From contig JAFZZW010000035.1 in NCBI GenBank assembly GCA_017615615.1, positions 1-51,280 of the forward strand: a stretch of DNA of 51,280 nucleotides, written 5' to 3'. Below, one piece after another: positions 1 to 51,280 of the stretch. Origin of the DNA: Bacteroidales bacterium. Lineage in GTDB: Bacteria; Bacteroidota; Bacteroidia; Bacteroidales; UBA932. Position numbers and translations under genes: made by a program. The notes under the pieces were generated by a model. The model saw only the letters and a list, made by a program, of their open reading frames with translations, had not been told where the DNA came from and made no database searches. The first letter of the stretch is position 1. Each line of letters starts with the position of its first letter.

Positions 1-21
1 ACAGTTTAGCGAACCTCTCCC

Positions 22-145
22 TGCTGCCATTTCGTACGCGAAGACAACGTGAGACCTCCCACATCGTCTTCGCAAACGATTTTGCCTCCGTTCTGCCCAT
101 TTACGGCACGCGAAGACAACGTAGGACATCCTACATCGTCTTCGC
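22..145. repeat. Two tandem imperfect hairpin repeats
   Basis: Two copies of a 36-nt inverted repeat lie at 38-73 and 110-145. Each begins GCGAAGAC and ends GTCTTCGC, with imperfect inner arms. The flanks on the left side are also similar (CTGCTGCCATTT versus TTCTGCCCATTT), so the repeated unit is about 50 nt. They sit downstream of the last gene of a minus-strand operon. They may act as terminators or belong to a dispersed palindromic repeat family. No other gene is visible in the first 169 bases. Confidence 0.75.
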
Positions 146-169
146 GGTAATTGGAGGAGGCGATAGCTT

Positions 170-1237
170 TTACAGCGAGGCGATAAACGCCTTCATCTGC
201 GGCACTTTGGCCATGGCGGCGTGGAAGAGGGCCACCTGGTTGCGGGTGCGGACGAGGTTGTGGTCGGGATACTTGATCTTGTAGTAAGTGTCGCCGTTGA
301 TGTAGTCCGCGAAGAACCTGACGGCCTGCATGTAAGGGAACAAGCATGCCGCGTAGGGCAGATTCTCGATTTCCACCGGGGTGAGGAAACTCCTGGCCGA
401 CTCCAGGTATCCGCGGGTGAATGCCTCGAAGATATCCATGTTGAAGTCGACCTTGCCGGTAGCGGGATCGTCCTCCGGCAGGGTGTTGGCCGCGGTGCGA
501 AGGAAGTCGCCGAAGTCGGAGAATACGAACGACGGCATCAGGGTATCGAGGTCGATGACGCAGAGGATGTTGCCGTCGGCGTCGAACATCATGTTGTTGA
601 CCTTGGTGTCGCAGTGGCAGATGCGCTTGGGAAGAATGCCCTCGCGGTACATCCTTTCGGCCTTGCACATTTCCTCCTCGTACGGCAGCAGGTCGGCCAG
701 GATCGCCTTGACCTCCGGCTCGGCCATGCGGCCTGCGGCGTCGGCCTCCACGGCCTCGTGCAGCTGGCGTGCGCGCAGTTCCATGTTATGGAAATCGGGA
801 ATGGTCTCGCCCAGCTTGTCGGGGATGTCGGACAGCATGGCCTCGAAGTTGCCGAAAGCCTTGCCGGCGAAATAGGAATACTTGGGATTCACCGTCTCGT
901 AGGTGAAGGCGTTCTTGATGAACACCGAGACCCTCCAGTACTCTTTTCCGTCGGTCCAGTAGCTCTTGCCGGTCTCCTTGCAGGGAAGGAAGGTGAGGAC
1001 CTTGCGGTCGATGTCGGGGTCGCCCGCGAGTTTGCGGCGGATATGGGCGGTGGCGCAGTCGATATTGTGCTGCAGCAGCTCCACGTCGCGGAAAATCGCG
1101 TTGTTTATCTTCTGGAGGACGTAGTTGTCGGGACCGTCGGTTACTACGAGAAGGGTGTCGTTGATAAGGCCGTTGCCGAGCGGCTTGATCTCAAGAATGT
1201 TGCCCTTGATGGCGAATTTTTGTGCTATTTCTTTCAT
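170..1237 (-). CDS. Phosphotransferase (APH fold), N-acetylhexosamine 1-kinase-like
   Basis: A 355-aa kinase of the aminoglycoside-phosphotransferase/choline-kinase fold. The N-lobe (about 1-110) carries the nucleotide-binding strand pattern. Around residue 208 lies the catalytic segment HCDTKVNNMMFD, followed by the metal-binding segment VIDLDT and then FSDFGDFLRT. Length and motifs resemble NahK, which phosphorylates GlcNAc/GalNAc at O1 in Bifidobacterium and is common in Bacteroidales. It starts 24 nt after the stop of the DMT transporter gene and is probably the last gene of the operon that begins near 8.02 kb. A GalNAc/GlcNAc kinase role fits the GalNAc enzymes at 20-28 kb, but the substrate is inferred. 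No signal peptide is present, so it should act in the cytoplasm. Confidence 0.75.
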   Translation of the reverse strand: MKEIAQKFAIKGNILEIKPLGNGLINDTLLVVTDGPDNYVLQKINNAIFRDVELLQHNIDCATAHIRRKLAGDPDIDRKVLTFLPCKETGKSYWTDGKEYWRVSVFIKNAFTYETVNPKYSYFAGKAFGNFEAMLSDIPDKLGETIPDFHNMELRARQLHEAVEADAAGRMAEPEVKAILADLLPYEEEMCKAERMYREGILPKRICHCDTKVNNMMFDADGNILCVIDLDTLMPSFVFSDFGDFLRTAANTLPEDDPATGKVDFNMDIFEAFTRGYLESARSFLTPVEIENLPYAACLFPYMQAVRFFADYINGDTYYKIKYPDHNLVRTRNQVALFHAAMAKVPQMKAFIASL

Positions 1238-1261
1238 TATGGGGTCGGTGTATGGAAAACG

Positions 1262-2128
1262 TTATTCTTTGCTCAGAAGCAATACGCAGCTGATTGCGGA
1301 AACGATGCCGATGATCTGCGCCACGGACGGGAAGTGGGCGTACAGCACGAGCGAGATGATGCAGCTGATGACGGGAGCGCAGGCGTCTGCCAGCGGAGCG
1401 ATGACCATGGCCTTGCCGTAGCGGTTGGCATATACCAGCGTATATGCGCCGATTGCATTGAGGATCTGCACGCAGAAAGTGAAGTACGGGCCGTTCCATC
1501 CCATGTTGACGCCCTGGCTGAAGTCGGTCATCAGGAGAGCCACGGGGATGAGCACGATGCCGGAAATCGCCATATAGATGAAGACGCTTTCCGCATCGGG
1601 GGCGTAATTGTTGGCCAGTTTCATGATGAGCGCCTGGATACCCCAGAACACGAACACCACGGCCGCGAACAGTATCCACAGCCAGCTGGTGACGGACTCG
1701 TCGCTCTTGCCGGAAAGAGAAAAGCAGACGATGGCGATGAACGCGAGCACGATGCCGATGGCGCCGAACCTGCTCACCCGTTCCTTAAGGAAAATGGCCG
1801 AAAGGATGACGGTAATGATAGGGGCCACCGAGATCATCGGAATTACAAGGTATCCGGGGCCGAACTTCAGGGCCTGGAACAGTGCGAGCTGCCCGCCGGC
1901 TCCGAGAAGTCCCACGCCCATGCCGAGCATGACGCTCTTGGGACGGACGTCGAGTTTCCACTTGATGTTTGCAAGCGCAAATATCGCGCAGGGAATCATG
2001 CTGATCGCCCACACTACGTATGTGAGCGTGGCGGGGAAATCAGGTTGGTCGGAAAAGGCCCCCCATACGCCCCAGGTGACCATCGTCACCAGGGCGTACA
2101 GGAGCCAGTTGTGTTTTCTCTGTGACAT
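1262..2128 (-). CDS. DMT-superfamily (EamA-type) transporter
   Basis: A 288-aa inner-membrane protein made of about ten hydrophobic helices in two repeated halves, as in the drug/metabolite transporter superfamily. Helix 1 starts at WLLYALVTMVTWGVWGAF. The first half holds GLLGAGGQLALFQALKFGPG followed by the PMISVAPIITVILSAIFLKERVSRF pattern typical of EamA domains. The second half ends with NAIGAYTLVYANRYGKAMVIAPL and a last helix near the C terminus. It begins 10 nt after the preceding fimbrillin-like gene and is 24 nt before the kinase gene, so it is co-transcribed with both. Substrate cannot be read from sequence; a sugar or sugar derivative is plausible given the neighbouring kinase. 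Confidence 0.8.
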   Translation of the reverse strand: MSQRKHNWLLYALVTMVTWGVWGAFSDQPDFPATLTYVVWAISMIPCAIFALANIKWKLDVRPKSVMLGMGVGLLGAGGQLALFQALKFGPGYLVIPMISVAPIITVILSAIFLKERVSRFGAIGIVLAFIAIVCFSLSGKSDESVTSWLWILFAAVVFVFWGIQALIMKLANNYAPDAESVFIYMAISGIVLIPVALLMTDFSQGVNMGWNGPYFTFCVQILNAIGAYTLVYANRYGKAMVIAPLADACAPVISCIISLVLYAHFPSVAQIIGIVSAISCVLLLSKE

Positions 2129-2138
2129 TCAGTAGATT

Positions 2139-3602
2139 CTATTTATCACTCGGAGCAACGTATGGGGAGAGAGGTACACGGAGCAATGCACCGCCGTGGT
2201 CTTTCTTCGGAGGAGTTATCATATAAGAGCCGTAGCTGCCGGTATTGCCGTGATAATGCTGATAGTAAACGATCATTCCGACATGGGCCGTGCTTGCAGA
2301 AGTGGAAGTCATGGGGGCCTTGCTGTTGTCACGCGGTATTCTCATTTCATAGTGCACGTCATCCTTGTTGACGGCGACAGACCCGGCCTTGTTGCCCGTA
2401 TCGCTGCCGACAATGCCTTCCCAGCAATGGAATGCAGGCTCTCCGTTATATGTCAGCCATGCACCGGTAGCCTCTTTGGTGTAGGTCTCAGTGTCGCCCC
2501 AGATCCAGGATGTGTTGACGCAATTGGCGTCACTCTCATCGCCAAGGTACAATACCTGCAGGTTTGCATACTCGTAGGAAGGATCCGTGAGCATCTTGTT
2601 CTTGTCCAGAACGAAATAGATAAATAGATATGAAGGATCGGCGACAGCCTTGAACACCTTTACTCCGGAATTGGAGCTGGAAGAGTCTCCTTCTGCGGAT
2701 ACGGTGATGGAGTTCCAGTCAATTCCGTGCTGGGATGGGAATGAATAGACAAAACCGGTTACGGAAATGCTGAACGGCTTTACCTGGCCCAAAGAAGTGA
2801 GCTGCTTTGCTGCCGCTGCGGTATTGGTGAACAGCATTTCATCCGTGTCTGCGTTGTACAGGGTGATTGTAGGTTGGAAATCTGCCCAGTAACGATAAGG
2901 GACATAGAAGGTTACGGTTTCATTCTCGACATTGGCGATATATGTCAGTGATGCTTTCTCAGAGCCGACATCAGCATATTGGTTGTCCAGGTACGGACCG
3001 GAGTGCAGGGGAATATCTCCGGAAAGCTGGCGGGTCTTCTGGTTCTCTACCACAAATTTGACTTTTGACGCGGAAACTTCGGTAAATGTGAACCTGAATC
3101 CGCAGGCAAGGTTCGTGAATGCGAAATTGTTGCCGGAATCACCTTCTGCATACAGAGGCATGTTGGCAGAATAATGGGAGGCCGTGAAATCTGTAACCGC
3201 AGGGATGTTGAACTTAATGGGCTTGGAATCTGCTGCAACATATTTATGGTCGCTGGCAGGGTACAAGGCTATTTTGGTGCCGGAACTAAGTTCGCCGATG
3301 GTGTAGCCGGCGTCGATGGAGCCGCTGAAGCTGGCGGTCGCTCCGTTGTCGGTGGTTGTGAGGGTGAAGAACTTATTCTCCGTTCCGTTGTTGAAAATGA
3401 CGGAAATCTGATCTCCGGAAGACCAGGAGAATTCTCCTGCGGCGGAATATTCCGATTTGGTGTCGATACCGGGACTGGATGCCTGCAGGGTGAAGACGTA
3501 CTTGTCGGCGGGAGTTTCGGGTTCATCAGAAACAAACTGATTCTCGCAAGCTGTCACGGCTGCTGCAGCCATGAGCAGGAAAGAAATGTAAAACCGTTTC
3601 AT
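2139..3602 (-). CDS. Fimbrillin-like surface lipoprotein
   Basis: 487 aa. I chose the start at 3602 because it gives a clean lipoprotein signal (MKRFYISFLLMAAAAVTAC, lipobox TAC) and lies 13 nt after the upstream short peptide gene; an in-frame start at 3623 would overlap that gene. Residues ~25-290 match the N-terminal fimbrillin-like beta domain also present in the 3779-5971 gene: EYSAAGEFSWSSGDQISVIF, then SFSGSIDAGYTIG and ALYPA. The last ~190 residues form a second beta-rich domain (DWNSITVSAEGDSSSS onward, with W-rich strands and a DVHYEMRIPRDNS segment) that I do not recognise; it may bind glycans. Expected location is the outer-membrane surface. Confidence 0.7.
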   Translation of the reverse strand: MKRFYISFLLMAAAAVTACENQFVSDEPETPADKYVFTLQASSPGIDTKSEYSAAGEFSWSSGDQISVIFNNGTENKFFTLTTTDNGATASFSGSIDAGYTIGELSSGTKIALYPASDHKYVAADSKPIKFNIPAVTDFTASHYSANMPLYAEGDSGNNFAFTNLACGFRFTFTEVSASKVKFVVENQKTRQLSGDIPLHSGPYLDNQYADVGSEKASLTYIANVENETVTFYVPYRYWADFQPTITLYNADTDEMLFTNTAAAAKQLTSLGQVKPFSISVTGFVYSFPSQHGIDWNSITVSAEGDSSSSNSGVKVFKAVADPSYLFIYFVLDKNKMLTDPSYEYANLQVLYLGDESDANCVNTSWIWGDTETYTKEATGAWLTYNGEPAFHCWEGIVGSDTGNKAGSVAVNKDDVHYEMRIPRDNSKAPMTSTSASTAHVGMIVYYQHYHGNTGSYGSYMITPPKKDHGGALLRVPLSPYVAPSDK

Positions 3603-3615
3603 CTCGTCAATCATT

Positions 3616-3765
3616 TTAAGCACCGAAGAATGAGTCGAAATCGCTCTCGCCGTCTATGGTGATACCCTCGGCGGAGCCTGTTCCAGTAATGCCGGAATCG
3701 GCCAGAAGCGAGCACAGTGCAAACTGCACCGGTTCGGAGTTTGGTTTAACGTAATTGAGTTTCAT
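3616..3765 (-). CDS. Short peptide of the YVKPxSE type (49 aa)
   Basis: A complete 49-codon frame, ATG at 3765 and TAA ending at 3616, fits exactly between two operon genes: 13 nt after the stop of the 730-aa protein and 13 nt before the start of the fimbrillin-like lipoprotein. The product begins MKLNYVKPNSE, continues with a hydrophobic LCSLLADSG stretch, and ends in an acidic, Ser/Gly-rich tail (DGESDFDSFFGA). The second short gene at 5978-6118 has the same plan (YVKPDSE, then LFAESG). Both directly precede a fimbrillin-like lipoprotein gene. Short Bacteroidales proteins with a K-P-x-x-E head are common and uncharacterised. No signal peptide or TM helix is evident. Function unknown. Confidence 0.7.
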   Translation of the reverse strand: MKLNYVKPNSEPVQFALCSLLADSGITGTGSAEGITIDGESDFDSFFGA

Positions 3766-3778
3766 GAGGTGAATATAG

Positions 3779-5971
3779 TTAAATATTAAATGAATACAAA
3801 AGATTGTACCCGGTCGCTTCGTTCCACATGCCGGTGTTGGAGAGGCGGATGGCGAAGCGGGGGTCGTCGGTGAGGGTATCCTCAGGGTCGGGGAGGTATA
3901 GATGCAGCTGCAGGGTGCCGGAGGCGCCTGATGGTATCGTAATGGTCTTGTTCAATGTGATCTGTCCGTCGTCCGGTCCCCAGAAACGGGGATCCGCGTC
4001 AAGCAACCATTTGCCGAGCTCGGTGCCGGAAGCGGTGGTGAGGACCAGATAAACGGGCCGGGGGTTCATGGGGGCGGCGTAGCCCTTGTTGCGCAGGTGA
4101 AGAGTGACCTGCATCCCGGTGCCGGCGGAAGCGGCGCCGAAGGTGGCGTCTTCCATCACCAGGCGGTAGCCGAGATCGCGTTTGATGCGGTCGATGCATC
4201 CTTCCTCGGACCAGAGGCTCAGTACGCCCTCGTGATACCCGTCGTGCAGGTAGGTCCAGTGATAGGTGGCAAGCTCGGAAAGAGTGCCGGGATTGCCGCC
4301 GTATGACTCGCAGTGGCAGTAGTCGTCCACTTTGCAGGTCTCTCCGCCCATGATGGTGTAACGGCTGTCGGCGGCCCAGAGCTGCCGGTCGGAACTGCCG
4401 TCATAGGTGCCGGTATCGTTGCTGCTGGAGACGAAGCAGTCGTTGTGCCCGCCAACCCGTGCCTGGGGCGTGCCGTTATGTGCCGTGGATGCGGTCAGGG
4501 GAGTGCTGCCCACCAGTTTCTTCTTGAACGCAGGCGTGCGCACCTCTACCTGGCGGCTTGAGGGCATGGCGTCCAGCAGGGCGGCGAGCACCCTGCCGCG
4601 GGCTTCGAAATCTTCGCTGGGCTTCATTCCGAAGTTGTCGGAGTAATACCATTCGCCCCAGGAGCCGATGAATCCGGCCTGCAGGACAAGGATGACGTCG
4701 CTGTATGCCTGCAGATACGGTTTGAGCTGCTCGATGTGGCGCAGCACGCGGCTCTCCGTGGCATCCCAGGGATGGTCTGATTCGGCATGGCCGCTGGAAT
4801 ACGCGAACCGCAGTATGCATTTGACGCCTCCTGCGCGGAGGGCCTTGAAGTTGTTTTCTATCAGCTTGAGGTACGAAGAAGAGATATCCGAATCTACGAA
4901 GTCGTTCAGGAAATACTCAAAGAGCATCAGCGAGTAGCCGGCGGACCTTACGGACGCAAGTTTGGATGAGCTGACGGCGGAGTCGCCCGGACGGCATTCC
5001 CTGGCCTTGTACATGCCTCTTTCGGGATTGCAGAACAGGTCGGAGCTTTCTGTATAGCTGACGGTGGCGCCTTCCGTGCCCGAGCCCTGGGACGACACGG
5101 CAATGGGGCCTATGTCGTACAGATACAGGAAACTGAGTTCGGAGTCGCCGATGGCCTTGTTTGCCGTTTTGGAATAGAGGATATCTCCCGTCTGAGCGTC
5201 AGTGAGGGTGAGTTCGGGCTGCAGGGCGACACGCCAGGCTCGGGTTGCGACATAAAATGCTGCGCTGCCGTCGGAAGCGACGTTCTCCGTGTATGCAATG
5301 GCCTTTTCGGCCTCCGAGGCGCCGGAAGAGTAGTCCAGATAGTTCTCTCCGCTGCCTGCCGAACTGCCTTTTACCGGGAAAGTGCCGCTGAGGGCGTAGC
5401 TTTTTTTGTTCTTTATCTCAAGCCTGACCTTGGATGCCCCGATCCCGGTGAACCTGAAACGGTAGTTGGTCCCCAGGTGCTGGAAACTGTAGATGCCGGA
5501 GTCATTCCCCTTGGCGCACATAGGCAGATTCGCGGAGAAATGGGCTCCGGATGCGGTATAATCGGTTTCTGCAGGGACATTGAAGACCGGCATGTCGCCA
5601 TTCTCTCCAGCGGTGTAGGTGTGCTCTCCGGCGGGAAAGAGGGCCCATCGGACGGAAGTGTTGGAAGAGCCGACGGTGTAGCCGTTGTCGATCCTGCCGG
5701 AGAAGACGGCGCTCTTGCCACCTCCGCTGCCGGCGGTAAGGACGAAGAACCGGTTTTCGCTGCCTTTGTGGAAGAGGACGGAAATCCTGTCCCCGGCGCT
5801 CCAGCAGAACTCTCCGGAACTGCTGTAGTCACTCTTGCTCTGCGGGACGGGAGCCTCTGCGGTAAGTTCAAACAGGTAGGTACCGGACTCGTCGGGAGCC
5901 AGCCGGGCCTCGCAGGAGCCGAAAACGACCGCTGCTGCAAGAATGGCCGAGAACAACGCGTACTTACCCAT
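3779..5971 (-). CDS. Fimbrillin-like/DUF4874/DUF4832 lipoprotein
   Basis: A 730-aa lipoprotein (signal MGKYALFSAILAAAVVFGSC). Residues ~25-300 are a fimbrillin-like beta domain closely resembling that of the next gene (YSSSGEFCWSAGDRISVLF). Residues ~305-730 match the 460-aa protein at 12950-14332 along its length: FCNPERGMY, LFEYFLNDFVD, GGVKCILRFAYSSG, the strongly conserved QAGFIGSWGEWYY, then GHNDCF, YTIMGGETC and a C-terminal beta domain ending YNLLYSFNI. This is the DUF4874 plus DUF4832 pair, which looks like a TIM-barrel-type glycoside hydrolase with a beta-sandwich. The acidic residue of GEWYY is a candidate catalytic residue (inference). It starts 6 nt after a short peptide gene. Likely surface-exposed and involved in glycan binding or cleavage. 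Confidence 0.8.
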   Translation of the reverse strand: MGKYALFSAILAAAVVFGSCEARLAPDESGTYLFELTAEAPVPQSKSDYSSSGEFCWSAGDRISVLFHKGSENRFFVLTAGSGGGKSAVFSGRIDNGYTVGSSNTSVRWALFPAGEHTYTAGENGDMPVFNVPAETDYTASGAHFSANLPMCAKGNDSGIYSFQHLGTNYRFRFTGIGASKVRLEIKNKKSYALSGTFPVKGSSAGSGENYLDYSSGASEAEKAIAYTENVASDGSAAFYVATRAWRVALQPELTLTDAQTGDILYSKTANKAIGDSELSFLYLYDIGPIAVSSQGSGTEGATVSYTESSDLFCNPERGMYKARECRPGDSAVSSSKLASVRSAGYSLMLFEYFLNDFVDSDISSSYLKLIENNFKALRAGGVKCILRFAYSSGHAESDHPWDATESRVLRHIEQLKPYLQAYSDVILVLQAGFIGSWGEWYYSDNFGMKPSEDFEARGRVLAALLDAMPSSRQVEVRTPAFKKKLVGSTPLTASTAHNGTPQARVGGHNDCFVSSSNDTGTYDGSSDRQLWAADSRYTIMGGETCKVDDYCHCESYGGNPGTLSELATYHWTYLHDGYHEGVLSLWSEEGCIDRIKRDLGYRLVMEDATFGAASAGTGMQVTLHLRNKGYAAPMNPRPVYLVLTTASGTELGKWLLDADPRFWGPDDGQITLNKTITIPSGASGTLQLHLYLPDPEDTLTDDPRFAIRLSNTGMWNEATGYNLLYSFNI

Positions 5972-5977
5972 GGCCCG

Positions 5978-6118
5978 CTAAAAGAACAAATCGTTGGGGT
6001 TGACGTCCGTTACTGTCAAATCCTGACCCGAACCCTGGGCGTTCCCGGATTCTGCGAAAAGCTGGTCCGTCAGGCAGACGAGCAGCTCGGAGTCTGGTTT
6101 GACGTAGGGATCAATCAT
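5978..6118 (-). CDS. Short peptide of the YVKPxSE type (46 aa)
   Basis: A 46-codon frame from ATG at 6118 to TAG at 5978. Its ATG overlaps the TGA of the alkaline phosphatase gene in an ATGA arrangement, a strong sign of translational coupling, and its stop is 6 nt before the next start. The product begins MIDPYVKPDSELLVCL, continues DQLFAESG, and has an acidic tail ending PNDLFF. It parallels the 49-aa product encoded at 3616-3765 (YVKPxSE, hydrophobic middle, L-x-A-x-SG, acidic end with FF). Both lie immediately upstream of genes with a fimbrillin-like N-terminal domain. No known function. Confidence 0.7.
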   Translation of the reverse strand: MIDPYVKPDSELLVCLTDQLFAESGNAQGSGQDLTVTDVNPNDLFF

Positions 6119-7254
6119 TTCACGAAAGATGCAATCAACCTGCCAAGGTCCCCGTTCTCCATGATGCCGCCGAAGGCATCGGAGCCAGGTCCCCAGACGT
6201 AATAGGGAACGGCTATGCCGTTGTGGGATTCGTTGCCGAAGGCCACTCCGATGCGGCCTTCCTCAAGGTTGCCGTCCTGCAGGGTGAGGCTTCCGGTGGA
6301 ATGGTCTGCAGTTACGACCACCAGCGTATGGCCGTCTTTCTCGGCCCACTGGAGGACGTCGCCGATGGTGCGGTCGAAGTCCAGGACCTCTTCCATGGCG
6401 AGGCCGATGTCGTTGCCGTGGAGCCAGTCGTCGATGCAGGAGCCCTCGAGCATCATGACGAATCCGCGGTCGCCGCTTTCGCGGCTGAGAATGTCGAGTC
6501 CGTGGATGACGGTGTGTCGATACAGGTCGCCGCGCTCGCCTGCGACGGGAAGGTTGTCCGGCGCGAGGATGCCTATGACCGGAAGCGGCGCATCCAGCAG
6601 CGCCTGTTCGTCAAGGGCGACGTTATAGCCGGCGGCGGCCATTTCTGCGGTGATGTCGCGGCCGTCGGTACGGTTGACGGTGAACCAGTCAAGTCCGCCT
6701 CCGGAGAGGTAATCCACACCGCATTCAACATAGTCTGCTATGAGGTCTTCCTGGTTGTAGCGGCTTTCGTTGTGGCAGCAGAAGTCGCAGGGGGTGGCGT
6801 CCGCAAAATGGCAGGTGACGGCGACACCGGTCTTCTTTCCGGCGTTCTTTGCCTTGACCAGGATGGAATACATGTCGGAGCCGTCGGGGGCGGTGCCTAC
6901 GTGCTCGTAGGCGGTTTTCCTGCCTGCCGCAAGGGCGGTTCCGCCGGCCGCCGAATCTGTGATGAGGTTGTCGGTGCAATATGTGCGGGAGAGGCCCACC
7001 ACAGGAAAAATGTCGAGATTGAGCTTGCCCTTGTTGAGCACCCATGCGCAGCTGCTCTGCTCAAGTCCCATGCCGTCGCCTATCATGAAAACGACGTTGC
7101 GGACCTCGTTGCCTGCAGGCGGTTGCTCTACGGAAACGATGTCGTATGTCCGGCTGGCGGTGTAATACTGAAGCTTGGGCTCCTGATTCTGCTTGCAGGC
7201 GCCGAGGACGGCGACGGTAAGCAGAGACGCAAGGATAACGCTGCGGATTCTCAT
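6115..7254 (-). CDS. Alkaline phosphatase (PhoA family) lipoprotein
   Basis: A 379-aa lipoprotein (signal MRIRSVILASLLTVAVLGAC). It has the alkaline phosphatase hallmarks in order: VVFMIGDGMG with metal-binding Asp, the nucleophile segment TDSAAGGTALAAGRKT, HFADATPCDF, MLEGSCIDDWLHGND, VVVTADHSTGSL and ESHNGIAVPYYVWGPG for the remaining metal ligands. It is shorter than E. coli PhoA but complete. It would release phosphate from phosphorylated glycans or other esters in the periplasm or at the cell surface. Its start overlaps the stop of the preceding redoxin-like gene (ATGA), and its stop overlaps the start of the short peptide gene (ATGA), so the three are translationally linked. Confidence 0.88.
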   Translation of the reverse strand: MRIRSVILASLLTVAVLGACKQNQEPKLQYYTASRTYDIVSVEQPPAGNEVRNVVFMIGDGMGLEQSSCAWVLNKGKLNLDIFPVVGLSRTYCTDNLITDSAAGGTALAAGRKTAYEHVGTAPDGSDMYSILVKAKNAGKKTGVAVTCHFADATPCDFCCHNESRYNQEDLIADYVECGVDYLSGGGLDWFTVNRTDGRDITAEMAAAGYNVALDEQALLDAPLPVIGILAPDNLPVAGERGDLYRHTVIHGLDILSRESGDRGFVMMLEGSCIDDWLHGNDIGLAMEEVLDFDRTIGDVLQWAEKDGHTLVVVTADHSTGSLTLQDGNLEEGRIGVAFGNESHNGIAVPYYVWGPGSDAFGGIMENGDLGRLIASFVK

Positions 7255-8021
7255 AATTGCTCGGGGATTGCGAATTCTTTATGCGGAATGGGTGAATATG
7301 CTGTCCGGACCTTGCCGGCGGCGTCCACGGAGAACCAGAACGGGGCGGCTTCAAGGTCGAATATTTCGCCGAGACGGTTGCTATAGCGGTATTCCCAGCC
7401 GGAAATTTCGGGTGCGGGAGTGCGGCCGTAGCACAGGGCCACGTGTTCTCCTGGCTCCCCGCCCAGGGCGTTCAGGGCGCCTACGCAGGTGGCGCAGTCG
7501 AGGTTGACCAATACGAAAACGGTTTCGCTGCCGGGTGACCAGGGGGCGGGGGAGCCGTCAGCATCCGTGAGCTCTGGAAGCGTGCAAGGGCTGCCGGGAG
7601 CGTTGAGCATGTCCTTTGCGGCAAGTTCCATAAGGGGCGCGACTTCTCCACGGGACATAATACCGTCCGAGCTCAAACGCTCGACAGCTTTTGCAAACAG
7701 GACGGGATTTCGGCAGGGCGAGAGAATGGAGTGGAATGCGGAAACCATCCATTCGGAATAGACGTAATAACTGACTCCGTCGGCGAGAAGGTGGTTGAAG
7801 AGCGTATCAAGCGCGGCGAGGCCTTCTTCGAGCGGCGCCGTTGCGGCCAGCTCGGCAAATTCCGCGAAACAATCCTCGGCCTCGCGATAGTTGGATTCCG
7901 TTACCGTCACGTCGTGCTTCTGCCAGTATCCTGCAACTCCGGATGTTGATGTACAGCAGGAGACGATAAGCGCAAGGATTGCGACTGCGAAAGGGGCAAA
8001 GTGTTTCGTTTCCACTCTCAT
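7251..8021 (-). CDS. Redoxin-like lipoprotein (DUF5106-type head, thioredoxin-like tail)
   Basis: 256 aa from the start at 8021. A further in-frame start at 8030 falls inside the -7 promoter box at 8028-8035, so it is unlikely. The hydrophobic leader ends at ILALIVSCCTS, a lipobox. Residues ~30-150 are helical and resemble the DUF5106 head found before thioredoxin-like domains in Bacteroidales. The C-terminal part holds FVLVNLDCATCVGALNALG, a CxxC (CATC) on a thioredoxin-like strand-helix, and later APFWFSVDAAGKV. A periplasmic redox role is inferred from this motif. It is the first gene of the 8.0-0.2 kb operon. Confidence 0.65.
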   Translation of the reverse strand: MRVETKHFAPFAVAILALIVSCCTSTSGVAGYWQKHDVTVTESNYREAEDCFAEFAELAATAPLEEGLAALDTLFNHLLADGVSYYVYSEWMVSAFHSILSPCRNPVLFAKAVERLSSDGIMSRGEVAPLMELAAKDMLNAPGSPCTLPELTDADGSPAPWSPGSETVFVLVNLDCATCVGALNALGGEPGEHVALCYGRTPAPEISGWEYRYSNRLGEIFDLEAAPFWFSVDAAGKVRTAYSPIPHKEFAIPEQL

Positions 8022-8027
8022 AATAAG

Positions 8028-8035
8028 CAAATATA
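8028..8035 (-). promoter_or_regulatory. -7 box (TATATTTG) for the 8.0-0.2 kb operon
   Basis: Reading the minus strand, TATATTTG matches the Bacteroidales TAnnTTTG box. An ATTG about 20 nt upstream could serve as the -33 element. The box ends only 6 nt before the ATG at 8021, implying a very short leader. Confidence 0.6.
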
Positions 8036-8150
8036 GCCGTTTCCATTATATTATCCAATGGCAAACAGCCGTAAGTTTGTAAATATGTGTTTTGGTGGGT
8101 TTTGAATGAAAAAAAAGAAAAAATATGTTTCAAGTGAAGCAGATAATCAC

Positions 8151-8158
8151 TATATTTA
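8151..8158 (+). promoter_or_regulatory. -7 box (TATATTTA) for the phosphatase gene
   Basis: TATATTTA differs from TAnnTTTG at the last base. GTTTC about 20 nt upstream may be a weak -33 element. It lies 37 nt before the ATG at 8196. The 174-nt gap between the two divergent genes holds this box and the opposing one at 8028-8035. Confidence 0.45.
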
Positions 8159-8195
8159 CACGAAATAGCACAATTCATCAATCAACTAATAGACT

Positions 8196-9611
8196 ATGCG
8201 TTTACGTTATTTGCTTTTAGCCTTCCTGCTTCCGGCCGTTACCGGATGCTTTGATGAACCGGATCCCGTCGTTTCGGTCATCAACGCAGAAGGCGTTACA
8301 GTGGAAGTCGGCAAGACCGTGCAGATTATCGCCACCACCAACACCCTTGCAGACATCACCTTTGAATCTGCCAACCCCGCCATAGCCACCGTTTCATCCA
8401 ACGGAGAGGTTACCGGAGTAGCGGTAGGTTCCACCACCGTCACACTGTCGGTCGAGGCCTATGAAAAGGAATTCACCGCCGCCTCGACAACCGTCAGCGT
8501 CAATGTCGTTGAGGCCTATGTTCCCCCCACCCCAGAGGATGACCTTCCACCGGAAATCAAGGATGGCGCCACCGTCCTGTCCACCAACGCCGACGTTGAG
8601 AAGTTCCTCACCGACGTCCATTACCCCAATCACGACTGCACTTTCTCTGATCTTCGCAGCTGGGCGCAGACCAACGGCGTGAGTGTATGCCCCGGAAAGT
8701 CCGACCGCCCTCAGGAATACACCATCAGATGGACCCCCGACCAGTCGGCCGGCGACATTGTGGTCACGGTAACCGAACCTACCCGCACGTGGGAGTATAC
8801 TGCCACTGCTGGTGCCTCCAGCGTCACAATCACCAACCTCCTCCCCAACACCCATTATGTGTATGAGGCAAAGGCCGGGAGCAAGGTGCTTACCAAGGGA
8901 TCGTTCGACGTTACAGGTAAAGTGCATCAGCTTTTCATCCGCACCATGATACGCAACGCCCGCGACCTCGGCGGCTGGAAAACCGAAGACGGCAAAACAG
9001 TCAAGTACCGTATGGTATATCGCGGCGGACGCCTTGAGTCGACCTACGTCGGCAAGACCGGTAAAGTCGCCCTCAAGACGGAAGGCATCAAGGCGCAGCT
9101 GGATCTTCGCGGACACACCAAGAGCGGGGCGGAAGAGTTCATGAAGAAGGAGGAAAGCCCCCTCTACCCGTTGTTTGAAGATTTCGAGTTCCTGGCACCC
9201 AGTATAGAAGAAGGATATTCACAGATGCTCAACGACGACAAGGAAAAGACCCGTCAGTGCATGCAGTTCATTTTCGACATGGTAGACAAGAACAAGCCGG
9301 TATATTTCCACTGCTCCCTCGGCCGTGACCGCACCGGTACAATCGCCATGCTTACCCTTGGTATCCTCGGCGTCCCCGAGGGTGATATTTCCCAGGAATA
9401 TGAGCTTACCCAGTTCGCTCCTCACGGATATGCCACTTCCGACGGCGAGAACACCAAGATGACGCGCAGCATCGATTACAAGGGCGCGGCGAATGTCATA
9501 TGGGGCTATGCCGGTTCCGGTTCCTTCCAGGACGGCGTCAACGCTTACCTTCTGGAGATCGGCATCTCACAGGCCGACATAGACAAGTTCAAGAAGAACA
9601 TGCTTCAGTAA
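8196..9611 (+). CDS. BIG2/tyrosine-phosphatase lipoprotein
   Basis: A 471-aa lipoprotein (MRLRYLLLAFLLPAVTGC). Residues ~27-108 are a BIG2 immunoglobulin-like domain (VTVEVGKTVQIIATTN, ANPAIATVSSNGEVTGVAVG). Residues ~170-250 look like a fibronectin-III-type module (YTIRWTPDQSAGDIVVTV, NLLPNTHYVYEAKAGS). The C-terminal half is a protein-tyrosine/dual-specificity phosphatase fold: RNARDLGGWKT near its start and the signature HCSLGRDRTG (C-x5-R; Cys near residue 373). A secreted, lipid-anchored phosphatase is unusual compared with cytoplasmic PTPs; its substrate could be a phosphorylated glycan, inositol phosphate or protein. It converges on the esterase gene and shares a palindromic terminator with it. 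Confidence 0.8.
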   Translation: MRLRYLLLAFLLPAVTGCFDEPDPVVSVINAEGVTVEVGKTVQIIATTNTLADITFESANPAIATVSSNGEVTGVAVGSTTVTLSVEAYEKEFTAASTTVSVNVVEAYVPPTPEDDLPPEIKDGATVLSTNADVEKFLTDVHYPNHDCTFSDLRSWAQTNGVSVCPGKSDRPQEYTIRWTPDQSAGDIVVTVTEPTRTWEYTATAGASSVTITNLLPNTHYVYEAKAGSKVLTKGSFDVTGKVHQLFIRTMIRNARDLGGWKTEDGKTVKYRMVYRGGRLESTYVGKTGKVALKTEGIKAQLDLRGHTKSGAEEFMKKEESPLYPLFEDFEFLAPSIEEGYSQMLNDDKEKTRQCMQFIFDMVDKNKPVYFHCSLGRDRTGTIAMLTLGILGVPEGDISQEYELTQFAPHGYATSDGENTKMTRSIDYKGAANVIWGYAGSGSFQDGVNAYLLEIGISQADIDKFKKNMLQ

Positions 9612-9624
9612 CCAGCACTCAAGT

Positions 9625-9660
9625 AAAAAATAAAACCCGCCGCGGCGGGTTTTATTTTTT
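9625..9660. terminator. Perfect palindromic bidirectional terminator
   Basis: A 36-nt perfect inverted repeat: each 18-nt arm reads AAAAAATAAAACCCGCCG or its complement. GC-rich arms flanked by A and T runs on both sides give a rho-independent terminator in both directions, placed between convergent genes ending at 9611 and 9659. It overlaps the first two bases of the esterase stop codon. Confidence 0.9.
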
Positions 9661-11110
9661 ACTGATACTTCTGGAAGAAAGCCTTGTACTTGCTTTCCCA
9701 TCCGGACGGAACGTCGTGTCCCATCTTGGGGTAGAATGTCATCTGCTTGTCGCTCGCGGGCGTAAGGGCGTTGTTGTAAGGCGCGATGTTGGTGTGGGGC
9801 GGGCAGACGTCGTCCATAAGGCCTATATTGGCAAAAATGGGGCAGGAAATGAGCGTGGCCAGGTTCTTGGTGTCGAAGTACGACATGAATTCATACATCT
9901 TGGCATCGTCCCAACCGAGCGCGGCCTTGCACTGCTTGGCCATAGAGGGGAATCCGCCGCCGCTTCCCGACGCAATTACGAAGTAATCGGGGAAGTCTCC
10001 CATGAACGCCACGCCCGGCGCGATTGCCTTGACGGGATACTCCATGCTAAGCGCCGCCGCGGCATAAGAGAATGCGCCGCCCTGGCTCATGCCTTCCACG
10101 AAGACGTTGTTCATGTCGATCCGGCCTTTCACTTTCTCATCCTCGCATAATGCCAGGAATCGGATTCCCTGGACGCAGTCCATGTAGGCGCCGCGATAAT
10201 AATAGCTGTTCTTGTCGCCGAAGTTCACGGTGAACCACTGCTTGTCGTACGGATTAACGTAGTCCTCTTCAATCCCGTCGGCGCGCAGGGACGCCGCACG
10301 GGCGTTGATACGCTGTCCGCGGGCGGAAACCCAGAGATGCGCATAATCGGTACTGCCGGACGGCAGATACAGGAAAGTGGTGCCCGGGAAGTCGTCGTAT
10401 CCGTAATAATGCACTATGGCCGGATGCTTCTTGCCGTCATTGGCGGGCTCTTTATAATAGCAGCGGATGACCATGGGGTCTCCCTCGAGGCCGTCGGGTA
10501 TGGACTGCATGGATACCATGTAGGTCCCGGCGCTCTTGGTGGGGATGAAACCGGGATTCATGTCGATGGCCTTAAGCTGGTTGTAAGCGGCAGCCCAGAA
10601 ATCATCGAAGTCGGCCTGTTTGTCGGGGGCGGAAACAATCTCGAAGGGGCGGATGCCGAAAGCGAGGCCGACGCGGGTCGTGCCGTCCACGTAGCAGTTG
10701 ACCTTATAGAAACCGGGACTCCAGCTCTCCGCTTCGGGTGTGATGACGATGTCTTTGGTGCCGTTGGCGGGTATTTTTTCCATGAAATCCACCATGGCGA
10801 CATCTTTCTTGAAGTCAGTGCTTACACGGGACTGGATCCGGGCTTCCACTTCTATGGTGTTGGGGTTGGTCACGTGCATGGTATAAGAGGGGCTGCCGTC
10901 GAAAATGCCGTCCCCTTCTACGCTCGCGGAAAGCGTCAGGTCCTTGAGGACTTCCGGCTTCTGCTCCGGTTTGTCCTCGGGTTTATCCTGGTTCTGCTCC
11001 TGGTTTTGTTCCTGGTTCTGCTCCTGACCCTGGTCGTCGGGCTTGGTGCAGGCGGCCAGCAGGGACAGGGCGGCAAATACTGCCAGTATCTCTGAAATAA
11101 ACCTTCTCAT
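9659..11110 (-). CDS. Acetyl-xylan-esterase/cephalosporin-deacetylase-like lipoprotein (CE7 type)
   Basis: 483 aa, lipoprotein signal ending SLLAAC. A low-complexity linker of QEQNQ and DKPE repeats (about residues 28-55) leads into a beta domain and then an alpha/beta hydrolase of the AXE1/CE7 type: DFDDFWAAAYNQL, PAIVHYYGYDDFPG, VSARGQR, the nucleophile elbow GMSQGG, the acid segment GLMDDVCPPHTN and the late histidine in KMGHDVP. The predicted activity is removal of acetyl groups from glycans, which would help access to acetylated sugars in this PUL. It is the last gene of the long minus operon, 12 nt after the preceding gene. Confidence 0.85.
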   Translation of the reverse strand: MRRFISEILAVFAALSLLAACTKPDDQGQEQNQEQNQEQNQDKPEDKPEQKPEVLKDLTLSASVEGDGIFDGSPSYTMHVTNPNTIEVEARIQSRVSTDFKKDVAMVDFMEKIPANGTKDIVITPEAESWSPGFYKVNCYVDGTTRVGLAFGIRPFEIVSAPDKQADFDDFWAAAYNQLKAIDMNPGFIPTKSAGTYMVSMQSIPDGLEGDPMVIRCYYKEPANDGKKHPAIVHYYGYDDFPGTTFLYLPSGSTDYAHLWVSARGQRINARAASLRADGIEEDYVNPYDKQWFTVNFGDKNSYYYRGAYMDCVQGIRFLALCEDEKVKGRIDMNNVFVEGMSQGGAFSYAAAALSMEYPVKAIAPGVAFMGDFPDYFVIASGSGGGFPSMAKQCKAALGWDDAKMYEFMSYFDTKNLATLISCPIFANIGLMDDVCPPHTNIAPYNNALTPASDKQMTFYPKMGHDVPSGWESKYKAFFQKYQ

Positions 11111-11122
11111 GGCAAGCGCTTA

Positions 11123-12937
11123 TTACTTGACGTTGAAGTCGTCCAGTCCTTTCATGTTGTATCTGTAGATATACGAGGTTGAGCCATAATCGTCGCCTAT
11201 CCAGACGCAGCTGTTCTTGTGGTCGATGCAGATCGATTCCTCATTTGACTTGGTATTCATAAGGTATGCGCCGTGGAGCTTCTCCGCATCGCTCGAGAGG
11301 GCAAAAAACTTGTGAGCCTCTGAATCGACCACCCACAGCCAGTCCGTCAGCGGGTCGTAGCAAAGACCGGCGATTTCGGTAATGACGGTATGCATCGAAC
11401 GAAGCCCCTTTTTCCATAAGACTTCTCCTGTTTCCAGGTTGCAAAGGTAGAGGTAGGCGCCTGTCTGGGTCCCGATAAATACAAGCCCGTCTTTGTAGTA
11501 CGAGCAACCCTCGGCACCTGAATTGCCGAACGAGGCGGCGTCGCTGATATTGAAAAGCGACTGGACTCCGGTGAACTCGTAGCGCTTTTTTTCCTCGTTG
11601 TAATAAGAGAAAATGCTGCCAATCTTCTCGCTGGAGATGCGATATACGCAATTGGGCTCCCCGCTGATAAGAAAATCACCGGTGTCGTAATTCAAGGACA
11701 GTCCTTCCGAGTCGATCGTATACTTGTCTTCCCAGATATTTGCCTTGTTGATAACGGTTCCGTCCAGTTCGATGTTGGCGATCTGGCTGCCGTCGCCCAC
11801 TGCCCACAGCGAGTTGCCGTCTGCACTGACGCAGATACCGGAAAGTTCATTGAGGGCTACGGTCAGTCTTGTCATATCCGTTATCTCTGGAATCGACGGC
11901 TTGGGCCCGTCGTGGGGCTTCAGGCTTGCTGTGATGTCGCCCAGATCCAGTTTCTTTCCGGGCTTCAGGGTGATGTTGTCGGAGTAGGTATAACTGGCAG
12001 TCCAGTCGTCTCCCTTGGCGAAATAGATAGAGAAGCCGCCGTTGAAGGTGATGCCGCCGGGGAAGCAGATGGAGTTGAGATCGCCGTCGGCCGAGAGCTG
12101 GCCTTCACGGAAAGGATATCCGTCGTCTTTGGGTTTGGAAGGGCTCTCTTTTACAGATGAGTACTCGTTTTTGTAGCTGCTGTAGCGAAGTCCCGGGCGC
12201 TGCGCTCCTGTAATCAGGAAATGGTCGAAGCCGCCCGACACGGTGAACGAGATTATGGAAGAAACATCTATGAAACTGAAGTTGTTCCCGACAAGATATG
12301 CCTGAGTGAGGAGTATGTCGCTGACAGAGTAATAGATGATCTTGTCGGAGAGCCCTTCCTGCTTCTTCACGGCTTCGGCCGGCCAGGCGGCATAAAGGGG
12401 ATCGGGATCGGCGAGGTACTTGAACAGGTCTCCGGAAAGCTCTGCACTGGCGGTTTTTCCTCCGTCGGAAATCTGGTTATCTGCAAGGGTGATCACCTGG
12501 GCGGAGGGACCATATCCGCATTGGATATAGATCTGGTCGCCGGCTTTCCACTGGCCTTTCAGTTTGGATGCGGTGAAGGTGTAGACACCCGGCTGGGGCT
12601 TGGGTGCGACTTCCACGGCTGTTACCGTCACCTGGATGGTCTTTTCGGCGGCTTTGAACTTGCCTTCCACAGCGTCCACCCTGAGGGTGATGCCTGCGCT
12701 TCCGGCCTTGACCCCGGATACCTCCCCCTCAGGAGAGACAGTGGCGACTGCCGGATTGTCGGAAGTATATGTGATTGTTGCAGTGGAATTGCAGGTGGCG
12801 TTGATGTTGACGGTCTGGCCTTCCTGTAATGTGAGGTCTTCAGCTAAGATTGTAACATCGGAAGGCTGTTCGTTCTCGACGCAGGCAAGGAGCCCCGCCA
12901 ATGACAGGACAGCCAGCACGGTCAGCGCTTTTTTCAT
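11123..12937 (-). CDS. BIG2/SdiA-regulated-type beta-propeller lipoprotein
   Basis: A 604-aa lipoprotein (MKKALTVLAVLSLAGLLAC). Residues ~27-108 are a BIG2 domain almost superimposable on those of the 14407 and 8196 genes (VNINATCNSTATITYTSDNP, ATVSPEGEVSGVKAG, FKAAEKTIQVTV). A central beta-rich part (~115-340) contains WKAGDQIYIQCGYG, similar in outline to fimbrillin-like domains. The C-terminal ~250 residues are repeated blades (LNELSGICVSADGNSLWAVG, IDSEGLSLNYDTGDFLISGE, ITEIAGLCYDPLTDWLWVVD, NEESICIDHKNSCVWIGDD), matching the SdiA-regulated/esterase-like phytase propeller family. A catalytic role is unproven. It lies 12 nt from both neighbours in the operon. Confidence 0.7.
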   Translation of the reverse strand: MKKALTVLAVLSLAGLLACVENEQPSDVTILAEDLTLQEGQTVNINATCNSTATITYTSDNPAVATVSPEGEVSGVKAGSAGITLRVDAVEGKFKAAEKTIQVTVTAVEVAPKPQPGVYTFTASKLKGQWKAGDQIYIQCGYGPSAQVITLADNQISDGGKTASAELSGDLFKYLADPDPLYAAWPAEAVKKQEGLSDKIIYYSVSDILLTQAYLVGNNFSFIDVSSIISFTVSGGFDHFLITGAQRPGLRYSSYKNEYSSVKESPSKPKDDGYPFREGQLSADGDLNSICFPGGITFNGGFSIYFAKGDDWTASYTYSDNITLKPGKKLDLGDITASLKPHDGPKPSIPEITDMTRLTVALNELSGICVSADGNSLWAVGDGSQIANIELDGTVINKANIWEDKYTIDSEGLSLNYDTGDFLISGEPNCVYRISSEKIGSIFSYYNEEKKRYEFTGVQSLFNISDAASFGNSGAEGCSYYKDGLVFIGTQTGAYLYLCNLETGEVLWKKGLRSMHTVITEIAGLCYDPLTDWLWVVDSEAHKFFALSSDAEKLHGAYLMNTKSNEESICIDHKNSCVWIGDDYGSTSYIYRYNMKGLDDFNVK

Positions 12938-12949
12938 CCCGAATAAGAT

Positions 12950-14332
12950 TTAAAGGTTAAAACTATACAGTGAATTATATCCGGTATTCTCATCCCAAAC
13001 GTCTTCGTTGGCCAGGCGGATGGAAAAGAATGGATTGTCGTGTATGGTCGCGCAGGGGTCCGGAAGGTTGAGATGCAGGGTCATGGAACCTGCGATGCCT
13101 TCCGGCAGTATGACGGTCTGGTCGATAACGGTTTGCTGGGCCGGCATCCAGTAGCGGGGATCGCTGTCCAGTTTCCAGGTCTTGACGACCTTTCCCGAGG
13201 CATCGGTGAGAACCAGTTCGGCGTCGCGGGGATTCTGAGCCGGCGCGAAGCCGTCGTTACGCAGCGTGAGCTTGATCTGGAAGGGATTTCCCGCCTCGGG
13301 TTCCTTGGTGAACTGTCCTTCTTCCAGGACGTAACGGTAACCAAGGCGTTTGCGGATCTCTTCCATGCAGCCCTCTTCTCTCCAGCGTCTCAGCACGCTG
13401 GGATGATAGCTCACGTTAAGGTATGTGAAGTGATATAGTGCCAGGTCTTTCAGTGCTCCGTTGTAGGTTTCTGCACCGTTGCAGTGGCAGTATGCGGTGA
13501 ATTCACAGGATTCACCACCCATGATGGTGTACAGACTTTCCGCCTGCCAGAATTTGCGCTCGGACGGTCCGTTGAAAGTGCCGACGTCGTTCTGGCTGGA
13601 CAGGTAGCAGTCGTTGTGCCCGGCAAGGCGGGCCTTTGTCGTGGGCAGGTGTGACTCTGCCAGGGTAAGCGTGTCGGCGAGGGATATGCCGAACAGCTTC
13701 ATCTTGAAAGCCGGTGTGCGCAGTTCAATCTGGCGTTCGGCGGGGACTGCATCCAGAAGCGCTTCCACCAGCGCCTTCCTGGAGGCGTTGTCTTTGAAAT
13801 TCTCAGTATAATACCATTCGCCCCAGCTGCCGACAAAACCGGCCTGGACTACCATGATGACGTCATAGTATTCCTGAATGATGGGCTTCAGCTGGGCGAT
13901 ATGTCTGGCCACTTGTTCCGGAGTGGCGTCCCACGGCTTGTCCTTTTCGTCAAAACCGTTGGAGTAGCAGAAGCGGAGGATGCATTTTGCACCGCCGTCG
14001 CGAAGCGACTGGAACTTGATGCGGATTGTCTGTAGATAATCCTCCGCAATATCGGTCGCAACGTAATCCGTGAGATGGAATTCCAGCAAATAAAGCGAAC
14101 GTCCCTGCAGCCTGGCGGCACTGAAGCTCTGGTCGCTGATTGCCCTGCCGTCGGCGGAGAAGACTTCTGCCGGAGCATAAAAGCCTCTTTCCGGATTCGG
14201 GAAATTCTCCTCGGATGGCGTGTATGTGACGGTTACAAGTCCTTCATTTGGATCCGGAACCGGTTTTTCGCAATTGGCCGCAATAAAGAGAAGAACGGCG
14301 GGGGCGAGAAAAATGCTGCTGATTCTTTTCAC
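12950..14332 (-). CDS. DUF4874/DUF4832 lipoprotein
   Basis: 460 aa; the leader ends LLFIAANC, a plausible lipobox. The mature protein begins at the DUF4874 motif NFPNPERGFYAPAE, followed by LLEFHLTDYV, GGAKCILRFCYSNG, QAGFVGSWGEWYYTENF, then the DUF4832 part with GHNDCYLSSQND, YTIMGGESC and a beta-sandwich ending GYNSLYSFNL. It is a paralogue of the C-terminal 430 residues of the 3779-5971 product but lacks that protein's fimbrillin-like head. Two invariant segments (GSWGEWYY, IMGGE) suggest an enzyme active site on a TIM-barrel-like fold; no activity can be assigned from sequence alone. It follows a terminator-like hairpin in the operon. Confidence 0.78.
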   Translation of the reverse strand: MKRISSIFLAPAVLLFIAANCEKPVPDPNEGLVTVTYTPSEENFPNPERGFYAPAEVFSADGRAISDQSFSAARLQGRSLYLLEFHLTDYVATDIAEDYLQTIRIKFQSLRDGGAKCILRFCYSNGFDEKDKPWDATPEQVARHIAQLKPIIQEYYDVIMVVQAGFVGSWGEWYYTENFKDNASRKALVEALLDAVPAERQIELRTPAFKMKLFGISLADTLTLAESHLPTTKARLAGHNDCYLSSQNDVGTFNGPSERKFWQAESLYTIMGGESCEFTAYCHCNGAETYNGALKDLALYHFTYLNVSYHPSVLRRWREEGCMEEIRKRLGYRYVLEEGQFTKEPEAGNPFQIKLTLRNDGFAPAQNPRDAELVLTDASGKVVKTWKLDSDPRYWMPAQQTVIDQTVILPEGIAGSMTLHLNLPDPCATIHDNPFFSIRLANEDVWDENTGYNSLYSFNL

Positions 14333-14341
14333 GGTGTTATC

Positions 14342-14387
14342 TTTTTAAAAACCATAGGCAGGACCCTGTGCGGGTACCCGCCTATGG
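14342..14387 (-). terminator. Intra-operon hairpin with T-run
   Basis: Between the stop of the 319-aa lipoprotein gene and the start of the DUF4874/DUF4832 gene. An 8-bp perfect stem (CCATAGGC/GCCTATGG) extends into an inner GGACCC/GGGTACC stem, and on the minus strand TTTTTAAAAAG follows at once. It should reduce, rather than abolish, transcription downstream, setting high SusC/SusD/binding-protein levels and lower levels of the enzymes. Confidence 0.65.
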
Positions 14388-14406
14388 ATTGATTCTGTTG
14401 AAATAA

Positions 14407-15366
14407 TTACTTCTGGGTGGTAACCTTCAGGGAAGGAACTACGCCGGAAGGATTGCTCTCATTGGGAGCGGCGTTCGGGAGTACGCCGACGGAATTCCAG
14501 TTCTGCTGGATGTCGAAGCCGATGGAGAAGACGTCTGCGACAGGGAAGCCGACTGCGGCCAGTGCGGAGCGGCTGATGCTGAACTCGTACTTGCCGTCGA
14601 TACCGGCGCCCACGGTGGGAGCCTCGTCAGGGAAGAGGTTGTCGGAGTCGGGAGTCCAGCTCCAGCCGGAGCCGTTGACTTCGCCAATCCATGCATAACC
14701 GCCAGCCCAGTAGGAGCAGACTTCACCACCGTCGTAGATGGATCCTTCGAGGAGAAGGTCGGAGCATGCGTCGGAGAACTCATCGGAGTAGCCACCGGTA
14801 GCGGCGTTGCCGTCGGTGTTGATGTAGCAGTGGAAAGGAACCCAGGACATATCGGAGATATATTCGGTATCCCATTCTACATAGACATAGATGAATTCCG
14901 TGTTAGCGTAAACTTTGCAGTGGGTGAGAGCTGCATGGGTGGCATCCTCATCGCCGTAGGTCTGTGAGAATGATCCTGCAGGGAGCTCTGCCCAGTCTGC
15001 GAAATTGCCATCCATCGTGAGGGATACGGCAGGGGTCGGGGGCACTTCCTTGGCGGTGACGGTCACCTTGATGGTCTTCTCGGCAGCCTTGAATGCGTCT
15101 TTGACTTCTGCGACCTTGATGGTAATGTTGGCCTCGCCGGCCTTGATACCTGTTACCTCTCCTTTTGCGGAAACGGTGGCGATGTCTGTTTTGTCGCAGC
15201 TGTAGGTGAGCGCTGCTGTGGAGTTGGTGGTGGCGTTGATTGCAACGGTGGCACCTTCTTCCACGGTCACGTCGTTGGCGGTGATGGTTGCATCAGCTGC
15301 CTCTTTGGTGCAGGATACGAAACCGATCGTAGCCATGATCGCGAATAAAGCAAGAACTTTTTTCAT
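14407..15366 (-). CDS. BIG2 plus carbohydrate-binding lipoprotein (SusE/F position)
   Basis: A 319-aa lipoprotein (MKKVLALFAIMATIGFVSC). Residues ~25-108 are a BIG2 domain (ITANDVTVEEGATVAINATT, FKAAEKTIKVTV). Residues ~117-319 begin SLTMDGNFADWAELPAG and continue with strands IYVYVEWDTEY and YEFSISRSALAAVGFPV, the pattern of CBM9-like/DOMON-like sugar-binding beta-sandwiches. It lies 53 nt after SusD, the usual position of surface glycan-binding proteins (SusE/SusF), and such a role is the best inference. A hairpin with a T-run follows the stop codon. Confidence 0.72.
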   Translation of the reverse strand: MKKVLALFAIMATIGFVSCTKEAADATITANDVTVEEGATVAINATTNSTAALTYSCDKTDIATVSAKGEVTGIKAGEANITIKVAEVKDAFKAAEKTIKVTVTAKEVPPTPAVSLTMDGNFADWAELPAGSFSQTYGDEDATHAALTHCKVYANTEFIYVYVEWDTEYISDMSWVPFHCYINTDGNAATGGYSDEFSDACSDLLLEGSIYDGGEVCSYWAGGYAWIGEVNGSGWSWTPDSDNLFPDEAPTVGAGIDGKYEFSISRSALAAVGFPVADVFSIGFDIQQNWNSVGVLPNAAPNESNPSGVVPSLKVTTQK

Positions 15367-15419
15367 AAAAAATTGATTAAAAGGTTAATGATAATGGTGT
15401 ATAAAAGAATAAGTAGTTT

Positions 15420-17414
15420 CTACCTTGGATTCTGGGGGATGCCGGAGGCGTTTATTTCATCCTGGGAGATCAGCATGGCGATCCTGAGGTCTCCGGGCTG
15501 GATGATTTCCCAGGTGTGATAACCGATGTAGCGACGGTCCAGGGCGCGTTTGTTGCGGAATACATCGAAGAATCGGTGGCCCTCGAAGCAGAGCTCCATA
15601 CGGCGCTCATCCAGCACGAGGTCGAGCGTGGTTCCGTAACCGAGGGAGTTTACGTCGCCGCTGGTAAGTTCCGGGATGCCGGCACGGCGGCGGATGGTGT
15701 TGATGTCGTCAAGGGCTTTGCCGTCCTGACCTGTTTTGGCATAAGCCTCTGCACGATTGAGCAGCACCTCGCCCCAGCGGAGGAATACCGGCGAAGTTAC
15801 CATAGGCATGCCGTCCTGGCCGCTGAACTTGGTGTTGTAATAGCGCATGTAGAAACCTGCGTTGTCCGTGCGTCCGATAGCCGCCTTGTAACGTGCGTTG
15901 GCATCCGCCTGGGATTCGGTGTAGTAGACCTGTGCCTCATCATCCCATTTGTTCTTGGTCTTGGGTTCGGCAGGACCGGGACGTACCCATACGCGTTTGA
16001 CGCCGTCGATTTCCATGCCGGGGAAGTGGGTGTCGGAATTCTCAACGTAGTAAACGGTATCGCGTTCGTGGACGATCTTGCGCTTCGCGACATGATCGTA
16101 ATACTGATATACGGGGATATCTTTTTTCCTTTCGTCCTGCCTCGTGCCGATCTGCTCTCCCTGGGACTGGAAGTTCACGGAACCGTCCGCATTGAACTTG
16201 CACCCTATGGCGCTGGATCCGGTGCAGTATTCGCCGGAAGAAACGGCTATGGGGTAAACCACGGTCAGTTTGCCTTTCATGGCTGCAGCCATTTCGTCAT
16301 AGTTCTTCTGAGGCTTGTAGGTCTCGCCCAATTTCTCGACGTCCTTCTTGGCCCTGGGGTCAACCATGCGGAAGTAGGCCTTGAAACGCTTGTCTTCCGG
16401 ATAGCGGCGGAACAGGTCGATGAGATTCTCGCTCCAATAATGCTCGCCCCATCCAATGGTCTTGACATCAGTCAGCTGGGCCTTGATATACATTGAAGCG
16501 ATGGCAGCCTCGCCGTGGTCCACGGCCCACTCGTGAGTGGGTTTGAGATGTACGCACCAGATGGTCTCGGGGTGGTCGTAGGTATGGGTGGGATAGTCGG
16601 CGAAGTCATATCCGGACAGGGATGCGGAAGGATGTTCCATGAGTTCGTCGCACTCCTTGATGCACTCGTCGTTCTTTTCCATATAGAGATAGACGCGGGA
16701 AAGCAGCGCGGTGGCGGCTTGCCATGAGACATATCCCTTGTCGTTGCCCCTTATGAGCTCTCCTTCCTTGTCGCCTTCCATGTATTGTTTGGCGTCGATA
16801 AGGTCCTGAACGATCTGGGTATAGACTTCACCGATGGACGCGCGTGTGGCAGTGAATGAATTGTCCTCCAGGTTGTTGCGGAGAGGAACGCCCATGTTGT
16901 CCGTGCCGTCGACATACGGCATGGCGAAAAGCGTAACCATCTGGAAATGGCAGAGAGCGCGGAAGAACAGGTTCTCACCCATGAGGTGCTTGTTCATGTC
17001 GGTCTCTTCGGCTTTTTTGAGCATCGAGATACTCCTGTTGGCCGTTTCGATGATATTGTAGGCCATCCACCAGGTATAGTAGATGTTCTTGGCCGTGTTG
17101 TCGTCGGTATAACGGTAAGGGTTGATGAACGGGTCTTCGGTAATGCCGGAAACCGTCACGTTGTCTCCGCGAAGCTCGGAAAGTTGGAAATAGTGCCGGA
17201 TATAGTAGTTGCCGCTTTCGCCGCCGCTCTGTCCCTTGTAGGCGATCCTGTCCTGGAAAAGGGTGTAGATACCATTGGTGGTAAGGAGAGGTGCATTGGG
17301 ATCCTTTGCTATATCCTCGGCTGTCAGGGCGTCGGACCTGTAAAAGTCCATGTTGCAGGAGGCCAGCGCCAGGGTGGCAAGTCCGATTAATCCGATTAAA
17401 AATATCTTTTTCAT
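15420..17414 (-). CDS. SusD/RagB-family nutrient-binding lipoprotein
   Basis: 664 aa, long for the family. The lipoprotein signal is MKKIFLIGLIGLATLALASC, followed by NMDFYRSDALT. The TPR-like helical core holds YYTWWMAYNIIETANRSI and FFRALCHFQMVTLFAMPYVDG, and the C-terminal RagB/SusD signature is VFLRWGEVLLNRAEAYAKTG, DDINTIRRRAGIPEL and LVLDERRMELCFEGHRFFDVFRNKRAL. It caps the SusC channel at the outer-membrane surface and binds the incoming oligosaccharide. It starts 14 nt after SusC, as expected for a susCD pair. Confidence 0.95.
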   Translation of the reverse strand: MKKIFLIGLIGLATLALASCNMDFYRSDALTAEDIAKDPNAPLLTTNGIYTLFQDRIAYKGQSGGESGNYYIRHYFQLSELRGDNVTVSGITEDPFINPYRYTDDNTAKNIYYTWWMAYNIIETANRSISMLKKAEETDMNKHLMGENLFFRALCHFQMVTLFAMPYVDGTDNMGVPLRNNLEDNSFTATRASIGEVYTQIVQDLIDAKQYMEGDKEGELIRGNDKGYVSWQAATALLSRVYLYMEKNDECIKECDELMEHPSASLSGYDFADYPTHTYDHPETIWCVHLKPTHEWAVDHGEAAIASMYIKAQLTDVKTIGWGEHYWSENLIDLFRRYPEDKRFKAYFRMVDPRAKKDVEKLGETYKPQKNYDEMAAAMKGKLTVVYPIAVSSGEYCTGSSAIGCKFNADGSVNFQSQGEQIGTRQDERKKDIPVYQYYDHVAKRKIVHERDTVYYVENSDTHFPGMEIDGVKRVWVRPGPAEPKTKNKWDDEAQVYYTESQADANARYKAAIGRTDNAGFYMRYYNTKFSGQDGMPMVTSPVFLRWGEVLLNRAEAYAKTGQDGKALDDINTIRRRAGIPELTSGDVNSLGYGTTLDLVLDERRMELCFEGHRFFDVFRNKRALDRRYIGYHTWEIIQPGDLRIAMLISQDEINASGIPQNPR

Positions 17415-17428
17415 CGTAGCGATCTCAT

Positions 17429-20400
17429 TTAGAATTTGACGTCAATACCCATAACGACGGTCATCGGGATGGGATAGTTCTGGGTGTACATGCCGGCGTG
17501 GTGGTAGGTGTCGGAGTCCAGACGGACCTCGGGATCCATTCCGGAGAAGCGGGACAGGGTGAGCGCATTGTCGGCGGAGACGAAGATGCGGGCGTCTGAC
17601 ATCTTGATTTTCTGGAGGAAAGTCTGCGGGAGGTTGTAAGAGACCGTGATATTTCTCAGACGGAAGAAACTGCCGTCTTCCAGGAATCGGGATGATGTGT
17701 TGGCAGAGCCGTCCTTACGGCCGCTGATTGCCTGAGGGTGGGTTGCATTGTCGCCGGGGTTCTGCCAGCGGTTCCAGCCGAGGCCGTTTTCGATGGACAT
17801 CAGGTTCATGCCGATGAAGGCGCCGTCATGGTCCATCGATTCACGTGTCTTATTGTAAATCTGGTTGCCTACGACAAAGTTGCCGTTGGCGCTGATGGTG
17901 AGGCCTTTCCAGCGGAAAGCGGTGTTGAGGCCGCCGCTGAACCAGGGGGATGCGGAACCGACGATCTGGGGAGTGGCCTTATCCCACTTGTTTACGACCT
18001 CGGTGCTCTTGACTATGGGATTGTTCTTTTTGTCGCGGAGGATATTTCCTTCGGCGTCGGTTTCATAAGTCACTTTCTCCCACTGGGGCTGACCGGTGTC
18101 AGGATTGACTCCCAGCCACTTGGGCATGTACCAGGAATAGACGTCCTGTCCCACGCGGAGAATCTGGTTGACGTCTCCGCGGTTCATCACCATGTCCTGG
18201 CCCTTGGGAAGATCCAGGACGCGGTTCTGGTTGAATCCCATGTTGAAGCCTACGGTCCATGCGAGGTCTTTCTGGCTCAGGATGGCTCCGTCGATTGCGA
18301 GTTCCGCACCCATGTTGCGAACCTTGCCGACATTTTCCATTCTGGCATAGAAACCGGTGGACGGGGGGAGGGGCGCCTGAAGGAGTATCTTCTGGTTGAT
18401 TGTGTGATAGAGGTCAAGGGTAATGTTCCAGTTGTTCAGAAGGGTTGCGTCGATGCCGATGCTGCTCATAAGAGCCTCTTCCCAACCTAACTTGGGATTC
18501 GGAAGCCTGTCAAGGACAAAGGCACCGTCACCGCTGCTGCTGGGAGAGTAGGTTTCCTGGTACTGGAAGTTGGGGATGTTGTCGTTGCCGGTCATACCGA
18601 AACCGCCGCGAAGCTTGAGGAAGGTCAGGGTCTTGTTGCCTTCCAGGAAGTTCTCGCGGGATATGATCCATGCCGCAGAAGCTCCGGGGAACCATCCGCC
18701 ACGGTTTTCGGGACCGAATTTGGAACTCTCGTCATAACGGACGGAAGCAGTGGCGATATACTTGCCCAGATAAGAATACTGAGCCTGGGCCAGCACTGCC
18801 CATGAACGGGACTTGTAATCGTATCCGATGGGGGTTCCGGGAACATTGGCGGTAGACAGTGAACGTTTGTCCTGCATGATGTCGGAACCGGAAGCCTCGA
18901 GGTGGCGGGAATAACCTTCGCCGAATTCCCAGCCGAGCGTACCGTTGACGTCATGGTCTCCGAAAGTGTGATGCAGTTTGGCGAGGTTGGTAGTGCCCCA
19001 TCCGTTGCCTTCGTCATCTATGTTGGAGAAACTTCCTCCGGTGTCTCCTGCCTCATATGTGCGGGGGTCGACATAATTCTCCCAGTATGAATGGGAGGTG
19101 TCGTAGCGGTTCATTGAAACCAGGGTCAGCCAGTCGGTCGCATTCCATACCAGCTGCAGGTCTCCGGTGAGGCTGTCGCCCCAGCCCTTGCCATAGTTGT
19201 ATTGCTCTTCGTAAAGGATGTTGGCGGGGTTCTGTGTCCACCATTTCTCGCCGTTGTCCGGACGGATGTTGCTTCCGTTGAAAACGTACTCGTTGGTGTA
19301 TTGGCCATTTTCATCCATCACATAGGGGATATCCCAGGGCATTGCATAATAGGAATACTCCACCAGACGGTAAGAAGACTCCGTGCGGTCGTGGGACTTG
19401 GCATAGCTCAAACGGAGGGTCATCTGGAGACGGTCCGTAATGGGAGCCGTGATGTTCATGCGCCCGGAAGTCTTGCGGAAACTGGTGTTCACTGCGGTAC
19501 CGAGCTCGTTGTAATGGTCGGCGCTGATGAAGTAGCTAACCTTTCCCGCCTTGCCGGATACGGATGCATAATAGTCCTGCACCACGCCGGTCTTGAAGCA
19601 GTTGCCCAGCCAGTCGAAGTCCTGGTTAAGCAGCGATACCGGATAGTTGGAATCGAAGGACCCAGGGTCGGACATGGATTTGGTGAAGTTGTAAAGTTCT
19701 TCGGAGGTCATGGGGTGGAAACGTCCCATAAGAGCCCTCTTGATACCTCCGTTGGCCTTGAATTCCACTTCCGTCTTGTCCTGGTTGCCGCTCTTGGTGG
19801 TGACGACGATAACGCCTCCGGATGCCGCAGCACCGTAGAGGGCGGTGGCGGAAGCGTCCTTGAGGACGGTGATGGTCTCGATGTCGTTGGGGTTGAAGCT
19901 GCCGCCGGCGACGCCGTCCACAACGTAAAGGGGACCTGCGCCTGCGGTGATGGAGCCTGTACCGCGGATGCGGATGTCGGCCTGCTCGCCGGGACGGCCG
20001 GAGCTGTTCATGACCACGACGCCGGCGACTTTGCCCTGAAGCATGTTGCCTACGTCGTTGGTGGCGACGTCACGGAGTTTTTCACCGCTCATGGAGACCA
20101 CGGAGCTGGAGAGCTCGGCCTTCTTCTGGGTGGTATAACCCAGGACGACGACTTCCTCGAGCTGCTGGGTGTCGGGCTGGAGGGAGACGTTGATCTGGTT
20201 GCGGCCTGCGACTTTCTCCGAGACGGAGATGTAACCGAGGCTGGAGAATGTGAGGGTGGCGTCGTTGCCGGCCTGGATGACGTAATTGCCGTCGTAGTCG
20301 GTGACGGTGCCGCCTCCGGTGGAGATAAGGACGCCGGCGCCGATGACCGGCTCTCCTGTTGCGGCATCAACCACCGTGCCCGAAACGGAATGCGTCTGGG

Positions 20401-20467
20401 CGGACATCGTTACTGAAAGTGCCAGGCTTGCCAGCACTGCCAGGATGCGGATGGGGGATAGTTTCAT
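17429..20467 (-). CDS. SusC/RagA-family TonB-dependent transporter
   Basis: 1012 aa with a signal peptide ending MSAQ. Residues ~26-110 are a carboxypeptidase-regulatory-like domain (HSVSGTVVDAATGEPVIGAG), followed by the plug (SSVVSMSGEKLRDV, IRIRGTGSITAGAGPLYVVDG, LKDASATALYGAAASGGVIVVTTKSG). The remainder is the 22-strand barrel, ending with the aromatic-terminated strand MTVVMGIDVKF. It imports glycan fragments across the outer membrane using TonB energy. No extra N-terminal secretin/STN domain is present, so it is not an obvious partner of an anti-sigma signalling circuit. The gene lies 33 nt after the GatZ-like gene and 14 nt before susD. Confidence 0.96.
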   Translation of the reverse strand: MKLSPIRILAVLASLALSVTMSAQTHSVSGTVVDAATGEPVIGAGVLISTGGGTVTDYDGNYVIQAGNDATLTFSSLGYISVSEKVAGRNQINVSLQPDTQQLEEVVVLGYTTQKKAELSSSVVSMSGEKLRDVATNDVGNMLQGKVAGVVVMNSSGRPGEQADIRIRGTGSITAGAGPLYVVDGVAGGSFNPNDIETITVLKDASATALYGAAASGGVIVVTTKSGNQDKTEVEFKANGGIKRALMGRFHPMTSEELYNFTKSMSDPGSFDSNYPVSLLNQDFDWLGNCFKTGVVQDYYASVSGKAGKVSYFISADHYNELGTAVNTSFRKTSGRMNITAPITDRLQMTLRLSYAKSHDRTESSYRLVEYSYYAMPWDIPYVMDENGQYTNEYVFNGSNIRPDNGEKWWTQNPANILYEEQYNYGKGWGDSLTGDLQLVWNATDWLTLVSMNRYDTSHSYWENYVDPRTYEAGDTGGSFSNIDDEGNGWGTTNLAKLHHTFGDHDVNGTLGWEFGEGYSRHLEASGSDIMQDKRSLSTANVPGTPIGYDYKSRSWAVLAQAQYSYLGKYIATASVRYDESSKFGPENRGGWFPGASAAWIISRENFLEGNKTLTFLKLRGGFGMTGNDNIPNFQYQETYSPSSSGDGAFVLDRLPNPKLGWEEALMSSIGIDATLLNNWNITLDLYHTINQKILLQAPLPPSTGFYARMENVGKVRNMGAELAIDGAILSQKDLAWTVGFNMGFNQNRVLDLPKGQDMVMNRGDVNQILRVGQDVYSWYMPKWLGVNPDTGQPQWEKVTYETDAEGNILRDKKNNPIVKSTEVVNKWDKATPQIVGSASPWFSGGLNTAFRWKGLTISANGNFVVGNQIYNKTRESMDHDGAFIGMNLMSIENGLGWNRWQNPGDNATHPQAISGRKDGSANTSSRFLEDGSFFRLRNITVSYNLPQTFLQKIKMSDARIFVSADNALTLSRFSGMDPEVRLDSDTYHHAGMYTQNYPIPMTVVMGIDVKF

Positions 20468-20500
20468 CTTATCAGTTAATTGGTTATAATTATTGAGTTG

Positions 20501-21727
20501 TTACAGTAGATCGTTGAGGCCTATGAGGTTGAAGGCGCGGAAGTACTTGTCCATGTCGCGCTCTATGCGTCCCAGGACGATGTCTTCCGCGTCGATGCCG
20601 AGGCGGCCGAGGTTGTCGTACAGGAAACCGCGGGCGGCGAGGGTGCGGGGCTGCTGCCAGATGTAGCGGCAGCAGGTGGCGATTATCCAGTCCTGGCGCT
20701 CGGGGGTGAGGTCTGCGAGGTCCTTGCCGAGTTCGTCCTCGTGGAGCCACTTTTCCCAGCGGTGGGAATCGTGGACCTCGGCGAGCAGGGTGGCGCGCAT
20801 TTCCGAGAGGACGGCGACCTTGCCTTCTTTATACAATTTATTTTCGAGTTCCTCGAGTTCGCACAGGGCGCGGTATTCGCTCATGGTGAATTCGGGGCCG
20901 ACGTTTGCTGCGCCCATGCCGCAGAGGGGGTACTCCTCGGGGTTGGCTACATCATCGGTGTAGTGACCTTTGATGTAGCTTCCCAGAGGACGGACTTTCG
21001 CCGTGAGCTTCCTGGCGACCGAGCCGTCGAAGATGGTGGTGTCCAGGTCGGTTCCTACTTTACCGACTATGAAGCACGGCCAGACGTCGGAAAGTCCCGC
21101 ACCAATTAACCCTTTTCGCAATTCGTCAATGAAAGTATCGAATGTCGTTTCGTCTGCCAGACCGCCGTGGACTTCCTCGGTGCCGACTTCGTACGAAATC
21201 TCGGGGAGCCCGCGCTCCTTGCGGAATTTTTCCACATGGGCGATTAGTTCCACCGTACGTGCCGCGACCAGGTGGATGTCGATTATTTGTCCCTTGGGGA
21301 CGTTGATGTCGACCGTGGGGTCGACGTGTATGAGGTCGTATCCTGCGAGTACTGCCGCCTCGAACGATTTCTTGACGCCGTCCATGGCGTCTTTGACGGA
21401 CCATTTCTCGGTGCGCTGCTTGTCCTTGAGCCAGGGGCCGCCGTGGTCTATGGCCACGATGACGGGACCGGTGAAATTGTATCGTTCAACCTCGAATCGG
21501 ACGGTACGGGTGAAGGCCTCCTGGGTCATGCCGGTGTATCCGCCGTCGCAGTCGATCTGGTTGAGGGTGGCTGCGAAGTAGATGGGGGCGTTGTTGCGCT
21601 TTGCGGCGCGGATGGACGCACGGATGACGGTGGGGGAGTTGGGACATGCCGCGAAGATGGTGCGGGGGATGCCGGTCTCCTTCTGGAGTTCGTCGATGCG
21701 GTGAAGAAGCTGTTCGGTCTTTCTCAT
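20501..21727 (-). CDS. GatZ/KbaZ-family tagatose-phosphate protein
   Basis: 408 aa, full length for the D-tagatose-bisphosphate aldolase class II non-catalytic subunit family. Recognisable segments are GIPRTIFAACPNSPTVIRAS, NQIDCDGGYTGMT, VIVAIDHGGPW, LIHVDPTVDIN, ISYEVGTEEVHGGLAD, FIVGKVGTDLDT and CGMGAANVGPEFTMSEY. In E. coli the family supports KbaY/GatY aldolases; some homologues are hexose-phosphate 4-epimerases that convert tagatose-6-P to fructose-6-P. No catalytic GatY/KbaY is in the window, so the epimerase alternative deserves weight. It starts 7 nt after the SIS-domain gene. Confidence 0.82.
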   Translation of the reverse strand: MRKTEQLLHRIDELQKETGIPRTIFAACPNSPTVIRASIRAAKRNNAPIYFAATLNQIDCDGGYTGMTQEAFTRTVRFEVERYNFTGPVIVAIDHGGPWLKDKQRTEKWSVKDAMDGVKKSFEAAVLAGYDLIHVDPTVDINVPKGQIIDIHLVAARTVELIAHVEKFRKERGLPEISYEVGTEEVHGGLADETTFDTFIDELRKGLIGAGLSDVWPCFIVGKVGTDLDTTIFDGSVARKLTAKVRPLGSYIKGHYTDDVANPEEYPLCGMGAANVGPEFTMSEYRALCELEELENKLYKEGKVAVLSEMRATLLAEVHDSHRWEKWLHEDELGKDLADLTPERQDWIIATCCRYIWQQPRTLAARGFLYDNLGRLGIDAEDIVLGRIERDMDKYFRAFNLIGLNDLL

Positions 21728-21734
21728 AATAAAC

Positions 21735-22856
21735 TTAAATGTATAATTTCACGCCTTCCACAACGCGGGAGATGTTGCCGGATACGGAAGGAGAGTCGGG
21801 GTTGAGCCCGTATGCAATCGATTTGAAAAGTCCCAGCATCTGGGCGACGAATACGTATGCGACGCCTCCGTAATAGCCGGGGAAGCCCTCCGGGAGGCCT
21901 GTTTCGACGCAAAGGTCCCAGTATGAGGAATCCAGGCTTTCCGGAGCCTTGCGGCATACGAGGATGTAGCCTTTGGCTCCGCAGCCGCCCTTGATCTGGC
22001 GGATGAGATCCAGCTCGTAGGGCTGGACGCGGCTTTCCGGAGACAAAAGATAAATAAGGAGGGCCTTGGAATTGACGAGGGCCTTGGGTCCGTGGCGGAA
22101 GCCGAGGAACGTGTCGTGCGCGCACATGATCTGGCCGTCAGTCAGTTCCTGGAGCTTGAGGCTGGACTCTTCGGCGACTCCGCGAAGGGTGCCGGAACCG
22201 AGGAAGACGGCGCGGGAGATGTCCATGGAGGCCATCTTGCGGATGTCGTCCTCGTAACGGTCCATTGCCTTGCGGACGCATTCGGAGAGGATGTCGATGG
22301 ATTCTTCCTGGTTCTCTATGTTGTGGATGTTGGCAATCAGGGAGCAGACCAGATACATGGTGGAGTAGCTGCTGGTCATGGCGAGGGAGAGGTCATTTGT
22401 CTCCGGGGGAAGGAGGACGGTAAGGATATTGTCTCCCTTCATGCGGGCCAGCTCGCCGTTTTCGTTGCAGGTGATGAATATGTGCGCTACGCTGCCGGCA
22501 TACTTCTCGACGGTCTTCACTGCGCCTACGCTCTCGGGGCTGTTGCCGGAGCGGGCGAAAGAGATGAGGAGCACCTTGCTGGTGGGGTCGAAATAATGGT
22601 CCGGATAAGTGATGATATCCGTGGTGGCGAGAGCGTGGGCGCCTTTGAAACGGGTCTTGTGAAGGGCGGGCTCAAGGGCGTCGCCGATGTATGCGGAGGT
22701 GCCGGCACCGGCGAGAACGATCTCGTATCCCTCTGCCAAATATTTGTCAACGAATGATTTGATTTCTTCTTTACGCGACAGGACAATCTTGTAAGCCTCC
22801 TTCCAGACACGGGGCTGCTGGCGGATTTCCTTGTAAGTATGATAATTGAGCGCCAT
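21735..22856 (-). CDS. agaS: AgaS-type SIS-domain galactosamine-6-phosphate deaminase/isomerase
   Basis: 373 aa with tandem SIS domains. The first holds VLAGAGTSAYIGDAL and the sugar-phosphate-binding LISFARSGNSPESVGA; the second holds AVFLGSGTLRGVAEESSLKLQELTDGQIMCAHDTFLGFRHGPKAL, a segment strongly conserved in AgaS. AgaS converts galactosamine-6-P to tagatose-6-P with release of ammonia in the GalNAc pathway. It is the first gene of the long operon (22856 to 9659). A candidate repressor operator overlaps its promoter. The GatZ-like gene follows after 7 nt. The assignment is firm at family level; the substrate follows from the family and the two nearby N-acetylgalactosaminidase-type enzymes. 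Confidence 0.88.
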   Translation of the reverse strand: MALNYHTYKEIRQQPRVWKEAYKIVLSRKEEIKSFVDKYLAEGYEIVLAGAGTSAYIGDALEPALHKTRFKGAHALATTDIITYPDHYFDPTSKVLLISFARSGNSPESVGAVKTVEKYAGSVAHIFITCNENGELARMKGDNILTVLLPPETNDLSLAMTSSYSTMYLVCSLIANIHNIENQEESIDILSECVRKAMDRYEDDIRKMASMDISRAVFLGSGTLRGVAEESSLKLQELTDGQIMCAHDTFLGFRHGPKALVNSKALLIYLLSPESRVQPYELDLIRQIKGGCGAKGYILVCRKAPESLDSSYWDLCVETGLPEGFPGYYGGVAYVFVAQMLGLFKSIAYGLNPDSPSVSGNISRVVEGVKLYI

Positions 22857-22882
22857 AAATTAGTGTTTGATGGTTAACCCTG

Positions 22883-22923
22883 CAAAAATAGTCAAATTAA
22901 TCAAAAGCGTTTCGATTTGAAAC
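22883..22923 (-). promoter_or_regulatory. agaS promoter with candidate repressor operator
   Basis: On the minus strand a TATTTTTG -7 box (22883-22890) precedes agaS. The inverted repeat GTTTCGATTTGAAAC (22909-22923, plus strand; GTTTC/GAAAC arms, 5-nt spacer) falls at the -33 position. A near copy, TTTCAAATCCGAAAC, lies at 23817-23831 before the divergent kinase gene. The shared site suggests control by the adjacent DeoR-type regulator. Confidence 0.5.
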
Positions 22924-22930
22924 CCGGATT

Positions 22931-22952
22931 CCGCTGAAAACGTTTTGAGCGG
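22931..22952. promoter_or_regulatory. 22-nt inverted repeat CCGCT-n-AAAACGTTTT-n-AGCGG
   Basis: An almost perfect 22-nt palindrome 9 nt downstream of the regulator stop and about 75 nt upstream of agaS. Only one symmetrical base pair mismatches. It could be a second operator or a terminator stem for the regulator gene; there is no T-run directly after it on the minus strand, which favours a protein-binding site. Confidence 0.45.
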
Positions 22953-22961
22953 TTTCAGATG

Positions 22962-23753
22962 TCAGACGTTGACCGTTTCTACGTTGATGTTCATCGCCTT
23001 GAGCTGGTTGTGTATCGCGGCCGGCAGGTTGCTGTCGGTGATTACGGTGTTGATTTTGTCCGGCATGGAGATGAACGCCAGGGCTCTCTTGTTTACCTTG
23101 GAGGAATCGAACACGGCGATGACCTCCCTGGCGCGGGAAATCATCACCTGGTTGGTGCTTGCCTCTTCCACGCTGGGTGTCGAAAGGCCGGAGTCCACGC
23201 TGAAGCTGTCGACTCCGAGGAACAGCTTGTCGCAGTAGAAGAGCTTGAGGTTGGATTCGGCGAGGGAACCTACGGTCGACATGCTTGTTTCGCGGACGTT
23301 GCCTCCCATCAGCAACACCTTGAACCTCTTGTACTTGATGGCCTCCATCATGGCATTGACGGAGTTGGTTATTATGGTGAGGTCGTTGAATGCCCCGAGG
23401 TTCTTGACGACTTCCAGCGCGGTGGTGCCGGAATCGACCATTATGGTGTCGCCGTCTTTGATGTGGGCCGCTGCGGCGCGGCCGATGGCCTCCTTCTCAC
23501 GGGAATTGACGAGGCGCTTGTAACTGATGTTGCGCTCTTCCGGCACGGCTTCCGAGAATGAAGCCCCGAGAATGGCCCCGCCGTGTACGCGTATGAGGAG
23601 TTTGCGTTCTTTGAGGATTCGCAAGTCTTTGCGGATCGTTACTTCCGAAACTCCGAATTGCCTGCTGAGCTGGGTTACGGTTACCGATGAATCTTCGCGA
23701 AGTCTCTGAAGGATGGCCGAACGGCGGCCCTGGGCCGTATCGTAAACTGTCAT
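22962..23753 (-). CDS. DeoR-family transcriptional regulator of GalNAc use
   Basis: 263 aa from the start at 23753; the frame remains open further upstream, but that part crosses the promoter. The N-terminal winged helix reads RRSAILQRLREDSSVTVTQLSRQFGVSEVTIRKDLRILKERKLLIRVHGGAIL, classic DeoR. The C-terminal DeoRC sugar-phosphate sensor has DGDTIMVDSGTTALEVVKNL, IITNSVNAM, LMGGNVRETSMSTVG and FLGVDSFSVDSGLSTPS. AgaR-type members respond to sugar phosphates such as tagatose-6-P. It sits between the two divergent GalNAc operons and probably represses both. Confidence 0.88.
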   Translation of the reverse strand: MTVYDTAQGRRSAILQRLREDSSVTVTQLSRQFGVSEVTIRKDLRILKERKLLIRVHGGAILGASFSEAVPEERNISYKRLVNSREKEAIGRAAAAHIKDGDTIMVDSGTTALEVVKNLGAFNDLTIITNSVNAMMEAIKYKRFKVLLMGGNVRETSMSTVGSLAESNLKLFYCDKLFLGVDSFSVDSGLSTPSVEEASTNQVMISRAREVIAVFDSSKVNKRALAFISMPDKINTVITDSNLPAAIHNQLKAMNINVETVNV

Positions 23754-23769
23754 GTGGTTATCTTTTTTG

Positions 23770-23807
23770 CAAATATAACAAAAAATCCATATGAAACAAA
23801 ACGAAAT
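23770..23807 (-). promoter_or_regulatory. Promoter and operator-like repeats of the DeoR-type gene
   Basis: On the minus strand TTTG, a 19-nt spacer and TATATTTG (23770-23777) match the Bacteroidales consensus well. The -33 part overlaps TTTCGTTTTGTTTC (23794-23807), reminiscent of the TTTCRTTT-type repeats bound by AgaR/DeoR proteins, which suggests autoregulation. Confidence 0.6.
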
Positions 23808-23816
23808 GATTTTTTC

Positions 23817-23867
23817 TTTCAAATCCGAAACACGCCTGTCGCGTAAGTGACTAAAATATTATATTTG
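23817..23867 (+). promoter_or_regulatory. pfkB-operon promoter with candidate operator
   Basis: TATATTTG at 23860-23867 is a -7 box 20 nt before the kinase ATG. TTTCAAATCCGAAAC at 23817-23831 resembles the inverted repeat in the agaS promoter, with one extra base in the spacer. Confidence 0.5.
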
Positions 23868-23887
23868 CAAAGAAACCACAGATACCA

Positions 23888-24841
23888 ATGAAACAGTACG
23901 ACATCGCAGCGATAGGCGAACTCAATGTGGACATTATCCTGAACGGCATTGAGTCCGAGCCGGAAATCGGCAAAGAAAAATTCGCCAGGGAGATGACCGT
24001 CACCCTGGGCAGTTCCACGGCAATATTCGCGGCCAACGCCGCATCCCTCGGCAGCAGGGTCTGCTTCGTGGGCATGATAGGCCGGGATTCCTTCGGCTCC
24101 CTCGTGCGCAGTTCCCTCGAGGCCCGCGGCGTAGACACCCGTTATCTCGTAGAGGGAGACACCCCCACCGGGGCCACCGTCTGCATGAGTTACGGCGAAG
24201 ACCGCGCCAACCTCACCTATCAGGGCTCCATGGACGTCATGGGCTTCGACGATATCGACCTTTCCGTCTTCGACAACACCTCCCACATCCACCTCAGCTC
24301 GCTGTTCATGCAGTCCGGGCTCCTGCGGGATATCCACAAGATCCTGGACCTCGCCGCAGCCAAGGGCGTAACCGTCTCGCTCGATACCCAGTGGGACCCG
24401 ATGGAGAAGTGGGCCCTCGACTACAAGACCGTCCTTCCCAAGGTGACGGTCTTCATGCCCAACGAGAAGGAGCTCCAGGCCCTTACCGGCGCCCCCGACC
24501 TCGAAAGCGCCATAGCCGCCGTCCAGCCTTATCTCGGCGGAGCCATGCTTCTCAAATGCGGTTCCTCCGGCTCCATCCTGATCCGCAAGGACGGCACCCG
24601 CACCGTTCTTCCCGCGTTCCTCAACCGGGACGTGGTCGACGCTATCGGTGCAGGCGACAGCTGCAACGCCGGCTTCGTGAGCGCCTTCGTCAAGGGCCTT
24701 CCGCTCGAGGAGTGCCAGCGTACCGGCAACCTCACGGGGGCTGTCAATACTACCGCAGCCGGCGGCACTGGGGCATTCACTTCGCTCGAGGCCGTCCGCA
24801 AGGTTTGCCGCGAGCGTTTCGGCTACGAAATCAAGCTTTAG
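23888..24841 (+). CDS. PfkB-family sugar kinase
   Basis: 317 aa, typical for PfkB/ribokinase enzymes. Features in order: IAAIGELNVDIIL at the N terminus, the glycine-rich GSSTAIFAANAASLGSRVCFVGMIGRDSFG, lid residues, MPNEKELQALTG, LLKCGSSGSIL and the catalytic anion-hole/base signature VVDAIGAGDSCNAGFVSAFVKG. In this pathway a PfkB protein could phosphorylate tagatose-6-P to the bisphosphate, or GalNAc itself; sequence does not decide. It opens the plus-strand operon, ends 3 nt before the GH36-like gene and uses TAG as its stop, so TAG is an ordinary stop codon here. Confidence 0.87.
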   Translation: MKQYDIAAIGELNVDIILNGIESEPEIGKEKFAREMTVTLGSSTAIFAANAASLGSRVCFVGMIGRDSFGSLVRSSLEARGVDTRYLVEGDTPTGATVCMSYGEDRANLTYQGSMDVMGFDDIDLSVFDNTSHIHLSSLFMQSGLLRDIHKILDLAAAKGVTVSLDTQWDPMEKWALDYKTVLPKVTVFMPNEKELQALTGAPDLESAIAAVQPYLGGAMLLKCGSSGSILIRKDGTRTVLPAFLNRDVVDAIGAGDSCNAGFVSAFVKGLPLEECQRTGNLTGAVNTTAAGGTGAFTSLEAVRKVCRERFGYEIKL

Positions 24842-24844
24842 CAG

Positions 24845-26668
24845 ATGAAACCCCTTCCCGTCATAGCGGCGGTGCTCGCCGTCGTGCTTTCCGCCTCCTG
24901 TTCGCGGCCGCAGGTAGACCGCCTCATCCTCGACGGCAAAACGGTCGCCGAGGTCAGCATAATCGCAACCAACGAGCTTCAGCCCGATTTCCCAGGCATG
25001 ATACTCCGTTACGTGGACTTCGTCAACGAAGGCACCGAGCCGATTACCGCAGACGCCTTCGAGACTTCCTGCATCGGACTCCGCGGCTCCGGGATATGGA
25101 CCTTCCAGCCCACGTCGTCGTCGGAACGCAGGGACTGGGCTTTCCCGGTGGAGGACGGTTTCTTCCAGCGCAACTACCTCGGCATGAACGACTCCGACTA
25201 CGGCGGCGGCATTCCCATGGTGTCCCTTTGGAACTCCGACGTCAATGTCAGCGTCGGCCTCGCCGAGCCGCAGCTCCGCCTTGTCTCCATGCCCGTCTCC
25301 TGCAAGGGCGGTCGCACTACCGCCTGCATTCGCAAGGATTTCGACGAGCCCGTCGTCCTTCAGCCGGGGGACACCCTTCACGCTCCCGTGCAGTTCGTCA
25401 TGCAGACCAAGGGCGATTTCTTCAATCCCCTCCGCCAGTTCTCCCTCTTCATGCAGGACCGCTTCGGCATAAAGGCTCCGGTTTCGCCGGAGGACGCCTT
25501 CGAGCCTGTCTGGTGTGCCTGGGGCTACGAGCGCCAGTTTACGGTGGACGAAGTAATCGGCACCCTTCCCAAGGTGGTGGAACTCGGTTTCAAATGGGTT
25601 GACGTAGACGACGGTTACCAGATCTGCGAGGGCGACTGGGAGGCCAACGACCGCATAGGCCCCGCCGGCATGCGCCGGATGACCGACGCCATTCACGCCG
25701 CAGGCCTCAAGGCCAAGCTCTGGTGGGCCCCGCTTGCCGCAGACCCGGAAAGCCGCCTGGCCAACGAACACCCCGAGCTTCTGCTAGTCCAGAAGGACGG
25801 CACCCATGAGGACATCAGCTGGTGGGACAGCTGGTACCTGTCGCCGGTCAACAAGGGCACGATGGACTATACTCTCGCCCTCGTGGACCGCTTCCTCGTA
25901 GACTGGGGCTTCGACGGCTTCAAGCTGGACGGCCAGCACCTCAACCTGTCGGCCCCCGATTACAATCCCGCAAGCGGCCTTTCGTATCCGGAAGAGGCCC
26001 CCGAGCGCCATCCGGAATTCTTCAAAGGCATCTGCGAGCGCGCCCAGGCCGACAAGCCGGGAGCCGTCGTCCAGGTATGTCCCTGCGGATGCGCAGTCAA
26101 TTATTACTACCTGCCATACATCAACCAGGCGGTCGCGTCAGACCCTACGTCAAGCCTTCAGATCCGCCAGAAACGCAAGGCTTATGCGGCCATGTGCCCC
26201 GATCTCGCATATTACGCAGACCACGTTGAACTCAGCGACGGAGGACTTGATTTCCCGTCACAGATCGGCGTGGGCGGCATAATCGGCACCAAATTCACCT
26301 GGCCCGAGCCCAATCCGGCCGCCACGGAAAACGGCGGCAGCCTCCTTACGCCCGAGAAGGAGCGGCTTCTCCGCAAATGGGTTCCCATCTACACGGAGAA
26401 GATGCTCTCCCGGGGCGAATACCTCAACCTCTACGACCTCGGTTTCGACAAGCCCGAGGCTCACGTGATCCGCAAGGACGGAGCCATGTATTATGCCTTC
26501 TACGCCCCTGCGTGGAACGGGGAGCCTATTGTTCTCCGCGGCCTGGAGGACAAGACATACACCGTAACTGAATATGCCGCCGACGAGCCCCGGAGCTATG
26601 AAGTCCAGGGCCCCGACCCCGTAATCCGTCCCGTTTTCGAGGGCAGCTACCTCATCGAAGTCAAATAA
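24845..26668 (+). CDS. GH36-like alpha-galactosidase/alpha-N-acetylgalactosaminidase lipoprotein
   Basis: 607 aa with lipoprotein signal MKPLPVIAAVLAVVLSASC. An N-terminal beta-supersandwich (~25-210) precedes a TIM barrel containing FKWVDVDDGYQICEGDWEAN, GLKAKLWWAPLAADP, WDSWYLSPVNKGTMDY, the nucleophile strand FDGFKLDGQHLN (Asp near residue 362) and ADHVELSDGGLDF near the general acid. A small C-terminal beta domain follows. This is the GH36/GH27 clan layout. With AgaS and a GH109-like enzyme beside it, alpha-linked GalNAc is a likely substrate, but alpha-galactose remains possible. It lies 3 nt after the kinase and 18 nt before the next gene. Confidence 0.82.
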   Translation: MKPLPVIAAVLAVVLSASCSRPQVDRLILDGKTVAEVSIIATNELQPDFPGMILRYVDFVNEGTEPITADAFETSCIGLRGSGIWTFQPTSSSERRDWAFPVEDGFFQRNYLGMNDSDYGGGIPMVSLWNSDVNVSVGLAEPQLRLVSMPVSCKGGRTTACIRKDFDEPVVLQPGDTLHAPVQFVMQTKGDFFNPLRQFSLFMQDRFGIKAPVSPEDAFEPVWCAWGYERQFTVDEVIGTLPKVVELGFKWVDVDDGYQICEGDWEANDRIGPAGMRRMTDAIHAAGLKAKLWWAPLAADPESRLANEHPELLLVQKDGTHEDISWWDSWYLSPVNKGTMDYTLALVDRFLVDWGFDGFKLDGQHLNLSAPDYNPASGLSYPEEAPERHPEFFKGICERAQADKPGAVVQVCPCGCAVNYYYLPYINQAVASDPTSSLQIRQKRKAYAAMCPDLAYYADHVELSDGGLDFPSQIGVGGIIGTKFTWPEPNPAATENGGSLLTPEKERLLRKWVPIYTEKMLSRGEYLNLYDLGFDKPEAHVIRKDGAMYYAFYAPAWNGEPIVLRGLEDKTYTVTEYAADEPRSYEVQGPDPVIRPVFEGSYLIEVK

Positions 26669-26686
26669 CCAAATTATAATCAGTTT

Positions 26687-28084
26687 ATGAAGAGAATTCT
26701 CATCGTTATTGCGTTGGCCGCACTGGCATTCTCCTGCACCAGCCAGGACCCGTACGGCTACGTCATCAAGGACAACAAGATTGTCTATAACGTTCCTCCC
26801 CGTCCCGCGGACCAGCAGTCCATGCTCGGATTCAAGTGCGACCCCATCGAGAACGTCCGTGTCGGCTTCGTCGGTCTCGGCATGCGCGGCCCCGGCGCCG
26901 TCAGCCGTTTCTGTTACATCGACGACGCCACAGTAGTCGCTCTCTGCGACCTCTTCGAGGACCGCGTCGAGTCCGCCCAGAAGATACTCGAGAAGCACGG
27001 CCGTCCCCGCGCCGAGGGCTACTGGGGCGAGGAAGGCTACAAGCAGCTCTGCGAGAGGGAAGACATCGACCTTGTGTATCTGGCCGTTCCCTGGCAGCTC
27101 CACACTCCCATTGCGGTATATGCGATGGAGCATGGCAAGCACGTCGCCATCGAGGTGCCCGCGGCCACCAGCATCAAGGAATGCTGGGACCTCGTCAATA
27201 CCTCCGAGCGTACCCGCCGGCACTGCATGATGCTGGAGAACTGCTGCTACGACTTCTTCGAGCTGACCTGCCTCAACATGGTCCAGCAGGGCCTCTTCGG
27301 CGAGGTCGTTCACGTGGAAGGTTCCTACTGCCACAACCTCGAGCCTTACTGGGACCAGTACCAGGGCGACTGGCGCATGCGTTACAACCGCGAGCACAGC
27401 GGTGACGTCTATCCCACCCACGGCATCGGCCCCGTCTGCCAGGACCTCAACATCCACCGCGGCGACAAGATGGACCTTCTGGTTTCCATGGGTACCGATG
27501 CATTCAAGGGCCAGGAGACTGCTGATTCCCGTTATGGCAAGGGCGCATACAACTACGCCAACGGCGACAATACCAGCACCATCATCCGCACCCACAACGG
27601 CAAGACCATCCTCATCGAGCACTCCGTCGTGACCCCCCAGCCCTATAGCCGTATGTATCAGGTCCAGGGAACCGAAGGCTTCGCCAACAAGTATCCCGTC
27701 GAGGGCCTTGCTCTCGGCAGTGCAGTCCCCAAGGATGTCAGCATCTATGACCTTGATGCAGAGGAGTACATGTCCGACGCCGCCCGCGAGGCGCTCATGA
27801 ACGAGTATCAGCACCCCATCACCAAGGAAGGCGGACTCGCCGAGAAGGCCAAGACCGTCGGCGGACACGGCGGCATGGACTTCATCATGGACTACCGCCT
27901 CATCTACTGCCTCCACAACGGCCTGCCTCTGGACCAGGACGTTTATGACGCCGCCGAGTGGAGCTCGCTGGTGGAACTCACCGAGGTCTCCATCGAGCAC
28001 GGCAGCATGCCCGTCGTGATGCCCGATTTCACCCGCGGCGAATGGAACAAGACGGAAGGACTCAGCTTCGCTATGGCAGAGTAA
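26687..28084 (+). CDS. GH109-like NAD-dependent alpha-N-acetylgalactosaminidase lipoprotein
   Basis: 465 aa; lipoprotein leader MKRILIVIALAALAFSC. The Gfo/Idh/MocA Rossmann domain begins VRVGFVGLGMRGPGAVSRF (dinucleotide GxGxxG), followed by LVYLAVPWQLHTPIA, HGKHVAIEVPAATSIKECW and MMLENCCYDFFELTCLNMVQQGLFGEVVHVEG. Later HSGDVYPTHGIGPVCQDLNIHRGDKMD and GGHGGMDFIMDYRLI match GH109 proteins, which hydrolyse alpha-GalNAc through an NAD+-dependent oxidation-elimination mechanism and act on blood-group A-type and mucin structures. It is the last gene of the plus operon, followed by a strong terminator. The full C-terminal domain is present. Confidence 0.85.
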   Translation: MKRILIVIALAALAFSCTSQDPYGYVIKDNKIVYNVPPRPADQQSMLGFKCDPIENVRVGFVGLGMRGPGAVSRFCYIDDATVVALCDLFEDRVESAQKILEKHGRPRAEGYWGEEGYKQLCEREDIDLVYLAVPWQLHTPIAVYAMEHGKHVAIEVPAATSIKECWDLVNTSERTRRHCMMLENCCYDFFELTCLNMVQQGLFGEVVHVEGSYCHNLEPYWDQYQGDWRMRYNREHSGDVYPTHGIGPVCQDLNIHRGDKMDLLVSMGTDAFKGQETADSRYGKGAYNYANGDNTSTIIRTHNGKTILIEHSVVTPQPYSRMYQVQGTEGFANKYPVEGLALGSAVPKDVSIYDLDAEEYMSDAAREALMNEYQHPITKEGGLAEKAKTVGGHGGMDFIMDYRLIYCLHNGLPLDQDVYDAAEWSSLVELTEVSIEHGSMPVVMPDFTRGEWNKTEGLSFAMAE

Positions 28085-28104
28085 GGAGTCTCCTTTATAT
28101 GATT

Positions 28105-28142
28105 CGGCCGGCATCGCTTGTGAGCTTTGCCGGCCGTTTTTT
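28105..28142 (+). terminator. Rho-independent terminator after the GH109-like gene
   Basis: A 9-bp perfect stem (CGGCCGGCA/TGCCGGCCG) with a 14-nt loop, followed by TTTTTT. It closes the plus-strand kinase-GH36-GH109 operon and lies just before the convergent esterase gene. Confidence 0.9.
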
Positions 28143-28998
28143 ACTTGGAGAAGTTGCGCGTGGCGAATGGCAGCGACCATCGCAGCGCCAGGTGCCAGTA
28201 TTCCCAGTTGTGGACGCCGTTGCGGACGCGCAGTTCGCTGTGGACGCCGCGGTCGCGCATTTTCTGGTGGAAGGCGATGTTCATGTCGAACAGGAAGTCG
28301 TCGTCGCCGCAGTCGACGAACCATGCTACGGTGCGCAGTTTTTCGAGGGTGGCTTCGTCGGCGTTGTCGAGGAAGTCGAGGGCTGAATGTTCGCGGACTG
28401 CATTGCTAAGGTAGTAGAAACAGTCTTTTTCCGTGCTTCCGGTCGATACCTCCTGGGCCTTGTTGTCCAGCCAGGCGCTCATGGCATAGCAGCTGGAGAA
28501 CATGTCCGGGTGCCTCTGGGCATATACGGTGCTTCCGCCGCCTCCCATGGAGAGCCCCATCACGGCGCGGCTGCCTTTGCATCCGCCGCAGTTGTATTGC
28601 TTTTCGACTGCGGGTATGAATTCCTGGAAGAAGAAGTCCTCGTAGCTCCATCCCGGCATGTTGAAATAGCCGTTCCAGATGTTTTTGACATCCTTGCCGC
28701 CGGCGTTGGGCATTATTATTACCATCTCGCATGCCTCGCCGGTGCCTATGAGTTCATCGACGACTATCTTCATGTTGCCTTTCTCCGCCCATGCGGTGTA
28801 TGAATCATAAAGGCCGTGGAGCAGATAGACCGCCGGGTAATGCCGGTCGGCGGAGTAATTCTCCGGCAGGTAGACGTTATACTTGACTTCCGCGCCAAGA
28901 ATCTTGCTGGTAAGGCTCGAGGTGACGATCTTGCCCGCACTTGCGGACATTGCCGGCATCAGAAGCGCCAGGCAGAGGAGAGTGAAATATCGTTTCAT
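28141..28998 (-). CDS. Secreted esterase of the CE1/esterase-D-like type
   Basis: 285 aa from the start at 28998, which gives the signal peptide MKRYFTLLCLALLMPAMSASA; the frame is open far upstream but only as the antisense of the next gene. The alpha/beta hydrolase core has YNVYLPENYSADRHYPAVYLLHGLYDSYTAW, VIIMPNAGG, AVMGLSMGGGGSTVYA (Ser nucleophile in GLSMGG), WFVDCGDDDFLFDMN and the late histidine in NGVHNWEYW. Members of this family are feruloyl/acetyl esterases or S-formylglutathione-hydrolase-like. It is exported and probably periplasmic. It converges with the GH109-like gene and lies 14 nt after the aldolase gene. Confidence 0.82.
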   Translation of the reverse strand: MKRYFTLLCLALLMPAMSASAGKIVTSSLTSKILGAEVKYNVYLPENYSADRHYPAVYLLHGLYDSYTAWAEKGNMKIVVDELIGTGEACEMVIIMPNAGGKDVKNIWNGYFNMPGWSYEDFFFQEFIPAVEKQYNCGGCKGSRAVMGLSMGGGGSTVYAQRHPDMFSSCYAMSAWLDNKAQEVSTGSTEKDCFYYLSNAVREHSALDFLDNADEATLEKLRTVAWFVDCGDDDFLFDMNIAFHQKMRDRGVHSELRVRNGVHNWEYWHLALRWSLPFATRNFSK

Positions 28999-29012
28999 GT
29001 TATCAGTATGGA

Positions 29013-30041
29013 TTACAATAATTGTGCTAGAGCCTCTACCTGTTCCTCTGTGGTGGCCCAACTGGTGGCGAAGCGCGTCACGCATCTGCCGTCGGCTAGT
29101 CTTTCCCAAATCTCGAAAAGGACTTTGCCGTCGAGCTTCTCCATCTGCCTGCTGTCCAATATGGGGAACTGCTGGTTGGTGGGGGAGTCGATATATAGCG
29201 GGATGCCTGCCTGCTGGAAGAGCTTTTTGATCTCCATGGCCCTCAGGATGGCGTTGCGGCTGATCTCGAAGTAGAGGCCGTCGGTGAACAGCGCGTCGAA
29301 CTGTATGCCGGTAAGGCGCCCTTTGGCCAGCAGGGCACCGTGCTGCTTGACGGTCGTGAAGAAATGCTCCGGAGCCTTGCGGGGGAATACCACCGCCTCT
29401 CCGCAGAGGGCGCCGACCTTTGTCCCGCCGATGTAGAATGCGTCGCAGAGCCGGGCCAGTTCCGGCAGCGTCATGTCGCATGCGTCGCTTGCCAGGCCGT
29501 ATCCCAGCCGGGCGCCGTCGATGAAGAGACGGTATTTGAACTTCTGGCATATGTCCCATATCCGTTCCAGCTCCGCTTTGGTGTATAGCGTGCCGTATTC
29601 CGTGGGGAACGACAGATATACCATCCCCGGGCATACCATGTGCGGCCAGGTTTCGTCGGCGTAAAACTCCAGGATGTATTGTTCCAGTTCGCCGGGGTCG
29701 ATTTTGCCGTCGTGCGAGGGGAGAGTAAGCACCTTGTGGCCGCAGAATTCAATCGCGCCGGCTTCGTGTACGGCGATGTGCCCGGTGCGGGCGGCTATTA
29801 CGCCCTCGTAACCCTTGAGCAGGGCGTCTATGACCGTGGCGTTGGTCTGAGTGCCTCCGGTAAGGAAGTACACTTCCGCCGTGGGAATGCCCACCGCGGC
29901 GCGAATCTTCTCCCGGGCGCTTTGCGTAAAGGAATCGTAGCCGTATCCGGCCTCCTGGACCAAGTTGGTCTCCGCCAGGCGCTGAAGTATCAGGGGGTGA
30001 GCGCCTTCGTTATAATCGCAGGTGAAAGAGAGTGTTGGCAT
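29013..30041 (-). CDS. Low-specificity threonine-aldolase-like PLP enzyme
   Basis: 342 aa from the start at 30041. Fold type I PLP enzyme of the beta-eliminating-lyase/threonine aldolase family: SFTCDYNEGAHPLIL, YGYDSFTQSAREKIRAAVG, EVYFLTGGTQTNATVIDAL, HIAVHEAGAIEFCGHKVL, LFIDGARLGYGLA and CDAFYIGGTKVGALCGEAVVF, where the Lys of GGTKVG should bind PLP. It cleaves L-threonine/L-allo-threonine to glycine and acetaldehyde. Its promoter is back-to-back with that of the flavoprotein pseudogene. Confidence 0.88.
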   Translation of the reverse strand: MPTLSFTCDYNEGAHPLILQRLAETNLVQEAGYGYDSFTQSAREKIRAAVGIPTAEVYFLTGGTQTNATVIDALLKGYEGVIAARTGHIAVHEAGAIEFCGHKVLTLPSHDGKIDPGELEQYILEFYADETWPHMVCPGMVYLSFPTEYGTLYTKAELERIWDICQKFKYRLFIDGARLGYGLASDACDMTLPELARLCDAFYIGGTKVGALCGEAVVFPRKAPEHFFTTVKQHGALLAKGRLTGIQFDALFTDGLYFEISRNAILRAMEIKKLFQQAGIPLYIDSPTNQQFPILDSRQMEKLDGKVLFEIWERLADGRCVTRFATSWATTEEQVEALAQLL

Positions 30042-30050
30042 AATTAATCG

Positions 30051-30068
30051 CAAATATAGTTATATTTG
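30051..30068. promoter_or_regulatory. Back-to-back divergent -7 boxes
   Basis: CAAATATA at 30051-30058 (TATATTTG on the minus strand) and TATATTTG at 30061-30068 (plus) form an 18-nt near-perfect palindrome separated by GT. They serve the aldolase gene (start 30041) and the flavoprotein pseudogene (start 30073). Transcripts would have leaders of only a few bases. Confidence 0.6.
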
Positions 30069-30072
30069 GGAC

Positions 30073-31410
30073 ATGAATGTCTTGATTATCAACGGAAGCC
30101 CAAAAGGGACCGATTCCATCACGCTTCACACCTGCCTGTTCCTGGAGAAGAAGTTTCCCGGGCACAGGTTCGACTATCTTCATGCCGGCCGGAAGATAAA
30201 GGCGCTGGAGAAGGACTTCAGCCCTGCCCGTGAAGCGCTTGCGGCCGCGGAAATCATAGTATTCTGCTATCCGGTATATACCTTCCTGGTGCCCAGCTAG
30301 CTGCATCGCTTTGTGGAACTGATGAAGACCTCCGGGCTTGACTTCTCCGGAAAGGTAGCTACGCAGGTGACGACTTCCAAGCACTTTTACGACATCACAG
30401 CCCACCGTTTTATCGAGGACAATTGTGCCGACATGGGCATTCCTTTCATCGACGGACTATCCGCGGATATGGATGACATACTAACGGAAAAAGGACGCAG
30501 GCAGGCAGTCCAGTGGTTTGAATTCACCCTGTGGAAGCTTGGCAGGGGGGATTTCAAACGGCCGTCGGTCACGCCGGGGACTGCCCGGGAATCCAGGATT
30601 GCCGGTCCTGCGGGCGATGAAGCCCCGAAGCTGCCGGATAAGAAGGCCGTAATCGTAACCGACCTCCTGCCGGAAGACGTGGCCCTCAGGTCCATGATCG
30701 ACCGTTTTACGGCGGTATTTCCCTACGGATGCGACGTCGTGAACATTGAGGATTTCCCGTTCATGGGCGGTTGCCTCAGCTGTTTCAGCTGCGCCGCTAC
30801 GGGCAAATGCGTGTATAAGGACGGATTCGACGATTACCTCAGGAACACCATCCACAAGCACGACGCCATCCTGTATGCCTTCCGCATAAAGGACCACTCG
30901 ATGGGATACCGGTTCAAGATGTACGACGACCGCCAGTTCTGCAACGGCCATCGTACCGTCACCATGGGCACGCCCTTCGGATATCTGGTGGCGGGGGATT
31001 ATTCAAAGGAGGAGAACCTCCGCCTGCTGCTGGAGGCGCGGGCGCAGGTCGGCGGCAACTTCCTGGCCGGCGTGGCCTCGGACGAGTTCGATGTGGACAA
31101 GGACATAGACACCCTTGCCGCCACCGTGGCCTACGCCATGGAGAAGCAGTACGCCCCGCCGCAGAACTTCCTTGGCGTGGGCGGTATGAAGATATTCCGG
31201 GATCTCATCTACATGATGCGCGGCCTCATGCGTGCCGACCACAAATTCTTCAAGAGCCACGGTCAGTATGACTTCCCGCAGAAAAAATGGAAGACCTCCT
31301 GGATGATGTACCTTGTAGGTTGGATGATGAACAATCCCACCCTGCGCCGCAAAGCCGGGTCCAGGATGTCTGAAGGCATGATAAGGCCGTATAAGAAGGT
31401 GCTGGATTGA
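30073..31410 (+). pseudogene. Flavodoxin-like NAD(P)H-dependent oxidoreductase, broken by an in-frame TAG
   Basis: One frame of 446 codons running from ATG 30073 to 31410 is interrupted only by TAG at 30298-30300 (codon 76). Upstream is MNVLIINGSPKGTDS and IIVFCYPVYTFLVPS, the FMN-reductase flavodoxin fold; immediately after the stop, LHRFVELMKTSGLDFSGKV continues the same domain, so CAG (Gln) to TAG is the likely change. Later lies a second flavodoxin-like part (KKAVIVTDLLPED, then GGCLSCFSCAATGKCVYKDGFDDYL with clustered cysteines). A shortened protein could start at GTG 30313. TAG ends other genes here, so recoding is unlikely; a recent nonsense mutation or sequencing error fits best. Confidence 0.8.
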
Positions 31411-31427
31411 GTTAGTCCCTCGACGCG

Positions 31428-32714
31428 TTATAATGCATCGTACGCTGCTATAGCCTCCGAAAAGCGCTGCTCTACATCCGAGAGCCGATACAGACGGTCT
31501 GCATTCTCTGACAGGCCGCTTAGCTGCAGGCGCACGGCAACGGGAGGCTGCACGTAAGTCATTGAACTTTCGCGTCGTAACTGGTTCGTGGACGCATACA
31601 CAAGCCATATGTCGGCATACTCCGAGCCGTCTTTCGCCTTGAATTTTTCGATGACTACCTTGGAACCGATAGGCGTTTTCTTCTCTATGGTTTCCGGGAG
31701 ATCGTATTCCTCGGTTTCAAGTGCCGCAAGCACGCTGCCGATATTTGAATCATGCCCGCACAGGAAGGAGAATACCCTGTCCCTGTCCTGGAGCTCAGAA
31801 AGCATCGTCTGCAAAAGAGGATGAGCTACGTTCACGGCGACGGACGGGGCCGTGAAGAGCGCATCCCCGTACCAATCCTTAACCATTCCGACATTTATCC
31901 AATCTTGCGGCGTAAGCGTGTGACCGAAAGCGGCTTTCTTCTCGTCGGGCTCCTCATAGTACTGAAGCACAAGCGCATCTGATACTGTGCAGGCCATCTT
32001 GAGGCCGCCGTTCATGAAAGGTTCGGCATTCAGTTTAAAGCCTACTGAAGAAGGGAACTGGCCGAAAGAAGCGGTATCGGGATAGGCGGGCGCGCGGGTT
32101 ATGCCGATCACTTTTTCAATGACCGAATACTGATTGGCAATGCCGGCGTTGAGGTCTCCCATCCGGGCGGCAATCTCCTGCTGTGCCTTTTCTGCAAAGC
32201 CGTCCGGCAACTTTGTTATCTGGGGGTTGAAAACCGGATCCATCTTGTCGAATTCCACTTTCATCTCTACCTCCGGATCGGCTCCCGGGAACACTGCGTC
32301 GGCAAATGTGCGGGCCGTCAACTGGCAACGCTGCTTGGCATTGGCATAAAAACGGAAAGAGGATGGATTTGCCGAATACTCGTCAAGAAAGCCCTTCTTT
32401 GAGAGCCATTCACGGAAGAATGTGCCCATTTCTTCTTCCAGCCTCTCGCCTTTGGCGGTAAGATGGCTGGCCGGGTCCTCCCACTGGAACCACTGGTACT
32501 CGGGATCCGTGACTCTCGAAAGAACCGACCCTTTCCCTACAAGCGGGGTGCGGATGTTGTGCCGGCTCAAAACAACCAGCTGCTCCAGCTCATACTTATC
32601 CTGAAACCCATCCGTGCGCTCCAGCCACTCCGTCTGCAGCGCAATCGGATCATTGTCGGGATTACACGCCCAGCAAGCGAGGGCCAATAATGCAAATAGA
32701 AATAGTTTTTTCAT
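31428..32714 (-). CDS. Histidine-type acid phosphatase lipoprotein
   Basis: 428 aa with a lipoprotein leader ending LALACWAC. The catalytic motif of branch-2 histidine phosphatases is RHNIRTP (residues 51-57; RHGxRxP in many relatives, here with Asn for Gly), and the proton-donor segment is LCGHDSNIGSVL near residue 320. Length matches the Bacteroidales histidine-type phosphatases, which include phytase/MINPP-like enzymes acting on inositol phosphates and other monoesters. Exported and probably periplasmic or vesicle-associated. It converges with the flavoprotein pseudogene with a 17-nt gap. Confidence 0.82.
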   Translation of the reverse strand: MKKLFLFALLALACWACNPDNDPIALQTEWLERTDGFQDKYELEQLVVLSRHNIRTPLVGKGSVLSRVTDPEYQWFQWEDPASHLTAKGERLEEEMGTFFREWLSKKGFLDEYSANPSSFRFYANAKQRCQLTARTFADAVFPGADPEVEMKVEFDKMDPVFNPQITKLPDGFAEKAQQEIAARMGDLNAGIANQYSVIEKVIGITRAPAYPDTASFGQFPSSVGFKLNAEPFMNGGLKMACTVSDALVLQYYEEPDEKKAAFGHTLTPQDWINVGMVKDWYGDALFTAPSVAVNVAHPLLQTMLSELQDRDRVFSFLCGHDSNIGSVLAALETEEYDLPETIEKKTPIGSKVVIEKFKAKDGSEYADIWLVYASTNQLRRESSMTYVQPPVAVRLQLSGLSENADRLYRLSDVEQRFSEAIAAYDAL

Positions 32715-32727
32715 ATGATCGACTGTA

Positions 32728-32743
32728 CTCTCTTTAAAGAGAG
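32728..32743. repeat. 16-nt perfect palindrome before the histidine phosphatase
   Basis: CTCTCTTTAAAGAGAG lies 14 nt upstream of the phosphatase ATG. It could be an operator or an mRNA hairpin near the start codon. A run of nine A residues at 32756-32764 lies just upstream. Confidence 0.45.
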
Positions 32744-32781
32744 AGCTAAGGTACGAAAAAAAAACGAATCGTCAGGCATTT

Positions 32782-32813
32782 GAAGTCTATCACCGGCGAC
32801 GGCGATAGACTTC
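32782..32813 (-). terminator. Hairpin over the end of the 185-aa gene
   Basis: A 10-bp perfect stem (GAAGTCTATC/GATAGACTTC) with a 12-nt loop spans the last codons and stop of the gene. On the minus strand a run of nine T residues follows about 18 nt later, so this may be a terminator, though the spacing is longer than usual. Confidence 0.4.
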
Positions 32814-33347
32814 ATTGCGACCGAACCTCAGGGCCCGGGTGAACTCCCAGTTCTTCTCGAACTCACGTTTTTGGTCTGCACGTTCCTCGGTGAAGTACTG
32901 GTCGGCCTCGGTGACGTAGCCCAGAGATTCGGTCAGGCCGCTCTCGTCCCAGTTGAACCTGAGCTGTGGATATTCCCGGACCAGGTCTTTGCACTGTGAG
33001 TACATCGCGAAAAACCGTCCCCGCAAGGGGCTGCGAAGGCGGTGACCATATTCGGCGATGTACTCCCAGTTGCGCTCGGTAGCGCTGCCGCAGCACTCGG
33101 CAGCCTGGGCAAACTGGAGGAAAGCATCCTCGATCCGGCCCAAATCGAGCAGCTGCTTGCCGAGTCTTTCGTAAGCGCTGCTTACCTCCAGGAGGTCGCC
33201 TGCCTCGAAGCGTGAGCCATAGCGAATCCTGTCGCCGAGAGCGTCAATCTCACAAAGAGCCTGGTGGATGAAAGCGGTAACCTGACTTGGAATCATGCGG
33301 ACCTGCGAATTGCTGGTCCATGCAACAAGCTGATAAGATTTTGCCAT
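32790..33347 (-). CDS. Unknown 185-aa protein with TPR-like segment and structured leader
   Basis: I do not recognise the family. The protein is soluble, without signal peptide or TM helix. Residues ~55-90 (SAYERLGKQLLDLGRIEDAFLQFAQAAECCG) look like a TPR-type helix pair; the C terminus is very basic (EVYRRRR). Two things suggest regulated expression. A 26-bp promoter-like element at 33509-33534 is shared with four transcription units of the 41-46 kb cluster, and a five-helix structured leader at 33351-33447 ends 3 nt before the ATG. It is therefore probably a distant member of the sigma-C39/MoxR/VWA regulon, perhaps separated from it by insertion of the AT-rich 33.6-40 kb block. Confidence 0.7.
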   Translation of the reverse strand: MAKSYQLVAWTSNSQVRMIPSQVTAFIHQALCEIDALGDRIRYGSRFEAGDLLEVSSAYERLGKQLLDLGRIEDAFLQFAQAAECCGSATERNWEYIAEYGHRLRSPLRGRFFAMYSQCKDLVREYPQLRFNWDESGLTESLGYVTEADQYFTEERADQKREFEKNWEFTRALRFGRNEVYRRRR

Positions 33348-33350
33348 AAC

Positions 33351-33447
33351 TGTAACCTATTTCAATGAACTTCCCGGCCACCCGGTCCCTCGCATCAGGG
33401 TGCACTGCCCCCTGGTACTGGACCTTCGTCCGGGCTGTTCGGTTACA
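33351..33447 (-). ncRNA. Structured 5' leader RNA (possible cis-regulator)
   Basis: Five nested helices can be drawn, all centred on one loop (plus-strand coordinates): 33351-33357/33441-33447 (7 bp, TGTAACC/GGTTACA), 33367-33370/33437-33440 (GAAC/GTTC), 33373-33377/33430-33434 (CCCGG/CCGGG), 33384-33388/33420-33424 (GGTCC/GGACC) and 33396-33400/33410-33414 (CAGGG/CCCTG). On the minus strand the outer 3' arm ends 3 nt before the ATG of the 185-aa gene, so folding could block initiation. I could not match it to a known riboswitch, SRP or RNase P RNA core. The long irregular stem could also be a small stable RNA. Confidence 0.6.
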
Positions 33448-33508
33448 TGTTGTGGCTGCTGTCAGGTTCGCATAAGAATCGCTTCGGGTTGCAAAGTTAC
33501 GATATAAA

Positions 33509-33534
33509 GACGGATAAAGGAAAGAAATCTATCA
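33509..33534 (-). promoter_or_regulatory. Shared 26-bp promoter element, copy 1 (185-aa gene)
   Basis: Minus strand: TGATAGATTTCT, 10 nt, CGTC. It shares TTTATCCGTC with copy 3 (42518-42543). An ordinary TAACTTTG -7 box at 33492-33499 lies just downstream on the same strand and may be a second promoter. Confidence 0.65.
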
Positions 33535-33550
33535 AATCAATTAATTTTCC

Positions 33551-33558
33551 TACATTTG
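33551..33558 (+). promoter_or_regulatory. -7 box (TACATTTG) for the 33591 gene pair
   Basis: TACATTTG matches TAnnTTTG and lies 32 nt before the ATG at 33591. It is downstream of the structured leader region, so that RNA is not part of this plus-strand transcript. Confidence 0.5.
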
Positions 33559-33590
33559 CATGGTGACGTCAATAACCAATACTTGCTTGT

Positions 33591-34559
33591 ATGAAAGGGG
33601 TTAAACATGCAGTTCTCGTTTTATTGCTGGGACTTTCATTTAATTCTCCTGCAATGACCGACAGTAGCAATCCATTGGAGGAGATACGAGAGTCTACTCG
33701 AAAGATTGAAGATTATACCGGTGGTTTCTGGCATAAGTATAAGCTTTCGAATGATTTTTTCGATACTGTCGCTTTGTTTGCATCTTTGACAGCTATCTTC
33801 ACTTTGATTGCTTTATGCTGGGAATATGAGCGAAAAAGGATAAACGGAGAGTGTCAGAAACAAATGTTGGAAGAGATTATCCGTTATCTTTATACTACTG
33901 ATGTCATCATCGAAGTATTACGGCAGAAGATGGAGGCTCGTTCATGGAGGGCTGTCCCCAATGATACTATTATACGTCGCTTTGCATTTATGGAGCAGGA
34001 CCTGAAGGTGTCTTCATATACCCAAAACTCCAGGAGGTATAATAGGTTTCACGAGTTTACCCTTTTTTTGCGTAACTACAACAGCATGGTGGATTGTGTC
34101 GCCGACCATTTTCAGGACCCTACTGTTGATGTGAAGGTTAAGAAACGGGATCTTATTGAGTTGCAGTTTCGCTCAGCCCGTATCATGGCGAGAATATATG
34201 AGCTGTCCAATTATTTGGGCCTGAAAGTCCGCACGGTCGATGAAATCGTTGAGGATACGTACACAAGTAAGTCTGTGGTCGACAATCAGTATAATACAGT
34301 TAGAGTTCCGGCATTTCCGCTTCGTTTTATTCTGAACGAAATTAATAGCCAGGCAGAAGATGATGATAACGACGAGGAAAATGCCGTGCCGGATTATTTA
34401 GCCCGGTATGTCAAGGGTAAAGACCTCTGCTTTTATCTGCCTAGGGAAGGAAAGTATCGAAAGGATGTTTTCAATCGGGCACGCGTAGCTTATGATATAG
34501 TATTGTTCCCACTGGATGATGATGAAAAGGCCCACAGGCCCGGGGAATATCTTCGATGA
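33591..34559 (+). CDS. Unknown membrane protein, partner of the ADP-ribosyltransferase-like gene
   Basis: 322 aa. A hydrophobic N terminus (KHAVLVLLLGLSFNSPAM) looks like a signal peptide or anchor; a second hydrophobic helix at ~59-77 (TVALFASLTAIFTLIALCW) is followed by a basic stretch and a long helical soluble part (~85-240, for example RYLYTTDVIIEVLRQKMEAR). An acidic segment AEDDDNDEENA lies near residue 265. No family is recognised. Its TGA overlaps the next ATG (ATGA), so the two proteins are made together and may form one membrane complex. Codon use is much more AT-rich than the PUL genes, pointing to horizontal acquisition. Confidence 0.72.
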   Translation: MKGVKHAVLVLLLGLSFNSPAMTDSSNPLEEIRESTRKIEDYTGGFWHKYKLSNDFFDTVALFASLTAIFTLIALCWEYERKRINGECQKQMLEEIIRYLYTTDVIIEVLRQKMEARSWRAVPNDTIIRRFAFMEQDLKVSSYTQNSRRYNRFHEFTLFLRNYNSMVDCVADHFQDPTVDVKVKKRDLIELQFRSARIMARIYELSNYLGLKVRTVDEIVEDTYTSKSVVDNQYNTVRVPAFPLRFILNEINSQAEDDDNDEENAVPDYLARYVKGKDLCFYLPREGKYRKDVFNRARVAYDIVLFPLDDDEKAHRPGEYLR

Positions 34560-36073
34560 ACAGAGTGGTTCTGTTGGTTCTGGTGTTATTGTGTGTAACG
34601 CTGGATGCATTCTCTGCTCCGCAAGTCAAACGGGCGGATACTTATCCGTGGTTGGTCGAGGCCAGAACGAATCTGAACATTAGGTCGGGGCCTGGAACAG
34701 AATACAATAAGATAGGGATGTTTGACAAAGGGGCCAAGTTTTATGCCCTTAATCAAAGGACCAGTTATTGGATAGAAATACAGTATAATGGGCAAAGGGC
34801 TTTTGTGAGTTCTGAATATATCGAGTTCCTGTATCAAGTTACTCCGCAAAGTGTATATGGCGGCAAAGAGCAAAAGCCGCATGGCTCAATAGCCTCTTTT
34901 TTCTCATCTGTATGGGGTGTTGTCAAAGTAATACTCATAATCATCGTTATTCTTATCGTTTTGGCCTTCAAAGAAGAGATTGCTGCATTTGTGGCTGCAA
35001 TCCTTGTATTTGCCGGAATTGGCGCTTTGTTGTTTTGGCTTTTGTTCAACAATGCCAGCCTTGGCGGTACGATAGGCGCAATTATCGGAGTGTTGATGGG
35101 CCTTAGGACAGTGGTTGATTTTGAGATAGTGGGGGGAATACTGTTATACGTACTGGCTTCAGGGTATTTCATTATATCATTCCCGTTCTATGTCTTGAAC
35201 CAGCTGCAGTTCTTTTTGTCAGAACCATGGAGAAATGCCTTTAAATATGATTATTCAAGTGAAAAGAGAAAGCCTGCGTTGCGTTCTACCTTGGAAATCC
35301 TGAAGATTCTGCTGTATATACTCATTACTCCTTTGCGCTTACTGAATGCTGTGTATTACAATATTATAGTTCACGGATTAGTAGTGATTTACGACTTGTT
35401 TATGGCCGTAATGGTGCCATGCAACGAGAAAGAGGGAAAGGGTAGTTTTTGGTTATGGCTTTTTATGCTCCCATGGCGCGTTGTACGTTATTTGGTCATT
35501 CACGGAGCGTTGTCAATAATAGAATGTGTCGTTTGGACAATCATAGATGTCTTTGTTCCTGCCATTACTCTTTATCATGGTACTGATTTGACAGCAGGCC
35601 AGTCGATAGTAGGAAGCCGTAAAAGGAATAAATCATTATCGTGGAAAAGTGGTACATTTACCGCAAGTCAAAGTAACTGGGGAGGTATAGGAGTGTATTT
35701 CGCATCGAGCCGTCAAGTAGCATTGAGATACGCTAACGACCCATATCGTCTTAGCGATTCCAATCCGGTTGTAATTGTGTGCCGTGTTTCTCCAGGGCGC
35801 ATAATCAACTACGCACTGGCTCCATATCAGGTCTACAGGGCGGCGGGTCAAGACGGGAATCCTTCAACATTAAACAGCTATGGTCAGAAGAATCACTATA
35901 CGACGGGAGAATGGTGGAATGGCAGGGGCGGCTATTGGGAATACTGCCTTTTTGACTGGAAAAACTTATATAATAATCGCTGGCGCATCCGTCCGCTATA
36001 CATTTATAACGATAGAACCCATTTTATCCAGCATATAAAAGGGGGAATGGCTCATTGGACGTTCAATATATAG
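34556..36073 (+). CDS. SH3b-transmembrane-ADP-ribosyltransferase-like protein
   Basis: 505 aa with an unusual architecture. A signal-like start (~1-21) is followed by a bacterial SH3 domain (~30-92: ARTNLNIRSGPGTEYNKIGMFDKGAKF, WIEIQYNGQRAFVSSEYI). Several hydrophobic helices lie between ~118 and 335 (VKVILIIIVILIVLAF, AILVFAGIGALLFWLLF, IVGGILLYVLASGYFIISF and others). The C terminus (~338-505) resembles a PARP-type ADP-ribosyltransferase: LYHGT (His341), GIGVYFASS (Tyr381) and GGYWEYCLFD (Glu462), giving an H-Y-E triad. The SH3b head may sense cell wall and the enzyme domain may modify a target. Toxin, defence effector or phage-defence roles are inference. It overlaps the upstream gene by 4 nt. 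Confidence 0.72.
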   Translation: MNRVVLLVLVLLCVTLDAFSAPQVKRADTYPWLVEARTNLNIRSGPGTEYNKIGMFDKGAKFYALNQRTSYWIEIQYNGQRAFVSSEYIEFLYQVTPQSVYGGKEQKPHGSIASFFSSVWGVVKVILIIIVILIVLAFKEEIAAFVAAILVFAGIGALLFWLLFNNASLGGTIGAIIGVLMGLRTVVDFEIVGGILLYVLASGYFIISFPFYVLNQLQFFLSEPWRNAFKYDYSSEKRKPALRSTLEILKILLYILITPLRLLNAVYYNIIVHGLVVIYDLFMAVMVPCNEKEGKGSFWLWLFMLPWRVVRYLVIHGALSIIECVVWTIIDVFVPAITLYHGTDLTAGQSIVGSRKRNKSLSWKSGTFTASQSNWGGIGVYFASSRQVALRYANDPYRLSDSNPVVIVCRVSPGRIINYALAPYQVYRAAGQDGNPSTLNSYGQKNHYTTGEWWNGRGGYWEYCLFDWKNLYNNRWRIRPLYIYNDRTHFIQHIKGGMAHWTFNI

Positions 36074-36395
36074 ACTATAGATAAACAGTCCTTTCTTTTA
36101 TTGGATATGCATGGTAGTAATCATAGAGAGTAATTCATTATGTAGCCACCCCTAAAAGTCTTTGTCTTCTGAGGCGCGGTATCTGAACTGGACTTTTTCT
36201 TTACAAGAATACACAATATCGTTTTTTTATGTAAGTTTGCAATATCATCTGCCAAATGTGGGTGACAGATATTTAGATGAACGTGTTTTCGCTTCATCTA
36301 TGAATCATTATTTGTTGAGTATTAATAATACTGTCAAGCAGTATATATTATAAAATGTTGTTCGAATAGTTTTCGACAATCTGTATTGAGTTATT
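36074..36395. other. Intergenic stretch without a supported gene
   Basis: This 322-nt AT-rich gap carries only a short frame with a TTG start (36162-36353) that has no recognisable features. A segment beginning TGTAGCCACCCCTAAAAGTC at 36141 has the look of an insertion-sequence end, but I found no matching partner. Nothing else is evident. Confidence 0.4.
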
Positions 36396-37184
36396 ATGGA
36401 GCATCATTTTTTAAATAAAAAGGGTAGGATAGCATCATGGTTAACAGTTATTACCATACTGCTTTTTGTCTCGTTTATCATTCTGACCTCTTTTTATTTC
36501 TCTTATCGGACCTATTCTATTGCAGAATCGCACGATTTTTTTAAGCACGAAGAGATTGTGGAGCATCCATCTGAAGCGACTTTCTGGTTAAGCTTTACTG
36601 GTATAATCCTATCTTTCTTTTCTATTGTAACCGTAGTTGTAACGTTGACTTTACAACTTAGAGAATTGAATCTTCAGAAAGGTTCAATTGAGGAGAGTTA
36701 TAAGATTTCGGCTGACAGTTATAATGCATATGTGCTTAAACTGATTGAACGGTTTCTTGGCCCTGAAATGGCTGAGTGTCGGCAAACTTGCTGGTTGCTA
36801 AGGCAACAATTGAAAACAGATTCGAACGCGACTAAAACAATATATGAATTGTTTGTAATGCAGGTTCGAGATAACTGGGGTACTCGAGATGAATATGAAA
36901 AGCTTCAAAAAACGAATTCATTTATTGATTATGCCAATTTCACCAAGCTAATTAGATTCTTTGACGTGCTTTCCCATTATACAATTACTAAAGAAACTGC
37001 GTATGCAGTTCATTTCTATTATGTTTGGTGGAGGAGTTTCTTTGTCAAAATGATAAATTGCTATAGAATAGCAGAGGAATCTGTTCCGGCTAATGAAAGG
37101 AACTTAACGGTATCTCCTTCATGGTGTGGTCTGGTTGATAGGATGGATGCCCAAATGAAGGCGCATGGTCTTGAATTAGAATAG
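36396..37184 (+). CDS. Two-TM protein, abortive-infection-like layout
   Basis: 262 aa. Two hydrophobic helices (~15-37, SWLTVITILLFVSFIILTSFYF; ~62-86, ATFWLSFTGIILSFFSIVTVVVTLTL) flank a short loop and are followed by QLRELNLQKGSIEESYKIS and a long helical soluble domain (YVLKLIERFLGPEMAECRQTCWLLRQQL). This two-TM plus Q-rich helix layout resembles putative phage abortive-infection proteins (putAbiC-type), but the match is by layout and weak. AT-rich like its neighbours. A transposase relic follows it. Confidence 0.55.
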   Translation: MEHHFLNKKGRIASWLTVITILLFVSFIILTSFYFSYRTYSIAESHDFFKHEEIVEHPSEATFWLSFTGIILSFFSIVTVVVTLTLQLRELNLQKGSIEESYKISADSYNAYVLKLIERFLGPEMAECRQTCWLLRQQLKTDSNATKTIYELFVMQVRDNWGTRDEYEKLQKTNSFIDYANFTKLIRFFDVLSHYTITKETAYAVHFYYVWWRSFFVKMINCYRIAEESVPANERNLTVSPSWCGLVDRMDAQMKAHGLELE

Positions 37185-37272
37185 TCTCTAATTCAAATCT
37201 TTCCGTGCGGCTCTAAGGTGTTTATCTGTGGTATTACGGACTAAACCGTGAAAGATGAACGTCAGTATTATA

Positions 37273-37562
37273 GATATCACATGCATCACGATAGCGAAAG
37301 GGTTCATGTACCTGCCGGGAGTGGAAAGAATGCTGTGCGGAGCACTCTGAGATGAGGATTAGCATGGACGGATGCGGCTGGGCAAAGGACGACACCTGGA
37401 TTGAGAGTTTTTGGAGAACGATAACAATATGACTTAATTTACATTCATCCGGAGGAAAACGGCGCGGCGCTTTATCAGAGAATCCTTCGATTCATGGAAG
37501 ACTACAACTACCACCGTCGTCACCAGGGAAGCGACCAACAAACACCAAGCAAGCTCCTCCTA
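37273..37562 (+). pseudogene. IS3-type transposase relic
   Basis: Translation in shifting frames gives pieces of a DDE (rve) transposase: DITCITIAKGFMYL (37273-37314), then RISMDGCGWAKDDTWIESFWRT (from 37355; typical region around the catalytic Glu), then after a frameshift YIHPEENGAALYQRILRFME and DYNYHRRHQGSDQQTPSKLL (37440-37562). The middle of the gene is deleted and the frame is broken at least twice. It lies in the 554-nt gap 37185-37738, which otherwise holds no gene. It records past transposition inside the AT-rich block. Confidence 0.8.
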
Positions 37563-37738
37563 CGGTTGGCTGCTTGACATGAACTAACAACAGGACGGTT
37601 CCTTTCTAAATAACGGAAGAACTAAAGGTATTGCCGATAGAGATCAAATCTTTGGAATGCAGTCCATATTGTGTTTTTAGTATCTTCTTCTCCAGGTGGT
37701 TGGAGAGGTTATAAACGAATGACTTATAGTTTTTTATT

Positions 37739-39010
37739 ATGAACCGATTACTCAATACCTTTTCCTACATTAGATTTGTCTTTAATATGGACAAAAAAAT
37801 ACCCATAACTGCTTCAATTGATTTGCTGATTCTAGCATATGCCATTTTTGATTATTTGCATGGGTCTAAGGCTGATAGCAGTCTTTTGGTTTTCATATTC
37901 GTGCTGATTAGTTTGATTTGGCAGCTTTGCAGTTTTTTATCTCATTTTGTTTTTTTGAAAAACATGAAACCAGGAAGCAATTTGGTGTCAAACAACTGTG
38001 AGGTTATAGACTATGAGCGATTGCTAAATGCTCCCTATTATTATGAGAAAGATGATACGTACCAAGTTTTAAGAAATAAGAGAATAGAGGCTCTGCTGCA
38101 AGATCCTAACAAGAAGTTAACGGTGAGTTGCAACCAAACGCACCCTAAATGTGAGTATGTAAAACATTACATTCGAAGCTTCAAGAGTGTGCTTGTTATA
38201 TTTCTGAATCAAAGATGGCGGAACGCCAATCACTTGAACAAGGCGTTTGTAAATGATAAAAAAGTATGTTTCTGCTCAGAGATAGATGTTGGCGAGACTC
38301 AAATGTGTTGTTGTATTTATCGTGGACAATTCTACAATGGCTTTCTAACGAATACTATTTTTTCTAAGTATATAGACGACAACGGTTTTCGTCTTGAGTC
38401 ACCCTACAATTCTATGTGGTACAGTATTCAGCCATACGATAAGTCTTATTTTTCAGATCATGTCGGAGTTTCTACTCTGGTGGTTGATTTCTCAAACGGT
38501 AAGTACTATACGCTACTCCTCAGGCAAAGTATTGGAACTACTCGTTCTCAAGGCCTATTGTGCCCATCAGGCTCAGGCTCTATGGACTGGTCTGACTTTA
38601 AAGCGGAAAGAGACAAAAACGATTTTAAGCAAGCTATTCGATTAGCTGCTGTACGAGAATTAATGGAAGAAACTCAAACTGATAAGGGAAAAGGGAAAAA
38701 GGAGCGCGAAGATCTTAAGAAGAAGCTTATGGATAATACAATAATTGTGGCATATTATCGGGACCTGAAACAAGGCGGCAAGCCTGAATTCGCTTGTGTG
38801 ACAAAGATATGGGAGTTGCCAGAAAAGCAGGAGTTTATTAATAAAGTTGGCGAACAGGCGAAAGAGATTAAGTTCGGGAGCCATGAACGTGTTCTTTTAT
38901 CTCATGAGAGTTGGGAGAGCATACTCAAAGAGGAAGCGGGCAATGGGCTTAAACCATCATTAGCATTAAGTATGAATTATAAAGCGGCGATGGAATATTT
39001 GAAAGTTTAA
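37739..39010 (+). CDS. Two-TM/Nudix-domain protein
   Basis: 423 aa. Two hydrophobic helices at ~22-41 (PITASIDLLILAYAIFDYLH) and ~48-73 (SLLVFIFVLISLIWQLCSFL) anchor it. The middle (~80-240) is unrecognised and cysteine-rich in one spot (VCFCSEIDVGETQMCCCIYRG). The C-terminal domain carries a Nudix box: GSGSMDW then AIRLAAVRELMEETQTD (RELMEE, residues 306-311), with a longer than usual insertion between the glycine and the REL part. Nudix enzymes hydrolyse nucleoside diphosphates linked to another group, such as NAD, ADP-ribose or capped RNA. The epimerase starts 4 nt later, so the two form one operon. Confidence 0.7.
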   Translation: MNRLLNTFSYIRFVFNMDKKIPITASIDLLILAYAIFDYLHGSKADSSLLVFIFVLISLIWQLCSFLSHFVFLKNMKPGSNLVSNNCEVIDYERLLNAPYYYEKDDTYQVLRNKRIEALLQDPNKKLTVSCNQTHPKCEYVKHYIRSFKSVLVIFLNQRWRNANHLNKAFVNDKKVCFCSEIDVGETQMCCCIYRGQFYNGFLTNTIFSKYIDDNGFRLESPYNSMWYSIQPYDKSYFSDHVGVSTLVVDFSNGKYYTLLLRQSIGTTRSQGLLCPSGSGSMDWSDFKAERDKNDFKQAIRLAAVRELMEETQTDKGKGKKEREDLKKKLMDNTIIVAYYRDLKQGGKPEFACVTKIWELPEKQEFINKVGEQAKEIKFGSHERVLLSHESWESILKEEAGNGLKPSLALSMNYKAAMEYLKV

Positions 39011-39014
39011 CAGA

Positions 39015-39998
39015 GTGAATAATATGTTATATTCAGAATTATCTTTCCCAAAAGATAGTAAGTTCCTTATTACTGGAGGAGCTGGTTTTATAGGCTCTAA
39101 CCTTTGTGAGGCTGTTCTTAATATGGGTTATTATGTGCGATGCGTTGATGACCTAAGTACCGGCAAGCAGGAAAATGTGGATTTGTTCTCCAACAACACC
39201 AAATATGAATTTGTGAAAGGCGATATCAAAGACATTGATACTTGCTTGACTGCGTGTAAAGGTATTGACTATGTGTTGCATGAAGCAGCATGGGGTAGTG
39301 TGCCACGAAGTATTCTGATGCCCCTTGACTACTGTGCTAATAATATTCAAGGGACACTTAACATGATGGAAGCTTCAAGGCGAAATGGGATTAAGACCTT
39401 CGTGTATGCTTCTTCAAGTTCCGTTTATGGAGATGTTGATGTTTTACCTATGAAAGAAGGTACAGAAGGAAATATACTTAGTCCTTATGCTCTTACCAAA
39501 CGTTGTAATGAAGAATGGGCGAAGCAGTATGCTCAGCACTATGGATTGAAAACCATTGGCCTACGATATTTCAATGTTTTTGGCCGCCGGCAAAACCCAG
39601 ACGGAGCTTATGCTGCCGTAATACCAAAGTTTATCAAGCAATTGCTGAATGATGAACAGCCAACCATAAATGGAGATGGGAAGCAGAGCCGAGACTTTAC
39701 TTACATAGAGAATGTGATTGAGGCTAATCTGAAGGCTTGTCTTGCTCCAGATGAGGCCATAGGAGAAGTTTTTAATATTGCCTATGGCGGACGTGAATGT
39801 CTAATTGATATTTATTATGAGTTGTCGAAGGCTCTGGGAAAGTGTATTGAGCCGCGTTTTGGACCTAATCGTTCTGGCGATATTAAACACTCAAATGCTG
39901 ACATCTCTAAAGCAAAGTGTATCCTTGGATATGATCCACAATACGACTTTGCCAAGGGGTTGGCAGAGGCAATTTCATGGTATCGTGAGAATCTATAG
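39015..39998 (+). CDS. NAD-dependent UDP-hexose 4-epimerase (GalE/WbpP type)
   Basis: 327 aa, extended short-chain dehydrogenase. Rossmann motif LITGGAGFIGSNLCEAV, DDLSTGKQENVDLF, HEAAWGSVPRSILMPLDYCANNIQGTLNMMEASR, YASSSSVYGD and the catalytic Y-x3-K in SPYALTKRCNE. The GSVPRS and NNIQGTLNML-like segments resemble WbpP-type UDP-GlcNAc 4-epimerases more than plain GalE. Start is either GTG 39015 or ATG 39024; the second gives MLYSELSFP. It may supply UDP-GalNAc for a surface polysaccharide, or serve the Nudix-protein operon. AT-rich codon use. Confidence 0.82.
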   Translation: MNNMLYSELSFPKDSKFLITGGAGFIGSNLCEAVLNMGYYVRCVDDLSTGKQENVDLFSNNTKYEFVKGDIKDIDTCLTACKGIDYVLHEAAWGSVPRSILMPLDYCANNIQGTLNMMEASRRNGIKTFVYASSSSVYGDVDVLPMKEGTEGNILSPYALTKRCNEEWAKQYAQHYGLKTIGLRYFNVFGRRQNPDGAYAAVIPKFIKQLLNDEQPTINGDGKQSRDFTYIENVIEANLKACLAPDEAIGEVFNIAYGGRECLIDIYYELSKALGKCIEPRFGPNRSGDIKHSNADISKAKCILGYDPQYDFAKGLAEAISWYRENL

Positions 39999-40097
39999 TG
40001 TTGAATAATTAACTCATCAGTAGTACTTTTAAACCATAGTTTATCGCATAAGTAGTAGTTGAAGAATATCATTAATAAAGCGGCAAGTGCATAAGTT

Positions 40098-41117
40098 ATG
40101 ACCGACCAGGAAATCATCAAAGGTCTCATCGACAGGGACAACAAGATAACGCAGCAGTTCTTCTTCCAGAACTGCCGGCCTATACTGTATGGCCTGATTG
40201 ATAAGTACTTTCCTCAGGAGAAAGACTACGATGCATATGTGGGCGAGATTTATCTGCATCTGATTGACAAGGATGCAAAAAGGCTTAAACAGTTCAAAGG
40301 TCAATCTTCCCTTGTTTTCTGGCTGCAGATAGTAATTGAGAACTACTTTTTGGATAAAATAAAGCGATCCAAGAAGATAGAAACGGCACCCGATGACAGT
40401 CTATTAAGAAAAGCAAAAGATAAGTTAACCGATATTTCGGCTGATGAGGCAAAGATGGACGTCTGCGCTATACTTGATTACATCGATAACGAAAGCTATC
40501 GGGTAGTGATCCAGAAGCATCTTATCGAAGGGATGGATTTCGACGAGCTCGCAAAGATTACCGGCAAGTCGAAGGATAATCTGTACAATATCAAGTGTCG
40601 CGCTATTAAAGCCCTGAAGAAAGTCGCCAGGATTGCCAGTTCCCATGGAGATGCGCTCTGTGCCGTTTACTGCGAGCAATTCATCCTTCATTGTTTCGGT
40701 ATTCATAAATCGATAAGTGAACTCAAAGAGATTGCCACTTCCAGAGGCTGGCTCAACGAGGAAGGCGCTTTGGTGGATTGTTTGGGCAATACGGCACTCC
40801 ATTATGGCTTGCACGCGGATAAGTTTACAAGTGCAACATTACAGGATATCATTGAATCTATGGCTGCAGGAGGGCAGGTTCTTGCCGCAGTCGATGGGGG
40901 AGAACTGATTGGAGACCCGGTTGACGAGAGCCTGGAGGATGTGTTGGGAGGCGGCATCGTGGACCACTGTGTCGTCATCCTTTCCATCGACAAGGATGAA
41001 GACAAGATTGCACTCTACGACCCCGCTTTTGGCGTTGTTCCTCTCACGGTGACCATCCCTCATTTCCTTGAAGCATGGGCCGATTCCCGGAACTATTGTG
41101 TGATGGTAAGCAAATAA
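40098..41117 (+). CDS. ECF-type sigma factor fused to a C39-like papain-fold domain
   Basis: 339 aa. Residues ~8-92 match sigma-70 region 2 (YDAYVGEIYLHLIDKDAKRL, FKGQSSLVFWLQIVIENYFLDKIKR). Residues ~122-178 match region 4 with its helix-turn-helix (EGMDFDELAKITGKSKDNLYNIKCRAIKALKKV). The C-terminal part (~184-339) resembles peptidase C39-like domains: LCAVYCEQFILHCFG aligns with the usual C-G-P-A-x-x nucleophile helix (Cys188), followed by DHCVVILSIDKDEDKIALYDPAFG with His290 and Asp308. A sigma factor carrying its own papain-like domain suggests self- or partner-cleavage, or ligand sensing, as a switch. It is the natural candidate to read the shared promoter elements around it. The 99-nt gap before it has no clear copy of that element. 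Confidence 0.75.
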   Translation: MTDQEIIKGLIDRDNKITQQFFFQNCRPILYGLIDKYFPQEKDYDAYVGEIYLHLIDKDAKRLKQFKGQSSLVFWLQIVIENYFLDKIKRSKKIETAPDDSLLRKAKDKLTDISADEAKMDVCAILDYIDNESYRVVIQKHLIEGMDFDELAKITGKSKDNLYNIKCRAIKALKKVARIASSHGDALCAVYCEQFILHCFGIHKSISELKEIATSRGWLNEEGALVDCLGNTALHYGLHADKFTSATLQDIIESMAAGGQVLAAVDGGELIGDPVDESLEDVLGGGIVDHCVVILSIDKDEDKIALYDPAFGVVPLTVTIPHFLEAWADSRNYCVMVSK

Positions 41118-41131
41118 TTGTGAAGGATCGA

Positions 41132-41157
41132 TGATAGATTCTCCTCCCGGAAGCGTC
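41132..41157 (+). promoter_or_regulatory. Shared 26-bp promoter element, copy 2
   Basis: TGATAGATTCT, 11 nt, CGTC, followed by TATATA. It begins 15 nt after the sigma-C39 stop and ends 26 nt before the 131-aa gene. Confidence 0.7.
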
Positions 41158-41182
41158 TATATACCGGACCAAAACACAAAAC

Positions 41183-41578
41183 ATGATGCAAAAAAACTAC
41201 AAACTCACTCTCGCGAAGGAAATCGGAAACCTGTGGACCCTCAAGGATATCACCCCGTTTCGCAAGCCTTTCGAGGTTTTTTATGACAAAGACCTGGGGC
41301 GTGATATCGGAAAACTGATGACCATCTGCGCCGCGAATCTTGTGCTGGACACCATTGCCGGAGACGACAGGAGTATGGAGGTTGATCTTAAGCTCTCTGC
41401 GGAGCGTATGAAGCTCCCCAGTTACGTGGAGTTCGAACTTGTACAGCCATTCAATCTCTCGGCGAAGTATCATGTAAACAACTGCCCCGGGCACCCTCAG
41501 ATGATTGCCTGGTTCAATGCTTCCGCCAAAGACATCTTCGCTGGCTTCCCGGCCTTTGCTTACATCAGGAAGAACTAG
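41183..41578 (+). CDS. Small unknown protein, possibly DUF6717-like
   Basis: 131 aa, soluble, no signal peptide. The layout (an N-terminal LWTLKDITPFRKPFEVFYDKDLGRDIGKLM, a middle strand region and a C-terminal GHPQMIAWFNASAKDIFAGFPAFAYIR) recalls the small DUF6717 family, in which a W-x-x-x-D and a late A-P/A-K-x-x-y motif are conserved, but I hold this weakly. It has its own copy of the shared promoter element and converges with the 299-aa gene (8-nt gap). Function unknown. Confidence 0.6.
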   Translation: MMQKNYKLTLAKEIGNLWTLKDITPFRKPFEVFYDKDLGRDIGKLMTICAANLVLDTIAGDDRSMEVDLKLSAERMKLPSYVEFELVQPFNLSAKYHVNNCPGHPQMIAWFNASAKDIFAGFPAFAYIRKN

Positions 41579-41586
41579 AAGGCAAA

Positions 41587-42486
41587 TTACTTGACATTCT
41601 TGTAAATATACTGCGGAAGGTCAAACTTCTCTTCAATCGCATCGATGACTGCTGCGCCCCAACCTGTCCTGCGGATGGGGCGCATGCGGTTTTCTAATTC
41701 ATCGATGGCCATTATGTCTTGCTCCAATCCCATTTCGCCAAGATAGGCGAGCATCCTGCGGACGTAAGGGATGTCGTAGAGGCTGTGGACGAGCTTGTCC
41801 TGCCCATCCTCGTACAGATACTCGCGGACCCATTTCAATACGACTTTTTCTCCTTCGCGGAAGCGGAGCTGCCCGCCGCTGGTCTTCATCACGTATAAGT
41901 ATGTCCAGCCGGGGAGCCTCTCAGGATCTGGCAAGATGCCTGTACGAAGGCAAAGGGTGGCATAGTTGCAACGGCCTTCCAGTTCTTCCAGATGCTCAAG
42001 AATATATTCCCGGGGGCAGTATTTGACGACGACCTTTGCCATCTTCCCGTCCTGAAACATTTCCCACCACAGCTGAACCAGCGGCAGGTAGTCGTCCGTC
42101 CAGAAATCGTCTCCGTACAGTTTGCCGTATATGAAATTACGCTCCTGCTGGCTGCCATATTCCATGAAGGCCATCATAACGGCTTCCTGCTTGTCGTGGT
42201 CAAGCCCGTCGAAGCGCTTCTTGAGCTGACGTTTGGCTTCCACGAATCTGCCGGTGCGATGGTGTACATAGTCATCCAGCACTTCGTCGATGGGGAGGTT
42301 GAGGAGGTGGGGCTTACTGGCTTGCCGGGCACGTTTTTCCCTGTATTTGATTATCGAGCCCGCTATGACGGCCGCCCAGAACGACTCCGATTCGGACAGT
42401 GACTTCAGCGTCTCGTCATCGTATTGCTGCATAAGCGCCCAGGCTACCGTAGGGTGCATCTGTTCAAGCTTTTCAACTTCTATCAT
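41587..42486 (-). CDS. Unknown 299-aa helical protein of the regulon
   Basis: No family recognised. The protein is soluble and predicted mostly helical (for example FDGLDHDKQEAVMMAFMEYGSQQERNFIYGKLYGDDFWTDDY, split by short acidic loops), with tryptophan-rich stretches and a repeat-like organisation that might be HEAT- or TPR-like. It ends DLPQYIYKNVK. Its promoter element (42518-42543) overlaps, on the opposite strand, that of the four-cysteine protein gene at 42578, so the two are switched on from one palindromic site. Confidence 0.65.
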   Translation of the reverse strand: MIEVEKLEQMHPTVAWALMQQYDDETLKSLSESESFWAAVIAGSIIKYREKRARQASKPHLLNLPIDEVLDDYVHHRTGRFVEAKRQLKKRFDGLDHDKQEAVMMAFMEYGSQQERNFIYGKLYGDDFWTDDYLPLVQLWWEMFQDGKMAKVVVKYCPREYILEHLEELEGRCNYATLCLRTGILPDPERLPGWTYLYVMKTSGGQLRFREGEKVVLKWVREYLYEDGQDKLVHSLYDIPYVRRMLAYLGEMGLEQDIMAIDELENRMRPIRRTGWGAAVIDAIEEKFDLPQYIYKNVK

Positions 42487-42517
42487 ATTGACGCCTTAAA
42501 AGAGTTGCACTATTAAT

Positions 42518-42543
42518 GACGGATAAATGATAGAAATCTATCA
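42518..42543 (-). promoter_or_regulatory. Shared 26-bp promoter element, copy 3
   Basis: Minus strand TGATAGATTTCT, 10 nt ending TTTATC, CGTC. The last 10 bases TTTATCCGTC are identical to copy 1 seven kilobases... apart from strand context, on the same strand. It overlaps copy 4 through the perfect 18-nt repeat ATGATAG-AAAT-CTATCAT. Confidence 0.7.
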
Positions 42544-42554
42544 TGATCACAGTC
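42528..42554 (+). promoter_or_regulatory. Shared promoter element, copy 4 (27 bp)
   Basis: TGATAGAAATCT, then 12 nt, then GTC followed by TATATA. The spacing is one base longer than in the other copies and the CGTC box reads AGTC. It lies 23 nt before the ATG at 42578. Confidence 0.6.
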
Positions 42555-42577
42555 TATATAAACGCAATTGTTTCCGT

Positions 42578-43351
42578 ATGATTGAAAAAGTTATCCTGAG
42601 CATCGCACACAGCGACGCGTACACCGATTATCTGATAATGACTGCAGGGTTGACCAACAAGCGTATCATTCCGATTGTCAGTCCTGCCGGCGAGAAGCTG
42701 AAGGCCCAGATGGACGACACCACGCTCGTGCTTCGTTGTTATAACTCCAGAACAGAGTTCACTCCTGGCTGGGACGAACCGGTCATTGCTGATACAGGTA
42801 CAGGATCCGTAAGAATCAATTCCCGTTTCTATCTGGATGATGACGGAAATGTCAATGCGACCAACGCAGGGATAGTTCGCGAAACCATACAGAGAGTGGC
42901 CGCAAATGCCCTTCTGACCGACGAGAACATTCGCGAAGTGTTCAGGCATTATTTCCCGCTGTTATGGAGCAAAAGGCAGCTCATCTACGATAACCCAAAA
43001 CTCTTTTTCGCCGACAGCGGACGCTATGGTCACAGCTACTTCGAGGGCATGCCGATAGGGGTGGTGTTAAAGGCGATGGAAGAGGACCCGAGGACCTTCA
43101 GAATCCGCCTGGCCGGAGGCTGCGGCTGCGGCGCTGATCCGATACTTGTCGACTTCGACAGGGTTTACGGCCAGTTCTGGACTCTCTATACATGGTGTCC
43201 TGCCTGCGGGGCAAGGAAGGAAATCCGGGCCTGGAATTTTCAGCGTATGGACCGGTGTCGCAAGTCTGTAGACGATTCGATGGAATACTACAATAAAGGC
43301 CAGGGGCTCAGTGCCCTCAGCCTGTTGGATGTAATCGATGCGCTGAAGTGA
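42578..43351 (+). CDS. Four-cysteine (zinc-ribbon-like) protein A
   Basis: 257 aa from the ATG at 42578; an upstream in-frame ATG at 42527 lies inside the promoter element and is rejected. It is a paralogue of the 45586-46371 product. Shared features: IEKVILSIAHSDAYTDYLIMTAGLTNKRIIPI, KAQMDDTTLVLRCYNSRTE, HYFPLLWSKRQLIYDNPKLFFADSG, a C-x-C pair (Cys182/184), a CPAC pair (Cys207/210) and a C-terminal GQGLSALSLLDVID. The four cysteines probably bind one zinc. No signal peptide. I do not recognise the family. It ends at a 77-nt inverted repeat shared with the convergent VWA gene. Confidence 0.7.
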   Translation: MIEKVILSIAHSDAYTDYLIMTAGLTNKRIIPIVSPAGEKLKAQMDDTTLVLRCYNSRTEFTPGWDEPVIADTGTGSVRINSRFYLDDDGNVNATNAGIVRETIQRVAANALLTDENIREVFRHYFPLLWSKRQLIYDNPKLFFADSGRYGHSYFEGMPIGVVLKAMEEDPRTFRIRLAGGCGCGADPILVDFDRVYGQFWTLYTWCPACGARKEIRAWNFQRMDRCRKSVDDSMEYYNKGQGLSALSLLDVIDALK

Positions 43352-43426
43352 GATTTCTCCACGCGCTCCGCTTGGTCGAAATGACAGGAACTCCTGATGC
43401 CATTTCGAGCGAAGTCGGGAAATCTC
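43350..43426. repeat. 77-nt palindromic intergenic repeat
   Basis: GAGATTTC at the left end and GAAATCTC at the right end, with inner arms GTCGAAATGACAGG and CATTTCGAGCGAAG that also pair. It exactly fills the gap between two convergent stop codons and should fold as a bidirectional terminator. The GAGATTTC...CATTTCGAGCGAAG pattern is typical of dispersed intergenic repeats known from many bacterial genomes. Confidence 0.8.
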
Positions 43427-44513
43427 AGCGAAGATTCATCGTACAGACCCTGCCGGACTTCTTCATCCAGCCGGAGTGCTGCCGGTAGGCGTACTCGCTT
43501 TCACACACCCACAAGATGTTGGCATTGAACCCGACCGGTATGACCGGCTCGGGCGCTTCGCCGTCGGTCAGAATCACCAGCCCGTCCACATCCCGCTCCG
43601 CGGCATAGTCGACGGGCGCCTGGAAATCGGTGCCGCCGCGACCTACCGCTATGGTCTCCCTGAGCGCGTGTTTAAGGGCCTGTGTGGCTGTCACGACCGT
43701 CTCGAACTGAATCACTTCTATCTCCGTGATGCCGTATTTGAAGGCGCTGTTTACCACGCCCAGGAAGTAGCTGATGGCGTCGCTGGAGATGGATCCGCTG
43801 ACGTCCAGAGCTATTATCAGGCGGCTGGTGAACTGGCGCACGGAGCCCATATTGTCGAAGCCCGTACGGCGGGATGGGCGCATCCTGGTGAGATGCCGCT
43901 CCTGCGACAGCACCTGCGCCCGGAAGCCGAAGAGCACCTTCTTCCAGTCGATGGAGGCGCGGGTGGATGCTTTGACGCGTTCCGCCAGGTCTCCTGCGAT
44001 GGAACCCCAGTCCTTGATGCCGTCGATGAGTCCGTTGATCATTGCAATCTGCAGCGGGTCGTCTTCCCATAGTTCGGACAGGTCTGTGTTGGCATCCCGC
44101 TCGTCGCTTCCTTCGCCGGTCTGCTCGGCCAGGCGGGCGTAGGTCTCGTAGGGCAGCCCGGGCTTGAATCCATAGTCGGCCGGAATCTTCATGTTGAATC
44201 GGGCGAACGGGTAGTTGTCGGCCACGGTGAGGTTGCTGCCCACGGCGATGGCCTCGGCGCTGCAACCGTCCGGACGGCGCTCGTAAGGGTGCTTGAGCAG
44301 GATGCGGATGGCCTCCGTCTTCAGCGCCTCTTCCAGTGCGGCGTCGGACATCTCCCGCACGAAATCGGGGTTGTACTCAATCCGGCCGCAGCCGCTTCGC
44401 ACCGGGCACTTTATCTTGTCGTTGGGTACCACCTCATGCGAGCAGATGACGACGAAGAGCGCAGGCTCGCTGACGAACCAGCGCTCGAATATCTTGTCGA
44501 ACCGTGCCCTCAT
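43425..44513 (-). CDS. VWA-domain protein with degenerate DUF2201-type metallopeptidase head
   Basis: 362 aa. The C-terminal half is a von Willebrand A domain with a complete MIDAS: DVSGS (237-241), GGTDF (293-297) and LTDG (315-318). The N-terminal ~190 residues align in layout with the DUF2201 putative metallopeptidase domain, but the HExxH site is replaced by TEAIR (66-70) followed by KHPYERR, so catalysis is unlikely. Residues 36-42 contain two cysteines (CPVRSGC). The gene follows the MoxR gene with no gap. MoxR and VWA proteins commonly act together as ATP-driven, metal-dependent assembly or remodelling pairs. Confidence 0.82.
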   Translation of the reverse strand: MRARFDKIFERWFVSEPALFVVICSHEVVPNDKIKCPVRSGCGRIEYNPDFVREMSDAALEEALKTEAIRILLKHPYERRPDGCSAEAIAVGSNLTVADNYPFARFNMKIPADYGFKPGLPYETYARLAEQTGEGSDERDANTDLSELWEDDPLQIAMINGLIDGIKDWGSIAGDLAERVKASTRASIDWKKVLFGFRAQVLSQERHLTRMRPSRRTGFDNMGSVRQFTSRLIIALDVSGSISSDAISYFLGVVNSAFKYGITEIEVIQFETVVTATQALKHALRETIAVGRGGTDFQAPVDYAAERDVDGLVILTDGEAPEPVIPVGFNANILWVCESEYAYRQHSGWMKKSGRVCTMNLR

Positions 44514-45593
44514 CTACTTTATGCTTTTGACGTAAAGGACCAGAGTCATCGTGAGCACCTGGCACTCCCGGGCGATGAATGCAACCGCATTGGGATAGGT
44601 CTGCTGCACATAGAGGTTGGCAAAGTGGGCGGCGGCCTCCTTGCGGTTCTTCACCAGATAGTCGAAGTAATCGTTGAGGTTCTTCTTCACGTCTGCCTTC
44701 TTTTCGGCCGGCACTTTCTCCACCTCAAGCAGACGGAAGACTCCATCGTTGACTATGGACATCTCGTGCAGGGAGTATGGGGCGAGCTTCTCCTTCACCT
44801 TCCCGAAGTTGTAGAGGATGTCCTTGCCGGACACGACCTTCTTGTTGTTGACGGCCCCCATGAATGCGACGGTGGCTTTGGCTCCAACGACGGAGGCGAT
44901 TACCTTCTGGTGGAGGGTGGTTAGCACGTCGGCGCCCTTGATGATGTCGGACACACGCTTCCATGCGCGGCGGTCGGGAGTTTTGTCCAGACCGGTGTCT
45001 TCGTTCTCCTTGGCATCGGCGTCGCGGTCCAGCCAGAGGCTGTTTCCCTCGATGAAGCCGATGACGCGGGGATCGACCCCTTCGCGCTTGGCCCAGAGGA
45101 GCCATTCCTGCACGGTGGGCTGGAAGTTGATGATGTTGAAGCGGCTCACGAGTGCCGGGTCCAGGTCGGTCAGCTGATACTGTTCGCCCTCGTTGACTGC
45201 GCTGATGATGCGGCTGCCCTCAGGGAGCTGGCGTCCGGCGAGCTTACGGTTGAGGGCCAGGTCCATGATGGTCTGGAGAATCTCCGGACGGGCGCGGTTG
45301 AGCTCGTCGAGGAAGAGGACGATGGGCTTGCCGTCCAGCGGGAACCAGTACGGCGGCATGAACTCGGTCTTGCCGGTCCGTTCGTTCTTGGAAGGAATGC
45401 CGATGAGGTCGCCCGGGTCGGCCATCTGGCCAAGGAAGAGCGCCACAACGGGCATGCCCTGCTTGGAGAAGTATTCGGTTAGGATTTCGGACTTGCCGAT
45501 GCCGTGGCGTCCCACCAGCATCAGGTTGTGATGCGCCGGAGTCATCTCCAGCATCTGCATGAGTTCGGTTGTGCTTACTCGGATATTAGACAT
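44514..45593 (-). CDS. MoxR-type AAA+ ATPase
   Basis: 359 aa. Walker A GRHGIGKS (28-35), Walker B VLFLDELNRA (92-101), sensor-type NEGEQYQLTDLDPALVSRFNII and a helical C-terminal lid. MoxR proteins remodel or activate partner proteins together with a VWA protein. The start overlaps the end of the upstream four-cysteine gene by 8 nt and its stop abuts the ATG of the VWA gene, so the three are one operon controlled by promoter element copy 5. No signal peptide; cytoplasmic. Confidence 0.9.
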   Translation of the reverse strand: MSNIRVSTTELMQMLEMTPAHHNLMLVGRHGIGKSEILTEYFSKQGMPVVALFLGQMADPGDLIGIPSKNERTGKTEFMPPYWFPLDGKPIVLFLDELNRARPEILQTIMDLALNRKLAGRQLPEGSRIISAVNEGEQYQLTDLDPALVSRFNIINFQPTVQEWLLWAKREGVDPRVIGFIEGNSLWLDRDADAKENEDTGLDKTPDRRAWKRVSDIIKGADVLTTLHQKVIASVVGAKATVAFMGAVNNKKVVSGKDILYNFGKVKEKLAPYSLHEMSIVNDGVFRLLEVEKVPAEKKADVKKNLNDYFDYLVKNRKEAAAHFANLYVQQTYPNAVAFIARECQVLTMTLVLYVKSIK

Positions 45594-46371
45594 AGTTCGA
45601 TATTGAAAGTTGCTCGATAACGTCGAAAAGTGTGAGGGCGCTCAAGCCCTGTCTGCGGTCGTAGTCACGGTAGGTGGATATCAGACAGGATTCATAACCG
45701 CCGATGTAATCCGTGCCGACTTCCCGGCGGGAATGGCAGCGGGGGCACCAGGTGTAGAGAAGATAGCTGTTGTCATACCGCCCCTCATGATTGGTGTCGA
45801 AATCAATGATAAGAGGTGGTTCTTCGCAGTTGCAGCCTTTCTTTCCGGCTCGGAACAGGTCTTCGTTTTCTTCGATGGCCTTGAGCAAGACGCCGAGAGG
45901 GAAGTATGACCAGTCGGAGCTGTTGAACATGCCGGTTTTAGCAAAGAAAAGGTGTGGATTGTCATAAATCGTCGGCCTTTTCCTCCAGAGGAGAGGGAAG
46001 TTCCGCCGGTAATACTCGTGAAGGTTGTCTTCGGAGTAGAGGAAACAGTCGAGCTTTTCCTGGATTGTGGTTCGTGCCAGTTCGGCCTGGGTGGCGTTGA
46101 CGGCCCCGTCCTCAAGGAGATAGCGTTTGGAAAGCAGCTGAATGTTGTGCGTCGTCGCATCATATGACGCAACGCTGTCCTCTGGTCTCGGTTCCCGGCG
46201 TGAATTGTAGCATCCGAGCACCAGTGTGTTGATGTCTGATTGTGCTTTGATTTCGGCGGGCGTAGGGTCAATAATCGGAACGATCCGCTTGTCCGTCAGC
46301 CCGGCAGTAAGGAAAAGATAGTCTGTGTAGTCGTCGCTGTGGTGGATATTGAGGATTATTTTGTCGGTCAT
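45586..46371 (-). CDS. Four-cysteine (zinc-ribbon-like) protein B
   Basis: 261 aa, paralogue of the 42578 product with the same order of motifs: DKIILNIHHSDDYTDYLFLTAGLTDKRIVPI, KAQSDINTLVLGCYNSRRE, RNFPLLWRKRPTIYDNPHLFFAKTG, C-x-C (Cys180/182), CPRC (Cys209/212) and QGLSALTLFDVIEQL. It is the first gene of the operon with MoxR and VWA and overlaps MoxR by 8 nt. Linkage suggests that protein B, and perhaps A, is a client or adaptor of the MoxR-VWA machine. Family unknown to me. Confidence 0.72.
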   Translation of the reverse strand: MTDKIILNIHHSDDYTDYLFLTAGLTDKRIVPIIDPTPAEIKAQSDINTLVLGCYNSRREPRPEDSVASYDATTHNIQLLSKRYLLEDGAVNATQAELARTTIQEKLDCFLYSEDNLHEYYRRNFPLLWRKRPTIYDNPHLFFAKTGMFNSSDWSYFPLGVLLKAIEENEDLFRAGKKGCNCEEPPLIIDFDTNHEGRYDNSYLLYTWCPRCHSRREVGTDYIGGYESCLISTYRDYDRRQGLSALTLFDVIEQLSISNYV

Positions 46372-46393
46372 AGAACAGGTGTTGCAGAATAAA

Positions 46394-46419
46394 GACGCTT
46401 CAGTCTGCAGAATCTATCA
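46394..46419 (-). promoter_or_regulatory. Shared 26-bp promoter element, copy 5
   Basis: Minus strand TGATAGATTCT, 11 nt ending GAAG, CGTC, then TTTATT. It has the same box sequences and spacing as copy 2, preceded in both by GA. It drives the protein B-MoxR-VWA operon, 23 nt before the start codon. Confidence 0.7.
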
Positions 46420-46461
46420 TCTCCGACAAACAATTCGTATCTGTTCTTGCAAGGAAAAAAC

Positions 46462-46469
46462 TATCTTTG
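46462..46469 (+). promoter_or_regulatory. -7 box (TATCTTTG) for the lipase-like gene
   Basis: TATCTTTG matches TAnnTTTG and lies 5 nt before the ATG at 46475. It supports that start over more upstream in-frame codons. Confidence 0.55.
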
Positions 46470-46474
46470 CGGTT

Positions 46475-47380
46475 ATGAATACGAGTGCAATTTCTTCTCC
46501 CGCCGACGGACTTCAGCTTTCGCTGATTTATTCGGCACCTGCCGACACGCCCAAAGGCATCGTACAGATAGCCCACGGAATGTGCGAACACAAAGAAAGG
46601 TATATCCCTCTGATGGAGTTCCTTACCGCCAATGGATATGCCGTGGTGTGCAACGACCACCGGGGGCACGGTGCTTCGGTTAAGTCTGAAGCAGACCTTG
46701 GATATATGGGTAAAGACGGATGGCTGCATCTCGTGGAGGATTTGAAGGCGGTGACTGAATGGGCCAGGAACAAGTGGCCCGGCGTGCCTCTCGCGCTTTT
46801 CGGCCATAGTATGGGGTCTATGGCAGTCCGTAGCTACGCCAAGCGCTACGACAATCTGATTGACTGCCTGATTGTTTGCGGCTGCCCATCTGACAATCCG
46901 GCCAAGGGTGGTGGGATCCTGTTGGCAAAGCTGATCGGCCGCATCAAAGGCTGGCATTATCGCCCCGGTATCCTTCAGGCGATGTCTTTCGGTACATACA
47001 ACAAGCCTTTCAAAGAAGAAGGCTGGGCGTCCGCCTGGGTATGTTCGGATCCGGAGATACTCAAAGCATATCATTCCGACCCTCTCTGCCAATATGTTTT
47101 CACCGCAGACGGTTTTCTGAATCTGCTTCTCTTGATGAAAGACTGCTACTCCAAAGACGGCAAGGCCGGCAACCCCAAGCTTCCCGTACGCTTTATTTCC
47201 GGGGCGGAAGATCCCTGCCGGATTGATGACAAGTCCCTTGACAAAGCGGTACAGACAATGAAGGATTGGGGCTACACCGATGTGACCCTGAAGGTCTATC
47301 CCGGACTCCGCCACGAGATTCACAACGAAACCGCCCACCAGGAAGTCTGGAATGACATCCTGTCTTATCTGGTTCACTGA
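46475..47380 (+). CDS. Alpha/beta hydrolase, monoacylglycerol-lipase/lysophospholipase-like
   Basis: 301 aa from the ATG at 46475, chosen because a -7 promoter box ends 5 nt before it. Hallmarks of the serine-aminopeptidase S33/monoglyceride-lipase group: IVQIAHGMCEHKERY, VVCNDHRGHGAS, the nucleophile elbow GHSMG (Ser112), PVRFISGAEDPC for the acid and VYPGLRHEIHNE for the histidine. It probably hydrolyses lysophospholipids or acylglycerols. No signal peptide. It is divergent from the protein B operon and 26 nt before the oxidoreductase gene, likely co-transcribed with it. Confidence 0.85.
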   Translation: MNTSAISSPADGLQLSLIYSAPADTPKGIVQIAHGMCEHKERYIPLMEFLTANGYAVVCNDHRGHGASVKSEADLGYMGKDGWLHLVEDLKAVTEWARNKWPGVPLALFGHSMGSMAVRSYAKRYDNLIDCLIVCGCPSDNPAKGGGILLAKLIGRIKGWHYRPGILQAMSFGTYNKPFKEEGWASAWVCSDPEILKAYHSDPLCQYVFTADGFLNLLLLMKDCYSKDGKAGNPKLPVRFISGAEDPCRIDDKSLDKAVQTMKDWGYTDVTLKVYPGLRHEIHNETAHQEVWNDILSYLVH

Positions 47381-47406
47381 TAACTTCTTCAATCACTGAA
47401 TCGTTT

Positions 47407-47985
47407 ATGAAGCTCCTAGTCATCAACGCCTGCGTCCGTCAGGCCGATTCCCGCACCCTCCGCATCGCGGAGCCTGTCATCGAGGCCCTTTCCAAACGCT
47501 ACGAAACGATAAGGTACGACTTGCCGGAAATGGACGGCATCGTGCCGCTGACGCCGGAGCTGTATGCCGGACGCACAAGAGGTGAGGTCCCTTCCTGGGC
47601 ACTGGCAGCCGCGAATGACATAGCCAAAGCCGACCGCATCATGATCGTCGCCCCCTTTTGGGACATGAGCTTCCCGGCAGTCCTGAAGTGTTTCTTCGAG
47701 CAGACGTCCCTCTTCGACGTTACCTTCACCGACACCGGCAAAACCTGCGTAGGCCTCTGCAAAGCCCCCAAAGTGTTGTACATCACGACCCGCGGAATGG
47801 ATATTCCCACCGGCAGCCCTCTCGAGCAAGCCACTCCGTATCTGAAAGCCCTCGGCTCCCTGTGGAACCTGGGCGGGCTCACCACCATCTCCGCCCGGAA
47901 TATGGACTACAGCACTCACGCGCAGATAGAAGAAAAGGTTGAAGCCTGCATCGCCGAAGGCCTGAAGCTGGCCGAAACGTGGTAA
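47407..47985 (+). CDS. Flavodoxin-fold NAD(P)H-dependent oxidoreductase (azoreductase/quinone reductase-like)
   Basis: 192 aa, flavodoxin_2 family. The FMN-binding N terminus is LLVINACVRQADSRTLRIAE; the conserved ADRIMIVAPFWDMSFPAVLKCFFEQTSLFDVTF segment and the VLYITTRGM loop follow, as in FMN-dependent azoreductases and NAD(P)H:quinone oxidoreductases. It reduces quinones, azo or nitro compounds using NAD(P)H. Complete and unrelated to the broken flavoprotein at 30 kb except for fold class. Confidence 0.85.
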   Translation: MKLLVINACVRQADSRTLRIAEPVIEALSKRYETIRYDLPEMDGIVPLTPELYAGRTRGEVPSWALAAANDIAKADRIMIVAPFWDMSFPAVLKCFFEQTSLFDVTFTDTGKTCVGLCKAPKVLYITTRGMDIPTGSPLEQATPYLKALGSLWNLGGLTTISARNMDYSTHAQIEEKVEACIAEGLKLAETW

Positions 47986-48034
47986 TAGGCAATATTGTGA
48001 CAGTTGCATCCCAATTCGTTTGAGCTGCAAAGAT

Positions 48035-48290
48035 AATAGAAGCCTGCAAGATTCATGGATGGGAGGGAGTAGCAGTCAATGGTAGACACTATTTCCTCCG
48101 TTTTCCGGACAAGATTCTCAAGGGAGCGCCGTTTCTCGGCAATTTTGAGCCTGCCATCCGAAGAAAGCTCGTTTCTTTTGACCCGAATATTGGTCTTAAT
48201 ATACCTTCTGTCACGGTGTACTGAGACCCTTAGACGGTAAAAATTTGTCCCGTCAGACATCCAATGCCGGTCAATAAGCATGGGAAACAC
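48035..48290 (-). pseudogene. Tyrosine-integrase N-terminal remnant
   Basis: On the minus strand the frame reads MSDGTNFYRLRVSVHRDRRY, IKTNIRVKRNELSSDGRLKI, then EKRRSLENLVRKTEEIVSTI, the arm-DNA-binding and start of the core-binding domain of Bacteroidetes phage-type integrases. Homology fades after about 85 residues; the catalytic domain is absent. It sits 70 nt from the 3' end of tRNA-Ala, the usual place of an integrase at an attachment site. The rest of the 374-nt gap 47986-48359 holds only the tRNA terminator. Confidence 0.65.
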
Positions 48291-48291
48291 G

Positions 48292-48325
48292 AAAAAAAAC
48301 TCCCGGAATTTGCTTTCCAGGAGTC
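48292..48325 (-). terminator. Terminator of the tRNA-Ala transcript
   Basis: On the minus strand ACTCC and GGAA pair with TTCC and GGAGT (a bulged 9-bp stem, 6-nt loop), followed by eight T residues. Confidence 0.8.
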
Positions 48326-48359
48326 TTGTAACTGCTTAATAATCAGTAATTTGCCTTTG

Positions 48360-48432
48360 TGGAGCATAGCGGAATCGAACCGCTGACCTTTTGAATGCCA
48401 TTCAAACGCTCTACCAACTGAGCTAATACCCC
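48360..48432 (-). tRNA. tRNA-Ala (GGC anticodon)
   Basis: A 73-nt cloverleaf on the minus strand. The acceptor GGGGTAT pairs with ATGCTCC, with two G-U pairs, discriminator A. The D arm reads GCTCAGTTGGTAGAGC, the anticodon stem TTTGA/TCAAA encloses the loop ATGGCAT with anticodon GGC, and the T loop is GGTTCGATTCC. The CCA end is not encoded. An integrase relic next to its 3' end suggests it once served as an integration site. Confidence 0.95.
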
Positions 48433-48468
48433 GTTTGGGACTGCAAATATAAGCATTATTTTTAATAA

Positions 48469-49146
48469 TCAATACTTTTTTTCGTCGACGAAGCTGTAAA
48501 AGTGTTCGTCGGCGATTATGATGTGGTCCAGAAGGCGCAGGTTGCAGGCGTCGCAGGCATTCTGCAGCAGGCGGGTTTCGCTAATGTCGCTGCGTGAAGG
48601 GGCGGGGTCGCCGGTGGGGTGGTTGTGGACCAGGACAAGTGCCTGCGCGCCTGCCTCAAGGGCTTTGCGGACTATGAGGGTTTTGTCCATCACGGTGGCT
48701 TTGCGGCCACCGACGGAGACCTTTACGGTTTTGATCTCCTGCATTTTCTGGTCCAGGAGGATTATCCAGCTTTCCTCGTGTGTGAGGCCCTTCAGGCGGG
48801 GGAGCATGTGCTGATAGACTCTTTGGGCATTGGTCAGGGCAATCTGCGGATCGCCGGCTTCAAGCATGAAGCGGCGCCCGAGCTCGAATGCCGCAACCAG
48901 CGCTGCGGCGCGGGAGGTGCCGACCCCCGGCCGCGACGCGAGATACCCCGAGTCGCATTCGAACAGTCCCGTGAGCCTGCCGCCGACAAGGGACAGCAGC
49001 CGGTGGGCCATCTCCACGGCGCTTTCGCCCGGCCTGCCGCTGCGCAGCAGCACGGCGATCAGCTCGGCATTTCCGAGGGACTCCGCTCCGAGCCGGAGAA
49101 GTTTTTCCCGAGGCCTGTCAGCCTCGCTCATGTCTGAAATCTTCAT
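48469..49146 (-). CDS. radC: RadC-family JAB/MPN-domain protein
   Basis: 225 aa from the ATG at 49146, which has a TATCTTTG -7 box 7 nt upstream; the frame is open seven codons further. The N-terminal helix-hairpin-helix part (DRPREKLLRLGAESLGNAELIAVLLRSG, PGVGTSRAAALVAAFELGRR) is followed by the JAMM/MPN+ metal site: E in the strand region and HNHPTGDPAPSRSD. The family is widely annotated as DNA repair, though its true activity is unsettled. This is a full-length chromosomal copy. Confidence 0.93.
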   Translation of the reverse strand: MKISDMSEADRPREKLLRLGAESLGNAELIAVLLRSGRPGESAVEMAHRLLSLVGGRLTGLFECDSGYLASRPGVGTSRAAALVAAFELGRRFMLEAGDPQIALTNAQRVYQHMLPRLKGLTHEESWIILLDQKMQEIKTVKVSVGGRKATVMDKTLIVRKALEAGAQALVLVHNHPTGDPAPSRSDISETRLLQNACDACNLRLLDHIIIADEHFYSFVDEKKY

Positions 49147-49153
49147 GGCGATG

Positions 49154-49161
49154 CAAAGATA
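49154..49161 (-). promoter_or_regulatory. -7 box (TATCTTTG) for radC
   Basis: TATCTTTG on the minus strand, 7 nt before the ATG at 49146. Confidence 0.5.
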
Positions 49162-49233
49162 CGCCACTGTGCGTCACATCCGGACACGGCCTGCGATATT
49201 TATACGATTCTTTAAGAATCGGCCAATAATTAT

Positions 49234-49241
49234 TATATTTG
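49234..49241 (+). promoter_or_regulatory. -7 box (TATATTTG) for the carboxyltransferase gene
   Basis: TATATTTG, 23 nt before the ATG at 49265. Confidence 0.55.
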
Positions 49242-49264
49242 TGAATTGATATTTTTAAGGCTGT

Positions 49265-51046
49265 ATGGCAAGAGAAATAAAATTTTCACTCGTTTACAGG
49301 GATATGTGGCAGTCGTCGGGCAAATATCAGCCCAGGGCGGACCAGCTGGTCCGCGTCGCGCCCGCCATCATCGACATGGGATGCTTCGACCGCGTAGAGA
49401 CCAACGGCGGCGCCTTCGAGCAGGTAAACCTCCTGTACGGCGAGAACCCCAACAAGTCCGTCCGCGTCTGGACCGCCCCCTTCCACAAGGCCGGCATCCA
49501 GACCCACATGCTCGAAAGGGGACTCAACGCCCTCCGCATGTACCCCGTCCCCGCAGACGTCCGTGAGCTCATGTTCAAGGTCAAGAAGGCCCAGGGCACC
49601 GACATCGCCCGCTCCTTCTGCGGCCTCAACGACCACCGCAACCTGCGTCTCAGCGTCGAATACGCCAAGAAGGCGGGCATGGTCTCCCAGGCAGCCCTTT
49701 CAATAACCCATTCACCCGTCCATACGGTAGAGTACTACATGGATGTCGTAAAGCACCTGGTTGAATACGGCACCGACGAAATCTGCCTCAAGGACATGGC
49801 CGGTGTGGGCAGGCCCAGCGTACTCGGCCGTCTGGTCAAGGAAATCAAGACCAAGTATCCCAATATCATCGTACAGTATCACGGCCATAGCGGCCCCGGA
49901 TTCTCGACCGCCTCCATGCTTGAGGTCGCAAGGGCCGGCGCAGATTATCTGGACGTGGCCGTGGAGCCTCTGTCGTGGGGTAAAGTGCATCCCGACGTCA
50001 TCACAATCCAGCAGATGCTGAAGGCGGACGGATTCCTGGTCAAAGATATCAACATGGACGCATACATGCAGGTGCGCTCCCTGACTCAGGAGTTTATAGA
50101 TGACTTCCTGGGCTACTGGATCAACCCGAGCAACGCCAAAATGACCTCACTGCTCGTAGGCTGCGGCCTCCCTGGCGGAATGATGGGCTCTATGATGGCT
50201 GACCTCAAAGGCTTCCAGGCCGCCATCAACGCTGCCGAAAAGGCCGCGGGCAAGCCAGAGAGCGATATCGACACCCTGATGGTCAAGCTGTTCAGCGAAG
50301 TGGAATACGTATGGCCGAGGCTCGGCTACCCGCCGCTCGTCACCCCCTTCAGCCAGTATGTCAAGAATACCGCCCTCATGAACCTCTTCGCCATGGCGCA
50401 GGGCAAACCCCGCTTCAGCTCCATCGACAAGGATACCTGGGGCATGATACTGGGCAAAATGGGCAGGCTGCCCGGCCCTCTTGCCCCCGAAATCATTGAG
50501 CTCGCGAAATCCAAAGGCTTCGAGTTCTATACCGGCAACCCCCAGGACGAGTATCCGGACGAACTGCCCAAGTTCCGCAAAATGATGGAGGAAGAAGGCT
50601 GGGACTGCGGTCCTGACGACGAAGAGCTCTTTGAGCTTGCGATGCATGAGCGGCAGTACCGCGACTATCGCAGCGGCATAGCACGCGAGCGTTTCGAACA
50701 CGACCTCGAGGAACTCAAGGCCAAGGCCGGCGCTCCCATCGTGGTCAAGCGCCCGGTGGTTGACGAGCCCCGATTCGACGTGCAGCAATATGCCGAAAAA
50801 TACCCTTCCGCTGTGCCTGTATGCGCCCCCGCCAAGGGCCAGCTGCTATGGGAAGTGGATGTCAGGGACGACTCCAGGGCCCCCGTCCCGGGTACGGCTG
50901 TAACTGCAGGTGAAGCTTGCGGCTACGTGCAGACGCGTTACGGCCTTGAAGAAATAGTTCCCGCCCGCAGCGGCCGTATCGTCGCTGTCACGGGCGTCCA
51001 GGGCAGGGAAGTGGTCAAAGGTGAGATAGTCGCTTTCGTCGAATAA
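49265..51046 (+). CDS. Pyruvate/oxaloacetate carboxyltransferase subunit with lysine-less carrier domain
   Basis: 593 aa. Residues ~5-270 are the HMGL-like TIM barrel of pyruvate carboxylase subunit B/oxaloacetate decarboxylase alpha (YRDMWQSSGKY for the RDxxQS motif, CLKDMAG, metal ligands in YHGHSGPGFSTASM). A conserved carboxylase domain follows (~290-470: GYWINPSNAKMTSLLVGCGLPGGMMGS, VKNTALMNLF, LGKMGRLPGPLAPEI). The last ~75 residues form a biotinyl/lipoyl-like fold, but where EAMKM is expected the sequence reads QTRYGLEEI, so the biotinylated Lys is missing. The enzyme would need a separate biotin carrier, or be altered in function. It ends 3 nt before the racemase gene. Confidence 0.85.
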   Translation: MAREIKFSLVYRDMWQSSGKYQPRADQLVRVAPAIIDMGCFDRVETNGGAFEQVNLLYGENPNKSVRVWTAPFHKAGIQTHMLERGLNALRMYPVPADVRELMFKVKKAQGTDIARSFCGLNDHRNLRLSVEYAKKAGMVSQAALSITHSPVHTVEYYMDVVKHLVEYGTDEICLKDMAGVGRPSVLGRLVKEIKTKYPNIIVQYHGHSGPGFSTASMLEVARAGADYLDVAVEPLSWGKVHPDVITIQQMLKADGFLVKDINMDAYMQVRSLTQEFIDDFLGYWINPSNAKMTSLLVGCGLPGGMMGSMMADLKGFQAAINAAEKAAGKPESDIDTLMVKLFSEVEYVWPRLGYPPLVTPFSQYVKNTALMNLFAMAQGKPRFSSIDKDTWGMILGKMGRLPGPLAPEIIELAKSKGFEFYTGNPQDEYPDELPKFRKMMEEEGWDCGPDDEELFELAMHERQYRDYRSGIARERFEHDLEELKAKAGAPIVVKRPVVDEPRFDVQQYAEKYPSAVPVCAPAKGQLLWEVDVRDDSRAPVPGTAVTAGEACGYVQTRYGLEEIVPARSGRIVAVTGVQGREVVKGEIVAFVE

Positions 51047-51049
51047 AGG

Positions 51050-51280
51050 ATGAACGGAGCCAACGACTTCTCCCGGCTGGAGCTCAGCCTGCCGGCGGCC
51101 CGGAAGAACTACAGATACTTCCGGAGCCTGCTGCGTCCGGCTACCAAGCTACTGGTGCTGGTCAAAGCCAACGCCTATGGCCACGGAGCTGTCGAATTCG
51201 CTTCGATGATGCAGGCGGAAGGCGCTGATTACCTGGCCGTTGCCCTCCCGATCGAGGGCGTCGAGCTGCGCCGGGCCGGT
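51050..51280 (+). CDS. alr: Alanine racemase, partial (N terminus)
   Basis: 77 codons to the window edge. The start is ATG at 51050, with an AAGGA just before it overlapping the previous stop region. LLVLVKANAYGHGAVEFA is the PLP-lysine signature of alanine racemases (Lys39), and DYLAVALPIEGVELRRAG continues the barrel. It makes D-alanine for peptidoglycan. The remainder lies outside the window. Confidence 0.9.
   Translation, partial: MNGANDFSRLELSLPAARKNYRYFRSLLRPATKLLVLVKANAYGHGAVEFASMMQAEGADYLAVALPIEGVELRRAG

Follow-up and report, generated by a model that had tools for sequence, protein, structure and literature searches.

The locus considered here raises the question of whether an ECF-type sigma factor joined to a papain-like domain commands a set of neighbouring genes through a common promoter element, as a sequence-only reading of the window (the whole stretch of DNA analysed, 51,280 nt) had proposed for five transcription units.

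The bipartite element in the window and in related genomes

The four exact copies of TGATAGATT-N13-CGTC claimed in that reading are all found at the right coordinates and on the right strands (Table 1), versus 0.01 expected from dinucleotide shuffles, with none of 100 shuffles reaching four. Throughout the genome to which the window belongs (1,926,932 bases, 92 contigs, 72% complete), the pattern occurs only at these four sites and the reversed control nowhere; the 30-bp form TGATAGATT-N13-CGTCTNTA, with up to two mismatches, still gives only the four window copies, with one match for its reversed control. The half-site by itself shows no enrichment, TGATAGAT having 30 matches vs 32.6 expected when one mismatch is allowed, so that the bipartite element is what stands out. 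When a matrix built from 13 copies found in other genomes was scored on all window positions, the four copies ranked first to fourth (24.2–33.0), the weak fifth copy came fifth (12.9), and the next position reached 9.7.

Table 1. Positions of the genes, leader and element copies discussed in the text.
Feature	Position	Strand	Remarks
185-aa protein family (YQLVAWT...GQVRMIP start)	32790..33347	-	no Pfam or NCBIfam family at E 0.1
Conserved leader RNA	33362..33445	-	between element and 185-aa gene; preceded by mini-ORF
Element copy 1 (TGATAGATTTCTTTCCTTTATCCGTC)	33509..33534	-	upstream of 185-aa gene
Membrane protein, SH3 domain, C-terminus PARP-type ADP-ribosyltransferase-like	34556..36073	+	SH3_3 1.6e-11; PARP 0.068, below cut-off
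ECF sigma (residues ~1-178) + C39-like papain domain (~182-339)	40098..41117	+	TIGR02937
Element copy 2 (TGATAGATTCTCCTCCCGGAAGCGTC)	41132..41157	+	25 nt before 131-aa gene ATG
131-aa protein	41183..41578	+	no Pfam, NCBIfam or PADLOC family at E 0.1
299-aa protein	41587..42486	-	no Pfam or NCBIfam family at E 0.1
Element copy 3 (TGATAGATTTCTATCATTTATCCGTC)	42518..42543	-	31 nt before 299-aa gene ATG
Weak fifth copy (TGATAGAAATCTATCATGATCACAGTC)	42528..42554	+	23 nt before likely protein A ATG (42578)
Protein A, four-cysteine, 257 aa	42578..43351	+	paralogue of B, 47% identity
VWA protein, 362 aa, DUF2201	43425..44513	-	PF09967 7e-14, 52.5 of 26.4 bits
MoxR-type AAA+ ATPase, 359 aa	44514..45593	-	AAA_5 7.6e-10, 39.4 of 22 bits
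Protein B, four-cysteine, 261 aa	45586..46371	-	first gene of B-MoxR-VWA operon
Element copy 4 (TGATAGATTCTGCAGACTGAAGCGTC)	46394..46419	-	22 nt before protein B ATG

The sequence-only reading had staked its claim on the recurrence of the element upstream of orthologous genes, and there it is found: with the window counted, before six of six 131-aa genes, two of two 299-aa genes and two of two genes for protein B, which supports the view that several transcription units are preceded by a conserved element of ECF promoter type. Several of these loci (L006 of G113, L008, L059 of G300, L094 of G828 and L092 of G758) were retrieved by protein homology and not by the pattern. Before the 131-aa gene the element is exact in L008 and G828, and carries one mismatch in G300 and two in G758, a genome that holds one- and two-mismatch copies as well as one position scoring 18.1 without an assigned gene; G828 has two further above-cut positions, before its AAA+ and 185-aa homologues. 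The 299-aa orthologue in L033 is preceded by a copy with a 14-nt spacer, and in G113 the element is kept upstream of protein B (L006, L035), with a one-mismatch copy before MoxR. Some of the weaker sites assigned to genes of the system, with 14.4 in G113 and 11.2 in G300, are no stronger by the matrix than chance positions in control loci, which reach 14.5.

In the six 131-aa promoters the two boxes are 96% and 83% identical and the spacer 30%, with 35% identity in the 20 bp upstream and 57% in the 15 bp downstream. Several near-identical copies within one 13-kb stretch might be taken for a scattered repeat or for remnants of a mobile element, yet only the boxes are alike, spacers and upstream flanks being 30–35% identical between 131-aa orthologues, and no phage record matches the sigma, while a single plasmid match covers 45% of it; such an origin is scarcely credible.

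The distance from the -10 box to the ATG is 22 (B), 25 (131-aa) and 31 nt (299-aa) in the window, 24 (B) and 25 nt (MoxR) in G113, and 30 and 27 nt for the 131-aa genes of L033 and L008; longer gaps precede an AAA+ gene (43 nt), a phosphatase gene of G346 (84 nt) and the 185-aa genes (51–476 nt). In a hand-compiled table of 18 copies, CGTC stands in 17 and CATC in one, an invariance that is partly by construction because the copies are mostly strict matches; TGTC variants occur in G758 and at weaker sites. Every one of the 18 has a gene of the system downstream in the same direction, which argues against an operator for a transcription factor binding the dyad TGATAGA-nn-TCTATCA. A perfect dyad does lie at 42528-42543, and several relatives have divergent site pairs; however, the remaining window copies have no adjacent second arm, and the second box to be conserved, CGTC, stands 13 nt (rarely 14 nt) from the first and in most copies has T[TA]TA after it. 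We therefore regard an operator as very unlikely. What the sequences establish is the element itself, together with how conserved and how specific it is.

The fused sigma factor and its association with the element

The claim that the locus encodes an ECF sigma factor fused to a papain-like domain is supported. The sigma part matches TIGR02937 over residues 22-175 (3.1e-16, 59.4 bits, cut-off 42.9) and, as in ECF factors, consists of ~170 residues with sigma-70 regions 2 and 4 and no others; by Pfam, region 2 is above its cut-off in the L033 orthologue (26.6 of 24) and region 4 is below it in both this orthologue and the window protein. The predicted peptidase part has the Cys-His-Asp catalytic residues of C39 peptidases across its family: among 14 aligned sequences the Cys and His are present in all and the third residue is Asp in 11 and Asn in three, and among 13 members Cys7 and His109 are invariant and Asp127 nearly so. 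Eleven of the 13 match Peptidase_C39_2 and nine Peptidase_C39 (E up to 0.1; best 3.6e-7 and 5.7e-6), the window domain itself scoring below the two Pfam cut-offs (20.0 of 22 and 16.4 of 24). The best PDB profile match is a C39-like peptidase (E 0.0075, partial), followed by chance-like matches to GFP.

Among 398 genomes of the family, the strict pattern occurs in seven, at 12 places, and the reversed control in none, and all four genomes with a full-length fused sigma (G000, G333, G300 and G113) carry it, vs three of the 394 others (G346, G269 and G315); the genomes are related, so that these counts are not independent events. With G000 and G113 left out, both having shaped the pattern, the hand-computed chance of the co-occurrence in the remaining two is ~1e-4, kinship ignored. 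A copy with a 14-nt spacer is present in G162, where the fused sigma is only a remnant. From this co-occurrence, with the exceptions of G346, G269, G315 and G769, we infer that this sigma probably activates these promoters.

The exceptions bear on another explanation, namely that a different ECF sigma reads the element and the fused one is merely a frequent neighbour. Strict elements without a full-length fused sigma are found in G346 and G269, where a search at E 0.01 gave none, and in G315, which has a weak, 26%-identical partial match; the fused sigma of G769 (90% complete) is unaccompanied by any element within two mismatches; and the window's own genome encodes another related sigma at the end of contig C84 (L041), 38% identical over residues 2-152. 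Against this stand the strict element in four of four genomes with the full-length fusion, together with the exact or near-exact copies of L008, G828 and G758 described above. Moreover, no position exceeds 14.5 in the ten loci of unfused relatives or of the C84 sigma (L009, L036-L041, L060-L062); with the same matrix, the 131-aa sites score 20.9 in G758 and 29.9 in G828. A different reader is thus unlikely.

The reading that we consider probable is that the element serves as promoter for a dedicated ECF sigma, read by the sigma–papain fusion with its C39-like C-terminus as on-board regulator. In TGATAGATT-N13-CGTCTwTA, TGATAG would be the -35 box and CGTC the -10 box, and TGATAG-N16-CGTC would correspond to the usual ECF geometry; the element has the CGT-type -10 box, which is typical of ECF promoters without strictly defining them, and its -35 box, TGATAGATT, does not contain the AAC that is typical there. 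The cognate factor would be the protein encoded at 40098-41117, whose cysteine-peptidase domain would occupy the place that a separate anti-sigma factor has in other ECF systems and most likely keeps the sigma inactive in cis until a signal, which may be a peptide, a ligand or self-cleavage, releases it. We infer the promoter role, the identity of the reader, the regulation in cis and the output alike. ECF sigma factors are typically autoregulated positively, many having their own element; the sigma gene in the window has none, its best upstream position ranking 277th by the matrix, and in L008 the sigma gene lies downstream of an AAA+ gene that has a one-mismatch site.

Predicted target genes and the promoter of the 185-aa gene

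The active sigma would turn on the nearby 131-aa, 299-aa, A and B-MoxR-VWA units, and the output is probably the remodelling of proteins by AAA+ activity in response to stress or conflict. The 131-aa gene is the most consistent of the predicted targets. The description of the system as self-contained does not hold, its gene content differing among genomes: the 131-aa and 185-aa genes recur most, joined in relatives by a large AAA+ protein. The MoxR-type AAA+ and VWA genes, adjacent on the minus strand and 94% and 89% identical in G113, are seen with the element only in the window and G113, and are best read as a variable member of the set, not as its core.

The fifth copy, claimed as a weaker one, stands in so far as it ranks fifth in the window, and falls short in that it has neither TGATAGATT nor CGTC in intact form; the dyad TGATAGAAATCTATCA, in which its 5' half forms one arm, is common to it and copy 3, and no orthologous promoter was found for comparison. 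For protein A the most likely start is 42578, which gives 257 aa, and not 42527, since the former aligns with protein B, and the site therefore lies upstream of its gene.

The claim that the element drives the 185-aa gene holds in part: copy 1 does lie upstream, but so does a housekeeping-type -7 box (TAACTTTG, TAnnTTTG) a few bases after it. The Bacteroidota housekeeping promoter is TTTG-N19-21-TAnnTTTG, and the box closely follows the element before the 185-aa gene in most copies, as would be expected if the element were part of an ordinary promoter of that kind. This is highly improbable, given that the other target genes have no TAnnTTTG in the stretch after the element, that relatives keep the box before the 185-aa gene without the element (12 of 20 leader loci), and that an insertion in G300 parts the element from a distinct TTTG-N20-TAAATTTG promoter. 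Under the fused-sigma reading, the active sigma would add a second, inducible start to a gene served by a housekeeping-type promoter and a conserved leader. The mini-ORF preceding this leader RNA consists of ATG, two codons and a stop (ATGCGAACCTGA); Rfam gave no match at gathering score in five related leader loci, and only chance-level matches in the window stretch. The gene for the SH3 membrane protein, which has no element upstream in the window, adjoins the sigma gene in relatives.

Relation to known systems

ECF41 factors carry a SnoaL_2-like extension. The window protein resembles them in its fused C-terminal regulatory domain without an adjacent anti-sigma gene, and in the two-part promoter ahead of neighbouring target genes, whose -10 box is CGTC and whose spacer is 16 nt long; the text of PMC3426412 gives the ECF41 promoter as TGTCACA-n16-CGTC. 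It differs in its C39/papain-like extension, in its -35 box, in having several targets and other genes, vs one transcript in ECF41, and in its probably Bacteroidales host; membership of that group was rejected, since the extension matches C39 peptidases and the -35 box is not TGTCACA.

A sigma-controlled MoxR-VWA system, put forward as unknown from the literature, is not new as such, the RavA-ViaA pair depending on sigma-S according to the text of PMC3893208. As in that pair, a MoxR-type AAA+ ATPase and a VWA partner would stand under an alternative sigma factor, whereas here, as against RavA-ViaA and other MoxR-VWA pairs, the VWA protein is of DUF2201 type, the four-cysteine protein B leads and the promoter is ECF-type. 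The vWA-MoxR ternary conflict systems, as described in the text of Kaur et al. 2020 (PMC7159879), likewise combine MoxR, vWA and a further protein in one operon, but bpMoxR is below cut-off here (14.9 of 27 bits), and the candidate was rejected because neither the third component (VMAP, iSTAND, beta-propeller) nor the MoxR subfamily was matched by Pfam or PADLOC. Protein B has no Pfam family at E 0.1, PADLOC has no match in A, B, MoxR or VWA, and the words sigma, ECF and DUF2201 are absent from the main text of PMC7159879.

The recurrence of the element in relatives, most of which also have the fused sigma, suggests a dedicated, so far undescribed response switch, tying together the 131-aa, 185-aa, 299-aa, A, B, large AAA+ and MoxR-VWA families; because several uncharacterised families would depend on one switch, identifying the signal that induces it would open a first way into all of them, and the promoter motif is specific enough for candidate targets to be listed by sequence. 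According to the text of PMC7406223, class I anti-sigma domains stand beside 6% of Bacteroidetes ECF factors, vs 32% on average across phyla, and as to how most Bacteroidota ECF sigma factors are controlled, a sigma with a cysteine-peptidase-like domain makes one answer directly testable. We tentatively propose, at slightly less than even confidence, that papain-like C39 domains are a new class of Bacteroidales ECF regulators, with separate and fused branches, that replaces class I anti-sigma domains, the fused branch commanding a TGATAGATT-N13-CGTC regulon of AAA+ remodelling modules. The protein of the separate branch would then be anti-sigma-like, its papain domain often accompanied by a RyR-like domain. 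Related loci (L009, L036-L040, L060-L062) have the same papain domain in a separate gene beside a similar, unfused sigma, as in systems with a separate anti-sigma factor, whereas in the window it belongs to the same chain as the sigma, which has no anti-sigma-like stretch; in the one separate papain protein tested, the N-terminal stretch is weakly zf-HC2-like (17.4 of 22.2 bits).

The probable promoter element in the window and its genome

The four copies of the two-part element TGATAGATT-N13-CGTC, with TGATAG as the putative -35 box and CGTC as the putative -10 box, are present at the places and on the strands claimed by the sequence-only reading (listed in the table), against 0.01 expected from dinucleotide-preserving shuffles, and the observation of the element is confirmed. 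In a ranking of all window positions with a matrix trained on 13 copies, all from other genomes, these four occupy ranks 1-4; the fifth, weaker copy of that reading also comes fifth by the matrix, although neither of its boxes is intact (TGATAGAAA and AGTC), and it has a dyad in common with the opposite-strand copy. A dyad operator was rejected as the explanation of the element, since just one site forms a dyad. The window's own genome (1.93 Mb, 72% complete) holds only these four copies, also when the longer form TGATAGATT-N13-CGTCTNTA is sought with up to two mismatches (reversed control, 1), and by itself the half-site TGATAGAT shows no enrichment in the window (30 matches vs 32.6 expected, one mismatch allowed). 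The units preceded by the element in the window are those of the 131-aa, 299-aa and A proteins, B-MoxR-VWA and the 185-aa protein; the sigma gene has no element of its own there, the best position before it ranking 277th by the matrix.

Features of the window and of related loci
Feature	Position	Strand	Remark
Promoter element	33509-33534	-	
Promoter element	41132-41157	+	
Promoter element	42518-42543	-	
Promoter element	46394-46419	-	
Fifth, weaker copy	42528-42554	+	
Fused sigma gene	40098-41117	+	
Conserved leader RNA and mini-ORF	33362-33475	-	also L064-L084
SH3 membrane protein, ART/PARP-like C-terminus	window 34556-36073; L035:3506-5032; L008:7827-8984; L094:4969-6354; L086		PARP below cut-off
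Related genes near sigma genes	L033:12075-13286; L009:11745-12626; L036:11056-11937; L038:10402-11283		blastp similarity to L033
205- and 203-aa proteins near G758 and G769 sigma genes	L092:1675-2292; L093:11647-12258		alike by eye
Barnesiella papain protein	L009:10551-11708		
Second related sigma, own genome	G000:C84:36952-37404		L041
423-aa protein	window 37739-39010		

Recurrence of the element among relatives

The expectation that the element would also stand upstream of orthologues was borne out in two loci fetched by protein homology. In genome G113 (locus L006, later L035), it precedes protein B, and a one-mismatch copy precedes MoxR. The other locus, L008 (a MAG record from Bacteroidales), has it upstream of the 131-aa gene, a copy with one mismatch upstream of an AAA+ gene of 1000 aa, and a degraded one (CATC, three mismatches) upstream of its 185-aa gene. 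The 299-aa orthologue of genome G333 (L033), identified by translation and tblastn, has a copy with a spacer of 14 nt. The strict pattern TGATAGATT-N13-CGTCTNTA, drawn up after the window, L006 and L008 were known, occurs at 12 places in 7 of the 398 family genomes scanned, and its reversed form at none in all 398. Half of these places (6/12) precede a gene of the 185-aa family (own genome G000, G346, G300, G269, G315 and G333), two the 131-aa gene (G000, G333), two protein B (G000, G113), and one each a CpsB/CapC-type phosphatase (G346) and a calcineurin-like phosphoesterase (G300), both adjoining the 185-aa gene. In G346, G269 and G315, the element lies 473-476 nt upstream of the start of the 185-aa homologue, with a small ORF in the gap.

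A genus search for the sigma in 300 genomes, which like the 398 are an even draw from a larger group and overlap with them, added G758, G769 and G828. Three positions exceed the cut in G828 (L094), where an exact copy lies upstream of the 131-aa homologue, CGATAGATT with CGTC upstream of the AAA+ homologue, and TGATAGAAA with TGTC about 470 nt upstream of the 185-aa homologue. In G758 (L092), the best position (TGATAGAAT, TGTC) precedes the 131-aa gene, a second (score 18.1) has no assigned gene, and elsewhere in the genome a one-mismatch copy lies between the AAA+ and 185-aa homologues; G769 has no element near its sigma gene and none genome-wide at up to two mismatches. The reversed control of this two-mismatch scan of G758 and G769 gave a single match, in G758. 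Weaker sites in G113 and G300 (scores 11.2 to 18.9, the lowest falling inside the control-locus range) precede AAA+, 185-aa and phosphoesterase homologues.

When the matrix was built from copies at other genes, each of the six 131-aa orthologues, window included, showed a site no more than 150 bp from its start, with scores of 21.4-32.9; random 150-bp windows of the same loci (n=5985) scored -8.9 at the median and 6.9 at the 99th percentile, and the 11 that reach 21.4 may include true sites, the loci being element-bearing. The six promoters are 96% identical in the -35 box and 83% in CGTC and the five next bases, as against 30% in the spacer, 35% in the 20 bp upstream and 57% in the 15 bp downstream, the two boxes having been kept as the surrounding DNA changed. 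A dispersed repeat was discarded, as spacers and flanks are unrelated between copies. The reading of the element as an ECF promoter is well supported by the comparison of sequences. Neither G769 nor G346 yielded a match to the 131-aa protein.

The fused sigma factor and its likely pairing with the element

The gene at 40098 encodes an ECF sigma (TIGR02937, 59.4 bits vs a cut-off of 42.9) whose C-terminal domain resembles a C39 papain-like peptidase. The Cys and His are present in 14/14 aligned proteins, with Asp (11 proteins) or Asn (3) as the third residue, and at E up to 0.1 Peptidase_C39_2 is matched by 11 and Peptidase_C39 by 9 of 13 members; the window copy falls below the Pfam cut-offs. 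In a profile search of PDB, the top hit was a C39-like peptidase (E 0.0075, partial), followed by GFP-like proteins; a phmmer search with the single papain domain likewise gave GFP-like proteins for the most part, which matched over one short stretch and were judged to be chance.

Full-length fused sigma genes are found in four of the 398 family genomes (G000, G333, G300, G113), all four among the seven with the strict element, and the other three (G346, G269, G315) have the element without it. In G162, a copy with a 14-nt spacer occurs together with a fused-sigma remnant of about the last 38 residues, beside the ART-like gene. Adding the genus search and L008 to the family brings the carriers of the full-length fused sigma to eight, of which seven have a copy: it is exact in G000, G113, G300, G333, G828 and L008 and departs by one or two mismatches in G758, whereas G769 has none. 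In ten loci around unfused sigma relatives or the window genome's second sigma, no position scored above 14.5 with the matrix. The pairing of the element with the fused sigma is likely, these exceptions notwithstanding. The second sigma (38% identity) ends within a few bases of the contig end, which cuts off the gene next to it. A search of 50,697 phage records with the sigma (limit E 1e-4) gave no relative, and in 72,556 plasmid records it matched only a C39-family peptidase on an Anabaena plasmid, over 45% of the query and at 33% identity.

Barnesiella sp. An22 (L009) and other genomes of the order and family have an unfused arrangement, the gene after the sigma encoding the papain domain in a protein of its own; such proteins adjoin unfused ECF sigmas in L009, L036, L039, L040 and L060-L062. 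That of Barnesiella has a weak N-terminal zf-HC2-like stretch (17.4 bits, cut-off 22.2), a zinc ribbon that stays under its cut-off and a C-terminal RyR domain (PF02026, E 4e-30), a stretch common to 7 of 9 unfused papain proteins in the alignment. The main ground for calling the papain domain a regulator is that it goes with the sigma in both branches, as a separate protein (in trans) or within the same one (in cis). The system would consist of an ECF sigma with its regulator on board and a regulon in the same locus. The closest worked case for the fused sigma is ECF41, in which, according to PMC3426412, a fused C-terminal domain has both positive and negative effects and the promoter is TGTCACA-n16-CGTC. 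A papain-like regulator would surprise specialists; in this phylum, class I anti-sigma domains are described as rare neighbours of ECF sigmas (PMC7406223). Among the literature matches listed, titles and abstracts mention neither a papain-like-fused sigma in Bacteroidetes nor such an element, a weak sign of novelty.

The 185-aa leader, the proposed targets and the neighbouring genes

Three features mark the leader of the 185-aa gene: a box of the form TAnnTTTG, a mini-ORF in which ATG is followed by two codons and a stop, and a conserved RNA, modelled over 82 positions (model R1). The RNA matches no Rfam family; 20 of the 398 family genomes have it, including all seven with the strict element. 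Promoters were counted in 20 of 22 leader loci, L085 (partial) being omitted and L073 having too little upstream sequence: TAnnTTTG is present in 20/20, the mini-ORF at that place in 15/20 (13 of them M-x-T/S) and the element in 8/20, seven within the 125 nt examined and that of G300 beyond an insertion. This distribution points to a basal promoter with an added ECF promoter as the most likely arrangement at the 185-aa gene. A housekeeping promoter suits this gene alone, where both kinds of box occur, and was rejected as the whole explanation of the element. The fold of the leader is uncertain: 20 sequences give three separate hairpins, one pair of the first hairpin being altered on both sides in four sequences and one pair of the second in a single sequence; six sequences give the nested fold on which R1 is based; and single-sequence z-scores range from -0.33 to -2.65. 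Contig G269:C14 (L084) has a second copy of the leader RNA and a 185-aa homologue, without an intact element. A pattern scan of viral contigs found no 185-aa relatives.

In relatives, the proposed targets also include phosphoesterases of two kinds and an AAA+ protein that has three AAA modules; no counterpart of the L008 AAA+ protein was found in the window's own genome (72% complete). Between the window and G113, MoxR is 94% and VWA 89% identical, protein B only 56%. From what is known of their families, the AAA+ and MoxR-VWA modules may act in remodelling proteins or complexes under stress or attack. A sigma-controlled MoxR/VWA system had been presented as unfamiliar; control of such a pair by a sigma factor is already known for RavA-ViaA (PMC3893208). 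The only PADLOC hit, of the 299-aa protein to Cas4, was weak (E 0.045) and judged to be chance.

The SH3-membrane-ART-like protein, or a shorter form, adjoins the sigma gene in L008, G113 and G828 and the sigma remnant in G162; in the window, its gene lies 4 kb from the sigma and has no good site upstream by the matrix. The 423-aa protein shows a Nudix-like box (AVRELMEETQ) by eye and no Pfam match at E 0.05. The related gene of L033 encodes an M48-type peptidase with a TerB domain, and the 205- and 203-aa proteins near the G758 and G769 sigma genes resemble, by eye, NYN-domain nucleases.
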